DNA of 63,089 bases, taken from positions 1 to 63,089 of the forward strand of contig JAGGAD010000025.1 of NCBI GenBank assembly GCA_017889625.1, read 5' to 3'. Below are positions 1 to 63,089 of the stretch, piece by piece. The number at the start of each line of letters is the position of its first letter. The stretch's first letter is position 1. A program made the position numbers and the translations under genes. Source of the DNA: Bacillota bacterium. GTDB taxonomy: Bacteria; Bacillota; Negativicutes; Sporomusales; CTSoil-080. Below the pieces are notes generated by a model. The model had not been told where the DNA came from. It worked only from the letters and a program-made list of their open reading frames with translations, and made no database searches.

Positions 1-45
1 TTCCCAAGCCGTGGGTCGCGAGTTCGAATCTCGTCGCCCGCTCCA
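1..45 (+). tRNA. tRNA-Gly(CCC), 3' part only
   Basis: The window opens inside a tRNA. The first bases form an anticodon loop reading TT-CCC-AA, followed by the 3' half of the anticodon stem, a T-arm with the GTTCGAAT core, and an acceptor 3' strand ending CGCCCGC-T-CCA with the CCA encoded. The CCC anticodon and this acceptor sequence fit tRNA-Gly. The 5' half lies outside the window, so the anticodon stem cannot be fully checked. Confidence 0.85.
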
Positions 46-56
46 GTAGAATCAAG

Positions 57-88
57 GCCTCCAGACATTTGCCTGGAGGCTGTTTTGT
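57..88 (+). terminator. Intrinsic terminator after tRNA-Gly
   Basis: GCCTCCAG (57-64) pairs with CTGGAGGC (73-80) and is followed by a T-rich tail. It should end the tRNA transcript and insulates the region to its right. Confidence 0.85.
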
Positions 89-152
89 GTTTATTAATAT
101 GAAAAATATTGGCTTGGACAATATCAAAAAAATTTAGCTGTTTTATATAGGT

Positions 153-1037
153 TTAATTATTTTTAGACAAGAACGTGATAATAAAGTCTTTAAATTGCTC
201 CACGGGAGGAGACATATAGCGATTTTTTACCCACGCCATAGCAATAGTACGATAACATTTTGGACGAGATATGGGGATAAATGAAACGTGTGCTTGATTA
301 AGGGCTATGTTGTGAGGAATAAGGGCAACACCCATATTTGCTTCAACAAGGCCAGCTAATGTTAAAATTTCTTCTCCTTCAAAGGCAATAGCTGGGTGTG
401 CGCCGATAGATTCAAAAAAAGAATCAGTTAAGACTCTAAGACCGTAGTCTTTTTTTAATGTAACAAGCGGGTCGTCCGCAAGCTCGGAAAGCTCAATGGA
501 GGTGCGGTGTGCAAGGTGATGGGTAGTGGGAACGACGGCGAATATTTCTTGATTAAATAGTGGTTGCCAAGCAATAGTTTCCCGATTAATTGCACGCGCA
601 CATAGGCACAAATCAACCGTTCCTTTTTCTAATTGATCAAGCAAAGTTGAAGTAGAACTTTGAAATAAACGGAACTGTACACTGGGATGGTTTGTTTTGT
701 ACGTACTTAATAGTTGGGGTACAATGTTAGTCCCTAATGATAATAAAAAAGCTAGCGAGATAATGCCGTGATTAGGGTTAACCATATCTTGAATAATCTT
801 TTTGCCGTCTTCAACTTTTTGCAGTGATTCTCGCACATATTGTAAAAAAACAAATCCATAGCGGTTGAGAGAAATTTGTTTTCCACTGCGGTTAAATAGC
901 GGAAATCCAATTTCTTCTTCTAATTTTGCAATTGATCGGCTGAGCGCGGGTTGAGATATTGATAAAATTTCGGCTGCGCGAGTAAAGTGTTGTACGGTGG
1001 CTAATGTTTTGAAATATTCAAGTTGGTGCCATTCCAT
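153..1037 (-). CDS. LysR-family transcriptional regulator
   Basis: This is a 294-residue LysR-type regulator. The winged helix-turn-helix lies at about residues 4-62 (FTRAAEILSISQPALSRSI type) and is followed by a linker helix and a LysR substrate-binding domain (about 90-290). The family normally activates a divergent or neighbouring operon on binding a small aromatic or organic acid. It is transcribed away from the MFS gene at 1281, and the 243-bp gap contains one copy of a 39-bp element that recurs at 4613. Inference: it controls the transporter and possibly the nicotinate genes. The effector cannot be read from the sequence; nicotinate or 6-hydroxynicotinate are natural guesses. Confidence 0.9.
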   Translation of the reverse strand: MEWHQLEYFKTLATVQHFTRAAEILSISQPALSRSIAKLEEEIGFPLFNRSGKQISLNRYGFVFLQYVRESLQKVEDGKKIIQDMVNPNHGIISLAFLLSLGTNIVPQLLSTYKTNHPSVQFRLFQSSTSTLLDQLEKGTVDLCLCARAINRETIAWQPLFNQEIFAVVPTTHHLAHRTSIELSELADDPLVTLKKDYGLRVLTDSFFESIGAHPAIAFEGEEILTLAGLVEANMGVALIPHNIALNQAHVSFIPISRPKCYRTIAMAWVKNRYMSPPVEQFKDFIITFLSKNN

Positions 1038-1187
1038 CGGATTGACCTACTTTCGCTAGTTAGTATTGATAAGGGGTATTGTTCTATATATTAATTAATA
1101 AATAATTAAATTAATAGTCAAAGCATAGCTTTTAAGTAGTTATATTGTCAATTATTTTGTGAGGAAAAAGTCTTCACCTTATAATTA

Positions 1188-1226
1188 CAGTGCATCAATT
1201 TGATAGAAATAATGCATTGGAAATAT
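1188..1226. promoter_or_regulatory. Operator-like repeat, copy 1
   Basis: A 39-bp stretch matches a second copy at 4613-4651 at 32 of 39 positions when compared by eye. It contains an imperfect dyad (TGCAT ... ATGCA) and ends in TTGGAA, which can serve as a -35 element with TAATAT about 18 bp downstream. It sits between the divergent LysR and MFS genes, the usual place for a LysR activator site. The assignment to this LysR is inference. Confidence 0.5.
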
Positions 1227-1280
1227 TAATAGAAAGTCGGTAATATAGTAAACATATAATACGTAACGGGGCTGGTAAAG

Positions 1281-2492
1281 ATGAAACCACAATATATAGC
1301 ACTTAATAGTAAACAATATTGGAAAACAAACATTGCATTGTTTTTAGGGAGCTTCGTTACCTTCGCTTTACTGTATTGCGTACAGCCCCTTATTCCGGTT
1401 TTCTCCAAAGAATTCGAAGTTTCGCCAGCAACCTCTAGTTTAAGTGTTTCTTTGGCAACGGCTGGGCTTGCAGTTTCAATGATTGTTATGTCATGGTTAT
1501 CGGATAAAAAGGGAAGAAAATTAATTATGACCATAGCCCTTTTGGGATCAAGTTTTTTTACTTGCTTATCCGTATTTAGCACTAATTTTTATTTTATGTT
1601 GTTTGTGCGGACTTTATCAGGGGTTATGCTGGCCGGATTTCCGGCGATTGCTATGGCTTATATCAATGAAGAAATTGATCCCAAACATGTAGGCTTGGTG
1701 ATGGGGATTTATGTAAGCGGAAATTCAGTTGGCGGCCTATTGGGGCGGATTATAGTCAGCGCTATAACAGATTTTTTCTCATGGCATATTGCGATTGGCT
1801 TTTTGGGGATAGTTAGTTTCTTAATTAGTATATGGTTTTGGTTTAATTTACCGAATTCGAATAATTTTGTCGTAAAAAATCAGCGCTTTGGTGATATGGT
1901 ATGTTCGCTAAAAGATTTTTTGCGTAATAAGCGGCTAATTTCTTTATATAGTGTAGGATTTCTAATAATGGGCGCTTTTGTTTCATTATACAATTATATT
2001 AGTTATCCGCTAATGGCACCGCCCTATAATTTAAGTCAAACGGTGGTTGGATGTATCTTTTTTGTTTATCTTATTGGAACCTTTAGTTCCACGTTTATGG
2101 GGACAATGGCGGATAAACATGGCAGTGGAGTTATTCTTGGTTTTGCAATTGCTTGTATGCTGGCAGGGGGCTTGCTAACGTTATCGGTGAGTATATACAG
2201 TAAAGGAATTGGCTTGGCATTGGTTACTTTCGGCTTTTTTGGTGGACATTCTGTAACCAGTAGCTGGGTGGCGAAATCTGCTAAGACTAATCGCGCGCAA
2301 GCCTCATCTTTGTATCTGCTGTTTTACTATCTTGGTTCCAGTGTGCTTGGCGCATTTGGTGGTAAGTTTTTATTATGGCAAGGTTGGAATGGTGTTGTAC
2401 TCTTAATGGTTATTGCGTTGTGCTTGGCGATGGTTATTGTGCTTAGACTGTTATTGGTTGATCGTCAGGTCGAAAGAGTGGTTGGCAGTTAA
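1281..2492 (+). CDS. MFS transporter, YnfM/YybF-like
   Basis: This 403-residue protein has twelve predicted membrane segments and the MFS loop 2-3 signature SDKKGRK near residue 75. It resembles the YnfM/YybF group of 12-TM drug or metabolite exporters that are often paired with a divergent LysR gene, as here (LysR at 153-1037). The substrate is unknown. Because it heads the nicotinate region it could export an intermediate or a related aromatic acid, but it is clearly a different MFS subgroup from the two NiaP-like transporters at 3284 and 4874. A hairpin terminator follows at 2541. Confidence 0.85.
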   Translation: MKPQYIALNSKQYWKTNIALFLGSFVTFALLYCVQPLIPVFSKEFEVSPATSSLSVSLATAGLAVSMIVMSWLSDKKGRKLIMTIALLGSSFFTCLSVFSTNFYFMLFVRTLSGVMLAGFPAIAMAYINEEIDPKHVGLVMGIYVSGNSVGGLLGRIIVSAITDFFSWHIAIGFLGIVSFLISIWFWFNLPNSNNFVVKNQRFGDMVCSLKDFLRNKRLISLYSVGFLIMGAFVSLYNYISYPLMAPPYNLSQTVVGCIFFVYLIGTFSSTFMGTMADKHGSGVILGFAIACMLAGGLLTLSVSIYSKGIGLALVTFGFFGGHSVTSSWVAKSAKTNRAQASSLYLLFYYLGSSVLGAFGGKFLLWQGWNGVVLLMVIALCLAMVIVLRLLLVDRQVERVVGS

Positions 2493-2533
2493 AGCTGGAC
2501 CGTGGCAAGGTGAAAATAGAATAGGTTATTGAA

Positions 2534-2582
2534 GGCAATGAAGCCGATGGATGCAGAAATATCTGCGTGTATCGGCTTTTTT
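2534..2582 (+). terminator. Terminator overlapping a GGC-N6-GCC mini-hairpin
   Basis: A terminator stem (AAGCCGAT from 2541, with ATCGGCTT near 2571-2579, then a T-run) follows the MFS gene. Its 5' arm overlaps a small hairpin, GGC-AATGAA-GCC (2534-2545), so the two folds exclude each other. The same arrangement recurs at 4750 and, on the minus strand, at 61801-61812. It may be a plain terminator or a regulated read-through site ahead of the DUF1185 gene. Confidence 0.65.
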
Positions 2583-2665
2583 ATATAATTTTTCCGGTAT
2601 GTGCATTTATAACACAGTAACTGTACCGTATCGCATAATTAAGAAGCAAAAAAGGAGGATGTAAC

Positions 2666-3250
2666 ATGGAAACTAAAATTAGAAAAGTTGTTACCGTAAT
2701 TGAAGAAGTTTATGCAGATGGTCGTAAAATGGTAGATAAGCCGTATAAAAAATGTGCGGCAATCGCAGTAATCCAAAATCCTTTTGCAGGAAAATATGTA
2801 GAGGATTTAAGTATTTTAACCGATATCGGGGAGTATTTAGGGGAACTGTTGGCGCAGACTGCAGTAAAAACAATGGAAATTGATCCAGCAAAAGTAGAAA
2901 GTTATGGAAAAGGTGCCATTGTTGGTGAACTGGGTGAACTGGAACATGCGGCAGCTATCTTGCATCCTAAACTGGGAAAACCGATGCGGGAGGCCGTCGG
3001 TGGTGGTAAAGCTATAATTCCATCGGCTAAAAAGCTGGGGACGCTTGGAACTACGCTGGATGTACCGCTTCATTATAAAGATGCTGCATTTGTTAGAACT
3101 CACTATGATGCGATGGAAGTGCGGCTAAATGATGCACCGAAAGCGGATGAGATAGTTGTAGCGGTCGTTGTTACTACTGGCGGGCGCCCGCATCCACGCA
3201 TTGGAGGGCTGCAGAAAGCAGAGATTAAGGGAGAAGATGGGTTGCGCTAA
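2666..3250 (+). CDS. Amino acid synthesis family protein (DUF1185)
   Basis: This 194-residue protein matches the family labelled 'amino acid synthesis' (DUF1185, Pfam AA_synth), a small cytoplasmic family whose biochemical role I do not know. It contains conserved-looking stretches GKGAIVGELGE (about residues 81-91), HPKLGKPMREAVGGGKAIIPS (about 99-119) and GGRPHPRIGG (172-181). Length agrees with the family, and an AAGGAGG site supports the start. It lies between the MFS gene and the first NiaP-like transporter, 33 bp upstream of the latter, so it is probably co-transcribed with it. That position suggests a role in handling nicotinate or a derived intermediate, but no reaction can be assigned. 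Confidence 0.8.
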   Translation: METKIRKVVTVIEEVYADGRKMVDKPYKKCAAIAVIQNPFAGKYVEDLSILTDIGEYLGELLAQTAVKTMEIDPAKVESYGKGAIVGELGELEHAAAILHPKLGKPMREAVGGGKAIIPSAKKLGTLGTTLDVPLHYKDAAFVRTHYDAMEVRLNDAPKADEIVVAVVVTTGGRPHPRIGGLQKAEIKGEDGLR

Positions 3251-3283
3251 TAAATACCACAATAAATGCAAGGAGAAATTATT

Positions 3284-4600
3284 ATGAATATAATTGCAGA
3301 AAGACTTGAAAATTTGCCGCTACGTAGATGGCATTGGAAACTATTATTGATGATTGCAGTCGGATGGGCTTTTGATGCGATGGATACCGGTATTGTATCT
3401 TTCGTTTTACCTAAGTTGATGACACTGTGGCAATTGACTCCAACGCAAGTCGGCTTTATCGGAAGTATTGGTCTGGTTGGTATGGCGGTAGGTGCGGCTC
3501 TATCGGGAACGTTGGCAGATTATTTAGGGCGTAAAAAGCTTTTGCTCATTACAATGGTGGTATATGGTCTTGCAACAGGCGGTTGTGGTTTGGCTGTAAA
3601 TTATGAGTGGCTGCTGGTAATGCGGTTTCTAGTTGGCTTTGGACTTGGTGGACAGGTGCCAGTTGCGGTGACATTAATGAGTGAATACGCCCCGAAAAAA
3701 TACCGCGGACGGATGATTGTACTTTTAGAGAGCTCGTGGGCAATAGGTTGGTTGATTGCAGCAATTGTTTCGTATCTTATAATACCAAAGTTTGGTTGGC
3801 AGATTGCGTTTTTTATTGGGGCCATTCCTGCATTATGGGTGTTCTACCTTTGGAAGCATGTACCGGAATCAGCAGTATATTTGGCTAATAAGGGACGTTT
3901 GGAAGAAGCGCATGCGATTGTCTGTGAAGTAGAACGAGCAGCCGGGGTTGCTTGTGGACAGCCGCCAATTAGACAAGAATTTCTAGGTTCGACTAAAACT
4001 TCTTCGGTAACCTTTACAACGTTATTTAGTCACTTGTATCTCAAAAAGACAATTTGCTTATGGATTCTGTGGTTTGGACTAGTATTTTCTTATTACGGCA
4101 TATTTATGTGGTTACCGACTCTTTTAGTTAAATCGGGACATAGTATGGTGCAATCATTTGAATTTGTAATTTGGATGACCTTGGCACAAATTCCGGGGTA
4201 TTTTACAGCAGCAGCGTTGGTGGACAAAATAGGGAGAAAGCCGACTCTGGGTGGTTTCTTAATCTTGTGTGCAGCTTCAGCGTATATGTTTGGCAATGCC
4301 TCCAGTTGGGAGCAAATCGTGTTATGGGGATGTTTGATGTCCTTTTTCAACTTGGGAGCCTGGGGCCTTTTATACACCTATACACCGGAGTTGTATCCAA
4401 CCGAAGTTAGGGCCTCTGGAGCCGGTTGGGCTGGTGCCTGTGGAAGAATTGGCGGAATGCTGGCGCCGATGGCTGTTGGTGGATTGTTTACCGGTCCAGA
4501 TAAATTTTCCTTAGTATTTGCAATGTTTACTGGTGTAATGGTATTGATTGCGCTTAATGTGTTTGTTCTCGGCGAAGAAACTATGAATAAATCGCTGTAA
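3284..4600 (+). CDS. NiaP-like niacin transporter, MFS (copy 1)
   Basis: This 438-residue, 12-TM MFS protein strongly resembles the NiaP niacin/nicotinate permease as I remember it from Bacillus subtilis. Shared features are FDAMD in TM1, the GRKK loop near residue 80, an RGRxIVLLES-WAxGW stretch, VFSYYGxFxWLP, and LGAWGxLYxYTPExYPT in the C-terminal half. The start was chosen at 3284 because AAGGAG lies 8 bp ahead; the ATG at 3266 overlaps that site. It is followed by a paralogue at 4874 and then by nicotinate dehydrogenase, so uptake of nicotinate (or an analogue such as 6-hydroxynicotinate) is the likely job. Substrate is inferred from family and context. Confidence 0.85.
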   Translation: MNIIAERLENLPLRRWHWKLLLMIAVGWAFDAMDTGIVSFVLPKLMTLWQLTPTQVGFIGSIGLVGMAVGAALSGTLADYLGRKKLLLITMVVYGLATGGCGLAVNYEWLLVMRFLVGFGLGGQVPVAVTLMSEYAPKKYRGRMIVLLESSWAIGWLIAAIVSYLIIPKFGWQIAFFIGAIPALWVFYLWKHVPESAVYLANKGRLEEAHAIVCEVERAAGVACGQPPIRQEFLGSTKTSSVTFTTLFSHLYLKKTICLWILWFGLVFSYYGIFMWLPTLLVKSGHSMVQSFEFVIWMTLAQIPGYFTAAALVDKIGRKPTLGGFLILCAASAYMFGNASSWEQIVLWGCLMSFFNLGAWGLLYTYTPELYPTEVRASGAGWAGACGRIGGMLAPMAVGGLFTGPDKFSLVFAMFTGVMVLIALNVFVLGEETMNKSL

Positions 4601-4612
4601 TATCAATAATTA

Positions 4613-4651
4613 AAATGTATTGATTTTATAGAAATAATGCATTGGCAATAT
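4613..4651 (+). promoter_or_regulatory. Operator-like repeat, copy 2
   Basis: This is the second copy of the 39-bp element at 1188-1226. It contains AATGTATT and AATGCATT half-sites and ends in TTGGCA; TATAAT lies about 19 bp further on, near 4667. The copy therefore overlaps a possible -35 box of a promoter for the second NiaP-like gene and the dehydrogenase genes behind it. The shared regulator is inferred to be the LysR protein at 153-1037. Confidence 0.5.
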
Positions 4652-4749
4652 GTAAAAGAGATGTTGTATAATAACGACATAAAACATGTTTTTATGATAA
4701 AAATTTACACCACAATTAAGGTTTGGATTTTTATTAGAGACATCTCTTT

Positions 4750-4816
4750 GGCAACGAGGCCGATGGACTAAGGTTATTATCATGAGATAATCTTGTCCTC
4801 CGGCCTCGTTATTTTT
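4750..4816 (+). terminator. Leader terminator/attenuator before the second NiaP-like gene
   Basis: A long stem (AACGAGGCCG from 4753; CCGGCCTCGTT ending at 4810) is followed by ATTTTTGTTTT. Its 5' arm contains the mini-hairpin GGC-AACGAG-GCC (4750-4761), which would have to open for the terminator to form. It lies downstream of the promoter-like element at 4613, in the leader of the operon starting at 4874, so attenuation is possible. It could also simply end transcripts from the gene at 3284. Confidence 0.65.
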
Positions 4817-4873
4817 GTTTTCGGAAAATTATCAATAAAAAAGTAGATAAAACCGAAATGGGAGAGAAATACA

Positions 4874-6220
4874 ATGATAAACAAAGAAGAAGCAAAATTT
4901 ATTATCGCCCGTTTAGACAATTTACCTCTTTCTCGGTTTCACTATAAAATGTTGGTTGTTAACGGTTTTGCATGGGCATTTGATGCTTTTGATGTAGGTT
5001 TAGTTACCTTTGTAGTTACTGCTCTAACACAGGCTTGGAGCTTAAATACGGCGGAAATTGGTATTTTGCTGAGCTCAGGTATGGCTGGTATGATTCTAGG
5101 TGCATTTTTATCAGGACCGTTGGCTGATCGTTTTGGGCGTAAAGCAGTATTTAAATGGACGATGCTTATTTTTTCGATTTTCTCACTTTTGTGTGCAGTG
5201 GCTTGGAATTTTTGGTCACTAGTAATATTTCGTTTTTTTGTTGGCCTGGGGCTAGGCGGGGAAACTCCAGTGGTAACCTCCTTGCTGGGAGAATTTGTTC
5301 CGGCCAAAGACAGAGGAAAAGTGCAAGGTTTATTGAATTGTTTCTGGGCGATTGGTTGGTTGGGAGCTGCACTAATCTCATTTTACTTGATTCCAACGAT
5401 TGGTTGGCGCTGGGCCTTTGTCTCTGGGGCACTTCCCGCCTTTTATCTCTGGATAGTACGGCTGCATATTCCGGAATCACCGCGGTGGTTGGCGCTTAAG
5501 GGGCGCGTACAGGAAGCAAAAGAAATTATGGAGCAAATAGAAGCGGTTGTTGCACGTACGCATAAAATTGAACCGGTGACGGAAGCGAGTGTAAGCAGTG
5601 TCCCTGACGTAGAAAAGAGTTCAATCAAGGATTTGTTTAGGGGGAGATATTTGCAACGTACGGCAATGCTATGGATTCTTTGGTTTTTCGGGATGTTTGC
5701 TTATTATGGGTTGTTTTCCTGGATGCCGACGCTTCTCGTAAAGGCTGGGCACAGCATGGTAAAGTCGTTTGAATATGTTTTGTTTTTACAAATTGCTTAT
5801 TTGCCTAATCAGATTCTCTCTGCCTACCTTATGGACAAATTTGGCCGCAAGTGGCCGTTGATCATCAATTTGATTTTATCAGGAATTATGACAGTTATTT
5901 TTGGTTGGGCGTTGGGAAGCAACCTTAATACCATGGAGGTATTATTCTTTGGCCTTCTGACTTCGTTTTGTGTTTCTGGGGTTTGGGCTATCACTTATAC
6001 TTATACACCGGAACTTTATCCAACAGGAATTCGGGTTACTGGTACGAGTTGGGCGGCGACTTGCTCACGGTTTGGTTCTATGTTGGCCCCGTTGATTATT
6101 GGATATAGTTTAAACTCATTGGGTATTTCCGGAGTGTATGGTGTGATCGCGTTTGCATTTGTGGTTGCTGGCCTTGCTGTTATTTTTTGGGGAAAAGAAA
6201 CCAGAGGGCAGCATTTATAA
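4874..6220 (+). CDS. NiaP-like niacin transporter, MFS (copy 2)
   Basis: This 448-residue, 12-TM MFS protein is a paralogue of the transporter at 3284. It shares RLDNLPLSRFHYK at the N-terminus, FDAFDVG in TM1, ADRFGRK, RGKVQGLLNCFWAIGW and YTYTPELYPTGIR. It differs by a longer charged central loop around residues 220-255. It belongs to the same NiaP/aromatic-acid symporter group. Its stop codon is 46 bp before the dehydrogenase FeS subunit gene, so it probably starts the catabolic operon. Two copies may differ in substrate, for example nicotinate versus 6-hydroxynicotinate, or in affinity; this cannot be decided here. Confidence 0.83.
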   Translation: MINKEEAKFIIARLDNLPLSRFHYKMLVVNGFAWAFDAFDVGLVTFVVTALTQAWSLNTAEIGILLSSGMAGMILGAFLSGPLADRFGRKAVFKWTMLIFSIFSLLCAVAWNFWSLVIFRFFVGLGLGGETPVVTSLLGEFVPAKDRGKVQGLLNCFWAIGWLGAALISFYLIPTIGWRWAFVSGALPAFYLWIVRLHIPESPRWLALKGRVQEAKEIMEQIEAVVARTHKIEPVTEASVSSVPDVEKSSIKDLFRGRYLQRTAMLWILWFFGMFAYYGLFSWMPTLLVKAGHSMVKSFEYVLFLQIAYLPNQILSAYLMDKFGRKWPLIINLILSGIMTVIFGWALGSNLNTMEVLFFGLLTSFCVSGVWAITYTYTPELYPTGIRVTGTSWAATCSRFGSMLAPLIIGYSLNSLGISGVYGVIAFAFVVAGLAVIFWGKETRGQHL

Positions 6221-6266
6221 AAATATTGATGCGCAGCTGGTTACAATCAAATTGGGGGCTAATAAA

Positions 6267-6740
6267 ATGGAAGAAAAAATGAAAATTAAGTTTCTGTTAA
6301 ATAAAAAAAATATAGAAGTAGAAGTATTGCCAAACCGTCGGCTAATTGATTTTTTGCGGGATGATTTGGATTTGATAGGAACAAAATTAGGGTGTGGCGA
6401 GGGAGATTGTGGCGCTTGCACTGTAATTATTAATGGAAAAACCGCGAATTCATGCTTGGTATTAGCACCGCAGGTTGACGGTAAAGAAGTGATTACGATT
6501 GAGGGATTAGGGGATTATGATAAACTAGATTCTTTGCAGCAAGCGTTTATTGATGAGGGCGCGGTTCAGTGTGGTTTTTGTACTCCGGGGATGTTGTTGT
6601 CGGCAAAAACGCTTTTGGATGAAAATCCGAAGCCAAGCCGGGAAGAAATTATGCGTTCCATGTCGGGCAATCTTTGCCGCTGTACCGGGTATGTGAAAAT
6701 TGCAAATGCAATTGAAAAGGTGGCTAACGCAAATAACTAA
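6267..6740 (+). CDS. ndhS: Nicotinate dehydrogenase, 2x[2Fe-2S] subunit
   Basis: This 157-residue protein is the small iron-sulfur subunit of a xanthine-dehydrogenase-family hydroxylase. The N-terminal plant-type [2Fe-2S] site uses C43, C48, C51 and C63 (GCGEGDCGAC context), and the C-terminal helical site uses C102, C105, C137 and C139 (CGFCTPG and CRC). It passes electrons from the molybdenum centre to FAD. The start at 6267 follows a GGGGG ribosome site; an upstream in-frame extension would run into the transporter gene. The Mo subunit gene follows 22 bp later. Assignment to nicotinate as substrate rests on the adjacent enamidase and 6-hydroxynicotinate reductase genes. Confidence 0.88.
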   Translation: MEEKMKIKFLLNKKNIEVEVLPNRRLIDFLRDDLDLIGTKLGCGEGDCGACTVIINGKTANSCLVLAPQVDGKEVITIEGLGDYDKLDSLQQAFIDEGAVQCGFCTPGMLLSAKTLLDENPKPSREEIMRSMSGNLCRCTGYVKIANAIEKVANANN

Positions 6741-6762
6741 GGCAGTAGGGGCGATAGATATT

Positions 6763-9024
6763 ATGGAAGAACTTTCTGTTGTAGGAAAATCGGTCATCCG
6801 CAAGGATGCGTTAGATAAAGTTTTGGGTAAGACCAGATACAGTGCAGATATAAAGATGCCAGGTATGCTTTATGTAAAAGTACTTAGAAGTACGGTGCCT
6901 CATGCGCTGGTTCAAAAAATTGATGTTACGGTGGCTAAAGCCTTGGCTGGCGTAGCCGCGGTGCTGACTGCGGATGATGTGCCGGGGCTGAACGGCCACG
7001 GAATTATTATTAAGGATGAGCCGGTTTTGGTAAAAGATAAAATTCGCAAAATCGGTGATCCGCTGGCGGTTGTTGCCGCTGAAACAGAAGAGATCGCCAT
7101 TCAGGCGCTCAAGCACATTGTTGTAGAATTGGAAGAATTGCCGGCGGTTTTTGATGCCGTGGAAGCGATGCAAGACGATTCGCCTAAAGTACATGGGAAA
7201 AGTAATATTTTAGCAGTAAGAAAAATCTTTAAAGGCGAAATCGACGAAGCCTTTGCGGCTGCGGATATTGTCGTTGAGAATGTTTATTATACCCAGATGC
7301 AGGAACATTCATATATTGAGCCGGAAGCCGGTATTGCCTATATGGATGGCAATCAGGTAGTAATTAAAGCTTCCACGCAAAATACTCATTTTGATTGTCG
7401 TGAAGTAGCGAGAAATTTGGGTGTGCCGCAAAGTCGGATAAGAATGATACAGGCACCTACGGGCGGTGGTTTTGGGGGAAAACTGGATGTATCGGTCCAA
7501 ATATATTTGGCACTTTTAGCGATGAAAACAAGAAAACCGGTAAGGCTTGTTTATTCGCGGGAGGAATCGATAATAGCTTCAACCAAGCGCCATCCCTGTA
7601 GAATTCGTTATCGGACAGCGGCTGATAAGCAAGGAAAACTTTTGGCAGTGGATGTGGAGGCAATTGCCGACACCGGTGCATATGCTTCTTATGGGCCTGC
7701 ACCTGTTACCAGGTTAGCGGTACATGCCACTGGTCCGTATGAAGTTCCAAATGTAAGAATTTATGCGTATACCGTTTACACGAATAACCCCACTGCTGGG
7801 GCAATGCGTGGTTTCGGTGTACCGCAGGCTGCGTTTGCATATGAACAACAGATGGACATGATTGCGGAAAGAGTAGGGATAAGTCCACTGGCTGTCAGGA
7901 TGATCAATTCCTTGAAAAAAGGAAGCAAGATGGCAACGGGACAGATGATTCCCAGTGGACCGGGGATATCGTCAACATTGTTGCCTGCTTACGATAAAGC
8001 AATACAGACAAAAGCGCTGGCAGGTTATGAACCATCAGTTAAAAAGCGGGGCTATGGCTTGGGCTGCATGTTCTTCGGCGTTGGTAATACGGGTCAGCCA
8101 AACCCTGCGGGGGCATTCTTAGATCTATTGGATGATGGAAGTGCTAATTTGATGGTTGGGGCTGCAGATATTGGGCAAGGTTCGAATACGATTTTGGCTC
8201 AGATTGTGGCGGAAGAATTAGGAATGGATTTCGAGGATGTGCAAGTTACATCTGCAGATACTGGAGTTACCCCCGATGGTGGTGCAACTTCGGCCAGTCG
8301 TCAGACCTATATTTCAGGCAATGCAACTTTGTTGGCAGCGAAAGAAGTAAAACAGCTTTTGCTTGCAGAAGCGGCTGCATTGTTTGGCGTAGCTCAGGAC
8401 AAAATTGTATTAAAAAACCGGCAGGTTATGGTTGTTGGCCAGGAAAGCAAAGATGGTATTTCCATAAAACAACTAATTACAGTCTGCCGGAGCAAAGGCA
8501 AGATGACCCTCGGACATGGGTGGTTTAACCCATCAACGACAGCGTTAGATGACGAGACTGGACAAGGGGAACCTTATGAAGCGTATTCTTTTGGTAGTCA
8601 AGTTGTAGAAGTTGAAGTAGACACTGAGACGGGTGTGGTAGAGGTGCTGAACCTTTATGCGGCTCATGATGTTGGACAAGCGATAAATCCGCTGCATGTC
8701 CAAGCGCAAATTGAGGGCGGCAGTATCATGGGACTTGGCTATGGCCTCTATGAGGATATGAAAAAGGTGGAAGGAAAGATAAAAACTTCGTCTTTTGCAA
8801 CCTATCTTATTCCTACTTCACTAGATATACCGTCAATTCAGGCGATTATTGTTGAAGATAAAGCTGATACCGGTCCGTTTGGCGCTAAAGGTTTGGGCGA
8901 AACTTCGCTGGTGCCTACCGCCGCAGCTATTGCTAATGCAGTATATGATGCCGTTGGAATTCGAATAAAGTCGTTGCCGATAACCCCGGAAAAAGTATTG
9001 CGAGCTTTGGAAGAAACTCGATAA
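6763..9024 (+). CDS. Nicotinate dehydrogenase, undivided molybdopterin subunit
   Basis: This 753-residue protein is the molybdopterin-binding subunit of a xanthine-dehydrogenase-family hydroxylase, predicted to hydroxylate nicotinate at C6. Visible landmarks are GGGFGGK near residue 235, GAMRGFG near 346, a GAADIGQGSNT stretch near 465, and GAKGLGE with the likely catalytic glutamate at E713. In E. barkeri this subunit is split into two proteins, NdhL and NdhM; here they are one chain, with the corresponding junction near residue 428 (KKRGYGLG). Local stretches such as RSTVPHA and GIIIKDEP resemble NdhL as I recall it. The start at 6763 has AGGGG ahead. Selenium dependence of the E. barkeri enzyme cannot be judged from sequence. 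Confidence 0.88.
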   Translation: MEELSVVGKSVIRKDALDKVLGKTRYSADIKMPGMLYVKVLRSTVPHALVQKIDVTVAKALAGVAAVLTADDVPGLNGHGIIIKDEPVLVKDKIRKIGDPLAVVAAETEEIAIQALKHIVVELEELPAVFDAVEAMQDDSPKVHGKSNILAVRKIFKGEIDEAFAAADIVVENVYYTQMQEHSYIEPEAGIAYMDGNQVVIKASTQNTHFDCREVARNLGVPQSRIRMIQAPTGGGFGGKLDVSVQIYLALLAMKTRKPVRLVYSREESIIASTKRHPCRIRYRTAADKQGKLLAVDVEAIADTGAYASYGPAPVTRLAVHATGPYEVPNVRIYAYTVYTNNPTAGAMRGFGVPQAAFAYEQQMDMIAERVGISPLAVRMINSLKKGSKMATGQMIPSGPGISSTLLPAYDKAIQTKALAGYEPSVKKRGYGLGCMFFGVGNTGQPNPAGAFLDLLDDGSANLMVGAADIGQGSNTILAQIVAEELGMDFEDVQVTSADTGVTPDGGATSASRQTYISGNATLLAAKEVKQLLLAEAAALFGVAQDKIVLKNRQVMVVGQESKDGISIKQLITVCRSKGKMTLGHGWFNPSTTALDDETGQGEPYEAYSFGSQVVEVEVDTETGVVEVLNLYAAHDVGQAINPLHVQAQIEGGSIMGLGYGLYEDMKKVEGKIKTSSFATYLIPTSLDIPSIQAIIVEDKADTGPFGAKGLGETSLVPTAAAIANAVYDAVGIRIKSLPITPEKVLRALEETR

Positions 9025-9055
9025 ATTATGGTATGACCATAGGGATGAGTGCGAC

Positions 9056-9757
9056 ATGGAGAACGAATGTTTTATAAAGATACTTTCACATAGTGGTATG
9101 GTAAATATAAGACGGCGTATCGACGCTATCGGTGAATGGCTTTCTCAATCGCCAAAAAGAGAATACCCAATGCTGGAGGATATTTTTTATATCCTCCAAA
9201 AATATCAGGTATCTGATGGCGTTATCAGACATAGTGTAACTGTTGCTGAGGCGGCGGTTAATTTGGCAATATGGTTAAACGAAAGCGGAATAGAGATGAG
9301 TACGCCGATGCTTGCTGCGGCTGGACTTTTACATGATATTGCAAAAGGTACTCCCGCGCATGCAAAACAAGGAGCAAAGATTATCGGTGAGTTAGGGTAT
9401 CCGGCTATTGCGGCTATGATTGCAACTCATATGGATCTAACTATTTTGAAGCATGAAGCTTTGAATGAAGGCGCTATTTTATATTTTGCTGATAAACTAT
9501 CGCGGCAGAATCAAATTGTTAGTTTGGAAGAGCGGTTTAATGCATCGCTTGAGAAATATGATGGCTCGTTGGAGGTAATGGCTTCAATAAAAAAGCGGTT
9601 TATGGCGGCGTGGATCATTCAAAATAAAATTTTAACAGTGGTAGACGGTAAGCTTGTTACTATCAATTCGGCTGAGGCTTATGCGCTATGGAACGTCATT
9701 AAGATAAATGGTCAAGAGGCAGGAGATGTTCATTATTATGAGTCAGTTTATATATAA
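9056..9757 (+). CDS. HD-domain protein within the hydroxylase operon
   Basis: This 233-residue soluble protein has an HD-type metal-dependent phosphohydrolase domain: RHS near residue 58, LLHDIAKG near 90-97, and THMD near 121. It lies between the Mo and FAD subunit genes of the dehydrogenase and overlaps the FAD gene by 20 bp, so it is translationally coupled. In some anaerobes an HD domain is fused to a MobA/MocA-like nucleotidyltransferase (DVU_1551 type). That suggests a role in maturing or recycling the molybdenum cofactor, and a separate MocA-like gene is present at 17759. The actual substrate is unknown; a general nucleotide or phosphate-ester hydrolase remains possible. Confidence 0.8.
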   Translation: MENECFIKILSHSGMVNIRRRIDAIGEWLSQSPKREYPMLEDIFYILQKYQVSDGVIRHSVTVAEAAVNLAIWLNESGIEMSTPMLAAAGLLHDIAKGTPAHAKQGAKIIGELGYPAIAAMIATHMDLTILKHEALNEGAILYFADKLSRQNQIVSLEERFNASLEKYDGSLEVMASIKKRFMAAWIIQNKILTVVDGKLVTINSAEAYALWNVIKINGQEAGDVHYYESVYI

Positions 9758-10601
9758 AAAACCCAAGCAGTTGCAGGAGGCTTTCTCAATAATGAAAGAA
9801 AATCCGGCATATTCAATTATTGCCGGTGGTACTGATTTAATGGTTAAGATGAAGGATAATCGTATAACCGCTAAAGTTATTATTGATGTAAGTGAGCTAA
9901 ATGATTTACGGGAGATAAAAGAAAAACAAGGAACGATTTATCTTGGGGCGGCAGTTACTCATACCGAAATTTGTAAGTCAGAACTATTGAGAGGGTTTGC
10001 GCCAGCTTTAGTTCACGCATCTGGTCTGGTGGGATCGCCTCAAATACGTAATCGAGGAACAGTGGGGGGGAATATCGGAAATGCATCGCCGGCGGCTGAT
10101 ACTATTCCTGCGTTAATGGCGTATGGTGCTGAAATCGTTCTTGCTAGCGCCGAAGGGGTAAGAAGCTTGGCGCTGGAAGATTTCTTTGTTGGGCCTGGGC
10201 GGACTGTCATTTCACCTGGTGAAGTGATACTAAGTATAGAGTTTAATAAACTCCAGGCGACCCAGGCAGTAAGTTTCGAAAAATTGGGGAAGCGAAAAGC
10301 GCTTGCTATTTCGGTAGTCAATGCCGCAGCGTTTCTAGAAATTGATAAAACAAAAGCCGTAGTGACAAAGGCACGATTAGCTTTGGGTTCTGTGGCGGCT
10401 AAACCTATTCGGGTAAGCGCTGCGGAAGAGGCGCTTATTGGTTATTCCTTGTCTGATGATAAAATTAAAGAAGTGGCAAAAATTGTTTCTGATAGTATAA
10501 CACCTATTGATGATGTTCGCTCTGAGGCGCTTTACCGCAAAAGGATTGCCGGTGTTTTAACGCAACGGACCTTAATTGATGCGTGGAAACAACTTGTATA
10601 G
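9738..10601 (+). CDS. ndhF: Nicotinate dehydrogenase, FAD subunit
   Basis: This 287-residue protein is the FAD-binding subunit of the molybdenum hydroxylase. The FAD_binding_5 fold is marked by IAGGTDLMV near residues 28-36 and TVGGNIGNASPAADT near 108-122, followed by the CO dehydrogenase flavoprotein C-terminal domain. It accepts electrons from the FeS subunit and reduces the final acceptor (NADP in E. barkeri). The start at 9738 lies inside the end of the HD-domain gene with AGGAG 12 bp upstream; an ATG directly after that site (9726) is too close. Gene order FeS, Mo, HD, FAD is unusual because of the HD insertion. Confidence 0.88.
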   Translation: MSQFIYKKPKQLQEAFSIMKENPAYSIIAGGTDLMVKMKDNRITAKVIIDVSELNDLREIKEKQGTIYLGAAVTHTEICKSELLRGFAPALVHASGLVGSPQIRNRGTVGGNIGNASPAADTIPALMAYGAEIVLASAEGVRSLALEDFFVGPGRTVISPGEVILSIEFNKLQATQAVSFEKLGKRKALAISVVNAAAFLEIDKTKAVVTKARLALGSVAAKPIRVSAAEEALIGYSLSDDKIKEVAKIVSDSITPIDDVRSEALYRKRIAGVLTQRTLIDAWKQLV

Positions 10602-10656
10602 ACGCAACTTGTAATAAATGACAAATGGAAGGGAAAAGTATAAGGGGGATTCTACG

Positions 10657-11817
10657 ATGGCAGTGACAGTATTAATAAATATAGGACATATAATGACCGG
10701 GGATATAGCTCAGCCTAATAGTTCGGAAAATACCATTGTTATTCAGGATGGGGTTATTGCCAAAATTGGTAGTGAAACTATTATTAAAGATTACCAAGTA
10801 GATCAAGTAATTGATGTTGGCGGTATGACCGTAACTCCGGGGCTCATTGATTCCCATGTGCATCCGGTGTTGGGCGATTATACACCACGACAAAAAACCC
10901 AAGACTATCTTGATAGTGCAGTTCACGGAGGAGTAACAACTTTTATTTCTGCGGGTGAGGCCCATACTCCGGGACGCCCCAAAGATCCGGCGGGAACGAA
11001 AGCGTTGGCAATCTTGGCCCATAAATCTTTTGATAACTTACGCTCTGCCGGGTTAAAGGTGCACGGAGGGGCTGTTATTTTAGAAAAGGGTCTAAAAGAA
11101 GCTGACTTTGCGGAAATGGCCAATGAAGGAGTTTGGCTGGTAGGAGAAGTGGGATTAGGTAGTATAAAAAAACCAGAAGAGGCAAGACCCATGGTGGAAT
11201 GGGCCAAAAAATATAGGATGAAAATAGCTATGCATACTGGAGGAACCTCTATTCCGGGAAGCTCAACGGTTTCTGCTGATGATGTAATTGCCGTGGCACC
11301 AACGGTTGTTTCGCATGTAAACGGTGGACCGACAGCAATAAGACCGGAAGAAGTATACAAACTAATTGAAAAAACAGAGTTGCCGTTGGAAATTGTACAG
11401 TGCGGAAATCCTAAGATTGCGGATCTGGTCGTTCGTCTTCTGGCGGAAAAAGGAAAACTTGATCGGGTGATTCTGGGAAATGATGCTCCTTCTGGATCCG
11501 GAGTTATACCATTAGGAATTTTGCGGACAATCTGTCAGCTGTCATCCATGTCGAAAATTGCACCGGAGAAAGTTATTGCAATGGCTACAGGTAACACCGC
11601 AAAGGTATTTGGCTTAGAAACCGGATTGATTGCTGAGGGTAAAGAAGCCGATTTGGTTGTTATGGATGCTCCGTTAGGCTCCGTAGGGAAAAATGCGGCA
11701 GAAGCTATTTGGGCTGGCGATTTGCCAGGCATTGCAATGGTTATTGTCGATGGAGTCGTTAGAGTAAGTAAAAGCCGCAATACACCGCCAACCACCGGAA
11801 AGTATACAATGAAATAA
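10657..11817 (+). CDS. ena: Enamidase (1,4,5,6-tetrahydro-6-oxonicotinate hydrolase)
   Basis: This 386-residue amidohydrolase matches E. barkeri enamidase very closely as I recall it (385 residues). It hydrolyses 1,4,5,6-tetrahydro-6-oxonicotinate to 2-formylglutarate and ammonia. Metal ligands expected for the Fe/Zn site are visible: H67 and H69 (DSHVH), E164 (VGEVGLG), H193 (MHTGG), H220 (SHVNGG), and an Asp in GNDAPSG near 276. The C-terminus keeps KSRNTPP. The start at 10657 follows AAGGGGG; the ATG at 10618 lacks such a site. It follows the FAD subunit gene and precedes 6-hydroxynicotinate reductase. This is the strongest single identification of the pathway. Confidence 0.93.
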   Translation: MAVTVLINIGHIMTGDIAQPNSSENTIVIQDGVIAKIGSETIIKDYQVDQVIDVGGMTVTPGLIDSHVHPVLGDYTPRQKTQDYLDSAVHGGVTTFISAGEAHTPGRPKDPAGTKALAILAHKSFDNLRSAGLKVHGGAVILEKGLKEADFAEMANEGVWLVGEVGLGSIKKPEEARPMVEWAKKYRMKIAMHTGGTSIPGSSTVSADDVIAVAPTVVSHVNGGPTAIRPEEVYKLIEKTELPLEIVQCGNPKIADLVVRLLAEKGKLDRVILGNDAPSGSGVIPLGILRTICQLSSMSKIAPEKVIAMATGNTAKVFGLETGLIAEGKEADLVVMDAPLGSVGKNAAEAIWAGDLPGIAMVIVDGVVRVSKSRNTPPTTGKYTMK

Positions 11818-11847
11818 ATTCTGGAGCAATAGAAAGGGTGTTTTGGC

Positions 11848-13323
11848 GTGGCGATTGTAGTTGACCTCGAATTGTGTAAGGGCTGCGGCGTTTGTCTTAA
11901 GGAGTGTCCTAATAAGGCAATTTCCCTTGAAGAAAAGAAGGCGAGACTTGCTGATAGTTGTACTAGCTGTGGAATTTGTGTAAGGGTATGCCCCTTTAAA
12001 GCAATGCATAAAAACTTAGATTTGAAAACCGGTGCAGTAAAGTGTACATCTTGTCCTGTGCAATGTGAAGTTCTAAATGGCTTTATTGGAGCGTGTCAAC
12101 GCTACCGCAATGATGGCGGAAAATTGGTTCGTAATCGCCGCCTTGTAACCGATAAATCGGAAGGCGGTCCGCTTATTACCGCAGTTGGGGCTGGCACGTC
12201 CTATCCATGTTGCCGGCCAGCGCCGCATATTGTTCAGGACACCATAGATGATGTTGAGGTTATTACTGTAGTTACAGAAGCGCCGCTTAGTTATAGTGGA
12301 GTAAAAGTAAAAATTGATACAAATCTATTTATCGGTAACGAAGGAGCAAAAGTTAGACGTAACGGCAAAATAATTGGTATGGTGGACACAGAAGAATACG
12401 GATCAAAAATGCTGACGATTGGCGGGGCAAATCTTCTTACAGGTAAAGACGGCTTTATTGTTGCACGAACTGTTGTAGAAATTGCGAATGGTGAACGTGT
12501 TACGGTCAAAGTCGACGATGGTAGTGAGTTGGAACTTGAGGTTGGGGCCCGACCAATAATAAATGGGATTATTGATACCAAGATGCGTGTAGGCTGCGGT
12601 AGTGCGACTATTGGTATGTTTGCTAGTGTCCTAAAAGAAGCAGTGGATGAAGCGATTATTTTGGATCATCACGTTGTAGGTTTGCTTTCAGAACATTTAG
12701 CGGGTGAATTTGTCGGTATGAGCTGGAGCGGTGTCACTCCTAAGGCGAGAAGGAGTACACGTGGGCGTTATTTTGGGGAGCCTGGACCAGGGTGGGGTGG
12801 AACAGATATTGAAAATCCGCGTGATGCAATTCAGTCGGTGGACATGTTGATAGCCAAAGCAGGTATGAAAATCTTAGTTACAGAGACTACCGGGCAGAAA
12901 GCGGCGTTATTTGAAGTCGAAAAAGACGGGGGCGTTATCGAAATCCCCTTAACAAAACGGGTGAGGCAATCCGTTAATACGATTGTTGCAAATTGTGAAG
13001 AGGCGCGAGTTTCGGCTGTTTATACTGGTGGCACCGGGGGGAGTGCCCGGGCGGGGGTTGCGGTTAATCCGCTTCAGGTAACACAGGCGGTACATTGCGG
13101 TGAGGCAAAATTGACGATTGGCGGAGCGGAAACGTTCGTTCTTCCGGGTGGGGGCATTAATTTTATGGTTGATGTGGAAAAGGTAGTACCGAAAGCCTTT
13201 ACTTGGGTGCCGACACCAGCTACGGTTGCTCCGGTAGAATATACTATGACGTTGGAAAAATATAAGGAAATTGGTGGACATATGGACTATATAAGAATGC
13301 GGGAAGATATAAAAAATAGTTGA
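11848..13323 (+). CDS. hnr: 6-hydroxynicotinate reductase
   Basis: This 491-residue cytoplasmic FeS protein matches 6-hydroxynicotinate reductase, which reduces 6-hydroxynicotinate to 1,4,5,6-tetrahydro-6-oxonicotinate. Two ferredoxin-type [4Fe-4S] motifs are present (C10, C13, C16, C20 and C38, C41, C44, C48), then a third Cys group (C66, C69, C73, C83). This fits the two [4Fe-4S] plus one [2Fe-2S] clusters reported for the E. barkeri enzyme, which also carries covalently bound flavin. A GCGSAT stretch at 249-254 resembles flavinylation motifs recognised by ApbE proteins, and an ApbE-like gene follows at 13345. Translation starts at a GTG with AAAGG upstream. Confidence 0.9.
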   Translation: MAIVVDLELCKGCGVCLKECPNKAISLEEKKARLADSCTSCGICVRVCPFKAMHKNLDLKTGAVKCTSCPVQCEVLNGFIGACQRYRNDGGKLVRNRRLVTDKSEGGPLITAVGAGTSYPCCRPAPHIVQDTIDDVEVITVVTEAPLSYSGVKVKIDTNLFIGNEGAKVRRNGKIIGMVDTEEYGSKMLTIGGANLLTGKDGFIVARTVVEIANGERVTVKVDDGSELELEVGARPIINGIIDTKMRVGCGSATIGMFASVLKEAVDEAIILDHHVVGLLSEHLAGEFVGMSWSGVTPKARRSTRGRYFGEPGPGWGGTDIENPRDAIQSVDMLIAKAGMKILVTETTGQKAALFEVEKDGGVIEIPLTKRVRQSVNTIVANCEEARVSAVYTGGTGGSARAGVAVNPLQVTQAVHCGEAKLTIGGAETFVLPGGGINFMVDVEKVVPKAFTWVPTPATVAPVEYTMTLEKYKEIGGHMDYIRMREDIKNS

Positions 13324-13344
13324 TGGTCATAGGAATAGAAGATT

Positions 13345-14196
13345 ATGATTCAAGTTATTTCGGCGAATAAAGTGTATCTTGACTATGGTCCAATGCAGAT
13401 GACTTTAATTGCGTACGCGGAGGACAAGGGGCAATCGCTGATCGATAAATTGCAGGGAGCGGCTAGATATGGCATCAGTTTATTAGAGGAATTATCCCTT
13501 GTTTTGCCTGTAGCAAAAAGTTTTCCTACAGCAAACAATACTGATATAAGGAGGCTGCCGCTTCCTTTGGTTTATATGGTGGAGGCTGTTAGGGCAACGA
13601 AAGACCTTAGTTTGACGCCAATGGCTGCAGTAGCGGGAACTTTCGCCGACTTGGTAGCGAACTGGTTGGTGGAAAGAGGCGCGGCTAAGGTCATCATTAA
13701 TAATGGCGGAGATATTGCGATTCGGCTGTGGGGTGAGGAAATGACCAAGATCGGCATTACCCCCAGCATTGGCGCAACCCAATTAACTCATTTAATAGAA
13801 CTTTCCAGCCGAAGGGGAATCGGCGGTGTTGCTACAAGCGGATTAGGCGGAAGAAGCTTTACAAAAGGGATAGCTAGCTCAGTAACTGTTTTTGGACAAA
13901 CTGCTAGGATTGCCGACAGCTGTGCGACGCTTATAGCAAACCATTGTTATTTCCCTGATCCCGGGATCAGACAATTGCCAGCTGATGAACTTGATCCAAA
14001 TACCGATATCCCTGGCCACTTGGTTACGGTTGAGGTTAAAAATATAAGTATGACTACAAAACTTAGGGCATTAGAGCGAGGCATAGCCAAGGCAACAGAA
14101 TTAAGAAATGCAGGGATTATCCATGGTGCAATTGTGTTTATCGATGAACTGGTAATGATGATTCCAGAGAATGTATGTTGTGGCGTTAATAAGTGA
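13345..14196 (+). CDS. UPF0280 family protein (ApbE-like fold)
   Basis: This 283-residue protein belongs to UPF0280, a family related to ApbE flavin transferases. ApbE-like landmarks include a VINNGGDIAIR stretch near residues 114-124, SGLGGRSFTKGIASSVTVFG near 172-191, and IADSCATLIAN near 195-205. It has no signal peptide, unlike classical periplasmic ApbE, so it would act in the cytoplasm. It begins 22 bp after the 6-hydroxynicotinate reductase gene. Because that reductase carries covalent flavin in E. barkeri, the inference is that this protein attaches or loads the flavin. No direct evidence exists in the sequence; UPF0280 members have no function known to me. Confidence 0.82.
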   Translation: MIQVISANKVYLDYGPMQMTLIAYAEDKGQSLIDKLQGAARYGISLLEELSLVLPVAKSFPTANNTDIRRLPLPLVYMVEAVRATKDLSLTPMAAVAGTFADLVANWLVERGAAKVIINNGGDIAIRLWGEEMTKIGITPSIGATQLTHLIELSSRRGIGGVATSGLGGRSFTKGIASSVTVFGQTARIADSCATLIANHCYFPDPGIRQLPADELDPNTDIPGHLVTVEVKNISMTTKLRALERGIAKATELRNAGIIHGAIVFIDELVMMIPENVCCGVNK

Positions 14197-14211
14197 TATG
14201 GGGGTATATGT

Positions 14212-15105
14212 GTGAAAGTAGGGTTTATAGGTTTAGGAGCGATGGGCAAGCCGATGGCACTCAATCTGTTGAAAGCCGGGCACTTGCTAGTGGTTAACGA
14301 CGTAAATGCTAAAGCTGTAGAAGAGTTGATATTGGCTGGTGCCAAAAAAGCAGAAAGTCCTAAGCTCTTGGCAGAGCAGGTTGAAGTGGTTATTACAATG
14401 TTGCCCAACGGAGGAATTGTCGAACAAGTACTACTTGGTGAACAAGGAGTATTGGCTGGCGCTGGTGATGGTTTTGGTATTATAGATATGTCAAGTGTTG
14501 CTCCGGGATTTACGCAGAAAATGGCCCGGCTCGCGGCCCAAACGGGAGTTTGTTATCTTGACGCGCCGGTTAGTGGCGGCGTGAAAGGAGCTGCGGAAGG
14601 TACGCTTACCATTATGGTTGGGGGCGACGAACAAGCGCTGGCTCGTTATCAGGGCTTGTTTCAGATATTAGGTAAAAAAATTCATCATATCGGTGCGGTT
14701 GGAGCCGGGGATGCAGTAAAAATTGTTAATAACCTAATGTTAGCAATTAATATGGCTGGCGCTGCAGAAGCCTTTGCCCTTGGCACTAAAATGGGACTGG
14801 ATCCTCAGGTAATATTTGATATTGTTAGTGCGAGCTCCGGTAATAGTTATGCATTGTCAGCTAAAATGCCTAACTTTGTGTTTAAGGGGAATTTTACGCC
14901 AGGGTTCACAGTTGATTTGCAGTACAAAGATTTAGAACTGGCTGTACAAACCGCGAAAGATGTACAAGTTCCGATGCTTTTGACAAATGTTGTGCAGCAA
15001 CTTTATGAACAAGTTCGGGCTGCTGGGCTTGGTAAGGAAGATATCTCTGCAATTATAAAACCATTGGAAACCCTTTGTGATATTCAAGTCAGAGTAAAAA
15101 ACTAA
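14212..15105 (+). CDS. hgd: 2-(hydroxymethyl)glutarate dehydrogenase
   Basis: This 297-residue protein is a member of the 3-hydroxyisobutyrate/6-phosphogluconate dehydrogenase family. It has an N-terminal Rossmann motif (GFIGLGAMGKPMA), the DAPVSGG signature near residue 117, and the catalytic-lysine region GAGDAVKIVNNLM near 162-174. In this context it should reduce (S)-2-formylglutarate from enamidase to (S)-2-(hydroxymethyl)glutarate with NADH. Family alternatives, such as tartronate semialdehyde reductase, cannot be excluded by sequence alone but are disfavoured by its neighbours. Translation starts at GTG, preceded by ATGGGGG, 15 bp after the UPF0280 stop. Confidence 0.88.
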   Translation: MKVGFIGLGAMGKPMALNLLKAGHLLVVNDVNAKAVEELILAGAKKAESPKLLAEQVEVVITMLPNGGIVEQVLLGEQGVLAGAGDGFGIIDMSSVAPGFTQKMARLAAQTGVCYLDAPVSGGVKGAAEGTLTIMVGGDEQALARYQGLFQILGKKIHHIGAVGAGDAVKIVNNLMLAINMAGAAEAFALGTKMGLDPQVIFDIVSASSGNSYALSAKMPNFVFKGNFTPGFTVDLQYKDLELAVQTAKDVQVPMLLTNVVQQLYEQVRAAGLGKEDISAIIKPLETLCDIQVRVKN

Positions 15106-15126
15106 AATTATTGGCAGGAGATAAGT

Positions 15127-16548
15127 ATGGATGCACTTATAAACTATATAAAGAAACAAGGCTATAATATAGGTAATCTTACCATCGGGGAAAGCCTTGA
15201 AATTGCTAAGGAACTGCAGGTCCGGGTGAGTGATGTAGTCATTGCGGAGGCAATGCATGAAAATGCATTAAGCCGTGAGGAAGTTAAGGCATCCGTTCAG
15301 GCGGCCTTTCGTCATAATTTATATGCAACAGAAATCGGCTTGACAAGTAGCTCTAGTTTTTTGCTTGGCCAAGTGCCGCAAGAATTGGCCGCTGATGACT
15401 TTGCAAACCGACTATTTGAGGATGATTTAGTTAACCGAATTTTAGTGTATACATTAGGTGCACAGGTTGGTAATCATACCTGTGGATTAGAGCCGTGTGC
15501 TGGGACCGGTGATTCTTGTACTTATTCGGGGTTATACCGCGCTTTTCAAGAAACGATTGTGGATGAAGATGAGCTATTTCGCGTGAGCTCCGTTATTCTC
15601 AAAATAGGTACGATTTTTCGGGCGGGTAAAACGACAACTGGCTGTAATATGGAGGGTTTTGGGGCAGGGGCTGCGGCGACTGCGGCAGCAATGGTAGAGA
15701 TGAAAAAAGGCTCGCCGGAATCAATGAATAAGGCAATTGTTTTAGCGCTTTCACCTACGATCGGTAATCCATGCACGCCTAGAGTCATGGTGGCGGGATT
15801 ATGTTCAACCCATATAGGTGGTGGCGTGATAATTGGTAATCTAGCAGCAAACTTAGCGCTTAAAACCAATATTCCGGTAAATGTTCCGGCGGATGTAATG
15901 ATAGCCATGGCCGCGGCTGTCCATTCGGTATCAGCTAAAAGCATAGTTCCGGTTGTCATTGAGTATATGCATCCGTTTTTTAAAACAAATCTGGAAGTTG
16001 AAGCTTTTATTGAACAAAATATAAAAGATAAAGAACAAGACGCTATTGATAAAACCATGCAGGTGGCAATTGAGAAAGCGCGGGAGTTAGCAAAAAAAGC
16101 AAACTCTATAGTTAAGCCATTTGGCGATGCTGTGGTAGGCGGAAGCAGTCAGGCCGTGGGATCGCCGACTAATACAGGCCGAATAGCCCATGATTTGGCA
16201 AAAGGCGAGATTACTGGTGTGAAAATTGAACTGTATCCGGAACTCTTTGCCCGTCGTGGCATTAATGTACCAGGTATATTAATGGGAGCGGTGTTGGGAG
16301 CTGGTACTGACGACAGCAAAGCTTATAAAGAAATTATGCAGATTATGCGGGAGAAAAAAATAAAGGTAGAAATAGTAGAAGTTAATGAACCGCAATTGCA
16401 GCGAGTTACCGTATATGCCGCGGAACAAAACAGTATGGTTGAGGCATTGAATCGTGGTGGCGCACGTTTAGTACTGAAAAAGGCAGTACCATCTGTTGAC
16501 GCTGCTTCTGAAGTAGCCAAAAAACTAGGTATTGTTTTAGTAGATTAA
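15127..16548 (+). CDS. hmd: 2-(hydroxymethyl)glutarate dehydratase, serine-dehydratase-like
   Basis: This 473-residue protein resembles the [4Fe-4S]-dependent L-serine dehydratases with alpha and beta parts in one chain. Cysteine-bearing stretches are GLEPCAGTGDSC (about 119-130), TTGCNMEGFGAG (about 174-185) and GNPCTPRVMVAGLC (about 215-228), which could supply the cluster ligands. A C-terminal regulatory-like segment follows. In the E. barkeri pathway a serine-dehydratase-like enzyme is predicted to dehydrate 2-(hydroxymethyl)glutarate to 2-methyleneglutarate. The position directly after hgd, spaced 21 bp with a GGCAGGAG site, supports that role over serine catabolism. Confidence 0.85.
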   Translation: MDALINYIKKQGYNIGNLTIGESLEIAKELQVRVSDVVIAEAMHENALSREEVKASVQAAFRHNLYATEIGLTSSSSFLLGQVPQELAADDFANRLFEDDLVNRILVYTLGAQVGNHTCGLEPCAGTGDSCTYSGLYRAFQETIVDEDELFRVSSVILKIGTIFRAGKTTTGCNMEGFGAGAAATAAAMVEMKKGSPESMNKAIVLALSPTIGNPCTPRVMVAGLCSTHIGGGVIIGNLAANLALKTNIPVNVPADVMIAMAAAVHSVSAKSIVPVVIEYMHPFFKTNLEVEAFIEQNIKDKEQDAIDKTMQVAIEKARELAKKANSIVKPFGDAVVGGSSQAVGSPTNTGRIAHDLAKGEITGVKIELYPELFARRGINVPGILMGAVLGAGTDDSKAYKEIMQIMREKKIKVEIVEVNEPQLQRVTVYAAEQNSMVEALNRGGARLVLKKAVPSVDAASEVAKKLGIVLVD

Positions 16549-16611
16549 ACAATAAAAAAATTTCCATTTTTATATTAGTAGAACAGATTGTATTAGGAGG
16601 ACGGTGGAAAA

Positions 16612-17733
16612 ATGGAGTTGTATGAGCAGTTGCTCTACTATATGAAAAATGGTCAGGCTGCTGTTTTGGCAACGGTGCTGGATGGTCCGTATATTGGCAA
16701 GAGAAGGCTGTGGTCGGGAGCAGAGACGATTGGTACGCTAGGCGAGCCTTGGCTGGATGAGCGGACGAAGTGCTTAGTAGCCTATCTTGAAGCTAATGCA
16801 AATTGGGTACGCTGTAAATTGGAAGTGCCTGATCGGTCTGGAATGGCCTATACGGTTATGCTGGAATCATTTTTTCCACCGGAAGAATTAATTATTTTTG
16901 GTGGCGGGCATCTATCGCAAGCATTAGTAAAAATTGGCGTTATGCTGGAATATAAGGTAATTGTAGCTGATGACAGACCAGCTTTTGCAAACCGCCAAAT
17001 GTTTCCTCAGGCAGATGTCATTCTTTGTGATGACTTTTCATCGATTATCGCTAAACTTTCACTTGGTAAGTGGAGCAATGTGGTGATTATGACGAGAGGG
17101 CATCGGCATGATGTCACTATACTCGAGAAAATAATAAAAAAAGATTTGTCTTATATTGGAATGATTGGCAGTAAACGGAGAACAGTTATTATTAAAGATT
17201 ACTTTCAAGAACAAGGAATTGCTCTTGAAAAAATTTCCCGCGTACATATGCCAATAGGTTTAGCGATCGGTGCCCGTACGCCAGCAGAAATTGCTGTTAG
17301 TATATCGGCGGAACTTATCCAGGAACGCTACCGTAAAGTAGAAGCTAATTTATTTAATACGTTACAGCAAGACGATATAGTTTTGATTGATGGCGGAAAG
17401 GTCGATTATATTTCGCAAGAAACCATAATCATTTTGTCGCAGATTAAAAAATGCATGTCTTTAAATGAAAAAGCAGTGCTGGCAACTATTATTGAAACAA
17501 AGGGATCAACACCTCGCAAGGCTGGAGCAAAAATGCTGATTCTTTCTGATGGAAGAACCATTGGTACCATAGGCGGCGGCTGTGTAGAAGGTGAAATTCG
17601 CCGAGAAGCATATAGTATTAAAGAGGAAAATAAGGCCAAGGTTGTCACGTATGTTCTTGACAATGATGTCGCTGCACAAGAAGGAATGGTATGTGGTGGG
17701 AGAATGGAGATTCTGCTTTCTGCGGTAGGATGA
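16612..17733 (+). CDS. XdhC/CoxI-type molybdenum hydroxylase maturation protein
   Basis: This 373-residue protein combines an N-terminal XdhC_CoxI-like segment (about 1-85), a Rossmann-type XdhC_C domain (IIFGGGHLSQALV near 94-106; MIGSKRR near 183-189) and a second CoxI-like segment at the C-terminus (ATIIETKGSTPRKAGAKM, then GGGCVEGEI). XdhC proteins bind molybdenum cofactor and sulfurate or insert it into hydroxylases of the xanthine dehydrogenase family. The C-terminal duplicate CoxI part is an uncommon layout. An AGGAGG site precedes the start. The context indicates service to the nicotinate dehydrogenase encoded at 6267-10601. Confidence 0.88.
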   Translation: MELYEQLLYYMKNGQAAVLATVLDGPYIGKRRLWSGAETIGTLGEPWLDERTKCLVAYLEANANWVRCKLEVPDRSGMAYTVMLESFFPPEELIIFGGGHLSQALVKIGVMLEYKVIVADDRPAFANRQMFPQADVILCDDFSSIIAKLSLGKWSNVVIMTRGHRHDVTILEKIIKKDLSYIGMIGSKRRTVIIKDYFQEQGIALEKISRVHMPIGLAIGARTPAEIAVSISAELIQERYRKVEANLFNTLQQDDIVLIDGGKVDYISQETIIILSQIKKCMSLNEKAVLATIIETKGSTPRKAGAKMLILSDGRTIGTIGGGCVEGEIRREAYSIKEENKAKVVTYVLDNDVAAQEGMVCGGRMEILLSAVG

Positions 17734-17758
17734 TGAGCGAAAATAAGTAGGTGTAGTC

Positions 17759-18388
17759 ATGGTCAAAAACGATGTTTGCTATGGTGGAATTATTGTTGCG
17801 GCAGGATTATCTAGCAGAATGGGAAAATTTAAGCCCTTGCTTCCGTATGCTGATAGTACTATCATAGAAAGATCGGTCGAAAACTTGCAACAACAGACTG
17901 GGGTACAACAGATTATCGTTGTTGTTGGCTATCGTGGGGCTGAAATTGAAGCAATCTTAGCAGACAAAGAAAATACAAAGGTAGTGTACAACCCCAATTA
18001 TCGAAACGGAGATATGTTAGAATCATTCCAAGTGGGGTTGGGTCAAATACAGCAGTGCGATGCGGCATATTTTTTGCCAGGCGACATGCCAGCGATTTCA
18101 CCAGAAACCTTTCAAACGGTTCGGGAGACTTTGGAGAAGACAGGGGCAAAGGTGGTTTTTCCAACCTTTAATGGAGAAAAAAAACACCCACCATTGATTA
18201 GGTGCAATTGCTTTAGTGCGATTTGTAATTTTCGTGGTAAGGGTGGATTGCGGCTGGTTTTACAGCAATTTGATGAATATACGGTCTATGCTCCAGTTAA
18301 TGATCTTGGTTGCACTGTGGATGCAGATACTCCAGAAGAATATAATATATTATTGCGGTACCAAGAAAAAAACAAATCTAATGGTTAA
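17759..18388 (+). CDS. mocA: MocA-like molybdenum cofactor cytidylyltransferase
   Basis: This 209-residue protein is a MobA-like nucleotidyltransferase. The NTP-binding motif AAGLSSRMGKFKPLLPY lies near residues 14-30, PGDMP near 102, and HPPLI near 142. The last resembles MocA (CTP:molybdopterin cytidylyltransferase) more than the GTP-using MobA. Enzymes of the xanthine dehydrogenase family in bacteria usually carry the cytosine dinucleotide cofactor, so this assignment fits the nicotinate dehydrogenase of the same operon. The gene lies 25 bp after xdhC and 19 bp before moaA. Confidence 0.85.
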   Translation: MVKNDVCYGGIIVAAGLSSRMGKFKPLLPYADSTIIERSVENLQQQTGVQQIIVVVGYRGAEIEAILADKENTKVVYNPNYRNGDMLESFQVGLGQIQQCDAAYFLPGDMPAISPETFQTVRETLEKTGAKVVFPTFNGEKKHPPLIRCNCFSAICNFRGKGGLRLVLQQFDEYTVYAPVNDLGCTVDADTPEEYNILLRYQEKNKSNG

Positions 18389-18407
18389 CTAATACGGGGG
18401 AATATAC

Positions 18408-19379
18408 ATGCTTGATAAATATAACCGCCAAATTAACTACTTGCGGTTGTCAGTAACGGATCGGTGTAACTTTCGTTGTGTATATTGTTTACCTTCGCAA
18501 GGGACTGCGTGGCGGGATCATTCAGAAATTCTTACTTATGAGGAAATGCTGAAATTGATCAAAATTTTCAATAAAGCAGGTATAACTAAAATTAGGTTAA
18601 CCGGAGGGGAACCGTTACTTCGTAAGGGGTTAGTGGAGTTCGTGGCATCAATTAAGGCGTTGGGAGTGATTGCTGATATTTCGCTAACCACCAATGGTAG
18701 CTTGTTGGCGCCTTTAGCAGAAGCTTTAAAGATCGCGGGGTTAAACCGAGTAAATATCAGCCTTGATACGATTAATCCAGTTAGTTTTAACAAAATAACT
18801 ACTTGTGGTTGCCTAGCTGATACATTAGCAGGCATTGAAAGTGCCTTGAAAGCTGGACTTACTCCCGTCAAACTTAATGTTGTTTTGACTGACGCATTAA
18901 CGGAACGTGATTTAGATTATTTTACAAAACTTATTAACAGCTATCCAATTTCAGTAAGATTTATCGAGTATATGCCGATTAACAATAAGGCAGTCCCAAG
19001 GGGAATGGATATTGCTATGGTTAAGAAACTATTGGGGATTAAAGGAAGAAAAATGTTCAAGCCGAGCACTGTTATTCAAGGAAATGGACCGGCGAAATAT
19101 TACCATTCACCCAAGGCTCAAGGCTCTTTTGGATTTATTACGCCTATATCGGAGCATTTTTGTGGAACTTGTAATAGAATGCGGTTGACTGCGGATGGAC
19201 GGTTAAAACCATGTCTATTGTCTAATACCGAGATTGATATTAAGACTCCGCTTAGAAATGGTGCTAGTGATAGGGCTTTAACTGAGATTTTTCATAATGC
19301 TATTAGGGATAAATTAGAAGGACATTTAAATTGTTGGGACAGCGGTTACCCCTGGAATATGTCGCAAGTTGGTGGATAA
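18408..19379 (+). CDS. moaA: GTP 3',8-cyclase MoaA
   Basis: This 323-residue radical-SAM enzyme performs the first step of molybdopterin biosynthesis. The SAM-cluster motif C20-x3-C24-x2-C27 lies at the N-terminus, the second cluster motif CGTCNRMRLTADGRLKPC near residues 248-265, and the C-terminus ends in the functionally important Gly-Gly pair. Length is normal. It is the last gene of the nicotinate and cofactor block; a terminator follows at 19437. A cofactor gene placed here suggests the operon raises molybdopterin supply when nicotinate is used. The other moa and moe genes are not in the window. Confidence 0.93.
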   Translation: MLDKYNRQINYLRLSVTDRCNFRCVYCLPSQGTAWRDHSEILTYEEMLKLIKIFNKAGITKIRLTGGEPLLRKGLVEFVASIKALGVIADISLTTNGSLLAPLAEALKIAGLNRVNISLDTINPVSFNKITTCGCLADTLAGIESALKAGLTPVKLNVVLTDALTERDLDYFTKLINSYPISVRFIEYMPINNKAVPRGMDIAMVKKLLGIKGRKMFKPSTVIQGNGPAKYYHSPKAQGSFGFITPISEHFCGTCNRMRLTADGRLKPCLLSNTEIDIKTPLRNGASDRALTEIFHNAIRDKLEGHLNCWDSGYPWNMSQVGG

Positions 19380-19436
19380 TAGTTATTGCCTTTCTTTAAT
19401 AAAATAAGTTGAAGGGGCTGTGTGAAAACACAACCC

Positions 19437-19474
19437 AAAAGACCGCTAAAAACGATAAATTTAGGCGGTCTTTT
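19437..19474 (+). terminator. Terminator after moaA
   Basis: AAAAGACCGC-TAAA pairs with TTTAGGCGGTCTTTT with one bulged base, and the right arm supplies the T-run. It closes the nicotinate/molybdopterin block. Confidence 0.85.
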
Positions 19475-19500
19475 ACTATTTAGGGAATAGCTGATTTAAC

Positions 19501-19576
19501 TTATCCACAATGTTATCCAGAGTTTATCAGTAATTATTAGTAAATTGGCAACAGCTTATCCACAAAGTTATCAACA
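19501..19576 (+). other. Array of DnaA boxes
   Basis: Two perfect DnaA boxes TTATCCACA (19501-19509 and 19556-19564) and close variants TTATCCAGA (19513-19521) and TTATCAACA (19568-19576) lie on the same strand, with weaker TTATCAGTA (19524-19532) and TTATTAGTA (19534-19542) between them. Start-to-start spacings are about 10-12 bp within the two sub-groups. There is no dnaA or dnaN gene near. It could be a DnaA-titrating cluster, a DnaA-controlled promoter, or the origin of an integrated element. Confidence 0.7.
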
Positions 19577-19679
19577 ACAATGTTCAAATTAAGTGCGGAA
19601 AAGTATACGTATAGGCGTTGGCGTTGTTTGGATTCATGATTGTGATGGCAATAATACTAAAAAAGGAGGCATGACAAAG

Positions 19680-20060
19680 ATGGCAAAGCAAACGGTAATT
19701 TTTGATTTTGATGGAGTAATAAATAGTTATACTTCTAAGTGGCAAGGTGCTACTATAATGCCCGATCCGCCAGTACCGGGAATCAGGGAAGTAATTGCCG
19801 AGATTCGGCGGTACTACCGAGTAGTGGTCGTTTCTTCCAGATGCTATCACGCTGGTGGCATTGAGGCAATAAAAAAATGGCTTATTGAAAACAACATTAC
19901 GGTCGATGACGTGACGGGTGAAAAACCACCAGCAGTTGTAATTGTAGATGATCGGGCAATAACTTTTGACGGCAAGCCAGAGGGGCTATTAGAAAAAATT
20001 AAGGCGTTTCAGCCTTGGAATAGAAGAAAAAAATATCAAGTGGAGGAGAATAAGCAATGA
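19680..20060 (+). CDS. Phage-type HAD-like hydrolase
   Basis: This 126-residue protein begins with the HAD motif I DFDGVI (residues 8-13) and has VVVVSSRCYHAGG near 53-65 and VIVDDRAITFDG near 90-101 (motifs II and IV-like). It resembles small HAD-fold proteins common in phage and prophage genomes, probably acting on nucleotides or phosphate esters. The ATG at 19680 is 10 bp after AAGGAGG; the ATG at 19671 is too close to it. The stop overlaps the start of the next gene (ATGA). It sits just after the DnaA-box array, consistent with a phage or plasmid remnant. Confidence 0.75.
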   Translation: MAKQTVIFDFDGVINSYTSKWQGATIMPDPPVPGIREVIAEIRRYYRVVVVSSRCYHAGGIEAIKKWLIENNITVDDVTGEKPPAVVIVDDRAITFDGKPEGLLEKIKAFQPWNRRKKYQVEENKQ

Positions 20061-20269
20061 TTTGGTTTATCCTTGGGCTATTGATCGGCGCGGGAGGCAT
20101 TGCGGTGATTGCGGCAGATGTCGTAGATAGGATAATTAGTAAGGTAGAAGCGTACATCCAGGCGATGGACAAAAATCTGACCTACAATTCAATATTAATA
20201 CTCGAAGAACTTAGAATTATAACAGGCAGACCAAGGGCGGTTAATCGGCTGTCCCATACGCATTTATAA
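20057..20269 (+). CDS. Small membrane-anchored protein, phage-like
   Basis: This 70-residue protein has one N-terminal hydrophobic segment (about residues 2-23, glycine-rich) followed by a helical, mildly charged tail. It overlaps the HAD-like gene by 4 bp (ATGA), so it is translationally coupled. Tiny proteins with such an N-terminus are frequent in Firmicute phages, but I cannot assign a function. The 146 bp after it carry no recognisable gene before the hairpin at 20416. Confidence 0.55.
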   Translation: MIWFILGLLIGAGGIAVIAADVVDRIISKVEAYIQAMDKNLTYNSILILEELRIITGRPRAVNRLSHTHL

Positions 20270-20415
20270 TGTTGGCAAAAAATTGCTCTCGGTTGTTATA
20301 GCCAAAAGACAACTTTCTGCTTGGGGCGTAGTTGTTGTTGATAGCTTAATCAAGGGATTCAGAGAAATAGATGTAAAATTAGAGGGCAATCAGGACGGGA
20401 AATAAGGATGGTGAT

Positions 20416-20467
20416 AAAGATAGACCCACGCCTAAATTAGCGATAACTTAGGCGTGGGTCTATCTTT
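20416..20467. terminator. Bidirectional terminator
   Basis: A 20-bp perfect stem (AAAGATAGACCCACGCCTAA with its complement at 20448-20467) encloses a 12-base loop. A-run and T-run flanks allow it to work for the plus-strand phage-like genes and for the minus-strand flavoprotein gene ending at 20527. Confidence 0.85.
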
Positions 20468-20526
20468 GATATTGGTTACTAATTTTAATGGCAACGGATA
20501 CTCACGAGGGGAAGTGATTTGCTTAT

Positions 20527-22488
20527 TTACAATTGCGAAGCGGCATCAAAGGCGGTACGGATAGCCATTTTTACGTTTTTAGCTTTTACGCAGTCTCCTA
20601 TTGATATAAAATCAAAAGCGGTATCTCGCAAAGTTTCGGCCTCATCGAGTTTAGCTTTCATCCCAACGGCAATTATTACAGTACTTGCCGCTAGGGTTTT
20701 AGCTGTGCCAAATCTGTCAGTATATTTGATGCCATGGTCAGATATTTCGGTACACCGTGCAAGGGTAATAATTTGAACACTTTCATTCATCGCTTCTAAA
20801 AGCGGCAGGCGATAATGGTACATGGCGTCGGTAGCCACGGCCTGTTCCATTTCCACCAATACAACTTCTTTGCCTGATTGGGCAAGATGCAAACCTATTT
20901 CACAGCCGACTTGGCCACCGCCGACGATAACCACTTTCTGGCCAATTGTGGCCATATTATCATGGACCTCAGTAGCAAACAGTACCGAATTATTATTAAT
21001 GCCTGGTATTGACGGGGCAATTGGCTCAGCGCCAAGGGCTGCAATAACTACATCGGCCGCTTGGGACCTCAATAATTCTGGGGTTGCGTTGGTATTTAAC
21101 ATCAGTTTTACTGCTGAATTTTTAATTTGTCGAATTAAATAATTTTTAAAAGACTTTAAATCATATTTGAATGCTATGTTATCGGCAAAGTCCAATTGTC
21201 CGCCAAGATGATCTTTCTTTTCAATTAGAGTAACCTGGTGACCACGCTTTGCTGCTACTAGGGCGGCTTTCATACCGGCAGGCCCACCACCGACAACAAC
21301 AACTTTTTTCATTTGATCAACCGGTGGTATTAAATAGGGCAAACGATGCTCCCGGCCAATAGTAGGATTCACGGAGCAGGAAAAGAACCGAGCATCGTAA
21401 TGGTCATCTAAGCAATTAAAGCATTTGATACAGGGCACGATATCGCCATTTTTTCCGCAACGGGCTTTATTTGGCATGGCGGGATCGGCGATGATTCCCC
21501 GGACTGTTGAAACAACATCGGCATCACCAGCGGCAAGAATTTTTTCTGCTATTTCGGGGTCGTAAATTGCACCTATTGTGACGACGGGGACTTTCACGCC
21601 AGCGGCTTTGACTGCTTTGGCCAGATAGGCATTGGGTGCAGGTTTTAAAAATCCCGATGGATGCATAATTGATGCTGTTGTTGGGTTGCCGATATCTCCG
21701 GCGGAGACATGAATTAAATCAATTTTATCTTCAATGAGTCTAACAAACTGAATTGATTCGTCCAATTCTAAGCCACCTTCGGTAAGTTCAGAGCCGCTGA
21801 TGCGATATTCAATCAGCAGGCTTTGACCGACTTTTTGGCGGATGCGATCTAAAATCATGAGCGGAAAGCGGGCTCGGTTTTCTATACTTCCGCCGTACTT
21901 GTCGGTTCGTTTATTGTAGTTTGGCGAGAGAAATTGTCCGAGTAGCATGCCATGACCGCCGTGAATTAAAATCATATCAAAACCTGCTATTTTGGCATTT
22001 TCTGCCATTTTTGCAAAGGCATCAGCTAATCGGTTCATTTCAGTTTCAGGCATTTCGTGAACTTGGAAGCCATACTCCAGCGTCTCGCTAGGGGCATAAA
22101 CCTGTCTGGTAGCGGTGTCGGCATAGCCGTAGCCGCCCAACGGAAGTAGGATGAATTCTATAGAAGCTTTGGCTCCGTAAAAGTGGATGGCATCGGTCTG
22201 TTGGGTGAAATAACGCAAACCAAATTCATCATTAAGGTTATATTGGTTCCATGCGGGGGTAATTGGACGGTTCGGAGCAAAAATTTCGGGGTCAGCCATA
22301 CAGGAACCGGCAGTGATAACGGCGGCGCCACCTTTAGCTTTGTTGGCGTAATAGCGAATAGCGGCTTCGGTGGGATAAGGTTCTGACGCCTGAAGACTGT
22401 GATTGGATGGTCCTGTGAAAATCCTGTTTTTAAAAATGACATTGCCAACCTTTAGCGGAGTAAATAAATGTGGGTATTTTGGTTGCAT
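20527..22488 (-). CDS. 2-enoate reductase-type FMN/FeS/FAD oxidoreductase
   Basis: This 653-residue protein has an N-terminal old-yellow-enzyme TIM barrel (about 1-340; HGGHGMLLGQFLSPNYNKRTDKYGGS near 178-203), a Cys cluster for [4Fe-4S] (CIKCFNC near 360 and a further Cys in SCSVNP), and a C-terminal FAD/NAD domain (VVVGGGPAGM near 393; VVIVGGGQVGCEIG near 527). This is the architecture of 2-enoate reductase and 2,4-dienoyl-CoA reductase. It would reduce an activated C=C bond with NADH. The true substrate is unknown. It lies beside, but opposite to, the nicotinate region, and unsaturated acids of that pathway are conceivable substrates. An AGGG ribosome site precedes the start. Confidence 0.85.
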   Translation of the reverse strand: MQPKYPHLFTPLKVGNVIFKNRIFTGPSNHSLQASEPYPTEAAIRYYANKAKGGAAVITAGSCMADPEIFAPNRPITPAWNQYNLNDEFGLRYFTQQTDAIHFYGAKASIEFILLPLGGYGYADTATRQVYAPSETLEYGFQVHEMPETEMNRLADAFAKMAENAKIAGFDMILIHGGHGMLLGQFLSPNYNKRTDKYGGSIENRARFPLMILDRIRQKVGQSLLIEYRISGSELTEGGLELDESIQFVRLIEDKIDLIHVSAGDIGNPTTASIMHPSGFLKPAPNAYLAKAVKAAGVKVPVVTIGAIYDPEIAEKILAAGDADVVSTVRGIIADPAMPNKARCGKNGDIVPCIKCFNCLDDHYDARFFSCSVNPTIGREHRLPYLIPPVDQMKKVVVVGGGPAGMKAALVAAKRGHQVTLIEKKDHLGGQLDFADNIAFKYDLKSFKNYLIRQIKNSAVKLMLNTNATPELLRSQAADVVIAALGAEPIAPSIPGINNNSVLFATEVHDNMATIGQKVVIVGGGQVGCEIGLHLAQSGKEVVLVEMEQAVATDAMYHYRLPLLEAMNESVQIITLARCTEISDHGIKYTDRFGTAKTLAASTVIIAVGMKAKLDEAETLRDTAFDFISIGDCVKAKNVKMAIRTAFDAASQL

Positions 22489-22799
22489 AAAAGGGCCTCC
22501 CTTATTTAAAAAATCGTGTACTATGCAAAAAAAAAGTAAATATAACTTTATTATATCACGAAGAGATATATTTGTTATTGCAATTAAACATTTAAAAATA
22601 TAATGATAATTTAGGAAAAATATAACATTTAAATAGAAATAAAACTGCGTTAAACGGATCCAGGTTGAGTGGATACTAGTAATAGTTGAAATTGATTTTT
22701 ATTAAGCGTACAATTATAAACATGATTATATAATTGACGATGTTTGCTGAGAATTTAATAATTTATTTTGTATTATTAATTGAAGGAGAGGAAGCTTTT
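22489..22799. other. AT-rich divergent intergenic region
   Basis: These 311 bp separate the divergent flavoprotein (minus) and SGNH hydrolase (plus) genes. The stretch is very AT-rich and should hold both promoters. I see no RNA gene, repeat or clear operator in it. Confidence 0.5.
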
Positions 22800-24038
22800 T
22801 TGAAACACATAGAAATCATTTTAATGACATTATTATTAATGCTTGTAAGTTTGCCCGTCTATGCGGCGGAAGGGAAAATACAGTTGTTATGGACCAATGC
22901 GGAAGATGCAGTGATGTATGAATTGGAAGTATCCCGTGTTTATGTTGACAAAGATGACTATGCGCCTAGGGATAAAGTAGTGTATACAACCACTGCGATC
23001 TATACACCCGGAGTAGAATTAGATTTATCTTTGTTTAAAGATTATAATCTTAGAAAATTGTATTATCGGGTTCGTCCCTTAGACTATGAGAAAAAACCGG
23101 TTGGGCATTTCTCACGGCCAGTTGCGCTAGAAAAACTCAAGAAAAACACTATAAAACCAACTACAACGGTATCATATAAAAACTGTCCGGCACCGGTATA
23201 TATGGTATATGCATGGATTCCGGTACTGAATGCTGCTAAATATCAAATAGAAATAACCAACCATAGTCCGGAGAACCCTAATGGGGTAACACCTTCAACG
23301 TATAGAGTACGAACCTATACGGCGGATAAAGGATTTGATTATTATGATTTAGAGCCTTATATTGAAAGTGGTAATTATTATTGGCGGGTTATGGCGCTTA
23401 ACAATGAAAATCAGCCAATCGGAGTGTACTCTGATGCAGTAGCGTTTAAAGTAGAAAAACGTAGCTATAAGTGGGGGGCATTTGGCGATAGCATTACTCA
23501 TGGTGGTGGCGCTATATCAAATCCTCCGTCGGATCCACGGTTTAATTACTTTACTTATTTACCAGTTGAAGTGAAAAATTTAGGCCGAAGTGGTGATACT
23601 GCCGAGATGTTGGACAACCGTTTTGAACAGGATGTGTTGCCTTTTAAACCTAAGTATCTCATAATCTTAGGCGGCAGTAACAGCCTTCGTGGGGGGGCCA
23701 GTGCGCAAGAGGTGATTCAATCATTGGCAGACATCAAACAGAAGTGTTTGGATAATGATATTAGACCGATATTTCTAACCATTCCGCCGCTAAATCCAGA
23801 GCGCATTAGACAAGTCTTTAACCAGCCAACCGCTGAAAATTGGCAAGAAGAATTAGCCGCGGTTAATGATTTTCTCAAAACGCAGCCGGATGTTATTGAC
23901 ATTTACTCAGTATTAGTGGATGAGAGCGGTTGCCTACCAATAAAATATTCGCAAGATGGGCTCCATCCCGATATTTCCGGTAAACGACTTATGGGTAAAG
24001 CCATAAAAGATTATATAAAAGAACACCAATTAAAATAA
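22800..24038 (+). CDS. Exported SGNH/GDSL hydrolase with two N-terminal beta domains
   Basis: This 412-residue exported protein begins with a signal peptide (positively charged start, hydrophobic core, cleavage after VYAA near residue 23). Two repeats resembling fibronectin-type modules follow (about 28-110 and 120-220; both end in YYRVRPL/YYWRVMAL with a PVGHFS/PIGVYS motif). The C-terminal half is an SGNH hydrolase: GDSITHGGG (block I), GGSN (block III) and DGLHP (block V). Expected role is esterase or deacetylase action on a cell-envelope polysaccharide or lipid. Start chosen at a TTG because GAAGGAGAGG lies just ahead and it gives a proper signal peptide; the ATG at 22734 does not. Confidence 0.8.
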   Translation: MKHIEIILMTLLLMLVSLPVYAAEGKIQLLWTNAEDAVMYELEVSRVYVDKDDYAPRDKVVYTTTAIYTPGVELDLSLFKDYNLRKLYYRVRPLDYEKKPVGHFSRPVALEKLKKNTIKPTTTVSYKNCPAPVYMVYAWIPVLNAAKYQIEITNHSPENPNGVTPSTYRVRTYTADKGFDYYDLEPYIESGNYYWRVMALNNENQPIGVYSDAVAFKVEKRSYKWGAFGDSITHGGGAISNPPSDPRFNYFTYLPVEVKNLGRSGDTAEMLDNRFEQDVLPFKPKYLIILGGSNSLRGGASAQEVIQSLADIKQKCLDNDIRPIFLTIPPLNPERIRQVFNQPTAENWQEELAAVNDFLKTQPDVIDIYSVLVDESGCLPIKYSQDGLHPDISGKRLMGKAIKDYIKEHQLK

Positions 24039-24061
24039 TTTTTACTAGGCTATGAGTTTAA

Positions 24062-24091
24062 TGGGGACTGGTCAGTTGGGCAAGTCCCCAT
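24062..24091 (+). terminator. Possible terminator after SGNH hydrolase
   Basis: TGGGGACT pairs with AGTCCCCA with a 13-14 base loop, but the tail (TTATATAATG) is a weak T-run, so its efficiency is uncertain. Confidence 0.5.
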
Positions 24092-24291
24092 TATATAATG
24101 GTAAAATAACAAACCTATGTAACTTTTCACTAAAATTTTACAAAATATGAAGGAAATAATAAGAAAATAGCGAAAATTATCTATAGTGCAATAGTTTGTG
24201 GTGGGATTTTTATATTTATGAAATAAGTTCGAGGACAACTGCTTTTATAGCTATTTTGTGCTTTGAGTTGGAGAAAGGAAGGGGTATAAAA

Positions 24292-25125
24292 ATGAACAAA
24301 TTGGAATCATTAGCCGCTTCAGCTGATGTTATGGTAGCGGCGAATCCACACTCATGTGGGATAACTATTGTTAGCAAGGATGGTTTAATTCAATATAGTA
24401 AACAGGCTGATTTTGTACCTGGTGAGAATCCTTTTAAAGTGGGTGAGCGTCACTCGTTTCCTCCTAACAATGGCATAGGTCAGTGTATTAATTCCCAGAA
24501 ACCTATCTATGAGACAGTAAAAAAGGATGATAGACTGCCAGTTAGCTTTAAAGCAAATTGTATGCCGGTATTTGCTGATGATGGCGAATTCCTTGGTGTA
24601 TTTAACATACTAGTAAGCTATGAAGCCCAGGATAACCTTTATGCAGCGGCGCAAAATATTGCGGCGACAACGGAAGAAATGGCGGCGACTACAAATGAAC
24701 TGGGAGATACCGCATTAAAATTAGCCCAGGAACTAGGCAAGGTCAAAGTTGGTGGAGAAAGTGTACTGACTAAAATAAATAAAACGGATGATATTTTGAA
24801 ATTTGTCAGCGATGTTGCTGCAAACTCCAATTTATTAGGACTTAACGCGGCCATTGAGGCTGCCAGAGCTGGTGAGCAGGGACGGGGGTTTGCCGTTGTG
24901 GCCGATGAGATTCGGAAAATGGCTGTAAACAGTGCTCAGTCAGTCGGTGAAATAAAAAAACTATTACAAGACATTCATAAAGATACTACCGAAGTAGTAA
25001 AAATTATTCAACTGACATCGGAACTTAGCAAGCGCCAGGCGGAGGCTACTACAGAAATATCATCGACAATGCAAGCTTTATCATCTACTGTCGGTGAAGT
25101 TGAACGAATTGCGGAAGTCGTATAA
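24292..25125 (+). CDS. Short soluble chemotaxis-type signalling protein
   Basis: This 277-residue protein has no membrane segment. Residues about 10-115 look like a small PAS/GAF-type or CZB-like sensor ([25 protein letters not shown]). After a helical linker the C-terminal part carries the conserved tip of a methyl-accepting chemotaxis domain ([16 protein letters not shown] near residue 180; [13 protein letters not shown]). The signalling domain is short compared with classical MCPs, so only one adaptation-helix pair remains. It would sit in the cytoplasm and signal through CheA/CheW, or act as a decoy. The start at 24292 follows a GGAAGGGG site. No chemotaxis genes are nearby. Confidence 0.82.
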
Positions 25126-25141
25126 GTTAGTATGAAGATAT

Positions 25142-25176
25142 AAAAGTCCTGCAACCGATAAGGTTGCAGGACTTTT
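25142..25176. terminator. Bidirectional terminator
   Basis: AAAAGTCCTGCAACC (25142-25156) and its exact complement (25162-25176) form a 15-bp stem with a 5-base loop. It serves the chemotaxis-type gene and, on the opposite strand, htpG. Confidence 0.9.
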
Positions 25177-25183
25177 ATATCAC

Positions 25184-27139
25184 TTATTTATTGTTGCGGG
25201 CCATTAAAGTTGATACTTTATTGGCAAAGGCGATGGGGTCTTCAGGAAGTAAACCTTCCATTAATAAAGCTTGACCATATAAGAGCTGACAGTAATCTTT
25301 AAATTCAGGGGATGAAGCATCATTCTCGTAAAGCGATTTTAATATCGAAAATACATTGTGGGTGGCATTAAGTTCTAGAATCCTGTTGGCTTTATATAGA
25401 GGGTTATCCATTTCAGCCAAAATTTGCTCCATAGAAAGGCTAATGCCGTTATCGCCGCTGACCAGGCAGACTGGGCTTGATTTAAGGCGGGTACTTATTT
25501 TAACCTCTGCTATTTTTCCGGTTAATTCTTCTTTGATGGCGGTAAGTAGTGCGGCATTGTCTTTAGTTAGATCGGCAGTTTGTTGTTTTTGCAGTTCAGA
25601 TGAGGTGTCATCTAGATTGAGTTCGCCGCGGCTTATCGAATGGAATTTTTTCTCTTGATAGCTGCCTAAGGCCTCAATAGCAAATTCATCAACCCGGTCA
25701 AGTAAATAAAGCACTTCAATACCTTTCTCTTTGAGCAATTCCATTTGCGGTAAGTGTTCTACTTGAGCCCGATCTTTGCCAGCGGCATAGTAGATGACGG
25801 TTTGGCTTTCGGGCATGCGAATAAGATAATCCTTAAAAGTGGTAAGTTCTTCGGTGCTATATGAAGATGGGAACAGCAATAGTTCTTGTAATCTTTCTCG
25901 GCTGTGAAAATCAGAATAAACCCCATTTTTGAGGGCTTTACCATATTCTAGCCACAATTTGTTATATTTGGGCCGATCTTTAGTAAGCATATTTTCAAGA
26001 TTCTTAAGTATGCTCTTTTCAAGATTTTTGCCAACTAATTTGAGCTGGGCGCTTTGTTGCAAAAGTTCGCGTGAAATATTAAGTGAAAAATCGGGAGAAT
26101 CCACCAAACCACGGACAAATCGGAGGTATTCCGGTAAAAGTTCTTGGCAGTTGTCCATGATAAAGACATTCTTAGAATATAACTGAATACCGGCACTGTC
26201 TTGCCGTTGATAAAAATCAAAAGGGGCGTGTGCAGGAATAAATAGCACGGTGGTATATTCCACCTGGCCTTCTACTTTAGAGTGAATAACTTCAAGTGGA
26301 TCTTCCCAATCATGGAATAGGTTTTTATAAAGAGTACTATATTCTTCCTGCGTAATTTGATTTTTATTTTTGGTCCAAAGCGGGGTCATCGAATTTAACG
26401 TACGAACTTCAACAGTTTGGGCAGGAGGTGTATCGGGGATTTCTTTTCCGTCAGCATCAAGAACGGGAACTTCTTTGACAAAGTTCATCTTAATAGGGTA
26501 ACGAATATATTCGGAATATTTTTTAACCAATCCTTCAAGATTGTGGCGGTCTAAAAAGTTTTCTTTGGGGTGTTCGCTAGATGCGTGCTCATCTTGGAGA
26601 TTAAGAATGATGGTAGTACCGCGAGTTTCTTTGTCGCAGGCTTCAATAGTATAGGTTCCATCACCGGTAGATTCCCAGCGGACTCCCTGAGGTTGGCCGG
26701 CAGCACGGGTAATTAAGGTTACTTTTTTTGCTACCATGAAGGCTGAATAAAAGCCGACGCCGAATTGGCCGATTAGATCATTGTCAGTGTTGGTACCGTT
26801 ATCCTTTAGTTTTTCCAAAAAGGCTTTGGTGCCTGACTTGGCAATAGTGCCGATGTTTTCGATTACTTCATTGTAGGTCATGCCGATGCCGGTATCGGAA
26901 ATGGTCAGGGTTTTGCTAGCTTCATCTGGAATGAGGAAAATTTCAAAATTATTATTTCCCTCGAGCAGCGATTGATTAGTTAATGATTCGAAACGGATCT
27001 TATCCATAGCATCGGAGGCATTAGAAATTAGTTCACGTAAGAAAATCTCCCGATTAGTGTAAATAGAGTGAACCATAAGGTTCAATAATTGTTTAGTTTC
27101 CGCTTGAAATTCACGGTTTTCTTTAATTTCCTGAGTCAT
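25184..27139 (-). CDS. htpG: Chaperone HtpG (Hsp90)
   Basis: This 651-residue protein is bacterial Hsp90. The N-terminal GHKL ATPase is evident from ELISNASDAMDKIRF (about 38-52), DTGIGMT near 83 and GQFGVGFYSAFM near 121, followed by the middle and C-terminal dimerisation domains. The start at 27139 follows GGAGGAG; an upstream in-frame ATG would place the CIRCE operator inside the gene and adds no conserved residues. The promoter region carries a perfect CIRCE element at 27205-27231, so heat-shock repression by HrcA is expected. That differs from B. subtilis, where htpG is not controlled by HrcA. Confidence 0.96.
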   Translation of the reverse strand: MTQEIKENREFQAETKQLLNLMVHSIYTNREIFLRELISNASDAMDKIRFESLTNQSLLEGNNNFEIFLIPDEASKTLTISDTGIGMTYNEVIENIGTIAKSGTKAFLEKLKDNGTNTDNDLIGQFGVGFYSAFMVAKKVTLITRAAGQPQGVRWESTGDGTYTIEACDKETRGTTIILNLQDEHASSEHPKENFLDRHNLEGLVKKYSEYIRYPIKMNFVKEVPVLDADGKEIPDTPPAQTVEVRTLNSMTPLWTKNKNQITQEEYSTLYKNLFHDWEDPLEVIHSKVEGQVEYTTVLFIPAHAPFDFYQRQDSAGIQLYSKNVFIMDNCQELLPEYLRFVRGLVDSPDFSLNISRELLQQSAQLKLVGKNLEKSILKNLENMLTKDRPKYNKLWLEYGKALKNGVYSDFHSRERLQELLLFPSSYSTEELTTFKDYLIRMPESQTVIYYAAGKDRAQVEHLPQMELLKEKGIEVLYLLDRVDEFAIEALGSYQEKKFHSISRGELNLDDTSSELQKQQTADLTKDNAALLTAIKEELTGKIAEVKISTRLKSSPVCLVSGDNGISLSMEQILAEMDNPLYKANRILELNATHNVFSILKSLYENDASSPEFKDYCQLLYGQALLMEGLLPEDPIAFANKVSTLMARNNK

Positions 27140-27204
27140 AAAAACGCTCCTCCCGGTTAATGGTTCTTTCTTGCCGTTACACGGTAAGAACAGCAAGATT
27201 GGTA

Positions 27205-27231
27205 TTAGCACTCTAAATGTGAGAGTGCTAA
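27205..27231 (-). promoter_or_regulatory. CIRCE operator (HrcA site)
   Basis: TTAGCACTC (27205-27213), nine bases, GAGTGCTAA (27223-27231): a perfect match to the CIRCE inverted repeat bound by HrcA. It lies directly downstream of the -10 box of the htpG promoter, around the expected transcription start. Confidence 0.95.
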
Positions 27232-27235
27232 TACC

Positions 27236-27264
27236 ATAATAACCATAGCAGAATAAAAAATCAA
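27236..27264 (-). promoter_or_regulatory. htpG promoter
   Basis: On the minus strand TTGATT and TATTAT are separated by 17 bp, a good sigma-A type promoter placed immediately before CIRCE. Confidence 0.75.
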
Positions 27265-27427
27265 TTTATATGAGGAAAATTTTTCGGGTAGCAAAAACAA
27301 AAGATAAAGAGATAGGATAAAAACATAAAAAACCGTCAGGATAAAACAACTATTTTACAATAAAAGGAAGCTTGGGTGGTAAAATATGTTAAAATATAAA
27401 CGGATTCTAGCGTGTTACAAAAGGAAA

Positions 27428-27447
27428 TCCGACAATTTTATGTCGGA
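27428..27447 (-). terminator. Terminator of the small minus-strand gene
   Basis: TCCGACA and TGTCGGA pair around a six-base loop; read on the minus strand it is followed by TTTCCTTTTG, right after the stop codon of the gene at 27454. Confidence 0.65.
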
Positions 27448-27453
27448 AGGTAA

Positions 27454-27663
27454 TTAATGCCAGTCATGACCTATTTTACGGCTGAACTCTTTTATAATTG
27501 ATTCTGCGGTAATTCGGTCAATCTTTGGCGACTTATTAATTTTTGATGAATCAAGCACGATAGAAAGGCCAGTCTCTAAATCGGTGATGGTTAATAATGC
27601 GTGGGTAACTTGGTCATCAAAAGCAAACTCAAATGGTTCAGTTTTTACAGTGAGTATAGGTAT
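27454..27663 (-). CDS. Small hypothetical protein with an apparent ATA start
   Basis: An open frame of 69 residues reads IPILTVKTEPFEFAF... and ends ...FSRKIGHDWH with a terminator just behind. No ATG, GTG or TTG is available near the beginning; an ATA codon lies 8 bases after AAGGGGG, a good ribosome site. The amino-acid composition (balanced, with DLETGLSIVLD and ITAESIIKEF) looks like a real soluble protein. Either the gene uses a near-cognate start or an ATG was lost by mutation. I do not recognise the family. About 278 bp without a visible gene follow towards the phosphofructokinase gene. Confidence 0.5.
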   Translation of the reverse strand: MPILTVKTEPFEFAFDDQVTHALLTITDLETGLSIVLDSSKINKSPKIDRITAESIIKEFSRKIGHDWH

Positions 27664-27941
27664 ATTAAAAACCCCCTTATGCTACTTGTAGAGAATGTTA
27701 AAAGCCACTTACCCATAAAATTATTTCCACAATAATTAAAGACAATACCTCCTTGGGTAAAGTTAATTCGAAAGCAGGTGGTACTACTTGGATTTATTAA
27801 CCTTTGACAATGGAATATGCAGGGAAGCGGTGGGCAATAATAGGGATGACTTAACTAAGTAAAAACAAGCTTAATGGTATAGTGAGGAATAGGGCGCATA
27901 GGTTGTGGTATATGTGTCATAAGATTTGGAGGGAGTAAAGT

Positions 27942-29162
27942 ATGTCGCTTGAAGGAAAAGTGCTTGTTGCTCAAGGCGGAGGGCCAACGGCAGTTATCAA
28001 TCAATCCTTAGCAGGCATTGTTTTAGAGGCAAGAAAGTTTTTGCAAGTATCCAAAGTATATGGTGCGGTCAAAGGTGTGGACGGTATAGTTAATGAAAAC
28101 TTTCTCGACCTTACTCAGGAAACTACCCATAATTTGGAGCAGGTAGCGCTGACACCATCATCTGCACTTTTATCTACTAGAGCGAAACCTGATAGTAAGT
28201 ATTGCTATGAAATTTTTAAAGTACTCAAAGCCCATGATATACGCTATTTCTTTTATATTGGCGGCAACGATTCTGCCGATACGGTACGAATTGTTAACGA
28301 AGAGGCAATGAAAGCAAGCTATGACCTTAGATCGGTGCATGTTCCTAAGACGATTGACAATGATTTGATGGTCAATGATCACACTCCTGGGTTTGGTTCG
28401 GCAGCAAGGTTTATTGCTCAGACTTTTATGGGGATTAACCTTGACGTTCGAGCACTTCCTGGAGTGTACATAGGGGTGGTAATGGGGCGTAATGCTGGTT
28501 TCTTGACGGCCTCTTCAGCTATTGCCCAAAAGTATCCTGAAGATGGGCCACATCTTATCTATTTACCGGAACGGGTGTTTAATATTGAAAAATTTGTTGC
28601 CGATGTCAAAAAAGTGTATGACCGCCATGGAATGTGTATAGTAGCTGTTTCGGAAGGCTTGCGGGATGAAAGCGGTACGCCAATTACGGTTTCTTTGCAC
28701 AAAAATGTTGAAGTGGATGCGCATGGCAACATATCGCTTTCAGGGTCAGGCGCTTTAGGTGAACTTTTAAGCGAAACGATTAAAGAACGGTTAGGAATTT
28801 CCCGGGTGCGCAGTGATACATTTGGTTACTTGCAGCGATCTTTTGTAGGTTGTGTATCAGATGTTGATCAGCATGAAGCCAGGGAAGCAGGAGAACGAGC
28901 TGTTCAAATGGCAATTTGGCATAATGTAAACGGCTCGATTACTATTCATCGCACCGGTTACTACTCAGTGGACTACCGTTTAACAGAGCTTGGCGAAGTT
29001 GCCGGAAAAACCAAGCTAATGCCTGATGAATTTATTAATAGTGAAGGGAACTATATTACTGATGCGTTCAAGTATTATGTTCGACCGCTATTAGGCTCAG
29101 GGCTTCAGTCGCCGGCCCGGTTAAGGGCACCCATTGTACCTAAGTGTTACGGGTGTAAATAG
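27942..29162 (+). CDS. PPi-type 6-phosphofructokinase
   Basis: This 406-residue protein belongs to the phosphofructokinase family. It has GGGPTAVIN at residues 11-19, GGNDS near 106, and PKTIDND near 133-139. The Lys in PKTIDND, where ATP-dependent enzymes have Gly, is typical of the pyrophosphate-dependent class. It interconverts fructose 6-phosphate and fructose 1,6-bisphosphate reversibly, using PPi. The downstream neighbours are a second, divergent PFK paralogue and class II aldolase, forming a glycolytic cluster. Start follows TTGGAGGGAG. ATP use cannot be fully excluded by sequence reading. Confidence 0.88.
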   Translation: MSLEGKVLVAQGGGPTAVINQSLAGIVLEARKFLQVSKVYGAVKGVDGIVNENFLDLTQETTHNLEQVALTPSSALLSTRAKPDSKYCYEIFKVLKAHDIRYFFYIGGNDSADTVRIVNEEAMKASYDLRSVHVPKTIDNDLMVNDHTPGFGSAARFIAQTFMGINLDVRALPGVYIGVVMGRNAGFLTASSAIAQKYPEDGPHLIYLPERVFNIEKFVADVKKVYDRHGMCIVAVSEGLRDESGTPITVSLHKNVEVDAHGNISLSGSGALGELLSETIKERLGISRVRSDTFGYLQRSFVGCVSDVDQHEAREAGERAVQMAIWHNVNGSITIHRTGYYSVDYRLTELGEVAGKTKLMPDEFINSEGNYITDAFKYYVRPLLGSGLQSPARLRAPIVPKCYGCK

Positions 29163-29226
29163 GTTGCCGTAAGACAATAATTGTAATTGGGTCAAGTTAA
29201 TTTTGATAAAAGGGGGGACAAAAGGA

Positions 29227-30138
29227 ATGAACACTAAGCGGATTGCGGTGTTGACAAGTGGTGGCGGTGCACCGGGGATGAATGTCGCAATTCGTGCGTT
29301 AAAGCGCAAGGGTTTATATCATAATCTTGAAGTTATCGGGATAGCAAACGGCTATGAGGGATTAATTCAAGGAGATTTTTTACCTATTGAGGCTCGTACA
29401 GTGGCGGGCATTATTAAAGAGGGCGGATCAATTTTAAAACTCGGCGGAAGAGAACGGCTGGATACTTTGGCCGGGCTTACCAAAGCCGTAGCCAATATAA
29501 AAGAAAAGCGGATTGATATAGTTGTAGCGTTGGGTGGCAATGAAACTCTGGCTAATGCGAAAAAGTTGTCGGCAGCCGGTATAATGACGATAGTAATTCC
29601 GGCGACGATTAATAATGATATGCCGACAACCGACTATACGATAGGCTTTGATACGGCGTTAAATACCATTCTTCAGGCCATTAATAAAATCCGTGACACC
29701 GTAAGCAGCCACGACCGGGTGGCGATTGTCGAAATTATTGATGGCTGTTTTGGGCAGCTTACCTTTATGGCTGGCTTAGCCAGTGGTGCGGAAGCGGTAT
29801 TAGTACCAGATAAGACTGTGGATATGGAGGGGTTGTGCCAAGGTCTGATAAAAAGCAGTCAACGAGGGAAACTTTACAGCATAATTTTGGTTAGTCAAGG
29901 TGTTGCCGATTGCTATGCGGTTGCTGATCAGATTGAAAAACGAACTTCGTTTACATCTAGGGTGACTGTTCTTGGTCACACGCCACGGGGCGGGGCACCG
30001 TCAGCTATGGATAGTATCAATGCCAGCTGTATGGGGGCGTCAGCCATTGACTATATACTGCAAGGCAAAGCAAATGCTATGGTTGTGATGAATAGGCATG
30101 GGCTAAAGGTTGTGCCTTTTGGCGGTAAAGGAAATTAA
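29227..30138 (+). CDS. Degenerate phosphofructokinase paralogue
   Basis: This 303-residue protein keeps the phosphofructokinase fold signatures (TSGGGAPGMN at 10-19, DYTIGFDTALNT at 136-147, VLGHTPRGG) but has lost key residues. Where E. coli PfkA has GGDGS, this has GGNET (103-107). Where it has TIDND with catalytic Asp127, this has TINND, with Asn at 129. The substrate-binding MGR becomes IDG (171-173), and the ITEH region with Glu222 is replaced. It is probably inactive as a kinase, or acts on a different substrate, or regulates its PPi-PFK neighbour. The start at 29227 follows a GGGGGG site 10 bp ahead. Confidence 0.85.
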   Translation: MNTKRIAVLTSGGGAPGMNVAIRALKRKGLYHNLEVIGIANGYEGLIQGDFLPIEARTVAGIIKEGGSILKLGGRERLDTLAGLTKAVANIKEKRIDIVVALGGNETLANAKKLSAAGIMTIVIPATINNDMPTTDYTIGFDTALNTILQAINKIRDTVSSHDRVAIVEIIDGCFGQLTFMAGLASGAEAVLVPDKTVDMEGLCQGLIKSSQRGKLYSIILVSQGVADCYAVADQIEKRTSFTSRVTVLGHTPRGGAPSAMDSINASCMGASAIDYILQGKANAMVVMNRHGLKVVPFGGKGN

Positions 30139-30238
30139 ACCGGTATTAACAGAAAAAGTTAATCAGGAACTATGTCATACGTTGTAGCAGTATAAACAAT
30201 ACTATTATATTGACCGTGAAACAATAGGAGGGATTAGA

Positions 30239-31165
30239 ATGCCATTAGTATCTTCAACAGAAATGTTTAAAAAAGCGTATGGTAAATACGCTGTCGGTGC
30301 GTTTAATGTTAATAATATGGAAATAATTCAAGGTATTGTTGATGCCGCCAAAGAAGAACAGGCGCCACTAATCCTGCAGGTTTCGGCAGGAGCTCGGAAA
30401 TATGCTAAGCACATCTATTTAATAAAACTTATTGAAGCGGCAGTAGAGGATACCGGGTTAGCTATTTGTTTGCACCTTGACCATGGCGAAGATTTTGAAA
30501 TTTGTAAGGCTTGTGTCGATGGGGGATTTACTTCGGTAATGATTGACGGATCTAAATTCCCGTTCGAAGAAAATATTGCGCTCACCGCTAAAGTAGTAGA
30601 ATATGCTCATGCTCATGGCGTCAGTGTTGAAGGTGAATTAGGGCGGCTGGCAGGGGTGGAAGACGCGGTTAAAGTTAATGCTAAAGATGCTACCTATACT
30701 GATCCGGATCAAGCCGTAGAATTTGTTAAGCGAACCAAGGTTGATTCGCTGGCGATTGCTATTGGTACTAGTCATGGGGCCTACAAATTTAAAGGCGAGC
30801 CGCAACTTGACTTTGCTAGACTAGAAAAAATTGCTAAATTGCTGCCAGATTTTCCGCTGGTGCTGCATGGTGCATCCACGGTACTACCTGAATTTGTTGC
30901 TAAATGCAATAAATATGGCGGTAAGCTAAGTGATGCGCAAGGGGTACCGGAAGATATGTTGAGAAAAGCTGGCACCATGGGGGTTTGCAAAATAAATATT
31001 GATACCGACCTAAGGTTGGCAATGACAGCTAGCATTAGAGAACACTTTGCCAATAACCCGGGAGACTTTGATCCGCGTCAATATCTTAAACCAGCCAGAG
31101 AAGCTGTAAAAAATATGGTTAAACACAAGCTCAGTCAAGTGCTAAATTGTAGTAATAAGATATAA
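30239..31165 (+). CDS. fba: Class II fructose-1,6-bisphosphate aldolase
   Basis: This 308-residue protein is a zinc-dependent class II aldolase. The substrate-binding FNVNN near residue 22-26, the HLDHGED motif near 79-85 (metal His and catalytic Asp), the IGTSHGAYK motif near 180 and LHGAST near 210 are all present. It cleaves fructose 1,6-bisphosphate to dihydroxyacetone phosphate and glyceraldehyde 3-phosphate. The gene follows the two phosphofructokinase-like genes with an AGGAGGG site and is closed by a strong terminator. Confidence 0.94.
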   Translation: MPLVSSTEMFKKAYGKYAVGAFNVNNMEIIQGIVDAAKEEQAPLILQVSAGARKYAKHIYLIKLIEAAVEDTGLAICLHLDHGEDFEICKACVDGGFTSVMIDGSKFPFEENIALTAKVVEYAHAHGVSVEGELGRLAGVEDAVKVNAKDATYTDPDQAVEFVKRTKVDSLAIAIGTSHGAYKFKGEPQLDFARLEKIAKLLPDFPLVLHGASTVLPEFVAKCNKYGGKLSDAQGVPEDMLRKAGTMGVCKINIDTDLRLAMTASIREHFANNPGDFDPRQYLKPAREAVKNMVKHKLSQVLNCSNKI

Positions 31166-31210
31166 AAATACAAGCCTTCCGGGTAGTAACTCGGAAAGGC
31201 TTGTATTTTT
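31165..31210 (+). terminator. Terminator after fba
   Basis: AAAATACAAGCCTT... pairs with ...AAGGCTTGTATTTTT, a stem of about 15 bp with a T-run. Confidence 0.9.
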
Positions 31211-31287
31211 ATATATATGGATATTGCCTATTATGAAGCAAACAGTTAAAATTTGAGACAGTAGCAAAAATAGAGAAGGAATACAAT

Positions 31288-33195
31288 ATGAATTTAATAT
31301 CAATAGAAAATTTAAGCAAAAGCTATGGTGACCGGATTCTGTTTGAAAATGTCACTATCGGATTGGATGAAGGAGATAAAGTTGGCCTTATTGGCGTTAA
31401 TGGTACAGGAAAATCAACCTTCTTAAAAGTTATTACCGGATTTGAGCCGCCTGATAATGGCAAGATAACCAAAGGAAGTACGGTACGGGTAGAATATTTG
31501 CCGCAGAATCCGGAATTTGATCCTGAGGCTACAGTATTAGCGCAAGTTTTTAAAGGGGATTCCCCGGAGATGCGAGTGTTATCAGCCTATGAACATACGT
31601 TAGCTCAGCTTGAGATTAATCCTGAAAACACAGATGAGCAAACTAAGCTTATAAGTTTAAGTCAGCAAATGGATGCGCAAAATATCTGGCAAATGGAAAG
31701 TGAAGCTAAAATCATTCTTACTAAACTAGGAGTTACCGATTTTTCGGCGCGGGTCGGCAATATGTCCGGCGGCCAAAGAAAACGTATTGCTCTAGCCAGT
31801 GCGCTTATTACGCCGGCTGATGTTCTTATTCTGGACGAGCCGACTAATCATATTGATAATGACATGGTAATGTGGCTGGAACAGTATCTGGCGAAACGTA
31901 AAGGTGCATTATTGATGATAACCCATGACCGTTACTTCCTCGATCGGGTCGTTAGTCGGATCATCGAAATAGATAAAGGGAAGCTGTATAGTTATACCGG
32001 CAACTATAGCCAGTTCCTTGAATTGAAGCTTGAGCGAGAGGAACAGGCGGAGAGCAGCGAACGGAAACGGCAAAATCTATTAAGAAATGAATTAGCTTGG
32101 ATAAGACGAGGAGCACAAGCGCGCAGTACAAAACAAAAGGCTCGAATTGAACGTTTTCAAACCATTAGTCAGCAAAATACGGATATAAGCGATAGTAAAC
32201 TTGAAATCCAAGCGGGGTCAAGCCGTTTAGGCCGCAAGATTATTGAACTTGAATCAATTAAACAAGGTTTTGATAATAGGGTCTTAATCAATGATTTTAG
32301 CTACATTGTGCTAAAAAACGATCGGGTTGGTATCGTCGGGCCCAATGGCAGTGGTAAGTCCACACTTCTCAATATTATTGTCGGGAAGATTGCTCCTGAT
32401 CAAGGTATGGTTGATATTGGGCAAACGGTAAAACTGGGATACTTTTCTCAGGAAAGCCGTGAAATGGATGAAAGTTTAAGGGTAATTGATTATATCAAAG
32501 AAGAAGCAAACTTTATTACGACTATGGATGGCACTGTTATTAGCGCTTCACAATTATTAGAAAGATTTTTGTTCGGATCTAATTTACAGTGGAATCCAAT
32601 CGCCAAACTTTCCGGTGGAGAACGGCGGAGATTATTTTTATTGCGGATCCTCATGGGATCGCCTAATGTTTTATTATTAGATGAACCAACGAATGACCTG
32701 GATATAGCAACATTGACTATTCTTGAAGATTATCTGGAGACCTTTCCGGGCGCGGTAATCACAGTATCCCATGATCGCTATTTTCTTGATCGGATAGCGG
32801 ATAAAATCTTTGCCTTTGAAGGTAATGGTGTTATTACTCAGTATATTGGTGGTTATTCGGCCTATCAAGACAACCGGCGGTTGCCGGAGGCGGAGCCAAG
32901 TCCTAAACCCCAAAAGGCGGGAAATGACACTGACAATAAACCTACTTCGGCCAAGCAGCCGCGTAAATTCACATTTAAAGAACAGCGTGAGTATGAACAA
33001 ATTGACGATATTATAGCCTCCGTTGAAGAAACGTTAGCTGAAATTCAGCGCCGCATAAATACCGCTGGCAGTAATTTTGAATTACTGCAACAGCTTACAA
33101 GCGAAGAACAACAGCTCAAAGAAAAGCTGGATACGCTTTTAGAACGCTGGACATACCTTAATGAATTGGCAGAGGAAATAGACAACGCCTTATAA
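31288..33195 (+). CDS. ABC-F family ATPase (Uup-like)
   Basis: This 635-residue soluble protein contains two ABC ATPase cassettes and no membrane domain. Walker A motifs are GVNGTGKST (about 36-44) and GPNGSGKST (near 351), and signature motifs are NMSGGQRKR and KLSGGERRR. The linker between the cassettes is rich in Arg, Lys and Glu, as in translation-associated ABC-F proteins. A C-terminal coiled-coil tail (about 550-635) after a proline-rich stretch points to the Uup-type subgroup. ABC-F proteins act on the ribosome; a role in resolving stalled translation or in DNA-related functions as proposed for Uup is possible. Confidence 0.9.
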   Translation: MNLISIENLSKSYGDRILFENVTIGLDEGDKVGLIGVNGTGKSTFLKVITGFEPPDNGKITKGSTVRVEYLPQNPEFDPEATVLAQVFKGDSPEMRVLSAYEHTLAQLEINPENTDEQTKLISLSQQMDAQNIWQMESEAKIILTKLGVTDFSARVGNMSGGQRKRIALASALITPADVLILDEPTNHIDNDMVMWLEQYLAKRKGALLMITHDRYFLDRVVSRIIEIDKGKLYSYTGNYSQFLELKLEREEQAESSERKRQNLLRNELAWIRRGAQARSTKQKARIERFQTISQQNTDISDSKLEIQAGSSRLGRKIIELESIKQGFDNRVLINDFSYIVLKNDRVGIVGPNGSGKSTLLNIIVGKIAPDQGMVDIGQTVKLGYFSQESREMDESLRVIDYIKEEANFITTMDGTVISASQLLERFLFGSNLQWNPIAKLSGGERRRLFLLRILMGSPNVLLLDEPTNDLDIATLTILEDYLETFPGAVITVSHDRYFLDRIADKIFAFEGNGVITQYIGGYSAYQDNRRLPEAEPSPKPQKAGNDTDNKPTSAKQPRKFTFKEQREYEQIDDIIASVEETLAEIQRRINTAGSNFELLQQLTSEEQQLKEKLDTLLERWTYLNELAEEIDNAL

Positions 33196-33216
33196 GTGTT
33201 TACCGGCATTAAATAA

Positions 33217-33260
33217 AGCAAAACGGCTGCTGACATCACATGGTCTGCAGCCGTGGCTTT
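33217..33260. terminator. Shared terminator between ABC-F gene and prfC
   Basis: ACGGCTGC (33223-33230) pairs with GCAGCCGT (33247-33254), with AAAGC/GCTTT partly extending the stem. It lies between convergent genes. Confidence 0.7.
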
Positions 33261-33280
33261 GCACAAGAGACGGGTAATTT

Positions 33281-34882
33281 TTATTCTTTTGGCAGATCCG
33301 GTGGTGTTGACCGGAATTCAACGCCTGGATTACGTTCTTGTACCCAGTTTAGTTGCCATTCAGTGGTGATAAGGATCAGTGGCCGGTCCTTGGTATCTAG
33401 AAGCAACATGCAGTTATCCATGCTTTTTAAGGCTTTTGGATTAAGTCCGTCGCCGGTGATCCACCGGGCAACTCCGTAAGGCAACTGATGCATCAGGATG
33501 TCAACACCATATTCCTGTTTGAGACGGTACTCCAGTACTTCAAATTGTAGGCTGCCAACTACACCAATAACAAAAGATTCCATAACGTCTGGTTGCTGGA
33601 ATACTTGTACGGCACCTTCCTGAGTTAACTGAGTCATGCCCTTGACAAACTGCTTGCGTTTCATAGTATCCTTAGCTTGGACTCTGGCGAATTGTTCAGG
33701 TGGAAACACAGGGAAGTCCTGAAAATAGAAATGTTGGCCGACCGGGCACAGCGTATCGCCGATCCCAAAAACACCCGGATCAAACAGGCCGATAATATCG
33801 CCGGGATATGCATCATCAACAATGGTACGGTCCTGAGCCAGAAATTGTTGAGGCTGGCTGAGCTTAATCTGTTTACCTGATTGGACATGCTGAACGGTCA
33901 TGCCACGTTCGAATTTTCCCGAACAAATCCGGATAAAGGCAATGCGGTCTCGGTGAGCGGGATTCATATTAGCTTGAATTTTAAATACAAAAGCTGAGAA
34001 AAAATCACTATCCATACCGGCAGTACCCTCGGAAGTCTGCCTGGGAGTCGGGGCAGGGGCTAGACGCAGAAATTCTTCCAGAAACGGCTGAACCCCGAAG
34101 TTGGTCATGGCGCTACCAAAGAACATGGGGGTAAGCTCGCCTTTTGCCACTTTTTCATAATCAAACTGATCGCCGGCCATATCCAATAGCTCAATGTCGT
34201 CGGTTAATGTTTGATAAGCAGCATCGCCTAATATTTGCCGGAAGGCAGGGTCGTTTACATTGCCGACGGTTGACTTTAGTGCCCGTTGCCCGTGAGAGCC
34301 ATCTTTATCAAATAGCTCGATTTGAGCTAACCGTCGATTATAGACGCCGTTATAGTTGCCGTCTACACCTACCGGCCAATTCATCGGATAGGCCCGAATG
34401 CCTAAAACTTTTTCGAGTTCTTCCATAAGTTCGAACGGGTTGCGGCCAAAACGGTCAAGTTTGTTGACAAAAGTAAAAATCGGAATACCCCGGTCTTTAC
34501 AAACTTTGAACAGCTTTTTTGTTTGTTCTTCGACACCTTTGGCGACGTCGATCAGCATAACCGCACTGTCAGCGGCCATTAAAGTACGATAAGTATCTTC
34601 ACTGAAGTCTTGGTGACCGGGAGTATCAAGGATGTTAACTCTAAAACCGTGGTAATCAAATTGCAATACGCTTGAGGTTACCGAAATGCCACGCTGCTTT
34701 TCGATTTCCATCCAATCTGAAGTAGCATGCTTAGTAGTTTTTCGAGCTTTAACCGAACCAGCCAGATGAATGGCTCCACCATAGAGTAACAGTTTCTCGG
34801 TAAGGGTTGTTTTGCCGGCGTCAGGGTGGGAAATAATCGCAAAAGTACGCCGTTTATTAGCTTGGTCAATAATATCGTCCAT
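33281..34882 (-). CDS. prfC: Peptide chain release factor 3
   Basis: This 533-residue translational GTPase matches RF3, which recycles RF1/RF2 after peptide release. G-domain motifs are visible: SHPDAGKTT (about 19-27, G1), DTPGHQDF near 87 (G3) and NKLD near 141 (G4). The RGISVTSS switch I segment and the Arg-rich end of the N-terminal domain fit RF3 rather than EF-G. Length is normal. It has its own AGGAG site and no co-directional neighbour; the ABC-F gene converges on it from the other side. Confidence 0.95.
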   Translation of the reverse strand: MDDIIDQANKRRTFAIISHPDAGKTTLTEKLLLYGGAIHLAGSVKARKTTKHATSDWMEIEKQRGISVTSSVLQFDYHGFRVNILDTPGHQDFSEDTYRTLMAADSAVMLIDVAKGVEEQTKKLFKVCKDRGIPIFTFVNKLDRFGRNPFELMEELEKVLGIRAYPMNWPVGVDGNYNGVYNRRLAQIELFDKDGSHGQRALKSTVGNVNDPAFRQILGDAAYQTLTDDIELLDMAGDQFDYEKVAKGELTPMFFGSAMTNFGVQPFLEEFLRLAPAPTPRQTSEGTAGMDSDFFSAFVFKIQANMNPAHRDRIAFIRICSGKFERGMTVQHVQSGKQIKLSQPQQFLAQDRTIVDDAYPGDIIGLFDPGVFGIGDTLCPVGQHFYFQDFPVFPPEQFARVQAKDTMKRKQFVKGMTQLTQEGAVQVFQQPDVMESFVIGVVGSLQFEVLEYRLKQEYGVDILMHQLPYGVARWITGDGLNPKALKSMDNCMLLLDTKDRPLILITTEWQLNWVQERNPGVEFRSTPPDLPKE

Positions 34883-35028
34883 ATATCCTCCAATGAATTA
34901 CTAGAAAAGCTTATTTACTTTATATCTTTATACGAAAAAATATATATCCGTGAAAAATTATACCTAATTTAGCCTGTAACAGCAAGGTAATACCTAATAA
35001 AGTACACAAATGGCAGGGGGTATAACCA

Positions 35029-35463
35029 ATGAAAATTTTAATAGATGCTGATGCTTGTCCCAAAACCGTACTGGAAATATGCAGGATTTTGGGACGCAAC
35101 TATGAAAAAGAAGTCTGGACGGTGGCTAGCTTTAACCATAACATTATATCCGATCATCATGTAGTTGTTGGGTGTGATGCGCAAGAAGCTGATTTGAAGG
35201 TCATGAATTTAACTCAGCCTGGGGACGTTATTATTAGTCAGGACTGGGGGTTAGCAGCTCTGGTACTAGGTAAGGGGGCTAAGTGTCTTAGCCCGTCTGG
35301 ACGGGAATATAGCGCCGCTAAAATGGATTTTCTTCTCGAAGAACGCGAAATGAAAGCTAAGTTTCGTAGAGGCGGCGGAAGAACCAAGGGACCAAAAAAG
35401 CGAACATCAGAAGATGACAGGAATTTTACGACCAGTCTGGAAAAGATATTAAATGGACTGTGA
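35029..35463 (+). CDS. YaiI/YqxD family protein (UPF0178)
   Basis: This 144-residue protein starts with the family hallmark [10 protein letters not shown] (residues 3-12), a PIN-like acidic site, and has [11 protein letters not shown] near 70 and a basic Arg/Gly tail near 112-125. The family is widespread and probably has nuclease-like activity, but its function is not established. It precedes topB by 21 bp, and the pair may be co-transcribed. An AGGGGG site precedes the start. Confidence 0.88.
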
Positions 35464-35484
35464 ATTAAAAATAAGAGGTGCTAA

Positions 35485-37629
35485 GTGCGGGTATATATTG
35501 CCGAAAAACCCAGTATGGGGGCAGAAATAGCAAAATACTTACCAGGGCCAACCAGTCGTAAAGATGGCTACATAATCACTGGGGGCGGGGTAGTTACCTG
35601 GGGATTTGGTCATATTCTTCGACAGGCAGAACCGGGTGAATATGATGAGAAATACATAAGATGGCGGGCCGAAGATTTGCCAATTATTCCACAAAAGTGG
35701 AAATTGCTTATCAGCGAGTCCGCTAAAAAACAATTTTTGATTGTTGAACAGCTTATTGGTGAGGCTAATGAAATTGTTCACGCTGGTGACCCAGACCGTG
35801 AAGGACAGCTATTGATAGACGAAGTGCTCGACTATCTGGATAACAAAAAACCGGTAAAGCGTATTCTATTAAACGCACTTGATGAGCAAAGTATAAGAAA
35901 AGCAATTGCTAATTTGCGGGAGAACAGCGATTTTTTTAATCTTAAACAATCGGCATTAGCCAGAGCCAGGGCCGATTGGCTGATTGGCATGAACTTGTCA
36001 CGAGCGTATACTTTGGCTGCCCGGCGGGCCGGGCACAAAACCACCTTCCCGGTTGGCCGGGTGAAAACGCCAACTTTAGCGTTAGTTGTGCGGCGTGAAC
36101 GTGATATTGAAGCCTTTAAACATTCCGATTATTTTACCCTTAAAGCTGATTTTATGCACCCCGACGGGGAGTTTACTGCTTATTGGAAACCCAAAGAGGA
36201 CCAAGTAGGGCTAGACCCTGAAGGGCGATTGGCGGATAAGCAAATAGCCAAGGAACTAACCGATAAATTAAGTGCTCAACCGTTAGCGGCTGATATAATC
36301 AGCTGTGAAACAACTGAAAAAAAAGAAGCCAATCGGTTGCCCTTATCCTTATCCTCATTACAGGTTTTGGCGGGGAAAAAATTTGGCTATGATCCTCAAA
36401 CAGTATTAGATACGGCACAGCGGCTTTACGAAAAAAAACTTACCAGTTATCCACGGTCGGATTGTGATTTTTTGCCGGAGTCCCAACAGGCTGATGCTAA
36501 GGTTATTATTGGCAATCTAGCAAAAATAAACGATAATGAATTGGCTGGTTGGGCCCAAACTGCTAATTCCGAGCAAAAAAGCCGGGCCTGGAATGATAAA
36601 AAGATTACGGCCCATCATGCTATAATACCTACTGTAGAAAAATGTACGGTTGCTGCTTTAAGTGAAACTGAAAAAAATATTTACTATCTTATTGCTCAGG
36701 CCTATTTGGCTCAGTTTTATCCCGTACATGTTTATAGCCAGACTAAAGTTGAAATAAAGCGGGTGGATGAGACCTTTACTGCTAGTGGGCGGATTATTCG
36801 TGAACTAGGATGGAAGGCACTTTATGGTACTGATGCTGATGATAAAAAAGAAGAAGATGAAGGAACTCTGCCAGCAATGAAAACCGGTGACGGCGTGCAG
36901 TTTGTCAAAGCTACAGCCGAAAAGAAATCCACCCGTCCGCCCACACGGTTTACTGCCGCAACGTTGCTCGCGGCTATGAAAGAAATCCATAAATATGTAA
37001 AAAATCCCGAATTAAAAAAACAACTTAAAGATGTAAGTGGCATAGGGACTGAAGCAACCCGGGCCACTATCATAAAAGAACTGGTACAGCGTAGCTTCCT
37101 TCGGGAAGAAAAAAAGAAAAAATATCTGATTCCCACTGATGCGGCGTATACCTTGATTGATATTCTGCCGGACGAACTCACTTATCCCGACTCTACTGCG
37201 CAGTGGGAAAGTATTCTTAGCGATATGGCCGATGGCGGGCAAAGCTTGGATAAATTTTTAAAGGCCCAAGCTGATTTTACTTCCAGCATCTGTGCAAGTG
37301 CGGTTTCTATAAAACTGGCCCCGCAGGGTGAGCACCTTTGTCCCCAATGTGAGCAGGGGGTGCTTGAGGAACGGAAAGGGCGCAAGGGACTTTTTTGGGG
37401 ATGCTCGCGTTATCCGGCCTGCAAAGCCGCTTATGATGATGACAATGGTAAGCCACGCAAACCACAACATCCTTGCCCACGTTGTGGGACAGGAGCATTG
37501 CAACGGATTAATGGCAAGAACGGTGCTTTTTGGGGATGCTCGCGTTATCCGGCCTGCCGGGCTACTTATAATGATAAAGCGGGAAGCCCTGATATTCCAG
37601 TGCGGCCGGTATCACGCGAAACAAAGTAA
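35485..37629 (+). CDS. topB: DNA topoisomerase III
   Basis: This 714-residue type IA topoisomerase has the N-terminal TOPRIM domain (VYIAEKPSMG at 3-12; HAGDPDREGQ near 96-105), a central domain with the catalytic tyrosine in TSYPRSDCDFLP near residue 320, and two C-terminal four-cysteine zinc modules (about 625-690, each CPxC ... GCSRYPAC). It relaxes or decatenates DNA. Translation begins at GTG after AAGAGGTG. Topoisomerase III with C-terminal zinc fingers is standard in Firmicutes. Confidence 0.95.
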   Translation: MRVYIAEKPSMGAEIAKYLPGPTSRKDGYIITGGGVVTWGFGHILRQAEPGEYDEKYIRWRAEDLPIIPQKWKLLISESAKKQFLIVEQLIGEANEIVHAGDPDREGQLLIDEVLDYLDNKKPVKRILLNALDEQSIRKAIANLRENSDFFNLKQSALARARADWLIGMNLSRAYTLAARRAGHKTTFPVGRVKTPTLALVVRRERDIEAFKHSDYFTLKADFMHPDGEFTAYWKPKEDQVGLDPEGRLADKQIAKELTDKLSAQPLAADIISCETTEKKEANRLPLSLSSLQVLAGKKFGYDPQTVLDTAQRLYEKKLTSYPRSDCDFLPESQQADAKVIIGNLAKINDNELAGWAQTANSEQKSRAWNDKKITAHHAIIPTVEKCTVAALSETEKNIYYLIAQAYLAQFYPVHVYSQTKVEIKRVDETFTASGRIIRELGWKALYGTDADDKKEEDEGTLPAMKTGDGVQFVKATAEKKSTRPPTRFTAATLLAAMKEIHKYVKNPELKKQLKDVSGIGTEATRATIIKELVQRSFLREEKKKKYLIPTDAAYTLIDILPDELTYPDSTAQWESILSDMADGGQSLDKFLKAQADFTSSICASAVSIKLAPQGEHLCPQCEQGVLEERKGRKGLFWGCSRYPACKAAYDDDNGKPRKPQHPCPRCGTGALQRINGKNGAFWGCSRYPACRATYNDKAGSPDIPVRPVSRETK

Positions 37630-37649
37630 GAAAAGAGAGGAACAAAGTA

Positions 37650-37877
37650 ATGGAATTGGGGATCTATCAGCATTATAAGGGTAATTATTACGAAGTCATT
37701 GGCATTGCTAAGCATAGTGAAACCTTGGAGCAAATGGTGGTATATCGGCAACTGTATGGTAATTATGATCTGTGGATTCGTCCATTGGCGATGTTCAACG
37801 AGACGATAATAGTTAACGGTAACCACGTAAAACGTTTTAAATATATGAGAAAAACAGAAAATATTTTGTCGAATTAG
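37650..37877 (+). CDS. DUF1653 domain protein
   Basis: This 75-residue protein is almost entirely one DUF1653 module (GIYQHYKGNYYEVIGIAKHSE at the N-terminus, then VVYRQLYG, LWIRPLAMF and RF at the end). Its function is unknown. It starts 20 bp after topB behind an AGAGAGG site, so it may be co-transcribed. Confidence 0.85.
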   Translation: MELGIYQHYKGNYYEVIGIAKHSETLEQMVVYRQLYGNYDLWIRPLAMFNETIIVNGNHVKRFKYMRKTENILSN

Positions 37878-37983
37878 CAGGAGTTTTTTGCTATAATGGC
37901 AAAATGTATATTAAAGCATTTAATTTCATTATATAAATAATTAACTAATAGTTAATGCAAAAAATGTGCTAGGGGGGTCTATT

Positions 37984-38391
37984 ATGAAAAAAATAGTGTG
38001 GTTAACATTAGTTTTGATGGTGATGTTTACGGCCGTGGTCTGTGCTAACGGTATTTACGATGCAGAAGTAGTCTGGACGGATGTGCCAAATGAATCACTA
38101 TCTGGAATAACCTATGCGTATGCTCCGGAGTTTACCAGTATTAGTCCGACTGGGCGGTTAGCGACAGTGATAAAAACCACTCAACCTAATGGCTATACTA
38201 CAATAGAAAAAATTTACGTGAATTCATCATTTGATCAGTATATAGTAGTAGCTTGTGGGAAATTTAAACAAGATGGCTCCACTATAAAAATAGTGCCTGA
38301 TGCTGATAAAGCTTGGCGACAACTTCTGCCAGCTACTTTGCAAGATCAATGCTTGCAGACAGCTTATCAATATGCTAAAACCAAGCAATAA
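37984..38391 (+). CDS. Small exported protein, unknown
   Basis: This 135-residue protein has an N-terminal signal peptide (MKKIVWLTLVLMVMFTAVVCA, with a Cys near the cleavage site). The mature part is about 110 residues with predicted beta structure and one later Cys pair-like arrangement (Cys near 90 and near 122). It resembles no family that I know. A strong GGGGGG site lies ahead of the start at 37984. The Cys at the end of the signal does not sit in a clear lipobox. Confidence 0.65.
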   Translation: MKKIVWLTLVLMVMFTAVVCANGIYDAEVVWTDVPNESLSGITYAYAPEFTSISPTGRLATVIKTTQPNGYTTIEKIYVNSSFDQYIVVACGKFKQDGSTIKIVPDADKAWRQLLPATLQDQCLQTAYQYAKTKQ

Positions 38392-38432
38392 TTAGCCAAA
38401 TTAAAAAGTAGTGTAATATAAAAGATAAAGAA

Positions 38433-38468
38433 GACCGCGTAGATAGCTTAATTGACTTCTATGCGGTC
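38433..38468 (+). terminator. Hairpin after exported protein gene
   Basis: GACCGCGTAGA pairs with TCTATGCGGTC with one mismatch. The following T-run is weak. Confidence 0.55.
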
Positions 38469-38609
38469 GACTGATTTTGGACCTTAGGTTTGCGAACGCC
38501 GTCTTATTATGCCCGGATTGCTTAGATTGATAGCAAGAAGGAAATAAATTATGCTAAGTTATAGTCAACGAATAGGATAAAGTTTTTTTGATGGGGAGAT
38601 GGAAAAACC

Positions 38610-38852
38610 GTGAATTACGTTACTCAAGGAGTTTGTGCAAAAGAAATAAATTTTGACATAGTGGACGGTAATGTTCATAATTTACAATTTGTGGGCGGCT
38701 GTCGAGGTAACCTTAAGGCGTTGGCGATATTAGTGGAAGGTATGCCGGTCCAAACTGTAATAACTAAATTACAAGGGAACCTTTGTCAGAATGGCACATC
38801 GTGTGCTGATCAGCTTGCCAAAGCCCTGAAAAAATCGGTGGAAACAGCTTAA
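38610..38852 (+). CDS. TSCPD-domain protein (TIGR03905 type)
   Basis: This 80-residue protein is a free-standing TSCPD domain, marked by GTSCADQLAKAL near residues 62-73 and the FVGGCRGNLKA segment near 27-37. The domain also occurs at the C-terminus of ribonucleotide reductases; free-standing members are uncharacterised and common in anaerobic Firmicutes. Translation starts at a GTG with GGGGAGATGG upstream. It is a single gene, with a hairpin after it. Confidence 0.85.
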   Translation: MNYVTQGVCAKEINFDIVDGNVHNLQFVGGCRGNLKALAILVEGMPVQTVITKLQGNLCQNGTSCADQLAKALKKSVETA

Positions 38853-38907
38853 AAAAATAGCCATCATTAGCCGTAAAAATCAAATCTCGGAAGATATTAC
38901 GGGAGAT

Positions 38908-38938
38908 AGCCCCTGGCGCATTTATGCTCTAGGGGCGT
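38908..38938 (+). terminator. Terminator after TSCPD gene
   Basis: GCCCCT and AGGGGC pair around a large loop that can pair further (GCGCA...TGCTC region). A short T-run follows. Confidence 0.5.
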
Positions 38939-38958
38939 GCTTTTATGGGAGAAGAGGC

Positions 38959-39135
38959 TTAATACCAATATTTATAATGATAGTGAGGGCGGAAAATGCA
39001 CCCAAGACCAAAGCAGGAATAATGGTGGTAGTAGTGGGGACGCGGATACGGGTAAGGATAAGGATACGGAACAGGAACAGGATAATAATATGGTGAACCG
39101 TTCTCAGGATATTGACGATAGTATCTTTCAAACAT
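38959..39135 (-). CDS. Tyr/Pro/His-rich small protein
   Basis: This 58-residue protein begins MFERYYRQYPENGSP and contains a run of alternating Tyr-Pro/Val-Pro pairs (about residues 16-31), then His/Tyr-rich segments and two Cys in SCFGLGC (40-46). About one third of the residues are Tyr. AAGGAGGTG lies 6 bp before the start, so it is very likely translated. Tyr-rich proteins of this type occur in spore coats and other cross-linked surface layers, which is a guess here. An overlapping plus-strand frame exists but lacks such a ribosome site. Confidence 0.65.
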   Translation of the reverse strand: MFERYYRQYPENGSPYYYPVPVPYPYPYPYPRPHYYHHYSCFGLGCIFRPHYHYKYWY

Positions 39136-39516
39136 AAGATGCACCTCCTTATGTAATATATTATGTAAATATTGTAGAAAAGTTCCGCGGAGGTTTAATA
39201 AATTGTTAGACCGATTCTGTTGATTCAAGCAGGAAAATAAGTGAGGGTTACGAATTTTTACAGACATATAACTACATTAATTTACAAAAGTCGCTGATTG
39301 CATTCGGTTAATCGCCATTAAGGCGAAGGGCCGAGCTTGAAAATGAGGGGGACGCCTTTAAGAAATAGAGACGGGAATAGGTAGCGCTGTTTTTCTCATC
39401 TGACGGAACGGTGGAGTTTTTGCATATTTAATCTCGACATAATAACTGCTTATATATATAATAGAAACAATTGCCTCAATAACTGCAAAGTATATAATAT
39501 AAGTGGAGAAAAAATT
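39136..39516. other. Intergenic region with divergent promoters
   Basis: These 381 bp lie between the Tyr-rich gene (minus) and an MFS gene (plus). The left part carries the ribosome site of the Tyr-rich gene. The middle (39300-39400) is less AT-rich and contains short self-complementary stretches, for example CGCCATTAAGGCG near 39312. The right part is AT-rich with a probable promoter around 39435-39470. I recognise no RNA family. Confidence 0.5.
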
Positions 39517-40695
39517 ATGTCAAAGCAATCTTTATGGACCAAAAATTTTAATTTAATATGTATAAGTAACTTTTTTCAATTTATGACCTTCTATTTACTT
39601 CTTTCGACGTTGCCAGCGTTTGTTTTGAATGTCATAAGGGATGGTGAACAAGAAGCGGGGCTTGCTGTTTCAGCCTTTATGGTAAGTGCCCTAATTATCC
39701 GGCCTTTAGCCGGGAAATGGATTGATAAGCTTGATCGAAGGAAAATACTGCTATTATCATTAGGTGTTTACTTTATTATAAGTCTTTGTTTCTTTGGCGC
39801 GCATAGTCTGGGGTTTATTGTGGCCGTACGCTTCCTGCAAGGCGGGGCTTTTGCTGTGGTAAATACAGTTACGGCAACGTTAGCTGCGGAAATTATTCCT
39901 GCCGAGCGAAAAGGAGAGGGGATTGGCTATTTTGCAACCTGCATGAGTTTGGCAGTTGCGATGGGACCTTTTCTGGGACTTTCTATTATTGCTAACACCA
40001 ATAACTTTACGGTGCTATTCACCGCGGTAGCTGGTTTGTCTTTTTTAGCAGGCGTTACTGCAGTATTTATAAAAGTGCCTAAGCGTTCTCCTGCGAGTAT
40101 TGCCGCGGCTACTGTAACGTCAACTTCGAACTGGCTACAATATTTTGAGCCTAGCGCAGCCCGCGGCGGAATAGTTAGTATGTGCATTCTTTTTTCCTTT
40201 AGTGGAGTAGCAACCTTTGTTTCTGTATACGCTCAACAACTGGGGATGGGTGAGCTTGCCCGCTATTTTTATGTCATATATGCAGTAATGGTAGTTGTAT
40301 CTCGCCCCTTTGCCGGAAGAACATTGGATAAACTAGGACCCAACGTTGTTATATATCCTGCAATTGTTTTATTTGGTTTAGCTATCATTATATTAAGCCA
40401 AGTCCATTCACCAATAGTTTTTCTTGCGGTAGGGGCAATTGTTGGAATTGGCTTTGGTTCACTATTTTCTAGTCTGCAAACTATTGCAGTAGCAACCACT
40501 CCGGATAGTCGTAAAGGTTTAGCGACCGCAACCTTCTTTTTTCTCGGTGACTTTGGAATGGGAATGGGACCATTTATTCTTGGTGCAATTGTTGCCTGGA
40601 CTAATTACAGCATCATGTATCTGGTTTCGGCTATGGTTGTTATCTTGTCAATAGGGGTGTACTATTTGCTAGGGCGGTTGACACTAGCAAAATAA
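39517..40695 (+). CDS. MFS transporter, drug-efflux type
   Basis: This 392-residue protein has twelve predicted membrane segments, with GKWIDKLDRRKI in the loop 2-3 position (near residues 67-78) and GGAFAVVNTVTATLAAEIIPAERKGEGIGYF near 109-139. It belongs to the YfcJ/YhhS-like branch of 12-TM MFS exporters. The substrate is unknown. The start has GTGGAG upstream. It is followed 15 bp later by a short unknown gene. Confidence 0.87.
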   Translation: MSKQSLWTKNFNLICISNFFQFMTFYLLLSTLPAFVLNVIRDGEQEAGLAVSAFMVSALIIRPLAGKWIDKLDRRKILLLSLGVYFIISLCFFGAHSLGFIVAVRFLQGGAFAVVNTVTATLAAEIIPAERKGEGIGYFATCMSLAVAMGPFLGLSIIANTNNFTVLFTAVAGLSFLAGVTAVFIKVPKRSPASIAAATVTSTSNWLQYFEPSAARGGIVSMCILFSFSGVATFVSVYAQQLGMGELARYFYVIYAVMVVVSRPFAGRTLDKLGPNVVIYPAIVLFGLAIIILSQVHSPIVFLAVGAIVGIGFGSLFSSLQTIAVATTPDSRKGLATATFFFLGDFGMGMGPFILGAIVAWTNYSIMYLVSAMVVILSIGVYYLLGRLTLAK

Positions 40696-40710
40696 AGTAT
40701 AGAATCTATT

Positions 40711-41145
40711 GTGGTATTGGATGTGAGAGAAGTGGAATCGTATCTATTGCTAAATGGTGAGACGCTAACGATACATGAGAATGTTCCGGTAGAAATGAAC
40801 AATCTGGAAATAAGTATGGTCGATAAACTTATCCAAGCGCAGTTTTTTCTGATTGCCGAAATAAGTGGGAAGATGGTAGGTTATTTAGTAGTTAAGCGTG
40901 GCCAAAAAGTTAGAAATACTTATACCGGTGAACTCGATATTAATATTCACCGGGATTATCTTAAAGTTGGTATAGAAAAAGTGCTTTTTGAAAGCATGAC
41001 AAGATGGTTCAATAAAATGGATGCCATTCGTAAAGTTCAACTGAAAATTAAAATAAACAGTTTAATGAATTTAGAATTACTTATTGATTTATGTACAATT
41101 CAGCAAGAAATAGACGAAGATAAATATGAGTTATTCTCGCTTTAG
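40711..41145 (+). CDS. GNAT-like protein, degenerate
   Basis: This protein of up to 144 residues has a layout like the GNAT acetyltransferase fold: a strand pair around FLIAEISGKMVGYLVVKRG (about 47-65), then ELDINIHRDYLKVGIEKVLFESMTRWF (about 74-100), where the usual Q/RxxGxG/A acetyl-CoA loop is reduced to YLKVGIE. Activity is therefore doubtful. Alternative GTG and TTG starts exist at 40711, 40717, 40723 and 40732, none with a clear ribosome site, so translation may be coupled to the MFS gene 15 bp upstream. Confidence 0.6.
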   Translation: MVLDVREVESYLLLNGETLTIHENVPVEMNNLEISMVDKLIQAQFFLIAEISGKMVGYLVVKRGQKVRNTYTGELDINIHRDYLKVGIEKVLFESMTRWFNKMDAIRKVQLKIKINSLMNLELLIDLCTIQQEIDEDKYELFSL

Positions 41146-41281
41146 TTATACAATAAACCTTTTTGGAAACATAAAATATTTATACCTTAAACTAAATTCA
41201 AAGAAAACTCAAAGAAACATCTGCGATATATACAATGAAAAATAGCGGTTCTTTATATTGAAACCTAAAAGGAGATTAGTA

Positions 41282-42019
41282 ATGAAAGCTATTTATGTGG
41301 CCTGTGCAGTTTTCTTTTGCCTTATTTTTGGGGGGGGGAACACGGGACATTGCGCTGTTGCTTGGACTGGTACAGGAATGTACAATGCTGCGGATGTATA
41401 CCAGGAAACTTTATGGATGAATATTGATGCTTCAGATACACAACGAGGGCAAATTGATGCGATAATTGCGGATAAAAATAAAGAAGTGCAAAAAATAACG
41501 ACGGATGCTATGACTCAGTTGTCATTACAGCAAAGAACGCAAGAGACAAAAACGCCTGGGCCAACAGGCCCTAAAACATCTGGGCCAGGTGGGAAAAATA
41601 GAGTTCAAACTCCTGCCCCTGTGCCAAGACCTACCAACAACATTAATTTAATAAACTATTTACGGGTTTTTAAAAAAATTGACGATATAAAGCTAAGTGC
41701 CAACGATGAAATAAAACAATGTTTGACGGTAGAACAACAAGTTGTTTTTGATACTAATTTAGAGCAACGGCAAAATCAGGTTGCAAACTTGGTAGTAGTA
41801 CTAGTTGGTTTAGACATGGACGGTTATCAGCAAACACAAGTCATAAGATCACTATTACTTTCCAAACAGCAAATTTGGAAAGCGGTTGCCGATACTTCGA
41901 GTTCGTGGGACAAACGATTAAAGAGAGCCCAAACCGTAAATACCTTTAAGCAAATATGTAATAATCTAACGCCAGAACAGCAGGACCTATTAAACACATA
42001 CTTGATGTCAATGGATTAA
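41282..42019 (+). CDS. Exported LTxxQ-motif protein
   Basis: This 245-residue protein has a signal peptide (about 1-24), then two helical halves separated by a Pro/Gly/Thr-rich linker (about 88-125). Each half suggests a Spy/CpxP-like helical hairpin: LTVEQQVVFDTNLEQRQNQ near 154-172 and LTPEQQDLLNTYL near the C-terminus carry the LTxxQ motif. Spy/CpxP proteins are periplasmic chaperones or stress sensors of diderm bacteria, so this supports an outer membrane here. The start at 41282 follows AAAGGAG. The assignment to the LTxxQ family is tentative. Confidence 0.65.
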   Translation: MKAIYVACAVFFCLIFGGGNTGHCAVAWTGTGMYNAADVYQETLWMNIDASDTQRGQIDAIIADKNKEVQKITTDAMTQLSLQQRTQETKTPGPTGPKTSGPGGKNRVQTPAPVPRPTNNINLINYLRVFKKIDDIKLSANDEIKQCLTVEQQVVFDTNLEQRQNQVANLVVVLVGLDMDGYQQTQVIRSLLLSKQQIWKAVADTSSSWDKRLKRAQTVNTFKQICNNLTPEQQDLLNTYLMSMD

Positions 42020-42052
42020 AATGTTGAAGTTTACTGAAATAGGAGGGTTAAT

Positions 42053-42490
42053 ATGTTTTCTGTTTATCCTAAGGAAGTTCGTCAGCTTAGTTCCCAGATT
42101 CCTAGAATTGACCGTGATGCTGTTTTACGGATGTATAAGAAATTGCCGAAGCAGTCGAAAATGGACTTTGCGAAAGCACTTCATAATGCTGATCCCCGTG
42201 CAGCCAGCCAGATATTGGGGAAAGATTTAACAAAATACAATATAAAATTGGATAAACCGCAAATAAAGGCGGCTAAAGTCGTTAGACAGCCGAGACAGAT
42301 AGGCCATCAAGCTACAGCAATGCCGCCAGCCGCAGATAATATTGTAAACCGGGTTAATCGTATTTTAGCTGTGCCGACTAGCATTGATCCTGAGTTAGTT
42401 GCTGCCGCTGCTCGTCGCTATGAACAGGCTGTGCCAGCAAGGCCGTTGGTAACTACAAAAACCAGGCCGTTAACAGATTGTCGGGGCTAA
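42053..42490 (+). CDS. Hypothetical protein, basic
   Basis: This 145-residue protein has no signal peptide. The N-terminal half is helical and Lys-rich (IPRIDRDAVLRMYKKLPKQSKMDFAKAL), and the C-terminal half is Ala/Pro-rich. I recognise no family. It lies 33 bp after the exported LTxxQ-type gene behind AGGAGG and overlaps nothing. A position within a run of envelope protein genes is the only clue to its role. Confidence 0.6.
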   Translation: MFSVYPKEVRQLSSQIPRIDRDAVLRMYKKLPKQSKMDFAKALHNADPRAASQILGKDLTKYNIKLDKPQIKAAKVVRQPRQIGHQATAMPPAADNIVNRVNRILAVPTSIDPELVAAAARRYEQAVPARPLVTTKTRPLTDCRG

Positions 42491-42498
42491 GACTAAAT

Positions 42499-42993
42499 AT
42501 GGTAGTAAAATTTATAAGAATTAGCATAGTGGCCATTCTCCTTGCCACCTTTGGGGCAACTGCTTCGGTGAATGCTCAAGAAAACTTTAAATTAATCCAC
42601 TCGGACGATGTTTCTAGTTTTTATATTGATACAACTAGGATGCAGTTTTTCTCTAAAAGTAAAATTTGCGATATATGGGTAAAAAAGGTCTTCATTGACA
42701 ACGGCAAGGAAAAAAGCAGTGAGCTAAATAAATCAAAAAAGCGGGATAAGAAGGCAAGAACCAAAGGCAATAAGAACTTATCCTACGTGCTAATCCATGA
42801 ACAATTTGATGCTGCCAATTTTAAATACAAAATTGTAGAAGTGGCCTCATTTGATGATGGTGGACGAATGGTATCCCAGGATACAACGCAAGCTTCTTGG
42901 TCAGATATTTGTCCTGGCTCAATTGAGGATAAATCGCTGTCTATGGTGGATAGCTATATAGAAAGTAGCATTGATCAAGTTATTGTAAGATAA
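42499..42993 (+). CDS. Exported protein, surface-adhesin-E-like
   Basis: This 164-residue protein has a signal peptide (MVVKFIRISIVAILLATFG..., cleavage near VNA at residue 26). The mature start FKLIHSDDVSSFYIDTTRMQFFSK resembles the 'surface-adhesin protein E-like' domain common in Negativicutes and other diderms. A Lys/Arg-rich segment (about 68-95) interrupts the domain, which may be an insertion. The start at 42499 was chosen because it gives a normal signal peptide; a TTG at 42478 overlaps the previous gene. Function unknown. Confidence 0.65.
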   Translation: MVVKFIRISIVAILLATFGATASVNAQENFKLIHSDDVSSFYIDTTRMQFFSKSKICDIWVKKVFIDNGKEKSSELNKSKKRDKKARTKGNKNLSYVLIHEQFDAANFKYKIVEVASFDDGGRMVSQDTTQASWSDICPGSIEDKSLSMVDSYIESSIDQVIVR

Positions 42994-43088
42994 GTTCAGA
43001 AGCTGAGATCTTTCCTAGATTGTCTGATTACTAGCAAACTTTACTTTATGTATATTTTTAAATATAGTATCCATAGACAAGGAGGCAG

Positions 43089-43178
43089 ATGCTCAGTAAT
43101 TATTGCACTACGATAACTGGTTTTGGTTGCAGACATAAGTTGATAACGAACAAGGATTGCTGGTTAATTACGAAATGA
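43089..43178 (+). CDS. Possible 29-residue peptide
   Basis: A short frame begins with ATG three bases after AAGGAGG and encodes 29 residues, including three Cys (MLSNYCTTITGFGCRHKLI...). It lies in the 228-bp gap before the barrel gene. The ribosome site is perfect but close, and there is no homology that I recognise, so it may be a leader peptide or chance. Confidence 0.25.
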   Translation: MLSNYCTTITGFGCRHKLITNKDCWLITK

Positions 43179-43221
43179 AATCAAGTATCTTAAAATTTAA
43201 AATTTCAGGAGGGTATCAAAA

Positions 43222-43731
43222 ATGAAAAAAACATTGTTAATAATGGTAGCTGCACTCGCCTTGCAAGTGGGTACCGCTTTTGCAACGCCGGTTATTGATT
43301 TAGCACCGCAACAATCAGCACTGAGTCTTTCCGCCCATGGTGGGGATCGCAGTAATGATTTTAGTCTTACCACCCAACTTACTCCAACTTTTGCGATTGG
43401 GTTTCAACATGTTGATTGGAACAATGGTGGATCCATGAATGATTTTTTTGGTCAGTTTTATCTTGATGAAAAAGGTCAAACCAGATTGATTTTGGGTAAT
43501 AGAACTTTTTCGTCTGAATCAAAAATGATTGTTGGGGTAGCTGCTACAATGCCGCTTGCTGATCAGTGGACTGCCTATGGAGCATTACTTGGTGCTGGTT
43601 CATCTCATGAGTTTGATTTGGGAGCTAACTATAAACTTACAGATACTGCGCTTCTTAACTTTGAATATCGTTCGGTCAGTGATCACGGTAGCAGAAACGG
43701 CATGGGCATAGGCTTAACTACTACTTTCTAA
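43222..43731 (+). CDS. Small outer-membrane beta-barrel protein
   Basis: This 169-residue protein has a signal peptide (about 1-21, cleavage after AFA). The rest alternates polar and hydrophobic residues in strand-length segments (FSLTTQLTPTFAIGFQHVDW; FDLGANYKLTDTALLNFEYRSV) and ends with aromatic Phe (GIGLTTTF), the usual signal for the Bam insertion machinery. Length fits an eight-stranded barrel. It is good evidence for a diderm envelope. The ribosome site is AGGAGG. Substrate or role unknown. Confidence 0.7.
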   Translation: MKKTLLIMVAALALQVGTAFATPVIDLAPQQSALSLSAHGGDRSNDFSLTTQLTPTFAIGFQHVDWNNGGSMNDFFGQFYLDEKGQTRLILGNRTFSSESKMIVGVAATMPLADQWTAYGALLGAGSSHEFDLGANYKLTDTALLNFEYRSVSDHGSRNGMGIGLTTTF

Positions 43732-43816
43732 TGTTTAGATAGAAACTTTGTTATAACTAGATAAAGTTATAATGTATAGCCAGCAGATAACCGGTAGAAT
43801 AAACGGGGGGCAAACT

Positions 43817-44389
43817 ATGAAGGACAAAAAAATTATATGGGGACTTCTCCTTTGCTTACTGGTTTTATTACAGGTACCAGTTAATGCTGCGCCAGCATCT
43901 AGCGGCTTTTTAAATGCGACTTGGGGCAATAGTATGCGACAAGTTACCGCTGAAATGGAAGAAAACGGGTACCGAAAAGTTGATCAAGGGCCGGATTATG
44001 TCAGTTTTATGGGCCTATTTGCGGGAGAATTAGTTGAGGTGCGTACTGAGTATATCAATGATTCGATGTATTTTGGTGCAATGATATTTTTAGACAGTCG
44101 GTCGTTTGATACCCGAGTTATTCGGGACAAATTTGATAAAACAGAAAAAATGTTAGAGAAAAAGTATGGATCTCCTAATAAATCCCAAAAAAACCGCTGG
44201 ATAAGCGAAGCTAACTGGAAAATTGTAAAAAAAGGCCTTCAGATTGATCAATTAAGCATAGTAGTCCGAGGAGAATGTCCTTGGTATTTCAAAGCTGAAG
44301 ATCGAAACAGGAAAGGCTCAATAGTTGTGTATTACACCAATGAGAGCTTAAAAGCAAGGCTTCTTGAAAAGTATAAAGCACTGCTATAA
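43817..44389 (+). CDS. Exported hypothetical protein
   Basis: This 190-residue protein has a signal peptide (about 1-24, ending VNAAPA) and an alpha/beta mature domain (GFLNATWGNSMRQVTAEMEENGYRKV at its start; later KYGSPNKSQKNRWISEANWKIVKKG). The pattern 'W-G-x-S' followed by a helix and a later 'YG-x-P' is like many small periplasmic proteins of unknown function. The start at 43817 follows GGGGGG. A perfect terminator overlaps its stop. Confidence 0.65.
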   Translation: MKDKKIIWGLLLCLLVLLQVPVNAAPASSGFLNATWGNSMRQVTAEMEENGYRKVDQGPDYVSFMGLFAGELVEVRTEYINDSMYFGAMIFLDSRSFDTRVIRDKFDKTEKMLEKKYGSPNKSQKNRWISEANWKIVKKGLQIDQLSIVVRGECPWYFKAEDRNRKGSIVVYYTNESLKARLLEKYKALL

Positions 44390-44429
44390 ACAAACTGCCA
44401 CAGACCAATTGGTCTGTGGCAGTTTGTTT
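44388..44429. terminator. Perfect bidirectional terminator
   Basis: A continuous palindrome of about 42 bp (AAACAAACTGCCACAG... and complement, centre AATT) lies between the exported protein gene and the convergent MarR gene. Confidence 0.9.
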
Positions 44430-44462
44430 ATAGAAAAATCATGAACGATTAATTAGGTAACC

Positions 44463-44909
44463 CTATATTTTTTGAATGATTCGGTGAATATCAGTAAAGG
44501 CCTGATTTAAGCAAGCCAAATCAGTTTCATCTAAAGCCTCAAGTTTTACCTTAAGCATTTCAAGTGTAAAATCAGTAAAGTCGTCATGCCATTTATAGCC
44601 CAAGGGGGTAAGACTAATGCGGCTGACCCGATGATCACTAGTATCTTGTTTTTTTTGGACGAGGCCTCGGAGCACCAAATCTTTGACCACTGGAGTCAAT
44701 TGTTGTTTAGACATCAGCAGCTCTTTGGCAAGGGCGGTCATAGTCAGGGCGCTCTTTTCTTTTACATTAAGCAGGACGCCAATTTGTACCGGGGTAATAT
44801 CACCGGCATAATGTTGCTCAACTGGTCGCATAAACTTTGCATCAATAAAGGGAATTAGCTGAAATACTTTTTCAGAAAGTTTTATGTCCGACAAAAAATT
44901 CGCTCCCAT
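44463..44909 (-). CDS. MarR-family transcriptional regulator
   Basis: This 148-residue protein has the MarR winged helix-turn-helix (TMTALAKELLMSKQQLTPVVKDLVLRGLV near 57-85) and the beta-wing with RxSxxxLTxxG (RVSRISLTPLG near 94-104). It probably represses its own or a nearby gene, such as a transporter. It is convergent with the exported protein gene and divergent from serC, which starts 263 bp away. Ligand unknown. Confidence 0.88.
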   Translation of the reverse strand: MGANFLSDIKLSEKVFQLIPFIDAKFMRPVEQHYAGDITPVQIGVLLNVKEKSALTMTALAKELLMSKQQLTPVVKDLVLRGLVQKKQDTSDHRVSRISLTPLGYKWHDDFTDFTLEMLKVKLEALDETDLACLNQAFTDIHRIIQKI

Positions 44910-45084
44910 ATTTTATACTTATAAATAACATTTTAAATTAAATGTCGATTCTTCGCAACAATAACTTACTAATTTACAACACTTTTAGCAGCAAAATACC
45001 AATATTCCCAGTTAAGAATATGTGATAATTACGACTTAGACACTCGAAATGGTGTTTATTGATAATACAAAAGTACACTAGTAG

Positions 45085-45114
45085 TTGACGGTAATGGGGG
45101 TTTAGGTGTAAAAT
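45085..45114 (+). promoter_or_regulatory. serC promoter
   Basis: TTGACG and TAAAAT are separated by 18 bp, about 58 bp ahead of the serC start. Confidence 0.7.
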
Positions 45115-45172
45115 ACTGTACAATCGGAACTTTGTTAGATAGTTAATGTCAAAGAAATGCAGGAGGAATGTT

Positions 45173-46267
45173 ATGCTAAACGTAAAACGTGCCTATAATT
45201 TTAATGCCGGGCCTTCGGCATTACCGTTATCCGTAATAGAAAAAGCTCAGGCTGAATTAGCCGATTTTAAAGGCTTGGGAATGTCGGTGATGGAAATAAG
45301 TCATCGTAGCAAGGATTTTGATGCAGTACATAATCAGACAATCAGCTTAATGAAAGAACTATTTAGGATTCCTGAAAATTATGAAGTGCTTTTCCTGCAA
45401 GGTGGGGCTAGTCTTCAATTTGCAATGGTTCCGCTGAACTTTCTTGCTCCAGGCAAGAAAGCCGCGTATTGTTTAACCGGATCGTGGTCAGAAAAGGCGT
45501 TTAAAGAGGCCAAAATTGTGGGTGACGCTTACGAAGCTGCCAGTTCCAAAGACACAAATTATTCCTATATTCCAGCGTTATCGGCTTTAAAATATGATCA
45601 AGATTCAGCCTATCTTCACATCACAACTAATAACACCATTTTCGGGACTGAGTGGCAGGAATATCCCGAAACCGGTAGTGTGCCGTTAATTGCGGATATG
45701 TCTAGTGATATACTTTCCAGACCGGTTGATATAAGCAAATTTAGTCTTATTTACGCCGGAGCACAGAAAAATTTAGGGCCGTCAGGCGTGACTTTAGTTA
45801 TTGCCCGCCGGGATTTATTAGAAAAAGCAAACCCTAAATTATTAACCATGCTTAGTTACGGTACACATGTAAAAAATAACTCGATGTTCAATACGCCGCC
45901 GACTTTTGGCATCTATATGATGGGATTAGTGCTTCAGTGGGTTAAGGAACAAGGCGGAGTAGACGCTATATATAAACATAACGTCGCAAAAGCGGCTCTC
46001 GTATATGACACGATTGATGCCAGTGAAGGCTTCTATAAAGGTCATGCTCGTCCTGATAGTCGTTCATTGATGAACATTACCTTCCGGCTTGGCAGTGAAG
46101 AGTTAGAGAAAAAATTCCTGGCGGAAGCCAAAACAGCAGGCTTTGTTGGATTAAACGGCCACCGTTCGGTCGGCGGTTGTCGGGCATCGGCTTATAATGC
46201 GGTACCATACGAAGCTTGCCAGGCACTCAAAGACTTTATGATTAAATTTCAGAAAGAAAATAACTAA
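45173..46267 (+). CDS. serC: Phosphoserine aminotransferase
   Basis: This 364-residue PLP enzyme converts 3-phosphohydroxypyruvate and glutamate to phosphoserine. The N-terminal YNFNAGPSALP, the PLP-lysine motif GAQKNLGPSG near residue 200 and the C-terminal GLNGHRSVGGCRASAYNA are typical. The start at 45173 follows GGAGG; the upstream ATG at 45146 extends the protein with unrelated residues. serA lies about 6 kb downstream under separate T-box control. Confidence 0.96.
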   Translation: MLNVKRAYNFNAGPSALPLSVIEKAQAELADFKGLGMSVMEISHRSKDFDAVHNQTISLMKELFRIPENYEVLFLQGGASLQFAMVPLNFLAPGKKAAYCLTGSWSEKAFKEAKIVGDAYEAASSKDTNYSYIPALSALKYDQDSAYLHITTNNTIFGTEWQEYPETGSVPLIADMSSDILSRPVDISKFSLIYAGAQKNLGPSGVTLVIARRDLLEKANPKLLTMLSYGTHVKNNSMFNTPPTFGIYMMGLVLQWVKEQGGVDAIYKHNVAKAALVYDTIDASEGFYKGHARPDSRSLMNITFRLGSEELEKKFLAEAKTAGFVGLNGHRSVGGCRASAYNAVPYEACQALKDFMIKFQKENN

Positions 46268-46301
46268 GTAATTATAAAATTTTTAAAAAGAATGCTTTTT
46301 T

Positions 46302-46335
46302 CCGCTTGAAACGAAATGTTTTAGGCGGTTTTTTT
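46302..46335 (+). terminator. serC terminator
   Basis: CCGC...AAAC pairs with GTTT...GCGG and is followed by seven T. Confidence 0.8.
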
Positions 46336-46396
46336 GCGCTAAATGAATAACTAAGGCTTTTCCCTTTGCTGGCAAAAAAATTCGACGCTGAACCAT

Positions 46397-46432
46397 ATAA
46401 AAAAGCTTCCAGGCATATTGTCCTGGAAGCTT
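46397..46432 (-). terminator. tRNA-Thr terminator
   Basis: AAGCTTCCAGG (46403-46413) pairs with CCTGGAAGCTT (46422-46432); on the minus strand a T-run follows. Confidence 0.85.
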
Positions 46433-46443
46433 AAGCATTTTTC

Positions 46444-46519
<76 letters not shown>

Positions 46520-46616
46520 GCTTTTTTCACGATTATAATTCTAGCTTGTTATACGTAAAAAGTCAACTAGTTTTATATAGTTTTTATGCAGGTAAATATG
46601 GGAGTAAATGGCCAGT

Positions 46617-47849
46617 TTATGCTAAGGAACTCTTATTGTAAGAGATTTCGGTTAAAAGATTTTTATTTAACCATAATTGATTGACCAGTTCACCATCAAG
46701 CTTATTGTTATTCACCATGTCTCCCATTATTTTCTGGACTTGCCGGAAAGATAACCCTTGGCGGTAGGGCCGATGTTCGGTTAAGGCAACAAAGACATCC
46801 GCCACGGCAACGATACGGCTGCCTAGCCGCAAGTTATTATGGTTAAGGCGAAACGGATACCCCTGTCCATCAGGAGTTTCGTGGTGGTAGGCAGCCCATT
46901 CGGCAATAATATCAAAACCTTCAATTTGATTAAGAATACGATGGGTGTAGTAAGGGTGTTGCTTAATTAGAGAATACTCGTAAGCGGTAAGCTTGCCGGG
47001 CTTTTCAAGGATTGCATTAGGTACAGCTAACTTTCCGAGATCATGCAATAATCCGGCGATGCGAATAAGGTTTACTTCGCTAGTACTATAATTATTGGTT
47101 TCGGCTAAAAGTGCTGAGACTGTAGAGACACTGCGGGAGTGTGTAGCTGTAAACTGACTGGTACGGTCAATAATAGTGGAAAAAATATCAGCAATGTCAA
47201 GGACATCATCAATGCTGAGGCGAGTTTTTCCGTAATTCTTGATGCTTTCAAAGAAAAATTCGTAGTAATACGAATTAGTTAGATCAAGCCAAAAGCCTTC
47301 TTGGCGGGCAATTTCGTGGAGGGCCTCAACCAGTTCGGGATCAAACTTTATGCCGCTGAGTTTTGTAAGCGTAGATAATACTTGGGGACATTGATCCAAA
47401 ATATAAATGTTATCTTTTAAGAGCACTTCAAAAGCATCAGCTAGGTTAATAATTCGGCTGATAAGTGGAATTTTATAGGATGATAGCCCGGATGGGGTTG
47501 AGCCATCCCAAAAGTCATGATGATGGCGGATAGGTATGGCAAGATCATGCAGCTTAGACGAGTTTTTTAGTAAATCATAGCCGCGTTGAGCATGCAAGTA
47601 ATAATCAGTTAAGGCTATATTAGTCTGTAAGCTGTTTTTTTCATTCCAGTTTGAGGCGGCACCAATATCATGGAGAAGTGATGAGTGAAGTAGCGTTCGG
47701 CGCTGCTCAAACGGTAAAGCTAAGTGTTCGGCTAAACGATCACCGATTAAGGCTGTTCGCCAATGGTGACGTGATAACCCGCCGGTAGATAATTCCAAGG
47801 CCATAGAAAGTGCTTGAAGCAGACTAGTGAGATATACCATGAAAGTCAT
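46617..47849 (-). CDS. Tandem HD / HD-GYP domain protein
   Basis: This 410-residue protein has two HD-type domains. The first (about 25-155) has SLLHDIGA and RHHHDFWDG but lacks the GYP signature. The second (about 215-385) is a full HD-GYP: LLHDLGK, HPYYTH, YHHETPDGQGYP. HD-GYP domains hydrolyse cyclic di-GMP or related dinucleotides, so a signalling role is likely. The start at 47849 follows GGAGG 10 bp upstream; the longer frame from 47918 adds a hydrophobic stretch with no ribosome site, which would make it membrane-anchored. The residual N-terminal segment is mildly hydrophobic. Confidence 0.82.
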   Translation of the reverse strand: MTFMVYLTSLLQALSMALELSTGGLSRHHWRTALIGDRLAEHLALPFEQRRTLLHSSLLHDIGAASNWNEKNSLQTNIALTDYYLHAQRGYDLLKNSSKLHDLAIPIRHHHDFWDGSTPSGLSSYKIPLISRIINLADAFEVLLKDNIYILDQCPQVLSTLTKLSGIKFDPELVEALHEIARQEGFWLDLTNSYYYEFFFESIKNYGKTRLSIDDVLDIADIFSTIIDRTSQFTATHSRSVSTVSALLAETNNYSTSEVNLIRIAGLLHDLGKLAVPNAILEKPGKLTAYEYSLIKQHPYYTHRILNQIEGFDIIAEWAAYHHETPDGQGYPFRLNHNNLRLGSRIVAVADVFVALTEHRPYRQGLSFRQVQKIMGDMVNNNKLDGELVNQLWLNKNLLTEISYNKSSLA

Positions 47850-48087
47850 AATCGCAGTTCCTCCAGTGATGTAGATAAAGACTATGAACCAGTTATTATA
47901 ATCGTTAAAAAGGTTCATTTTATGAGTTACTCATAAAAATTCGACATATTACTATATACCCCTGCGTATATGCTATTTGGAAAAGGCAAGATTTAATAAA
48001 TAGCTTGTAATAACCAACTATTTCTACAAGACAATCGCCCGGTGGTTTGGTAGACTGTAGGTAACCGTACCGAAGGGAGCGAGCGTA

Positions 48088-48252
48088 TTGACCATATACG
48101 ATGTATTGGATAAATTGGACAAAGACTTAGCCGATTGTGACGAAGCGTTAAAATGTTCTCGCCGTTCGAAAACGGTTATCCATTTGGTAAAAGTTATTGA
48201 ACGAAAAAAAATGCTTAATAAAATAAAAAGCTATATTTTGGCAAATCATTAA
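48088..48252 (+). CDS. Small hypothetical protein (54 residues)
   Basis: A 54-residue frame begins at TTG behind AAGGGAGCG and reads MTIYDVLDKLDKDLADCDEAL..., charged and helical, with a Lys/Arg-rich end. A long perfect hairpin starts at its stop codon. The codon pattern and ribosome site support translation, but I recognise no family. Confidence 0.5.
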   Translation: MTIYDVLDKLDKDLADCDEALKCSRRSKTVIHLVKVIERKKMLNKIKSYILANH

Positions 48253-48292
48253 CTGAACCAACCGGGAGCTAATGCCCGGTTGGTTCAGTTAA
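48249..48292 (+). terminator. Long perfect hairpin after the small gene
   Basis: TTAACTGAACCAACCGGG pairs exactly with its complement at 48275-48292. The tail is not T-rich, so it may act in RNA stabilisation as much as termination. Confidence 0.75.
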
Positions 48293-48307
48293 TAGTAGCG
48301 GTAATTT

Positions 48308-48361
48308 AGCGAGACCTTTAGTGTGACCGGTTTTTTTGTCATACTAAAGGTCTCGCTTTTA
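48308..48361 (-). terminator. Terminator after PPSR gene
   Basis: AGCGAGACCTTTAGT.. pairs with ..ACTAAAGGTCTCGCT around a T-rich loop; suits the minus-strand gene ending at 48395 and can also stop plus-strand transcripts (TTTTATTT after the right arm). Confidence 0.8.
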
Positions 48362-48394
48362 TTTCGGCAAGTTGGCGGCGCATTACTTTTTTAG

Positions 48395-49219
48395 TTATCG
48401 TTCGCTACCTCTCCGGTAATAATCTAGTATTTTAGCTGCGATTTCTTCTACGGCGCGATTAGTTACATTTATTACCCGGCAACCAATTCGGCGCATTATA
48501 CTTTCCGAAAAGGATAACTCTTCGTTTATTCGTTCCATTTTGGCATAGTCAACAGTTTGAGCTAGTCCCATTGTTTTAAGGCGTTCCTTTCGGACAGCTG
48601 ATAATTGGGTAGGACTAAGTGTAAGACCAAACACTTTGTGTGGGGGCAATTCAAAAAGTCCTTCAGGAGGGACAACTTCTGGGATCAACGGAACATTGGC
48701 AGCTTTAACGCCGTGACATGCCAGATACATCGACAGCGGAGTCTTAGAAGTGCGTGAAACTCCGATGATAACAATATCGGCCTTAGAAAGGTCCCAAGGT
48801 TGTTTGCCATCGTCATACATAACTGCAAAATCAATGGCATCAATCTTATTGAAGTAGGCATCATCAAGTTTTCGGATTAAACCGGGCTCATAGCGCGGTG
48901 TTGCTTTGGTAAGGTTTTTAATGACATCTAATATCGGCCCCATAACATCAACGCAGATTAAACCAAGCTGTTGGCTTTTGCTCATTAATGTCTCTTTCAA
49001 ATCAGGCCGAACAAAAGTATAGACGACAGCGGCATGGCAACTAGACACTTCTAGCAGCGCATCTTCCACTTCTCTGGGCGAGCTTAGAAAGGGAATTCGG
49101 CGAATATCAATTTTTATAGAATTGAATTGGCTGGTAGCTGCTTTTACAGCCAATTCACCAGTTTCGCCGATAGAGTCGGAAAGGACATATATAACAGAGC
49201 AATTTAGCTTTAATTCAAT
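48395..49219 (-). CDS. PPDK regulatory protein (PPSR), ATT start
   Basis: This 274-residue protein belongs to the kinase/pyrophosphorylase family (DUF299) that controls pyruvate, phosphate dikinase by reversible phosphorylation. The N-terminal LSDSIGETGELA (about 13-24), GVSRTSKTPLSMYLA near 147-161 (P-loop-like) and the C-terminal YAKMERINEELSFSE fit. No ATG, GTG or TTG lies in frame ahead of the conserved N-terminus; the best start is ATT at 49217-49219, 6 bases after AGGGAGGGG. Using the next TTG (49153) would delete the conserved SDSIGET motif. It lies beside a CcpN-like regulator gene, as in B. subtilis (ccpN-yqfL). Confidence 0.88.
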   Translation of the reverse strand: MELKLNCSVIYVLSDSIGETGELAVKAATSQFNSIKIDIRRIPFLSSPREVEDALLEVSSCHAAVVYTFVRPDLKETLMSKSQQLGLICVDVMGPILDVIKNLTKATPRYEPGLIRKLDDAYFNKIDAIDFAVMYDDGKQPWDLSKADIVIIGVSRTSKTPLSMYLACHGVKAANVPLIPEVVPPEGLFELPPHKVFGLTLSPTQLSAVRKERLKTMGLAQTVDYAKMERINEELSFSESIMRRIGCRVINVTNRAVEEIAAKILDYYRRGSER

Positions 49220-49232
49220 GATAAGCCCCTCC

Positions 49233-49874
49233 CTATTTACCGACTAATTGGACGAAAAGCCGGGTAATATTAGTTTTTGTGAAACGTCCAATAACTTGGT
49301 ACTTTTCAACGCCTTCGACATCAACAATGTTGACCACGGGCAAAGAATCAATTTGATGGCTTAAAAGTTTTTTTGCTGCAACTAGAATAGATTCATCAGG
49401 ATAAGTCACCACAATATTTGGCATTCGAGTCATAGTAACATTAACGGGAAGAGTGTTAAGATTAGAACCGGCGAGCGTAGCTTTAAGCATATCTTTGCGG
49501 GAAACAAGCCCTTCTAGATAGCCGTCTGCTGTAATGACAACAAGTGTTCCGACGTCTTCGACAAACATAGTTACGATTGCGTCATATACCGAGCAGGTGT
49601 TTTTTACAGCAACTGGTTGAGATTGTAACTGAACTACTTTAATATTGCCTAAAACGCCGGCGATTACATCTGAGGGCGTCTTGCCAGTCAGGTAATAGCC
49701 AACCCTTGGTCGAGCGCCTAAAAGACCGGACATGGTCAATATAGCCAAATCTGGTCGGAGCGCGGCTCGGCTTAGACTAAGCTTTTCAGCAATCTGTTCT
49801 CCGGTAATCGGTCCAAATTCTTTAACAATCGAGAGAATATGTTGTTGTCGTTTAGATAATTCGATAGTGCTCAC
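49233..49874 (-). CDS. CcpN-like HTH-CBS transcriptional regulator
   Basis: This 213-residue protein has an N-terminal winged helix (about 5-65, SLSRAALRPDLAILTMSGLLGARPRVGYY) and two CBS motifs (about 75-210). The layout is that of CcpN/YqzB, which in B. subtilis represses gluconeogenic genes and responds to ATP/ADP. It precedes the PPSR gene by 13 bp, the same pairing as in Bacillus, so joint control of the pyruvate-PEP node is likely. Translation starts at GTG with only a weak ribosome site. Confidence 0.88.
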   Translation of the reverse strand: MSTIELSKRQQHILSIVKEFGPITGEQIAEKLSLSRAALRPDLAILTMSGLLGARPRVGYYLTGKTPSDVIAGVLGNIKVVQLQSQPVAVKNTCSVYDAIVTMFVEDVGTLVVITADGYLEGLVSRKDMLKATLAGSNLNTLPVNVTMTRMPNIVVTYPDESILVAAKKLLSHQIDSLPVVNIVDVEGVEKYQVIGRFTKTNITRLFVQLVGK

Positions 49875-50182
49875 CTACGATTCTTTGACAAATATGTTAT
49901 ACTAATTTAATACTAATAGGATATAGTATACGCTACATAATTTGTAATCCCTGCCGTATAGGCGTGTACTTTTAAAAAATATCAAGCTAACATATTGGTT
50001 GGGTTTTAAATAAAAGTATAGAAAGTAGACAAAAGGCGCGGTCAAGCCGGTAAAATAGGTTCACATTGGAAGGTTTTTACTGAAAAGGGTCTAATATATA
50101 ATTATATAAAATTTTTATATAATTTTCTTAAAAGTGGAAGTTAGACAGTTGATATAATTTTTTCGTAGAAGAAGGGACAATA
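49875..50182. other. AT-rich intergenic region with inverted repeat
   Basis: These 308 bp between the CcpN-like gene (minus) and DUF2225 gene (plus) hold a perfect inverted repeat, AATTATATAAAA-T-TTTTATATAATT (50100-50124), shortly before the plus-strand gene. The rest is AT-rich, with possible divergent promoters near 49885-49935. No RNA gene is recognised. Confidence 0.55.
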
Positions 50183-50863
50183 ATGGTTGATATTTTATAT
50201 GAAGCAACAAAAAAGTGTGGCGTTTGTGATGGAGCGGTCAAAGTGACAAAAGTACGTAGTCGGCTTAGCTTGATTAAACAGGATAGTGACTTTTGTACTT
50301 ACTATAAAGAAGTAAATCCTAACTATTACGCGGTATTTGTTTGTCCTAACTGTGGGTATGCGGCCCAAGATACTTATTTTGAAGATGCCCCGCTGGGAAT
50401 ACAAGATATTAAAAAATTTTTAGATAGCCGCACTGTTAATGTAAATTATTCTGGAAATAGAACATTAGAACAAGCCTTGTCCACTTATAAATTAGCGATT
50501 TTCTTTGCTGAGATGATTTCAGCTTTGCCTAGTCGCCTGGGTGGATTATATTTGAAATTGGCTTGGCTGTTTAGGGAAAATGAGCAAGATAATGAAGAAT
50601 TAATGGCGCTGGAAAAGGCCCAGCAATGCTATGAACAGGCCTTTTTGCGGGAAAAAATGCCCATTGGTGGCATGAGCCAATTAACCGTAGAATATCTTTG
50701 TGGTGAATTGTTAAGACGAATAGGCAGATTTGAGGAAGCATTAACCTATTTGGGAAAGGTAGTCGCTAATCCTCAGGCTAAACTTGAAAAACGAATCTAT
50801 GATATGGCTCGCGAATCCTGGAATTTGGCGCGCCAAGCCCAAAAAGAGCAGCAAACCGGTTAA
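50183..50863 (+). CDS. DUF2225 family protein
   Basis: This 226-residue protein has two Cys pairs (CGVC near 11-14 and CPNCGY near 52-57) for a zinc ribbon and a C-terminal TPR-like helical region (about 90-215). This is DUF2225, a family common in Firmicutes and without known activity. It is followed by the MenG/UbiE-like methyltransferase gene 49 bp later. Confidence 0.87.
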   Translation: MVDILYEATKKCGVCDGAVKVTKVRSRLSLIKQDSDFCTYYKEVNPNYYAVFVCPNCGYAAQDTYFEDAPLGIQDIKKFLDSRTVNVNYSGNRTLEQALSTYKLAIFFAEMISALPSRLGGLYLKLAWLFRENEQDNEELMALEKAQQCYEQAFLREKMPIGGMSQLTVEYLCGELLRRIGRFEEALTYLGKVVANPQAKLEKRIYDMARESWNLARQAQKEQQTG

Positions 50864-50912
50864 GTAATTTTAGTAGCGGGATACAAAAATAGAGTAAAAA
50901 GAGGGATTTATT

Positions 50913-51629
50913 ATGGCAAAATCCCAGCCTCAAGATCGAGATTCATTTTGTAAAAAAATTTTTTCTACAATTGCTACTCGCTATGATTTTTTTAATACAG
51001 TCCTTAGTTTAAACAGAGACAAATATTGGCGCCGCTTTACCGTAAATATGACCGGACTTAAGCCCGGTGACCGGGCTTTGGATGTGTGCTGTGGCACTGG
51101 TCGGATTTGTATGGAACAGGCTAATTTAGTAGGGCCAACCGGAAAAGTGATTGGGCTTGATTTTTGTAGAGATATGCTGGCGATAGCCAGTCGCGATATA
51201 AAGGCGGCCAAGTTAGATAACATTATCGATTTAGTAGAAGGAAATGCCCATGATCTACCATTTTCAGATAATACCTTTGATGGTGTCACTATTGGGTTTG
51301 GACTTCGGAATGTAGCTGATATTAGGGGCGTGTTGGCTGAACTTAGACGGGTAGTTCGTCCGGGAGCCCGCGTAGTATCATTGGATTTAGCCAAACCGGG
51401 AATAATTGGCTTTAAACAGTTGTACAACTTTTACTTGGAACAATTTGTTCCTTTTCTAGGACGGATGGGGGTGGGACAAGACACCCCCTATCGATGGTTG
51501 CCTGAGTCGCTGAAAATATTTCCCCATCAGTCTGAAATCTGTACCATGTTTAGTGACGCTGGTTTAAAAGAAACGATATACTATGAGTTAACCGGTGGTA
51601 TTGTTGCAGTACATGTTGGGGTTAAATAA
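50913..51629 (+). CDS. Demethylmenaquinone methyltransferase (MenG/UbiE type)
   Basis: This 238-residue SAM methyltransferase has LDVCCGTGRICMEQA near 48-62 (SAM binding), DFCRDML, and the family segment YRWLPESLKIFPHQSEI near 192-208, which is typical of MenG/UbiE. It would methylate demethylmenaquinone in quinone biosynthesis. The neighbours do not include other men genes. The start follows AGAGGG. Confidence 0.85.
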   Translation: MAKSQPQDRDSFCKKIFSTIATRYDFFNTVLSLNRDKYWRRFTVNMTGLKPGDRALDVCCGTGRICMEQANLVGPTGKVIGLDFCRDMLAIASRDIKAAKLDNIIDLVEGNAHDLPFSDNTFDGVTIGFGLRNVADIRGVLAELRRVVRPGARVVSLDLAKPGIIGFKQLYNFYLEQFVPFLGRMGVGQDTPYRWLPESLKIFPHQSEICTMFSDAGLKETIYYELTGGIVAVHVGVK

Positions 51630-51641
51630 CTGTTCATTGTG

Positions 51642-51935
51642 TTATGAAGTTTTAAGCTTTTGCAGTTCAAGATATTTTTCTTTTAGTTGCTGCTCAAGGG
51701 AAGTAATATGTTGCAAAATATAATCTACGTTCGGGCCGGAACTTTCCCCAGATTGGAAAACCGCTCGGCCATATTCTTTGAACAAACGGTCTTGCTTTGT
51801 CTCAAGAAATTCTATCTGGAGCTTTATTTCGGTGACATCTTTGGCCCACTTTAAGTCCTCGCCTAATTCATTCCAGAGAGCTTTGCATTTTTTAGCAAAT
51901 AAGTCGCTGTAGGCCTGTATTTTGGGGGTGTCCAT
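51642..51935 (-). CDS. Small coiled-coil hypothetical protein
   Basis: This 97-residue protein is helical and charged; the C-terminal third (ILQHITSLEQQLKEKYLELQKL) reads as a coiled coil. It lacks Cys and a signal peptide. It converges on the methyltransferase gene. AAAGGAGG lies ahead of its start. I recognise no family. Confidence 0.6.
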   Translation of the reverse strand: MDTPKIQAYSDLFAKKCKALWNELGEDLKWAKDVTEIKLQIEFLETKQDRLFKEYGRAVFQSGESSGPNVDYILQHITSLEQQLKEKYLELQKLKTS

Positions 51936-52104
51936 GCCATGCCTCCTTTTTAATTATTATTACTATAATATGCTTTAGAGACATAAGCGGTTAAAAAAAA
52001 TACATAGTAAAAAATTACAAAAACAATAAATGTCCTTTCCAAAAATACACTTGACTAATCAAAATGGATAAATTATAATAAATTAAAACTGCACACCAGA
52101 TAAC

Positions 52105-52396
52105 GTAATGAAGGGGAAGCTAAGTGCTTAAGGTTTTCAGAGAGTCGGCGGTTGGTGTAAGCCGATAACCGGGTATGAAGTTCCGCCCTGGAATGGCTGA
52201 TGATGAATCAGAACGGGTTCGCCCGATATAGCGGTTAAAGTTGGCTGTATGGCAATGTGGGTGGCAACGCGGGAGTTCTCTCGTCCCTAGAGGGATGTGA
52301 GGATTTTTTTATATAATCATCTATATTACTTATGGTCTAAGCTGGGTGGCACCGCGAGATAGAACCTCGTCCCATTTATGGGACGGGGTTTTTTGT
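52105..52396 (+). promoter_or_regulatory. Serine T-box leader with doubled antiterminator
   Basis: A T-box leader precedes serA. Stem I has AGAGAG (52139-52144), the GGTG-type loop and a probable specifier TCA (52208-52210), a serine codon, after TGAA. Two T-box cores follow: GGGTGGCAACGCGGG (52259-52273) and GGGTGGCACCGCG (from 52343), each with TGGC to pair with tRNA-Ser GCCA, and each followed by its own terminator (52279-52310 and 52365-52394). Only one stem I is seen, so this is a partially doubled T-box. Confidence 0.88.
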
Positions 52397-52496
52397 ATTT
52401 TAAATAACGTTAAGGGGGGCAAAGGTAGACAAGTCTTATTTTAGAAAGTAATAAGCCGGAGCAGCCCGGAAAAAATTATTATGGAGGAATAAAACA

Positions 52497-54083
52497 ATGA
52501 AAATACTAGTTGCGGATAATGTTTCAGAGCAAGGGGTAGCCATCCTAAAAAAAGAACATGATGTGGATGTCAAGTTAAAGCTTTCGCCCGAGGAACTAAT
52601 TAAGATTATTCCGGAATATGATGCCTTGGTAGTACGAAGTGAAACGAAAGTTAGAAAGCCTATCATCGAAGTTGCTAATAAACTTAAAGTAATTGGGCGG
52701 GCCGGAGTCGGTGTTGACAATATTGATGTTGAAGCAGCTACGCAAAAAGGAATTATTGTTCTCAATGCTCCGGAAGGAAATACTATTGCGGCTACTGAAC
52801 ATACCATGGCAATGATGCTGGCGTTAGCCAGAAATATTCCCGATGCGCATAAGTCTCTAAAAGAAGGCAAGTGGTTGCGCAGTCAATTCATGGGTGTAGA
52901 AATGCGCGGCAAAACACTAGGAATTCTTGGTTTGGGTCGTATTGGCAGTGGTGTAGCGAAACGGGCACTGGCGATGGAGATGAAAGTAATTGGTTATGAT
53001 CCTTATATAACTGAGGAACGGGCCAGTGCAATGGATATAGAATTAGCTGATGTGGATAAAGTGTTAGCTGAAGCGGATTTCCTTACCTTCCACTTGCCGC
53101 TTAACGCTGATACCAAGTACCTGTTAAACAAAGAAACCTTTAAAAAATTAAAGCCGGGTGTGCGTATTGTCAATTGTGCCCGCGGCGGAGTAATTGACGA
53201 AGTGGCGCTGGCAGAAGCAATTGAAGCTGGTGTGGTAGCTGGAGCAGCCATTGATGTATTCGAAAAAGAACCAGCCGACCCGGAAAATCCACTATTCAAA
53301 TTGGATAAAGTAGTGGTTACGCCGCACTTGGGAGCGTCTACTGCTGAAGCTCAAGTAGGAGTGGCTGTAGATGTGGCTCACGGCATATTAGTAGCCTTGC
53401 GTGGGGAACCGGTTAGTACGGCGGTTAATATTTCGGCCGTGCCTACCCAGGTGATGCAGGTTATTAAGCCATATCTTACTTTGGCGGAAAAAATGGGTTG
53501 CCTGGCGGTACAGTTGGCTGAAGGTCCGATTACCACTGTAACGGTTGAATATGATGGCGAAATTAGCGAAGTTGACACCAAGATGTTGACAACTGCTGTT
53601 CTCAAAGGAATCTTTAATCCGCTTCTGCAAGAACCGGTTAATTATGTAAATGCTCCGGCAATGGCTAAAGCCCGCGGTGTCAAGACCAAAGAAGTTAAAA
53701 GTAAAGACGCTGAACACTTCGTTAACCTGATAACCGTGCGGGTGAAAACTGCGAAAGGTGAAACCGAAGTTGCAGGTACGCTGTTTGGCAAAGAAGACGG
53801 TCGAATTGTTATGATAGATAAATACAGAGTGGATGCTAATCCTAAAGGCTGGCTCTTGATTAGTCCGCATATGGATAAACCGGGGATTATTGGTCAAGTG
53901 GGCTCGGTATTAGGCAACTATAAGATCAATATTGATCGTATGCAAGTAGGGCATGCCGCTCAAGCCGGAACTAATATAATGGTTATGGGTGTAAGCGCTG
54001 AAATTACTGCTGCGGCTTTAGACAAAATCAAAACCATTGACGGAATTATTGGGGCTAAAGTCGTCAACTTTAACATTGGGTAA
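52497..54083 (+). CDS. serA: D-3-phosphoglycerate dehydrogenase
   Basis: This 528-residue long-form enzyme starts serine biosynthesis. It has the substrate domain, the NAD motif GLGRIGSGVA near 142-151, the catalytic pattern with GxEPA (EKEPADPEN near 257-265) and TPHLGAST near 278-285, then the intervening domain and a C-terminal ACT domain (about 455-528, HMDKPGIIGQVGSVLGNYKINI). The ACT domain suggests feedback by serine. Expression is controlled by the T-box leader just upstream. DUF1015 follows 18 bp later. Confidence 0.96.
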   Translation: MKILVADNVSEQGVAILKKEHDVDVKLKLSPEELIKIIPEYDALVVRSETKVRKPIIEVANKLKVIGRAGVGVDNIDVEAATQKGIIVLNAPEGNTIAATEHTMAMMLALARNIPDAHKSLKEGKWLRSQFMGVEMRGKTLGILGLGRIGSGVAKRALAMEMKVIGYDPYITEERASAMDIELADVDKVLAEADFLTFHLPLNADTKYLLNKETFKKLKPGVRIVNCARGGVIDEVALAEAIEAGVVAGAAIDVFEKEPADPENPLFKLDKVVVTPHLGASTAEAQVGVAVDVAHGILVALRGEPVSTAVNISAVPTQVMQVIKPYLTLAEKMGCLAVQLAEGPITTVTVEYDGEISEVDTKMLTTAVLKGIFNPLLQEPVNYVNAPAMAKARGVKTKEVKSKDAEHFVNLITVRVKTAKGETEVAGTLFGKEDGRIVMIDKYRVDANPKGWLLISPHMDKPGIIGQVGSVLGNYKINIDRMQVGHAAQAGTNIMVMGVSAEITAAALDKIKTIDGIIGAKVVNFNIG

Positions 54084-54101
54084 GCCGGAAAGGAGCAACA
54101 A

Positions 54102-55340
54102 ATGGCAAACATAACCCCATTTCGGGCTTTGCGGCCGGCTAAGGAGCTTGCCAGCCGAATTGCGTCTCTGCCCTATGATGTAATGGATTCAGAAGAAGCA
54201 AGGGTGTTGACGAAGAATAATCCTTATAGTTTTTTACGAGTTACTAAATCCGAAGTAGATATTGGCGTCAATGTGGATACCCATTCTCGCCAAGTTTACG
54301 AAAAGGCTCGTGATAATCTAGAAGCTTTTATTGTGCAGGGTTTTCTCCAGCAAGATTCGGAACCGTATTTTTACATTTATCGGCAACAGATGGGAGAGCA
54401 TGTGCAAATAGGTTTAGTTGCAACTGCTTCGGTTGATGAATATGAAAATAACAAAATTAAGAAGCACGAACTGACCCGCCCTGATAAAGAACAGGACCGG
54501 GTAGAGCATATCCAGCTGACGAAGGCGCAGACTGGTGCCGTGTTTTTGACCTATCGCGCTGATACGGTTATTGAGGCCATCATTAACAGATGCATTGCTA
54601 AACCCCCGGTGTATGACTTTGCCGGTGAAGACAAAGTACGTCATACGCTGTATGTCGTAGATAGTCCGGTCGATATAAGTGCGATTCAAATGGCATTTGC
54701 CGCTGTTCCGACAATGTATATTGCCGATGGGCATCATCGTTCTGCGGCTGCGGCCCGGGTTAGGGAACTATGTCGAAAAAATAATCCTAACCATACCGGT
54801 GAGGAAGAATACAATCGCTTTTTAGCGGTAATCTTTCCGCATGATATGATGAAAATTATGGATTATAATCGTGTGGTGACTGATCTGAACGGTGTAACAC
54901 TTGCTGATTTTTTAGATACAGTTAAAGAACAATTTTTAGTAGAAAAATCCATGGAGCCTGTTAAGCCGGTTAAGGCGCGCCAATTTGGTATGTATATAAG
55001 TGGGCAGTGGTACAAACTATCCGCAAAGCCGGAATTATATGGTGCGGCAAATCCTGAAGATAACTTGGATGTAAGTGTTCTCCAAAGACAGCTTCTTGCA
55101 CCGGTATTAGGTATTCTGGATCCGCGCACCGATAAACGCATTAATTTTGTCGGCGGCATTAGGGGGATGCAGGAACTTGAACGGCTGGTAGACAGCGCTA
55201 AGTATGTGGTAGCCTTCTCGATGTATCCTACCTCGATTGAAGAACTCATGGAAATTGCCGACGCTGGGAAAATTATGCCGCCGAAATCAACTTGGTTTGA
55301 ACCCAAATTAAGGGATGCAATGGCTGTACATCTTATTTAA
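54102..55340 (+). CDS. DUF1015 family protein
   Basis: This 412-residue protein is a typical DUF1015 member. It contains FRALRP near the N-terminus, SLPYDVMDSEEA near 24-35, YIADGHHRSAAA near 206-217 and a C-terminal PPKSTWFEPKLR. Its biochemical role is unknown, but it regularly sits next to serA in Firmicutes, and here it follows serA by 18 bp with AAAGGAG, so it should be under the same serine T-box. A link to serine or phosphorylated intermediates is an inference. Confidence 0.88.
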   Translation: MANITPFRALRPAKELASRIASLPYDVMDSEEARVLTKNNPYSFLRVTKSEVDIGVNVDTHSRQVYEKARDNLEAFIVQGFLQQDSEPYFYIYRQQMGEHVQIGLVATASVDEYENNKIKKHELTRPDKEQDRVEHIQLTKAQTGAVFLTYRADTVIEAIINRCIAKPPVYDFAGEDKVRHTLYVVDSPVDISAIQMAFAAVPTMYIADGHHRSAAAARVRELCRKNNPNHTGEEEYNRFLAVIFPHDMMKIMDYNRVVTDLNGVTLADFLDTVKEQFLVEKSMEPVKPVKARQFGMYISGQWYKLSAKPELYGAANPEDNLDVSVLQRQLLAPVLGILDPRTDKRINFVGGIRGMQELERLVDSAKYVVAFSMYPTSIEELMEIADAGKIMPPKSTWFEPKLRDAMAVHLI

Positions 55341-55346
55341 AGATAT

Positions 55347-55385
55347 AAAACAAGGATTGCCTTATTAGGCAACCCTTGTTTTATT
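55347..55385 (+). terminator. Terminator of the serA operon
   Basis: AAAACAAGG-TTGCC pairs with GGCAA-CCTTGTTTT; the right arm carries the T-run. Confidence 0.88.
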
Positions 55386-55476
55386 CCGCGGTAACGGAGA
55401 AAGTTTGGCAGTAACCTTCTTAATTGTAATAAAGTGTTTTTTTTTAACAGTTATTTTAAATGATTATTCTCAGCCA

Positions 55477-55668
55477 TTATTTTTCAGCAGGATCATTGTT
55501 GAAGCCGTAGAGCTCAGTTATAGTCTTACCGACATTTTGATAAGCGGTCTGAATGTCCGGTGGGGGTGTGTCGTAGCCAAGCGATTCATTACCCTGATGT
55601 TTTTTCAGCTTGTTAGAATCAACATTAAAGTTATGGTGACATTGGGGGCATTCAAAGGTTAGCGGCAT
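55477..55668 (-). CDS. Small zinc-ribbon protein
   Basis: This 63-residue protein starts PLTFECPQCHHNFNVD with one CxxC pair, as in half zinc ribbons. A helical tail of about 30 residues follows. TAGGAGGTG lies ahead of the start at 55668, which supports translation; the longer frame starting at 55704 lacks a ribosome site. A second Cys pair is missing, so metal binding would need His or dimer formation. Function unknown. Confidence 0.65.
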   Translation of the reverse strand: MPLTFECPQCHHNFNVDSNKLKKHQGNESLGYDTPPPDIQTAYQNVGKTITELYGFNNDPAEK

Positions 55669-55861
55669 AATTACACCTCCTACATAAAATGTGGTTTTTG
55701 GCAAAAACTAATGAAGGTAACTATTGGGACTATTTGATTGTTAAAATACGTTCACGTTACAAGCTTGTCCAGCTTCAAATAAAAAATGTGTAGCCAAATA
55801 AAGGCTAACATAAGTCATTTTTTATAAAAATAGGCTGTTAATAAATTAATTAGCAAACTGT

Positions 55862-56245
55862 CTAAACCTTAGTGGCAGCTTGATGCTTTAAGCGAGATAC
55901 AAGTAAATTAGCTGGCAGTTTCTTTATCTGGCGAGTGGAGCCTGAAGAATGAGGCTTCTCGGTTTGATTAATAGCTAAAGCTGTTTGGTTGGTGGCAGGT
56001 TCTACTTGGATAAGGATACCGCCCATAAGGGGAGCGAATATATTAAATACGGTGGTGTAAACTAGCCCCAAACCGGCGGAAAATGAGCCAAAAACCAAAC
56101 CTAGAAACATACCGCCCAAGAGGCTGATGGTTGGCTCAAACAGACCCAGAGCTATGCCGCCTAGTCCACCAAAAAATACTCCGGCTAAAAAGAACAGGCG
56201 AAAAATTCCGCCGCAGGAAAGGCGCATAACTCGATAATTATACAT
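55862..56245 (-). CDS. Membrane protein, unknown
   Basis: This 127-residue protein has two or three glycine-rich hydrophobic segments (about 12-70: FFLAGVFFGGLGGIALGLF, LLGGMFLGLVFGSFSAGLGLVY), then a soluble basic tail of about 45 residues. The Gly-zipper-like segments resemble small inner-membrane proteins. The start at 56245 follows AAGGGG with 8 bp; a GTG at 56254 overlaps that site. It diverges from the thioredoxin-reductase-like gene. Confidence 0.6.
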   Translation of the reverse strand: MYNYRVMRLSCGGIFRLFFLAGVFFGGLGGIALGLFEPTISLLGGMFLGLVFGSFSAGLGLVYTTVFNIFAPLMGGILIQVEPATNQTALAINQTEKPHSSGSTRQIKKLPANLLVSRLKHQAATKV

Positions 56246-56285
56246 CGTTATCACCCCTTACTTTTAATGGAGGCAGGGATTAATA

Positions 56286-57167
56286 ATGGCAGAAATAATA
56301 TTTGATATTGCAATAATTGGTGGTGGGCCGGCAGGCTTGTCGGCTGCGCTTACTGGTCGTATTCGCAATAAAACAGTGGCCATCTTTGAACATCTAGAAC
56401 ATAGTACCAAACTGCAAAAGGCGCATTTAGTGGATAACTATCTTGGGATGCCGCAAGTTACCGGCAAGGGACTAATGCAACAGATGGTGGCACATTGCCA
56501 GGCTCATGAACCGACTATCATAAAGAAAAAAGTAATAAATATTTTTCCGGGAGAAGTGCTTACATTATTGACTCCGGATGACACCTATCAAGCCCGGGTC
56601 GTAATTTTGGCAACCGGAGTGGTCAACACACTTCTTTTTGAGGGCGAAAAGGATTTTCTTGGTCGCGGAGTTAGCTATTGTGCTACGTGTGATGCGATGT
56701 TTTATAAAGATAAAAAAGTAGCGGTTATATCATATACCCAAGAAGGCGAACATGAAGCATCATTTCTTGGCGAACTTTGCCGGGAGGTTTATTATTTGCC
56801 TCAGTATGAGTATAAGGAGCTCCCGGCAATGAGAAATAATGTCAAGGTTATGAAGGTAAAACCTCGTGTGATTAAAGGCGATAGCCAGGTAGAGAAGCTG
56901 ATAACCGATCAAGCGGAGGTTATTGTCGACGGAGTATTTATATTGCGTCAGTCTGATCCGGTAGAAAACGTATTAGCTGGGTTAGAATTAGACGGTGAAG
57001 TAATAAAAGTAAATAGAGACATGTCGACTAATATTCCGGGGGTATTTGCTGCCGGCGACTGTACCGGAAAGCCATGGCAGATTGCCAAGGCCACCGGCGA
57101 AGGGCTTATTGCCGTATTAAGTGCTATTGGGTACCTCGAAACGAAACCCAGACAAGCCGAAAAGTAA
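56286..57167 (+). CDS. Thioredoxin reductase-like flavoprotein, probably ferredoxin-dependent (FFTR)
   Basis: This 293-residue protein has the thioredoxin reductase layout: FAD-binding GGGPAGLSA at 12-20, redox motif C132-A-T-C135, and GVFAAGDCTGKP near 257-268. Where NADPH-dependent enzymes have GxGxxA and HRRxxxR, this reads ISYTQEGEHEA (148-158) and YYLPQYEYKEL, so the NADPH sites are absent. The same losses define the ferredoxin-dependent flavoprotein thioredoxin reductases of clostridia (FFTR), and it resembles the C. pasteurianum enzyme as I remember it. It would reduce thioredoxin using reduced ferredoxin. The 3' end overlaps the convergent gene by 44 bp. Confidence 0.82.
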   Translation: MAEIIFDIAIIGGGPAGLSAALTGRIRNKTVAIFEHLEHSTKLQKAHLVDNYLGMPQVTGKGLMQQMVAHCQAHEPTIIKKKVINIFPGEVLTLLTPDDTYQARVVILATGVVNTLLFEGEKDFLGRGVSYCATCDAMFYKDKKVAVISYTQEGEHEASFLGELCREVYYLPQYEYKELPAMRNNVKVMKVKPRVIKGDSQVEKLITDQAEVIVDGVFILRQSDPVENVLAGLELDGEVIKVNRDMSTNIPGVFAAGDCTGKPWQIAKATGEGLIAVLSAIGYLETKPRQAEK

Positions 57168-58182
57168 AAAATAGGGTAGCATAACCGAACAACGGGAACA
57201 TCAAGCGAATAAGTGTTGCAAAGCCTAAGTTGCTGAAAATAGCTGCCAGTGAAGTAATTGCCAGTAAGACAACGAAGGCCTTGGCGTTAGTAATTTGCTT
57301 GACTTTTTGCGTACAGCCGTAAAGACTAGCAATGGCGGTGGTATACATAGCCGCAAGTAAGGTGCAAGCATAAATAATCCCGTTCAAGTCATGTTGTTGG
57401 GCAGCAATCTGGAGAATCGGCACTTCGTAATGTAGTACCGAAGGATAATGGAGCAAAATAACAATTGCTAAGACGGTAGCCAGAACGCCAAGCAGTGTTC
57501 CGCCAATGAGGCCGCTTAATAAGCGGAGGCGGCGGCTTTGTATATAGTGGCCTAACGGTACGAGGACCGTGGCACCCATAATCAAATTATAAGAAACATA
57601 TAAAAGACTTGCGAGTAGCCAGTGGGGAGCGGCGGGTTTGATTATGGGTGGCAGCGGTTGTAACATATTTGGGGTAAAATTATGGTAGAACAACGAATAA
57701 ACACTAATAACCAAAAGTGATAATATCAATAGCGGGGCGATAAGCATATTGGCAGTAGAAATTCCTTTGACCCCACAGGCAACCGTTGAAATAATAATAA
57801 TTGCCGCGGCGATAAGACTAACATTGTAAGGCAGCGTAAAATATTCGTTGAGTAAGGTTGCGGCACCGGCCAACATAATTGACAAGGTGGTAAAAAGGAA
57901 AATGCCTGCTACTAAATCAATAAGGAAACCTAGTTGACGGCCGCAAAGATAATAAATTACTGGTGAATAGGACTTAACACTTAGCTTAAACCCTAGATCC
58001 ATGAGGGTAAAGCCAAGCCAGCCAAAGAGCAGTGTAGCTAGGGCGATTCCCCAAAGACCAGTGTAGCCGTAGCTGACAAAAAATTGGATTATTTCTTGGC
58101 CTGAGGCAAATCCTGCACCAATAATGGTCCCTGCATAAGTAGCCGCTGTTCTGGCGACAACAAAGAATGGCTGGTGCTTCAT
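57124..58182 (-). CDS. YkvI-type membrane protein
   Basis: This 352-residue integral membrane protein has about ten predicted helices. Its N-terminal GTIIGAGFASGQEIIQFF is typical of the YkvI family, distant relatives of APC-type amino acid transporters. The substrate is unknown. The start at 58182 follows AAGGAGG with 4-5 bp; the longer frame from 58200 has the ribosome site inside it. Its 3' end overlaps the convergent flavoprotein gene by 44 bp, with no terminator between them. Confidence 0.82.
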   Translation of the reverse strand: MKHQPFFVVARTAATYAGTIIGAGFASGQEIIQFFVSYGYTGLWGIALATLLFGWLGFTLMDLGFKLSVKSYSPVIYYLCGRQLGFLIDLVAGIFLFTTLSIMLAGAATLLNEYFTLPYNVSLIAAAIIIISTVACGVKGISTANMLIAPLLILSLLVISVYSLFYHNFTPNMLQPLPPIIKPAAPHWLLASLLYVSYNLIMGATVLVPLGHYIQSRRLRLLSGLIGGTLLGVLATVLAIVILLHYPSVLHYEVPILQIAAQQHDLNGIIYACTLLAAMYTTAIASLYGCTQKVKQITNAKAFVVLLAITSLAAIFSNLGFATLIRLMFPLFGYATLFFTFRLVWVSFRGTQ

Positions 58183-58359
58183 AGCGCCTCCTTTGGTCAT
58201 AGCGTTAATAAGGAACCTTTATTTCTAATAAAGTCTATGAGTAAAGGGTTGGTCTATTTACATGTTTTTATTTGGTTATTAAATAGAATATTTAAGTCGA
58301 TAAGGGCTAGTAAAACGATAGCTGGCGCTAAAACTAACAATACCACTTAATGCTTAGTG

Positions 58360-58388
58360 TTGACGCTAGCTGGTCGTACAGGTAAAAT
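58360..58388 (+). promoter_or_regulatory. serS promoter
   Basis: TTGACG and TAAAAT with 17 bp between them. The transcript would start near 58395 and have a leader of about 137 nt. Confidence 0.7.
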
Positions 58389-58457
58389 AGACCATATACA
58401 TGTTTTTTGCGGGACATAAAATACCGTAAAAATGTGCGTAATTTTAAAATTGGCCGA

Positions 58458-58506
58458 GATATTACCGCTAACCTTGTGTTTGCGTGGTAATATCAGGTAT
58501 TTTTAC
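58458..58506 (+). terminator. Terminator-like hairpin in serS leader
   Basis: GATATTACC (58458-58466) pairs with GGTAATATC (58486-58494), followed by AGGTATTTTT. It lies between the promoter and the start codon, so it may be an attenuator. No T-box core is visible in the leader. Confidence 0.6.
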
Positions 58507-58531
58507 TAGGTTTAAGGAGGGTCTTTGGGTT

Positions 58532-59806
58532 ATGTTGGATATCAAGTTTGTGCGTGATAATCCGGAACTAGTTTCTAAAGCCTTAAGCAATCGAGGCATG
58601 AATGTAGGGCTGGATGAGTTTTTAGCTTTAGAAAAAAAACGTCGGGAGCTCTTGGGAGAAGTAGAGACATTAAAAAATAAACGTAATACAGTTTCGCAAG
58701 AAATAAGCCGCTTGAAGAAAACTGGCGGTGATGCCGATGCACTTATTGTTGAAATGCGTGAAGTCGGTGATACGATTAGCGGTCTTGACATCAGTGTTAA
58801 AGAAGTTGAATCGGAAATCACTGAATTTATTATGAATATTCCCAATATCCCCCATGGCTCGGTACCTATTGGGGCTGATGAAACTGCTAATGTTGAAATA
58901 AGGCGCTGGGGACAACCGCCAACTTTTGCCAAACAGCCAAAGGCCCATTGGGATATTGGTGAAAACCTGGGAATCCTTGACTTTGAACGGGGCCGTAAAG
59001 TAACTGGTGCTAGATTTACTTTTTACCGGGGGTTAGGATCGCGCTTAGAACGGTCGTTGATTAATTTCATGCTTGATCTCCATACCGGCGAACATGGGTA
59101 CACCGAGTTTTTCCCGCCATTTATTGCTAACCGCGACAGCATGCAAGGCACGGGACAATTGCCAAAGTTTGCGGAGGATATGTTTAAGTTGGAAGGCTTG
59201 GACTATTATCTTATTCCGACCGCTGAAGTACCAATAACTAATTTACATCGTCAGGAAATTATCGATGCTAAAGATTTGCCGTATTACTATACCGCCTATA
59301 GCGCATGCTTTCGGGCTGAAGCCGGAGCGGCCGGGCGCGATACCCGCGGATTGATTCGGCAGCATCAGTTTAATAAGGTTGAGATGGTTAAATTTGTTTT
59401 GCCAGAAAACTCCTACGATGAATTAGAAAAACTCACCGTTAATGCTGGCCGGGTTCTTGAACTTCTGGGCTTGCCTTACCGGGTAATGTTGCTTTCGAGT
59501 GGAGATATGGGCTTTAGTTCTGCTAAAACTTATGACTTAGAAGTTTGGTTACCAAGCTTTAATACTTATCGAGAAATATCGTCTTGTTCTAATTTTGAGG
59601 ATTTTCAGGCTCGGCGTGCTGACATCAAATTTCGGCGTGAAGCTAAAGCCAAACCTGAATTCGTTCATACCTTGAATGGATCAGGGGTTGCCATTGGCCG
59701 GACGGTAGCGGCTATCCTTGAAAATTATCAACAAGAAGACGGATCGGTGGTTATTCCGGAAGTATTGCGGCCTTACATGGGTGTTGACATTATTAAGGCG
59801 CGCTAG
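58532..59806 (+). CDS. serS: Seryl-tRNA synthetase
   Basis: This 424-residue class II synthetase has the N-terminal coiled-coil arm (about 30-100) that grips tRNA-Ser and the catalytic core with motif 2 ([21 protein letters not shown] near 261-281) and motif 3 ([17 protein letters not shown] near 384-400). It charges tRNA-Ser. The start at 58532 follows AAGGAGG with 11 bp. An in-frame ATG at 58484 lies inside the leader hairpin and is unlikely. Confidence 0.96.
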
Positions 59807-59835
59807 CAGCAAGTATACTTTAAAAGGAAGTAAAC

Positions 59836-59875
59836 AAAAAATCTATCCCATTATAGTGTGGGGTAGATTTTTTTT
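59836..59875 (+). terminator. serS terminator
   Basis: AAAAAATCTATCCCA pairs with TGGGGTAGATTTTTT with one G-T pair, with a long T-run. Confidence 0.88.
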
Positions 59876-59884
59876 ATAAAAAAA

Positions 59885-59902
59885 GCCGGCCATTAGGCCG
59901 GC
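59885..59902 (-). terminator. Terminator of the amtB-glnK operon
   Basis: GCCGGCC-ATTA-GGCCGGC: a 7-bp GC-rich stem; on the minus strand it is followed by seven T. Confidence 0.88.
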
Positions 59903-59916
59903 GAGAGAGGTAAATT

Positions 59917-60279
59917 TTAATTTTGGGGATCAATAATGGCACTGTCACCTTCGTCACCAGTACGAATGCGTACGGCGTTATCTAAAGAGTAAACGAAGAT
60001 TTTACCATCGCCGACTTTACCAGTGCGGCAGACCCTCTTAGCGGTCTCTAAAACTTTTTCCACAGGAACTTCACAGACGACAATTTCAACCTTAACTTTA
60101 GGAACGAGATTAATTGAAACTTCTTTACCGCGATAGATTTCCTTATAGCCTTTTTGGAGACCGCAACCATAAACCTGAGTTACAGTCATCCCGGCTACCG
60201 AAATTTCATTCATGGCATCTTTGAGTTCTTCCAGCTTTTCTGGCCGGGTGATTATTTCAATTTTAGTTAGATTACTCAT
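59917..60279 (-). CDS. glnK: PII nitrogen regulatory protein
   Basis: This 120-residue protein is a PII regulator. The N-terminal TKIEIITRPEKLEELKDAM, the T-loop with Tyr49 (KEIYRGKE; the usual modified tyrosine) and the GKIFVYSLDNAVRIRTGDEG C-terminal part are present. It binds ATP/ADP and 2-oxoglutarate and regulates the ammonium channel. It follows amtB by 14 bp in the same operon, the standard glnK-amtB partnership (in the order amtB-glnK). Length is a little above 112 because of a short acidic tail. Confidence 0.95.
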   Translation of the reverse strand: MSNLTKIEIITRPEKLEELKDAMNEISVAGMTVTQVYGCGLQKGYKEIYRGKEVSINLVPKVKVEIVVCEVPVEKVLETAKRVCRTGKVGDGKIFVYSLDNAVRIRTGDEGDSAIIDPQN

Positions 60280-60293
60280 TAATTTGCCCTCCC

Positions 60294-61694
60294 TTAAGAA
60301 TTTAAACTTACTTCAGTACTTTTGGTACTAGGTTGAGCTAAAGTTGCAAACGGAATTGCCGTAGACCCGGTAAGAAAGTCTTCAGCATAGCTGCGTTCGC
60401 CGTGCTCGGTAATATCCAGACCTTGAACTTCCTGATCCTCGTCGGCCCGAATTTTCATAAAGAGACCAATAACTTTGATTATGATATAGGTTCCGATGAC
60501 GGCGATTGCCCAGCTGGCAACAACGCCAATTAACTGCGTAACGAACTGATCGGGATTGCCGAAGAAGAGACCGTCAGCACCGGCTGGATTAATTTCTTTT
60601 GAAGCAAAAAGCCCCGTGGCTAAAGCCCCAAAGGTACCGCCAACACCATGAACCCCGAAAGCGTCAAGCGCATCATCATAACCAAGCTTAGCTTTAACAA
60701 TACCTACGGAAACATAGCAGATAACTCCTGCCAATAAACCGATAATAACGGAAGACAGTGGACTAACAAAACCAGCTGCAGGAGTTACGGCAACCAGACC
60801 GGCGACCGCACCGCTGGCGGCACCAAGTACGGTAGGTTTGCCATGGTGGAACCATTCGACAGCTACCCAGGAAAGGGTGGCTGATGCTGCGGCAGTATTA
60901 GTAGTAACAAAAGCCATGGCAGCTAAACCATTGGCAGCTAAGGCGCTGCCGGAATTAAAGCCGAACCAGCCAAACCACAGGAGTGAAGCGCCAAGGACAG
61001 TCATTGGTAAGTGGTGTGGTAACATGGCTTCGCTACCATGTCCTTTGCGTTTGCCAAGCATTAAAGCGATTACCAGGCCGGAAACGCCGGAAAGAATATG
61101 AACAACAGTGCCGCCGGCGAAGTCGAGAACGCCGAGGGAAGCAAGCCAGCCGCCGCCCCATACCCAGTGAGCAACAGGATCATAAATTATTGTTGCCCAA
61201 ATCAAAGTAAATACTACAAAAGCCGGAAATTTCATACGTTCAGCAAAGGCGCCAGTTATAAGTGCAGGAGTGATTACTGCGAACATTGCTTGGAAGATCA
61301 TAAAAGCTAAATGAGGAATCGTTGCGGTAGCGTTTACTGGGTCAAAGCCAACGCCGTTTAGGCCTAAGAAATTGAGCCCGCCGATAAGGCCGTTGACATC
61401 AGTGCCGAAAGCGAGTGAATAGCCCCAGAGAACCCATTGTACTGAAATAAGAGCAACAATAAAGAAACTTTGCATAATAACGCTTAAAACATTTTTGGTT
61501 CGTACCATCCCGCCGTAGAAAAATGCTAGGCCGGGTGTCATCAGCAAAACTAAGGCTGATGAAATTAAAACAAAAGCAGTATCGCCGGAATCAATAGTTG
61601 GTGCCGCTGGCGCAGCCTCTTCGGCTAGTGCAACAGGAGCCACAAGAATTACCAACATAAGGCATAATCCGATAATTGACCAAAACTTTTTCAT
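60294..61694 (-). CDS. amtB: Ammonium transporter
   Basis: This 466-residue protein has a signal peptide-like N-terminus (about 1-24) and 11 membrane helices of the Amt/MEP/Rh channel. The conserved His residues of the pore appear in FAGGTVVHILSG near 201 and FGVHGVGG near 347. A long cytoplasmic tail (about 405-466) follows. Ammonium influx is probably gated by the PII protein of the next gene. Its leader has an attenuator-like hairpin and a strong sigma-A-type promoter, and no sigma-54 site was seen. Confidence 0.94.
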   Translation of the reverse strand: MKKFWSIIGLCLMLVILVAPVALAEEAAPAAPTIDSGDTAFVLISSALVLLMTPGLAFFYGGMVRTKNVLSVIMQSFFIVALISVQWVLWGYSLAFGTDVNGLIGGLNFLGLNGVGFDPVNATATIPHLAFMIFQAMFAVITPALITGAFAERMKFPAFVVFTLIWATIIYDPVAHWVWGGGWLASLGVLDFAGGTVVHILSGVSGLVIALMLGKRKGHGSEAMLPHHLPMTVLGASLLWFGWFGFNSGSALAANGLAAMAFVTTNTAAASATLSWVAVEWFHHGKPTVLGAASGAVAGLVAVTPAAGFVSPLSSVIIGLLAGVICYVSVGIVKAKLGYDDALDAFGVHGVGGTFGALATGLFASKEINPAGADGLFFGNPDQFVTQLIGVVASWAIAVIGTYIIIKVIGLFMKIRADEDQEVQGLDITEHGERSYAEDFLTGSTAIPFATLAQPSTKSTEVSLNS

Positions 61695-61776
61695 TGCAGA
61701 ACATCCTTTCCAAAATAGAATTATAGATAAAAAACATGAACCGCCGCAAAATACAGTCGGGGAGAAAAACAGAAAA

Positions 61777-61812
61777 GCCTTCGTAGTAGTAAACTACGAA
61801 GGCTTCATCGCC
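61777..61812 (-). terminator. Attenuator-like hairpin in amtB leader
   Basis: On the minus strand GCCTTCGTAG pairs with CTACGAAGGC and is followed by a T-rich stretch, inside the presumed amtB leader. A mini-hairpin GGC-GATGAA-GCC (61801-61812) overlaps its 5' arm, like those at 2534 and 4750. It may alternatively end transcripts of the TauE-type gene upstream. Confidence 0.7.
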
Positions 61813-61838
61813 ACAAATATTTTTTTATCTATGCCATA

Positions 61839-61867
61839 ACTATATCAGCCCTAAGAGTCACTGTCAA
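61839..61867 (-). promoter_or_regulatory. amtB promoter
   Basis: On the minus strand TTGACA and TATAGT are separated by 17 bp. The transcript would begin near 61832, so the hairpin at 61777-61812 falls within its leader. Confidence 0.75.
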
Positions 61868-61928
61868 CACAAATTGCCTATTTGAAAATTGCGAATTTAT
61901 TGCAGCTAATGTAAATTACATTAGCTGG

Positions 61929-62699
61929 TTATTGCATAATAAAATATTTAAAAACCAGAGATATTGTCAAAGTTATAAAAGAAATAAAAAGACAAATCTT
62001 TACAACCTTACTGCCGATAGTTAGCACCAGTGAACTGCCTAAATAATTCCCCGCGATATTTGCCAGAGCTAAAGGTATTCCCAAATAAAAGAGAACTTTT
62101 CCGTTTAGTAAAAAAATTAGTAGGGCACTTATATTTGAAGCAAGATTAAAGGCTTTAGCGGTAGCGGATGCTCGGACTAAGTCCAACCCCATAAACAAAT
62201 AAAAAGCTAATATAAGAAAACTTCCGGTTCCGGGGCCAAAGAAGCCATCATAAAAACCGATAAAAAAATTAATAAACGGCACTTTTAGATAAATGCCGTT
62301 ATTTGGAAGTTCCCCGGTTACAGTGCGGGTTTTGCGTGGCACCAGGGTAGCTAGCATGGCAAGCGGTAAAAGAATGACAATAATTTTACCGATACTTTCA
62401 TTAGAAAAGAGAAGAACACTTTTTGTGCCGATTGCTGAGCCGAAAAGACAAAATAAAAGTCCGACAGCAACTATTCGCCAAACAACTTTTTTGTTGCGGA
62501 CAAAGTTAATAAAAGCAATCGTGGTGCCAAACGAGGACGCAAACTTATTTGTGCCTAGTGTCAATTGTGGAGGAACCCCGGCAACTAAAAGGGCTGGTAA
62601 AAGTAATAAGCCGCCGCCGCCGGCAATGCTGTCAATAAATCCTGCGCCAAAAGATACTGCGATTAGGATAATTGTTGTTGTTAAAGTAAGGGTAATCAT
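61929..62699 (-). CDS. TauE/SafE-type membrane permease
   Basis: This 256-residue integral membrane protein has eight predicted helices and the family motif GFIDSIAGGGGLLLLPALL near residues 20-38 with a second, DGFFGPGTGSFL, near 149-160. TauE/SafE proteins export sulfite or organosulfonates; the substrate here is unknown. The start at 62699 follows GGAGTG; an in-frame ATG at 62759 adds an unlikely leader. It lies upstream of amtB in the same direction, with the amtB promoter between them. Confidence 0.87.
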   Translation of the reverse strand: MITLTLTTTIILIAVSFGAGFIDSIAGGGGLLLLPALLVAGVPPQLTLGTNKFASSFGTTIAFINFVRNKKVVWRIVAVGLLFCLFGSAIGTKSVLLFSNESIGKIIVILLPLAMLATLVPRKTRTVTGELPNNGIYLKVPFINFFIGFYDGFFGPGTGSFLILAFYLFMGLDLVRASATAKAFNLASNISALLIFLLNGKVLFYLGIPLALANIAGNYLGSSLVLTIGSKVVKICLFISFITLTISLVFKYFIMQ

Positions 62700-63089
62700 A
62701 ATATCACTCCGTTTAACTACTAATATTAATCCATTATAGCAAAAGCTATATGTAAACAAAACTTATTTAACCAAGCGATAGTAAATAATAAAAATGCGCT
62801 AAATTTATTATGCGTAAAGTCAGTTTTTTCGGATTATTATGGATTTTAAGGGAAACATTGACATGATAAGTACGACGGAATAAAATCAGAATGTGTCTAA
62901 ATATATGATTATGTAGTACATAATCATATACTTTAGGAAAAGTTGTAGCTATTTTATTCTCAGTATATCACTGAGGAGAGCTAATCACGAATCGGGAGGT
63001 GAGCAATAGACAGTAGTAGTTGCTCTCACAGTAAGTGATAGATAGTCTTAACCAGATTGGAACCGATAAGGAAACGTTTAGGACGCTTA
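62700..63089. other. Intergenic sequence to the window end
   Basis: These 390 bp hold no open frame longer than about 30 codons that I can support. CTCAG-TATATCA-CTGAG (62961-62977) is a small hairpin. The last 110 bp are less AT-rich and contain GGGAGGTG (near 62994) not followed by a usable start. It could be the start of a structured RNA or leader of a gene beyond the edge. Confidence 0.45.

Follow-up and report, generated by a model that had tools for sequence, protein, structure and literature searches.

A UPF0280 clade dedicated to 6-hydroxynicotinate reductase and its possible role in flavin attachment

The closest described systems to the UPF0280/COG2122 protein analyzed here, whose gene follows that of 6-hydroxynicotinate reductase (Hnr), are the ApbE/Ftp flavin transferases (PF02424). 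UPF0280 has in common with them the fold (Z of 15 to 17) and the NxGGD, TSG, and D-x3-[ST] motifs; in contrast to them, it has no apparent signal peptide, lacks the HIxDPxTG loop, the general-base His, and the Lys after the GG segment, and has a client, Hnr, without a canonical flavinylation motif. In ApbE of V. cholerae, Ser241, His257, and Asp285 are conserved, with His257 as the general base, and the target motif of the family is D-x-x-[ST]-G-A-[ST], in which Thr or Ser is the acceptor (PMC12052999). The cytosolic ApbE of Klebsiella, which acts on a soluble fumarate reductase, likewise is cytoplasmic and serves a soluble reductase, but it is a true ApbE with a canonical motif in its client, unlike UPF0280 and Hnr (PMC12052999). 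The COG2122/UPF0280 proteins of homocysteine synthesis (DvMF_0044 and MA1715) belong to the same family and also partner a ferredoxin-coupled reductive enzyme, whereas they fall in a separate clade, have HcyBio/DUF39 plus a NIL/ferredoxin protein as the client, and carry G-x-S (mostly GPS or GHS) where Hnr-type proteins carry GRS. Homocysteine synthesis in Desulfovibrio depends on COG2122 (Price 2018, PMC5764234), and in Methanosarcina a role in sulfur trafficking has been ascribed to it (PMC12068725). The closest solved structure is that of DVU1097 from Desulfovibrio vulgaris (PDB 2O34, "DUF375"; Z of 21.8 over 216 residues, 19% identity), a shorter protein (250 residues) to which the title of the PDB entry assigns no function.

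The nicotinate cluster of Eubacterium barkeri, which Alhapel et al. are said to have described in 2006, reportedly encodes an Hnr with covalent flavin, an enamidase, Hgd, and a serine-dehydratase-like step, and the purified Hnr is reported to carry this flavin. The enamidase, Hgd, and the serine-dehydratase-like step are common to that cluster and our window, the whole stretch of 63,089 nucleotides analyzed (contig C83 of a 3.3-Mb draft genome). The window holds a nicotinate fermentation cluster headed by an AA_synth gene (PF06684; 2678 to 3205, + strand), followed by genes for two MFS transporters, the molybdopterin subunit of nicotinate dehydrogenase (NdhL/M as one chain; 6700 to 9024, +), an HD-domain protein, the FAD subunit of the dehydrogenase (NdhF-like; 9708 to 10601, +), and an enamidase of the amidohydrolase family (10618 to 11817, +), which catalyzes the next pathway step and whose gene immediately precedes hnr in most relatives. 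The hnr gene (491 amino acids; 11848 to 13323, +) and the UPF0280 gene (283 amino acids; 13345 to 14196, +) come next, and after them lie an hgd-like gene for 2-(hydroxymethyl)glutarate dehydrogenase of the 3-hydroxyisobutyrate dehydrogenase family (14212 to 15105, +), a serine-dehydratase-like gene that probably encodes 2-(hydroxymethyl)glutarate dehydratase (15127 to 16548, +), and molybdenum-cofactor genes. The adjacency of hnr and UPF0280 described in an earlier note on this DNA stands, while the 22-bp gap given there is 21 bp by our measurement (13324 to 13344).

The hnr product has two 4Fe-4S motifs of the ferredoxin type in its N-terminal part (Pfam Fer4; C10/13/16/20 and C38/41/44/48) and a further invariant site, C66-x2-C69-x3-C73-x9-C83, and its relatives in annotated plasmid records (41 to 45% identical) are named 6-hydroxynicotinate reductase. 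The body domain of Hnr has no Pfam match; when the structural model of Hnr (pLDDT of 89.7) was searched with Foldseek and VIA, the ferredoxin domain filled the matches listed, and none of these was to the body. Hnr proteins of alpha- and betaproteobacteria (L158 to L165) lack the N-terminal two-4Fe-4S domain and keep C-x2-C-x3-C-x9-C, and a ferredoxin-NADP reductase gene is present in several of their loci.

The UPF0280 open reading frame matches the ApbE family PF02424 weakly (26.7 bits, residues 84 to 175) and the UPF0280 model NF003322/PRK04334 strongly and over nearly its whole length (210 bits, residues 2 to 275), though under that model's equivalog cutoff of 290, and the UPF0280 profile matches the homocysteine-type clade with an E value of 1.7e-25. 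Its AlphaFold model (pLDDT of 95.3) finds ApbE, FmnB, and Ftp in Foldseek with E values of 1e-5 to 1e-3 and aligns with ApbE/Ftp flavin transferases with Z of 14.8 to 17.4 over 205 to 220 residues. The protein had been called ApbE-like and cytoplasmic, which agrees with a predicted ApbE fold (Z of about 17) and with a sequence in which no signal peptide is apparent. The motifs are TPMAAVAG (residues 91 to 98), NNGGD (119 to 123), TSG (164 to 166), GRS (169 to 171), and D191-x3-T195. In a profile alignment with ApbE proteins of the same order, NNGGD pairs with NAGGD and TSG with TSG, and the alignment ends before HILNPRTG; VAGTFA of UPF0280 aligns to IGKDYA of ApbE, with Gly in place of the Lys of the "GGxxK" segment. 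Of the ApbE triad, UPF0280 thus retains Ser and Asp but not His, and the span from Ser to Asp is 26 residues compared to about 45 in ApbE. Across Hnr-type sequences, NGGD is present in 73 of 73, and TSG and D-x3-[TS] are each present in 70 of 73, one of the misses being a frameshifted copy from a metagenome-assembled genome. The HIxDPxTG loop with its catalytic His was found in 0 of 73 Hnr-type and 0 of 47 HcyBio-type sequences, and the UPF0280 members aligned have no invariant Cys. A genuine ApbE is encoded elsewhere in the same genome (L001); its HILNPRTG loop is complete, and the 3.8 kb read around its gene showed no FMN-binding client next to it.

Scanning GTDB genomes for Hnr yielded 37 loci, and UPF0280 lies downstream of hnr in every one that has room for it. 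The gap between the genes is -14 to +64 bp in nearly all loci, so that the two often overlap, and 0.2 to 0.7 kb in L004, L005, and L032; L023 comes from a metagenome-assembled genome with frameshifts. Of the 126 loci that have both genes, a set with some redundancy, 121 have UPF0280 directly after hnr on the same strand, and no gene fusion of the two was seen among the loci read. Hnr was found in 11 of 299 Bacillota genomes, and the identical 11 have a full-length, high-scoring Hnr-type UPF0280; in 198 Desulfobacterota genomes, 36 have Hnr and 36 have Hnr-type UPF0280, with 35 in common. The co-occurrence of the two genes that had been proposed as a check is thus seen in both phyla. One Desulfobacterota exception is a locus cut by a contig end (G519), and the other is an orphan Hnr-type UPF0280 in a genome in which Hnr was undetected (G533; L239, 3601 to 4467), where NGGD has become NGED and GRS is lost, as if the gene were decaying after loss of its client. 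In two genomes (G493 and, for one of two hnr copies, G491), hnr and UPF0280 lie on separate contigs, with other genes beside hnr. In the nicotinate cluster of G108 (L242, 755 to 2316), the region from the enamidase gene to AA_synth lacks hnr and the 5' part of UPF0280; either both were deleted together or the assembly has a gap there. The pair is also kept in eight alpha- and betaproteobacterial plasmids among the records read. Since proteobacterial Hnr proteins without the ferredoxin domain keep UPF0280, the partner serves the body of Hnr and not its ferredoxin part. Our samples are phylogenetically structured, so naive co-occurrence probabilities overstate the case; what supports the conclusion on pairing is a set of separate losses together with the paralogue counts. 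A mirror-tree comparison of Hnr and UPF0280 gave r = 0.78 over 73 loci, a value that we left out of the evidence because shared ancestry alone yields high values.

In a tree of 61 UPF0280 sequences, a single branch with support of 100 splits the Hnr-type from the HcyBio-type proteins. Lower-scoring UPF0280 copies occur in about 100 further genomes of the 299 Bacillota and track HcyBio (PF01837), with the other-type UPF0280 present in 98 of 98 Bacillota genomes that have HcyBio; the gene order in the HcyBio loci read is HcyBio, NIL/ferredoxin, UPF0280. Three Bacillota genomes have a lower-scoring UPF0280 without HcyBio: one is 72% complete, in another the copy is decayed and lies next to genes for methionine synthesis, and the third is G108, with its Hnr-type fragment beside the enamidase gene. 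The Hnr-type copy is present in 25 of 25 Hnr genomes, 16 of which have HcyBio and an additional other-type copy, while 9 are without both. The earlier note had held that UPF0280 occurring mostly in genomes that lack Hnr would speak against a link; this distribution is found for the family as a whole (about 100 compared to 11 of 299 Bacillota) and not for the Hnr-type clade, and it does not count against that clade because the copies in question form a separate, HcyBio-tied one. Given the matched occurrence, the retention in genomes without HcyBio, and the plasmid pairs that are kept, Hnr-type UPF0280 is almost certainly a dedicated partner of Hnr. The two client enzymes were also compared to each other by hhalign (26 and 18, then 84 and 36, sequences of Hnr and HcyBio, respectively), which gave an E value of about 0.1 and one stretch of 24 to 28 residues, VVTEAPLSYSG in Hnr (approximately residues 138 to 160) and VVTTGTFGPMCSSG in HcyBio (residues 45 to 65), that is not significant by profile comparison. 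The stretch deserves mention solely because, with Cys54 placed by motif, it probably includes this essential residue of the sulfurtransferase, whose importance has been reported (PMC12068725). No solved structure related to HcyBio by sequence was found.

UPF0280 very probably matures Hnr, perhaps by attaching its flavin. The specific reading that we favor, with a probability of roughly one-half, is that UPF0280 is a cytosolic maturation factor that installs the covalent flavin of Hnr without the ApbE His and at a residue other than Thr254. UPF0280 would bind FAD and Mg2+ and would attach the flavin without the histidine that ApbE usually employs; the invariant GCGS loop of Hnr (Cys250 and Ser252) would be the first candidate for the site, and with the bound flavin, electrons passed on singly by the iron-sulfur clusters could be used for the two-electron reduction of 6-hydroxynicotinate. 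In both client systems, a ferredoxin module with two 4Fe-4S sites feeds a reduction; the module is part of the Hnr chain and is a separate NIL/ferredoxin protein beside HcyBio, and a flavin would be expected there as the one-/two-electron switch. The fold, the metal and phosphate motifs, the dedicated pairing, and the covalent flavin reported for E. barkeri Hnr make the flavin step plausible. Counted against it are the missing His loop, the lack of a canonical motif in Hnr, and the published sulfur-based reading of the HcyBio-type proteins (PMC5764234, PMC12068725). Neighborhood and co-occurrence show dependence, not chemistry. We know of no experiment that links any UPF0280 protein to flavin.

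The earlier note had proposed that UPF0280 is a flavin transferase that places the flavin, here taken as FMN, on Thr254 of Hnr, within a GCGSAT stretch said to resemble the flavinylation motif S/T-G-A-T. The stretch is where it was placed in the translation, at residues 249 to 254 (codons at 12592 to 12609, + strand), and it is beyond chance, since all 79 full-length Hnr proteins share G249, C250, G251, S252, and A253 and no other open frame of at least 200 amino acids in the window contains GSA[ST]. At position 254, 60 of the 79 have Thr, 17 have Ser, and 2 have Ala. Although both Thr and Ser can be used by ApbE, the two Ala254 proteins (L077/L240 and L162) are intact, come from distant lineages, and have intact UPF0280 partners, and this variation makes Thr254 a poor candidate and unlikely, on sequence grounds, to be an obligatory acceptor. 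The likeness to the canonical motif also fails, as D-x-x-[ST]-G-A-[ST], strict or relaxed to [ST]GA[ST], is found in 0 of 84 Hnr proteins, the Asp and Gly are missing from the site, and [ST]GA[ST] is absent from every Hnr, HcyBio, and NIL/ferredoxin protein checked. In addition, the Hnr model places GCGSAT after a loop, where a predicted helix (residues 251 to 265) begins, and the loop could bind a flavin phosphate. We therefore regard transfer to Thr254 as improbable, and we infer that Cys250 and Ser252 are better acceptor candidates.

That UPF0280 retains the pocket motifs but not the ApbE general base or its loop could also mean that it is a non-catalytic partner, a chaperone or subunit to which FAD or apo-Hnr is bound during autocatalytic attachment of the flavin. 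Conserved Cys250, His283, and Tyr residues of Hnr could take an 8-alpha link, and self-catalytic attachment is common in His-, Cys-, and Tyr-linked flavoproteins (PMC12052999), but the triad Ser and Asp and D-x3-T are kept almost always, which exceeds what a plain scaffold needs, and we think such a role unlikely, if a serious contender. We give about the same weight to a sulfur or iron-sulfur function in both systems, with UPF0280 handling persulfide or sulfide for HcyBio and modifying a cluster or Cys250 in Hnr. The need for COG2122 in Desulfovibrio homocysteine synthesis, its assignment to sulfur trafficking in Methanosarcina (PMC5764234, PMC12068725), and the cysteines of Hnr, 12 of them probable cluster ligands in addition to the invariant Cys250, favor this function; however, Hnr is a reductase with no known sulfur chemistry, the proteobacterial Hnr minus its 4Fe-4S domain is still paired with UPF0280, and no Cys is invariant in the UPF0280 members aligned. 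That UPF0280 is a pathway enzyme merely sharing an operon with hnr would fit a cluster in which all genes appear devoted to nicotinate breakdown, but the pair remains in loci without enamidase or hgd (L016 and L017), spans fermentative and aerobic hosts, and behaves as a unit when one gene is lost, the other being lost or decayed (G108 and G533), so this explanation is very improbable.

The division of UPF0280 into two client-specific clades is a stronger result than the flavin-transferase reading. It provides an annotation rule, in which the UPF0280 clade predicts the client enzyme of a genome. Many anaerobes carry COG2122/UPF0280, and D. vulgaris needs it for homocysteine synthesis, with no chemical role known for it; a clade tied one to one to Hnr, a client reported to carry covalent flavin, gives the family a concrete and quickly testable function. 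If UPF0280 does attach flavin to Hnr, this would explain the source of the Hnr flavin. A broader and more tentative possibility is that UPF0280 is a second, His-less cytosolic class of flavin-attaching proteins in the ApbE superfamily, with two client-specific clades and a non-canonical attachment site. The "sulfur trafficking" of COG2122 would then be recast as flavin installation, and the clients would be Hnr in pyridine breakdown and HcyBio/L-aspartate semialdehyde sulfurtransferase in homocysteine synthesis.

We also made several observations on the sequences and layout of these loci. A lone in-frame TAG interrupts an otherwise open Hnr frame (G500:C182:7626-9137) and an otherwise open UPF0280 frame (G526:C39:1158-1949); these codons could be pyrrolysine, errors, or decay. 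The AA_synth gene lies directly after UPF0280 in several relatives, and several proteobacterial clusters have two copies. The HD-domain gene of the window (9056 to 9757) is inserted between the two dehydrogenase genes, that for the molybdopterin subunit and that for the FAD subunit, and its product resembles the C-terminal region of DVU_1551-family NTP transferases. The molybdopterin subunit is a single chain in the window (6700 to 9024) and is encoded by two genes in many relatives (compare L003, 2821 to 5102), as in E. barkeri, where the two products are NdhL and NdhM.
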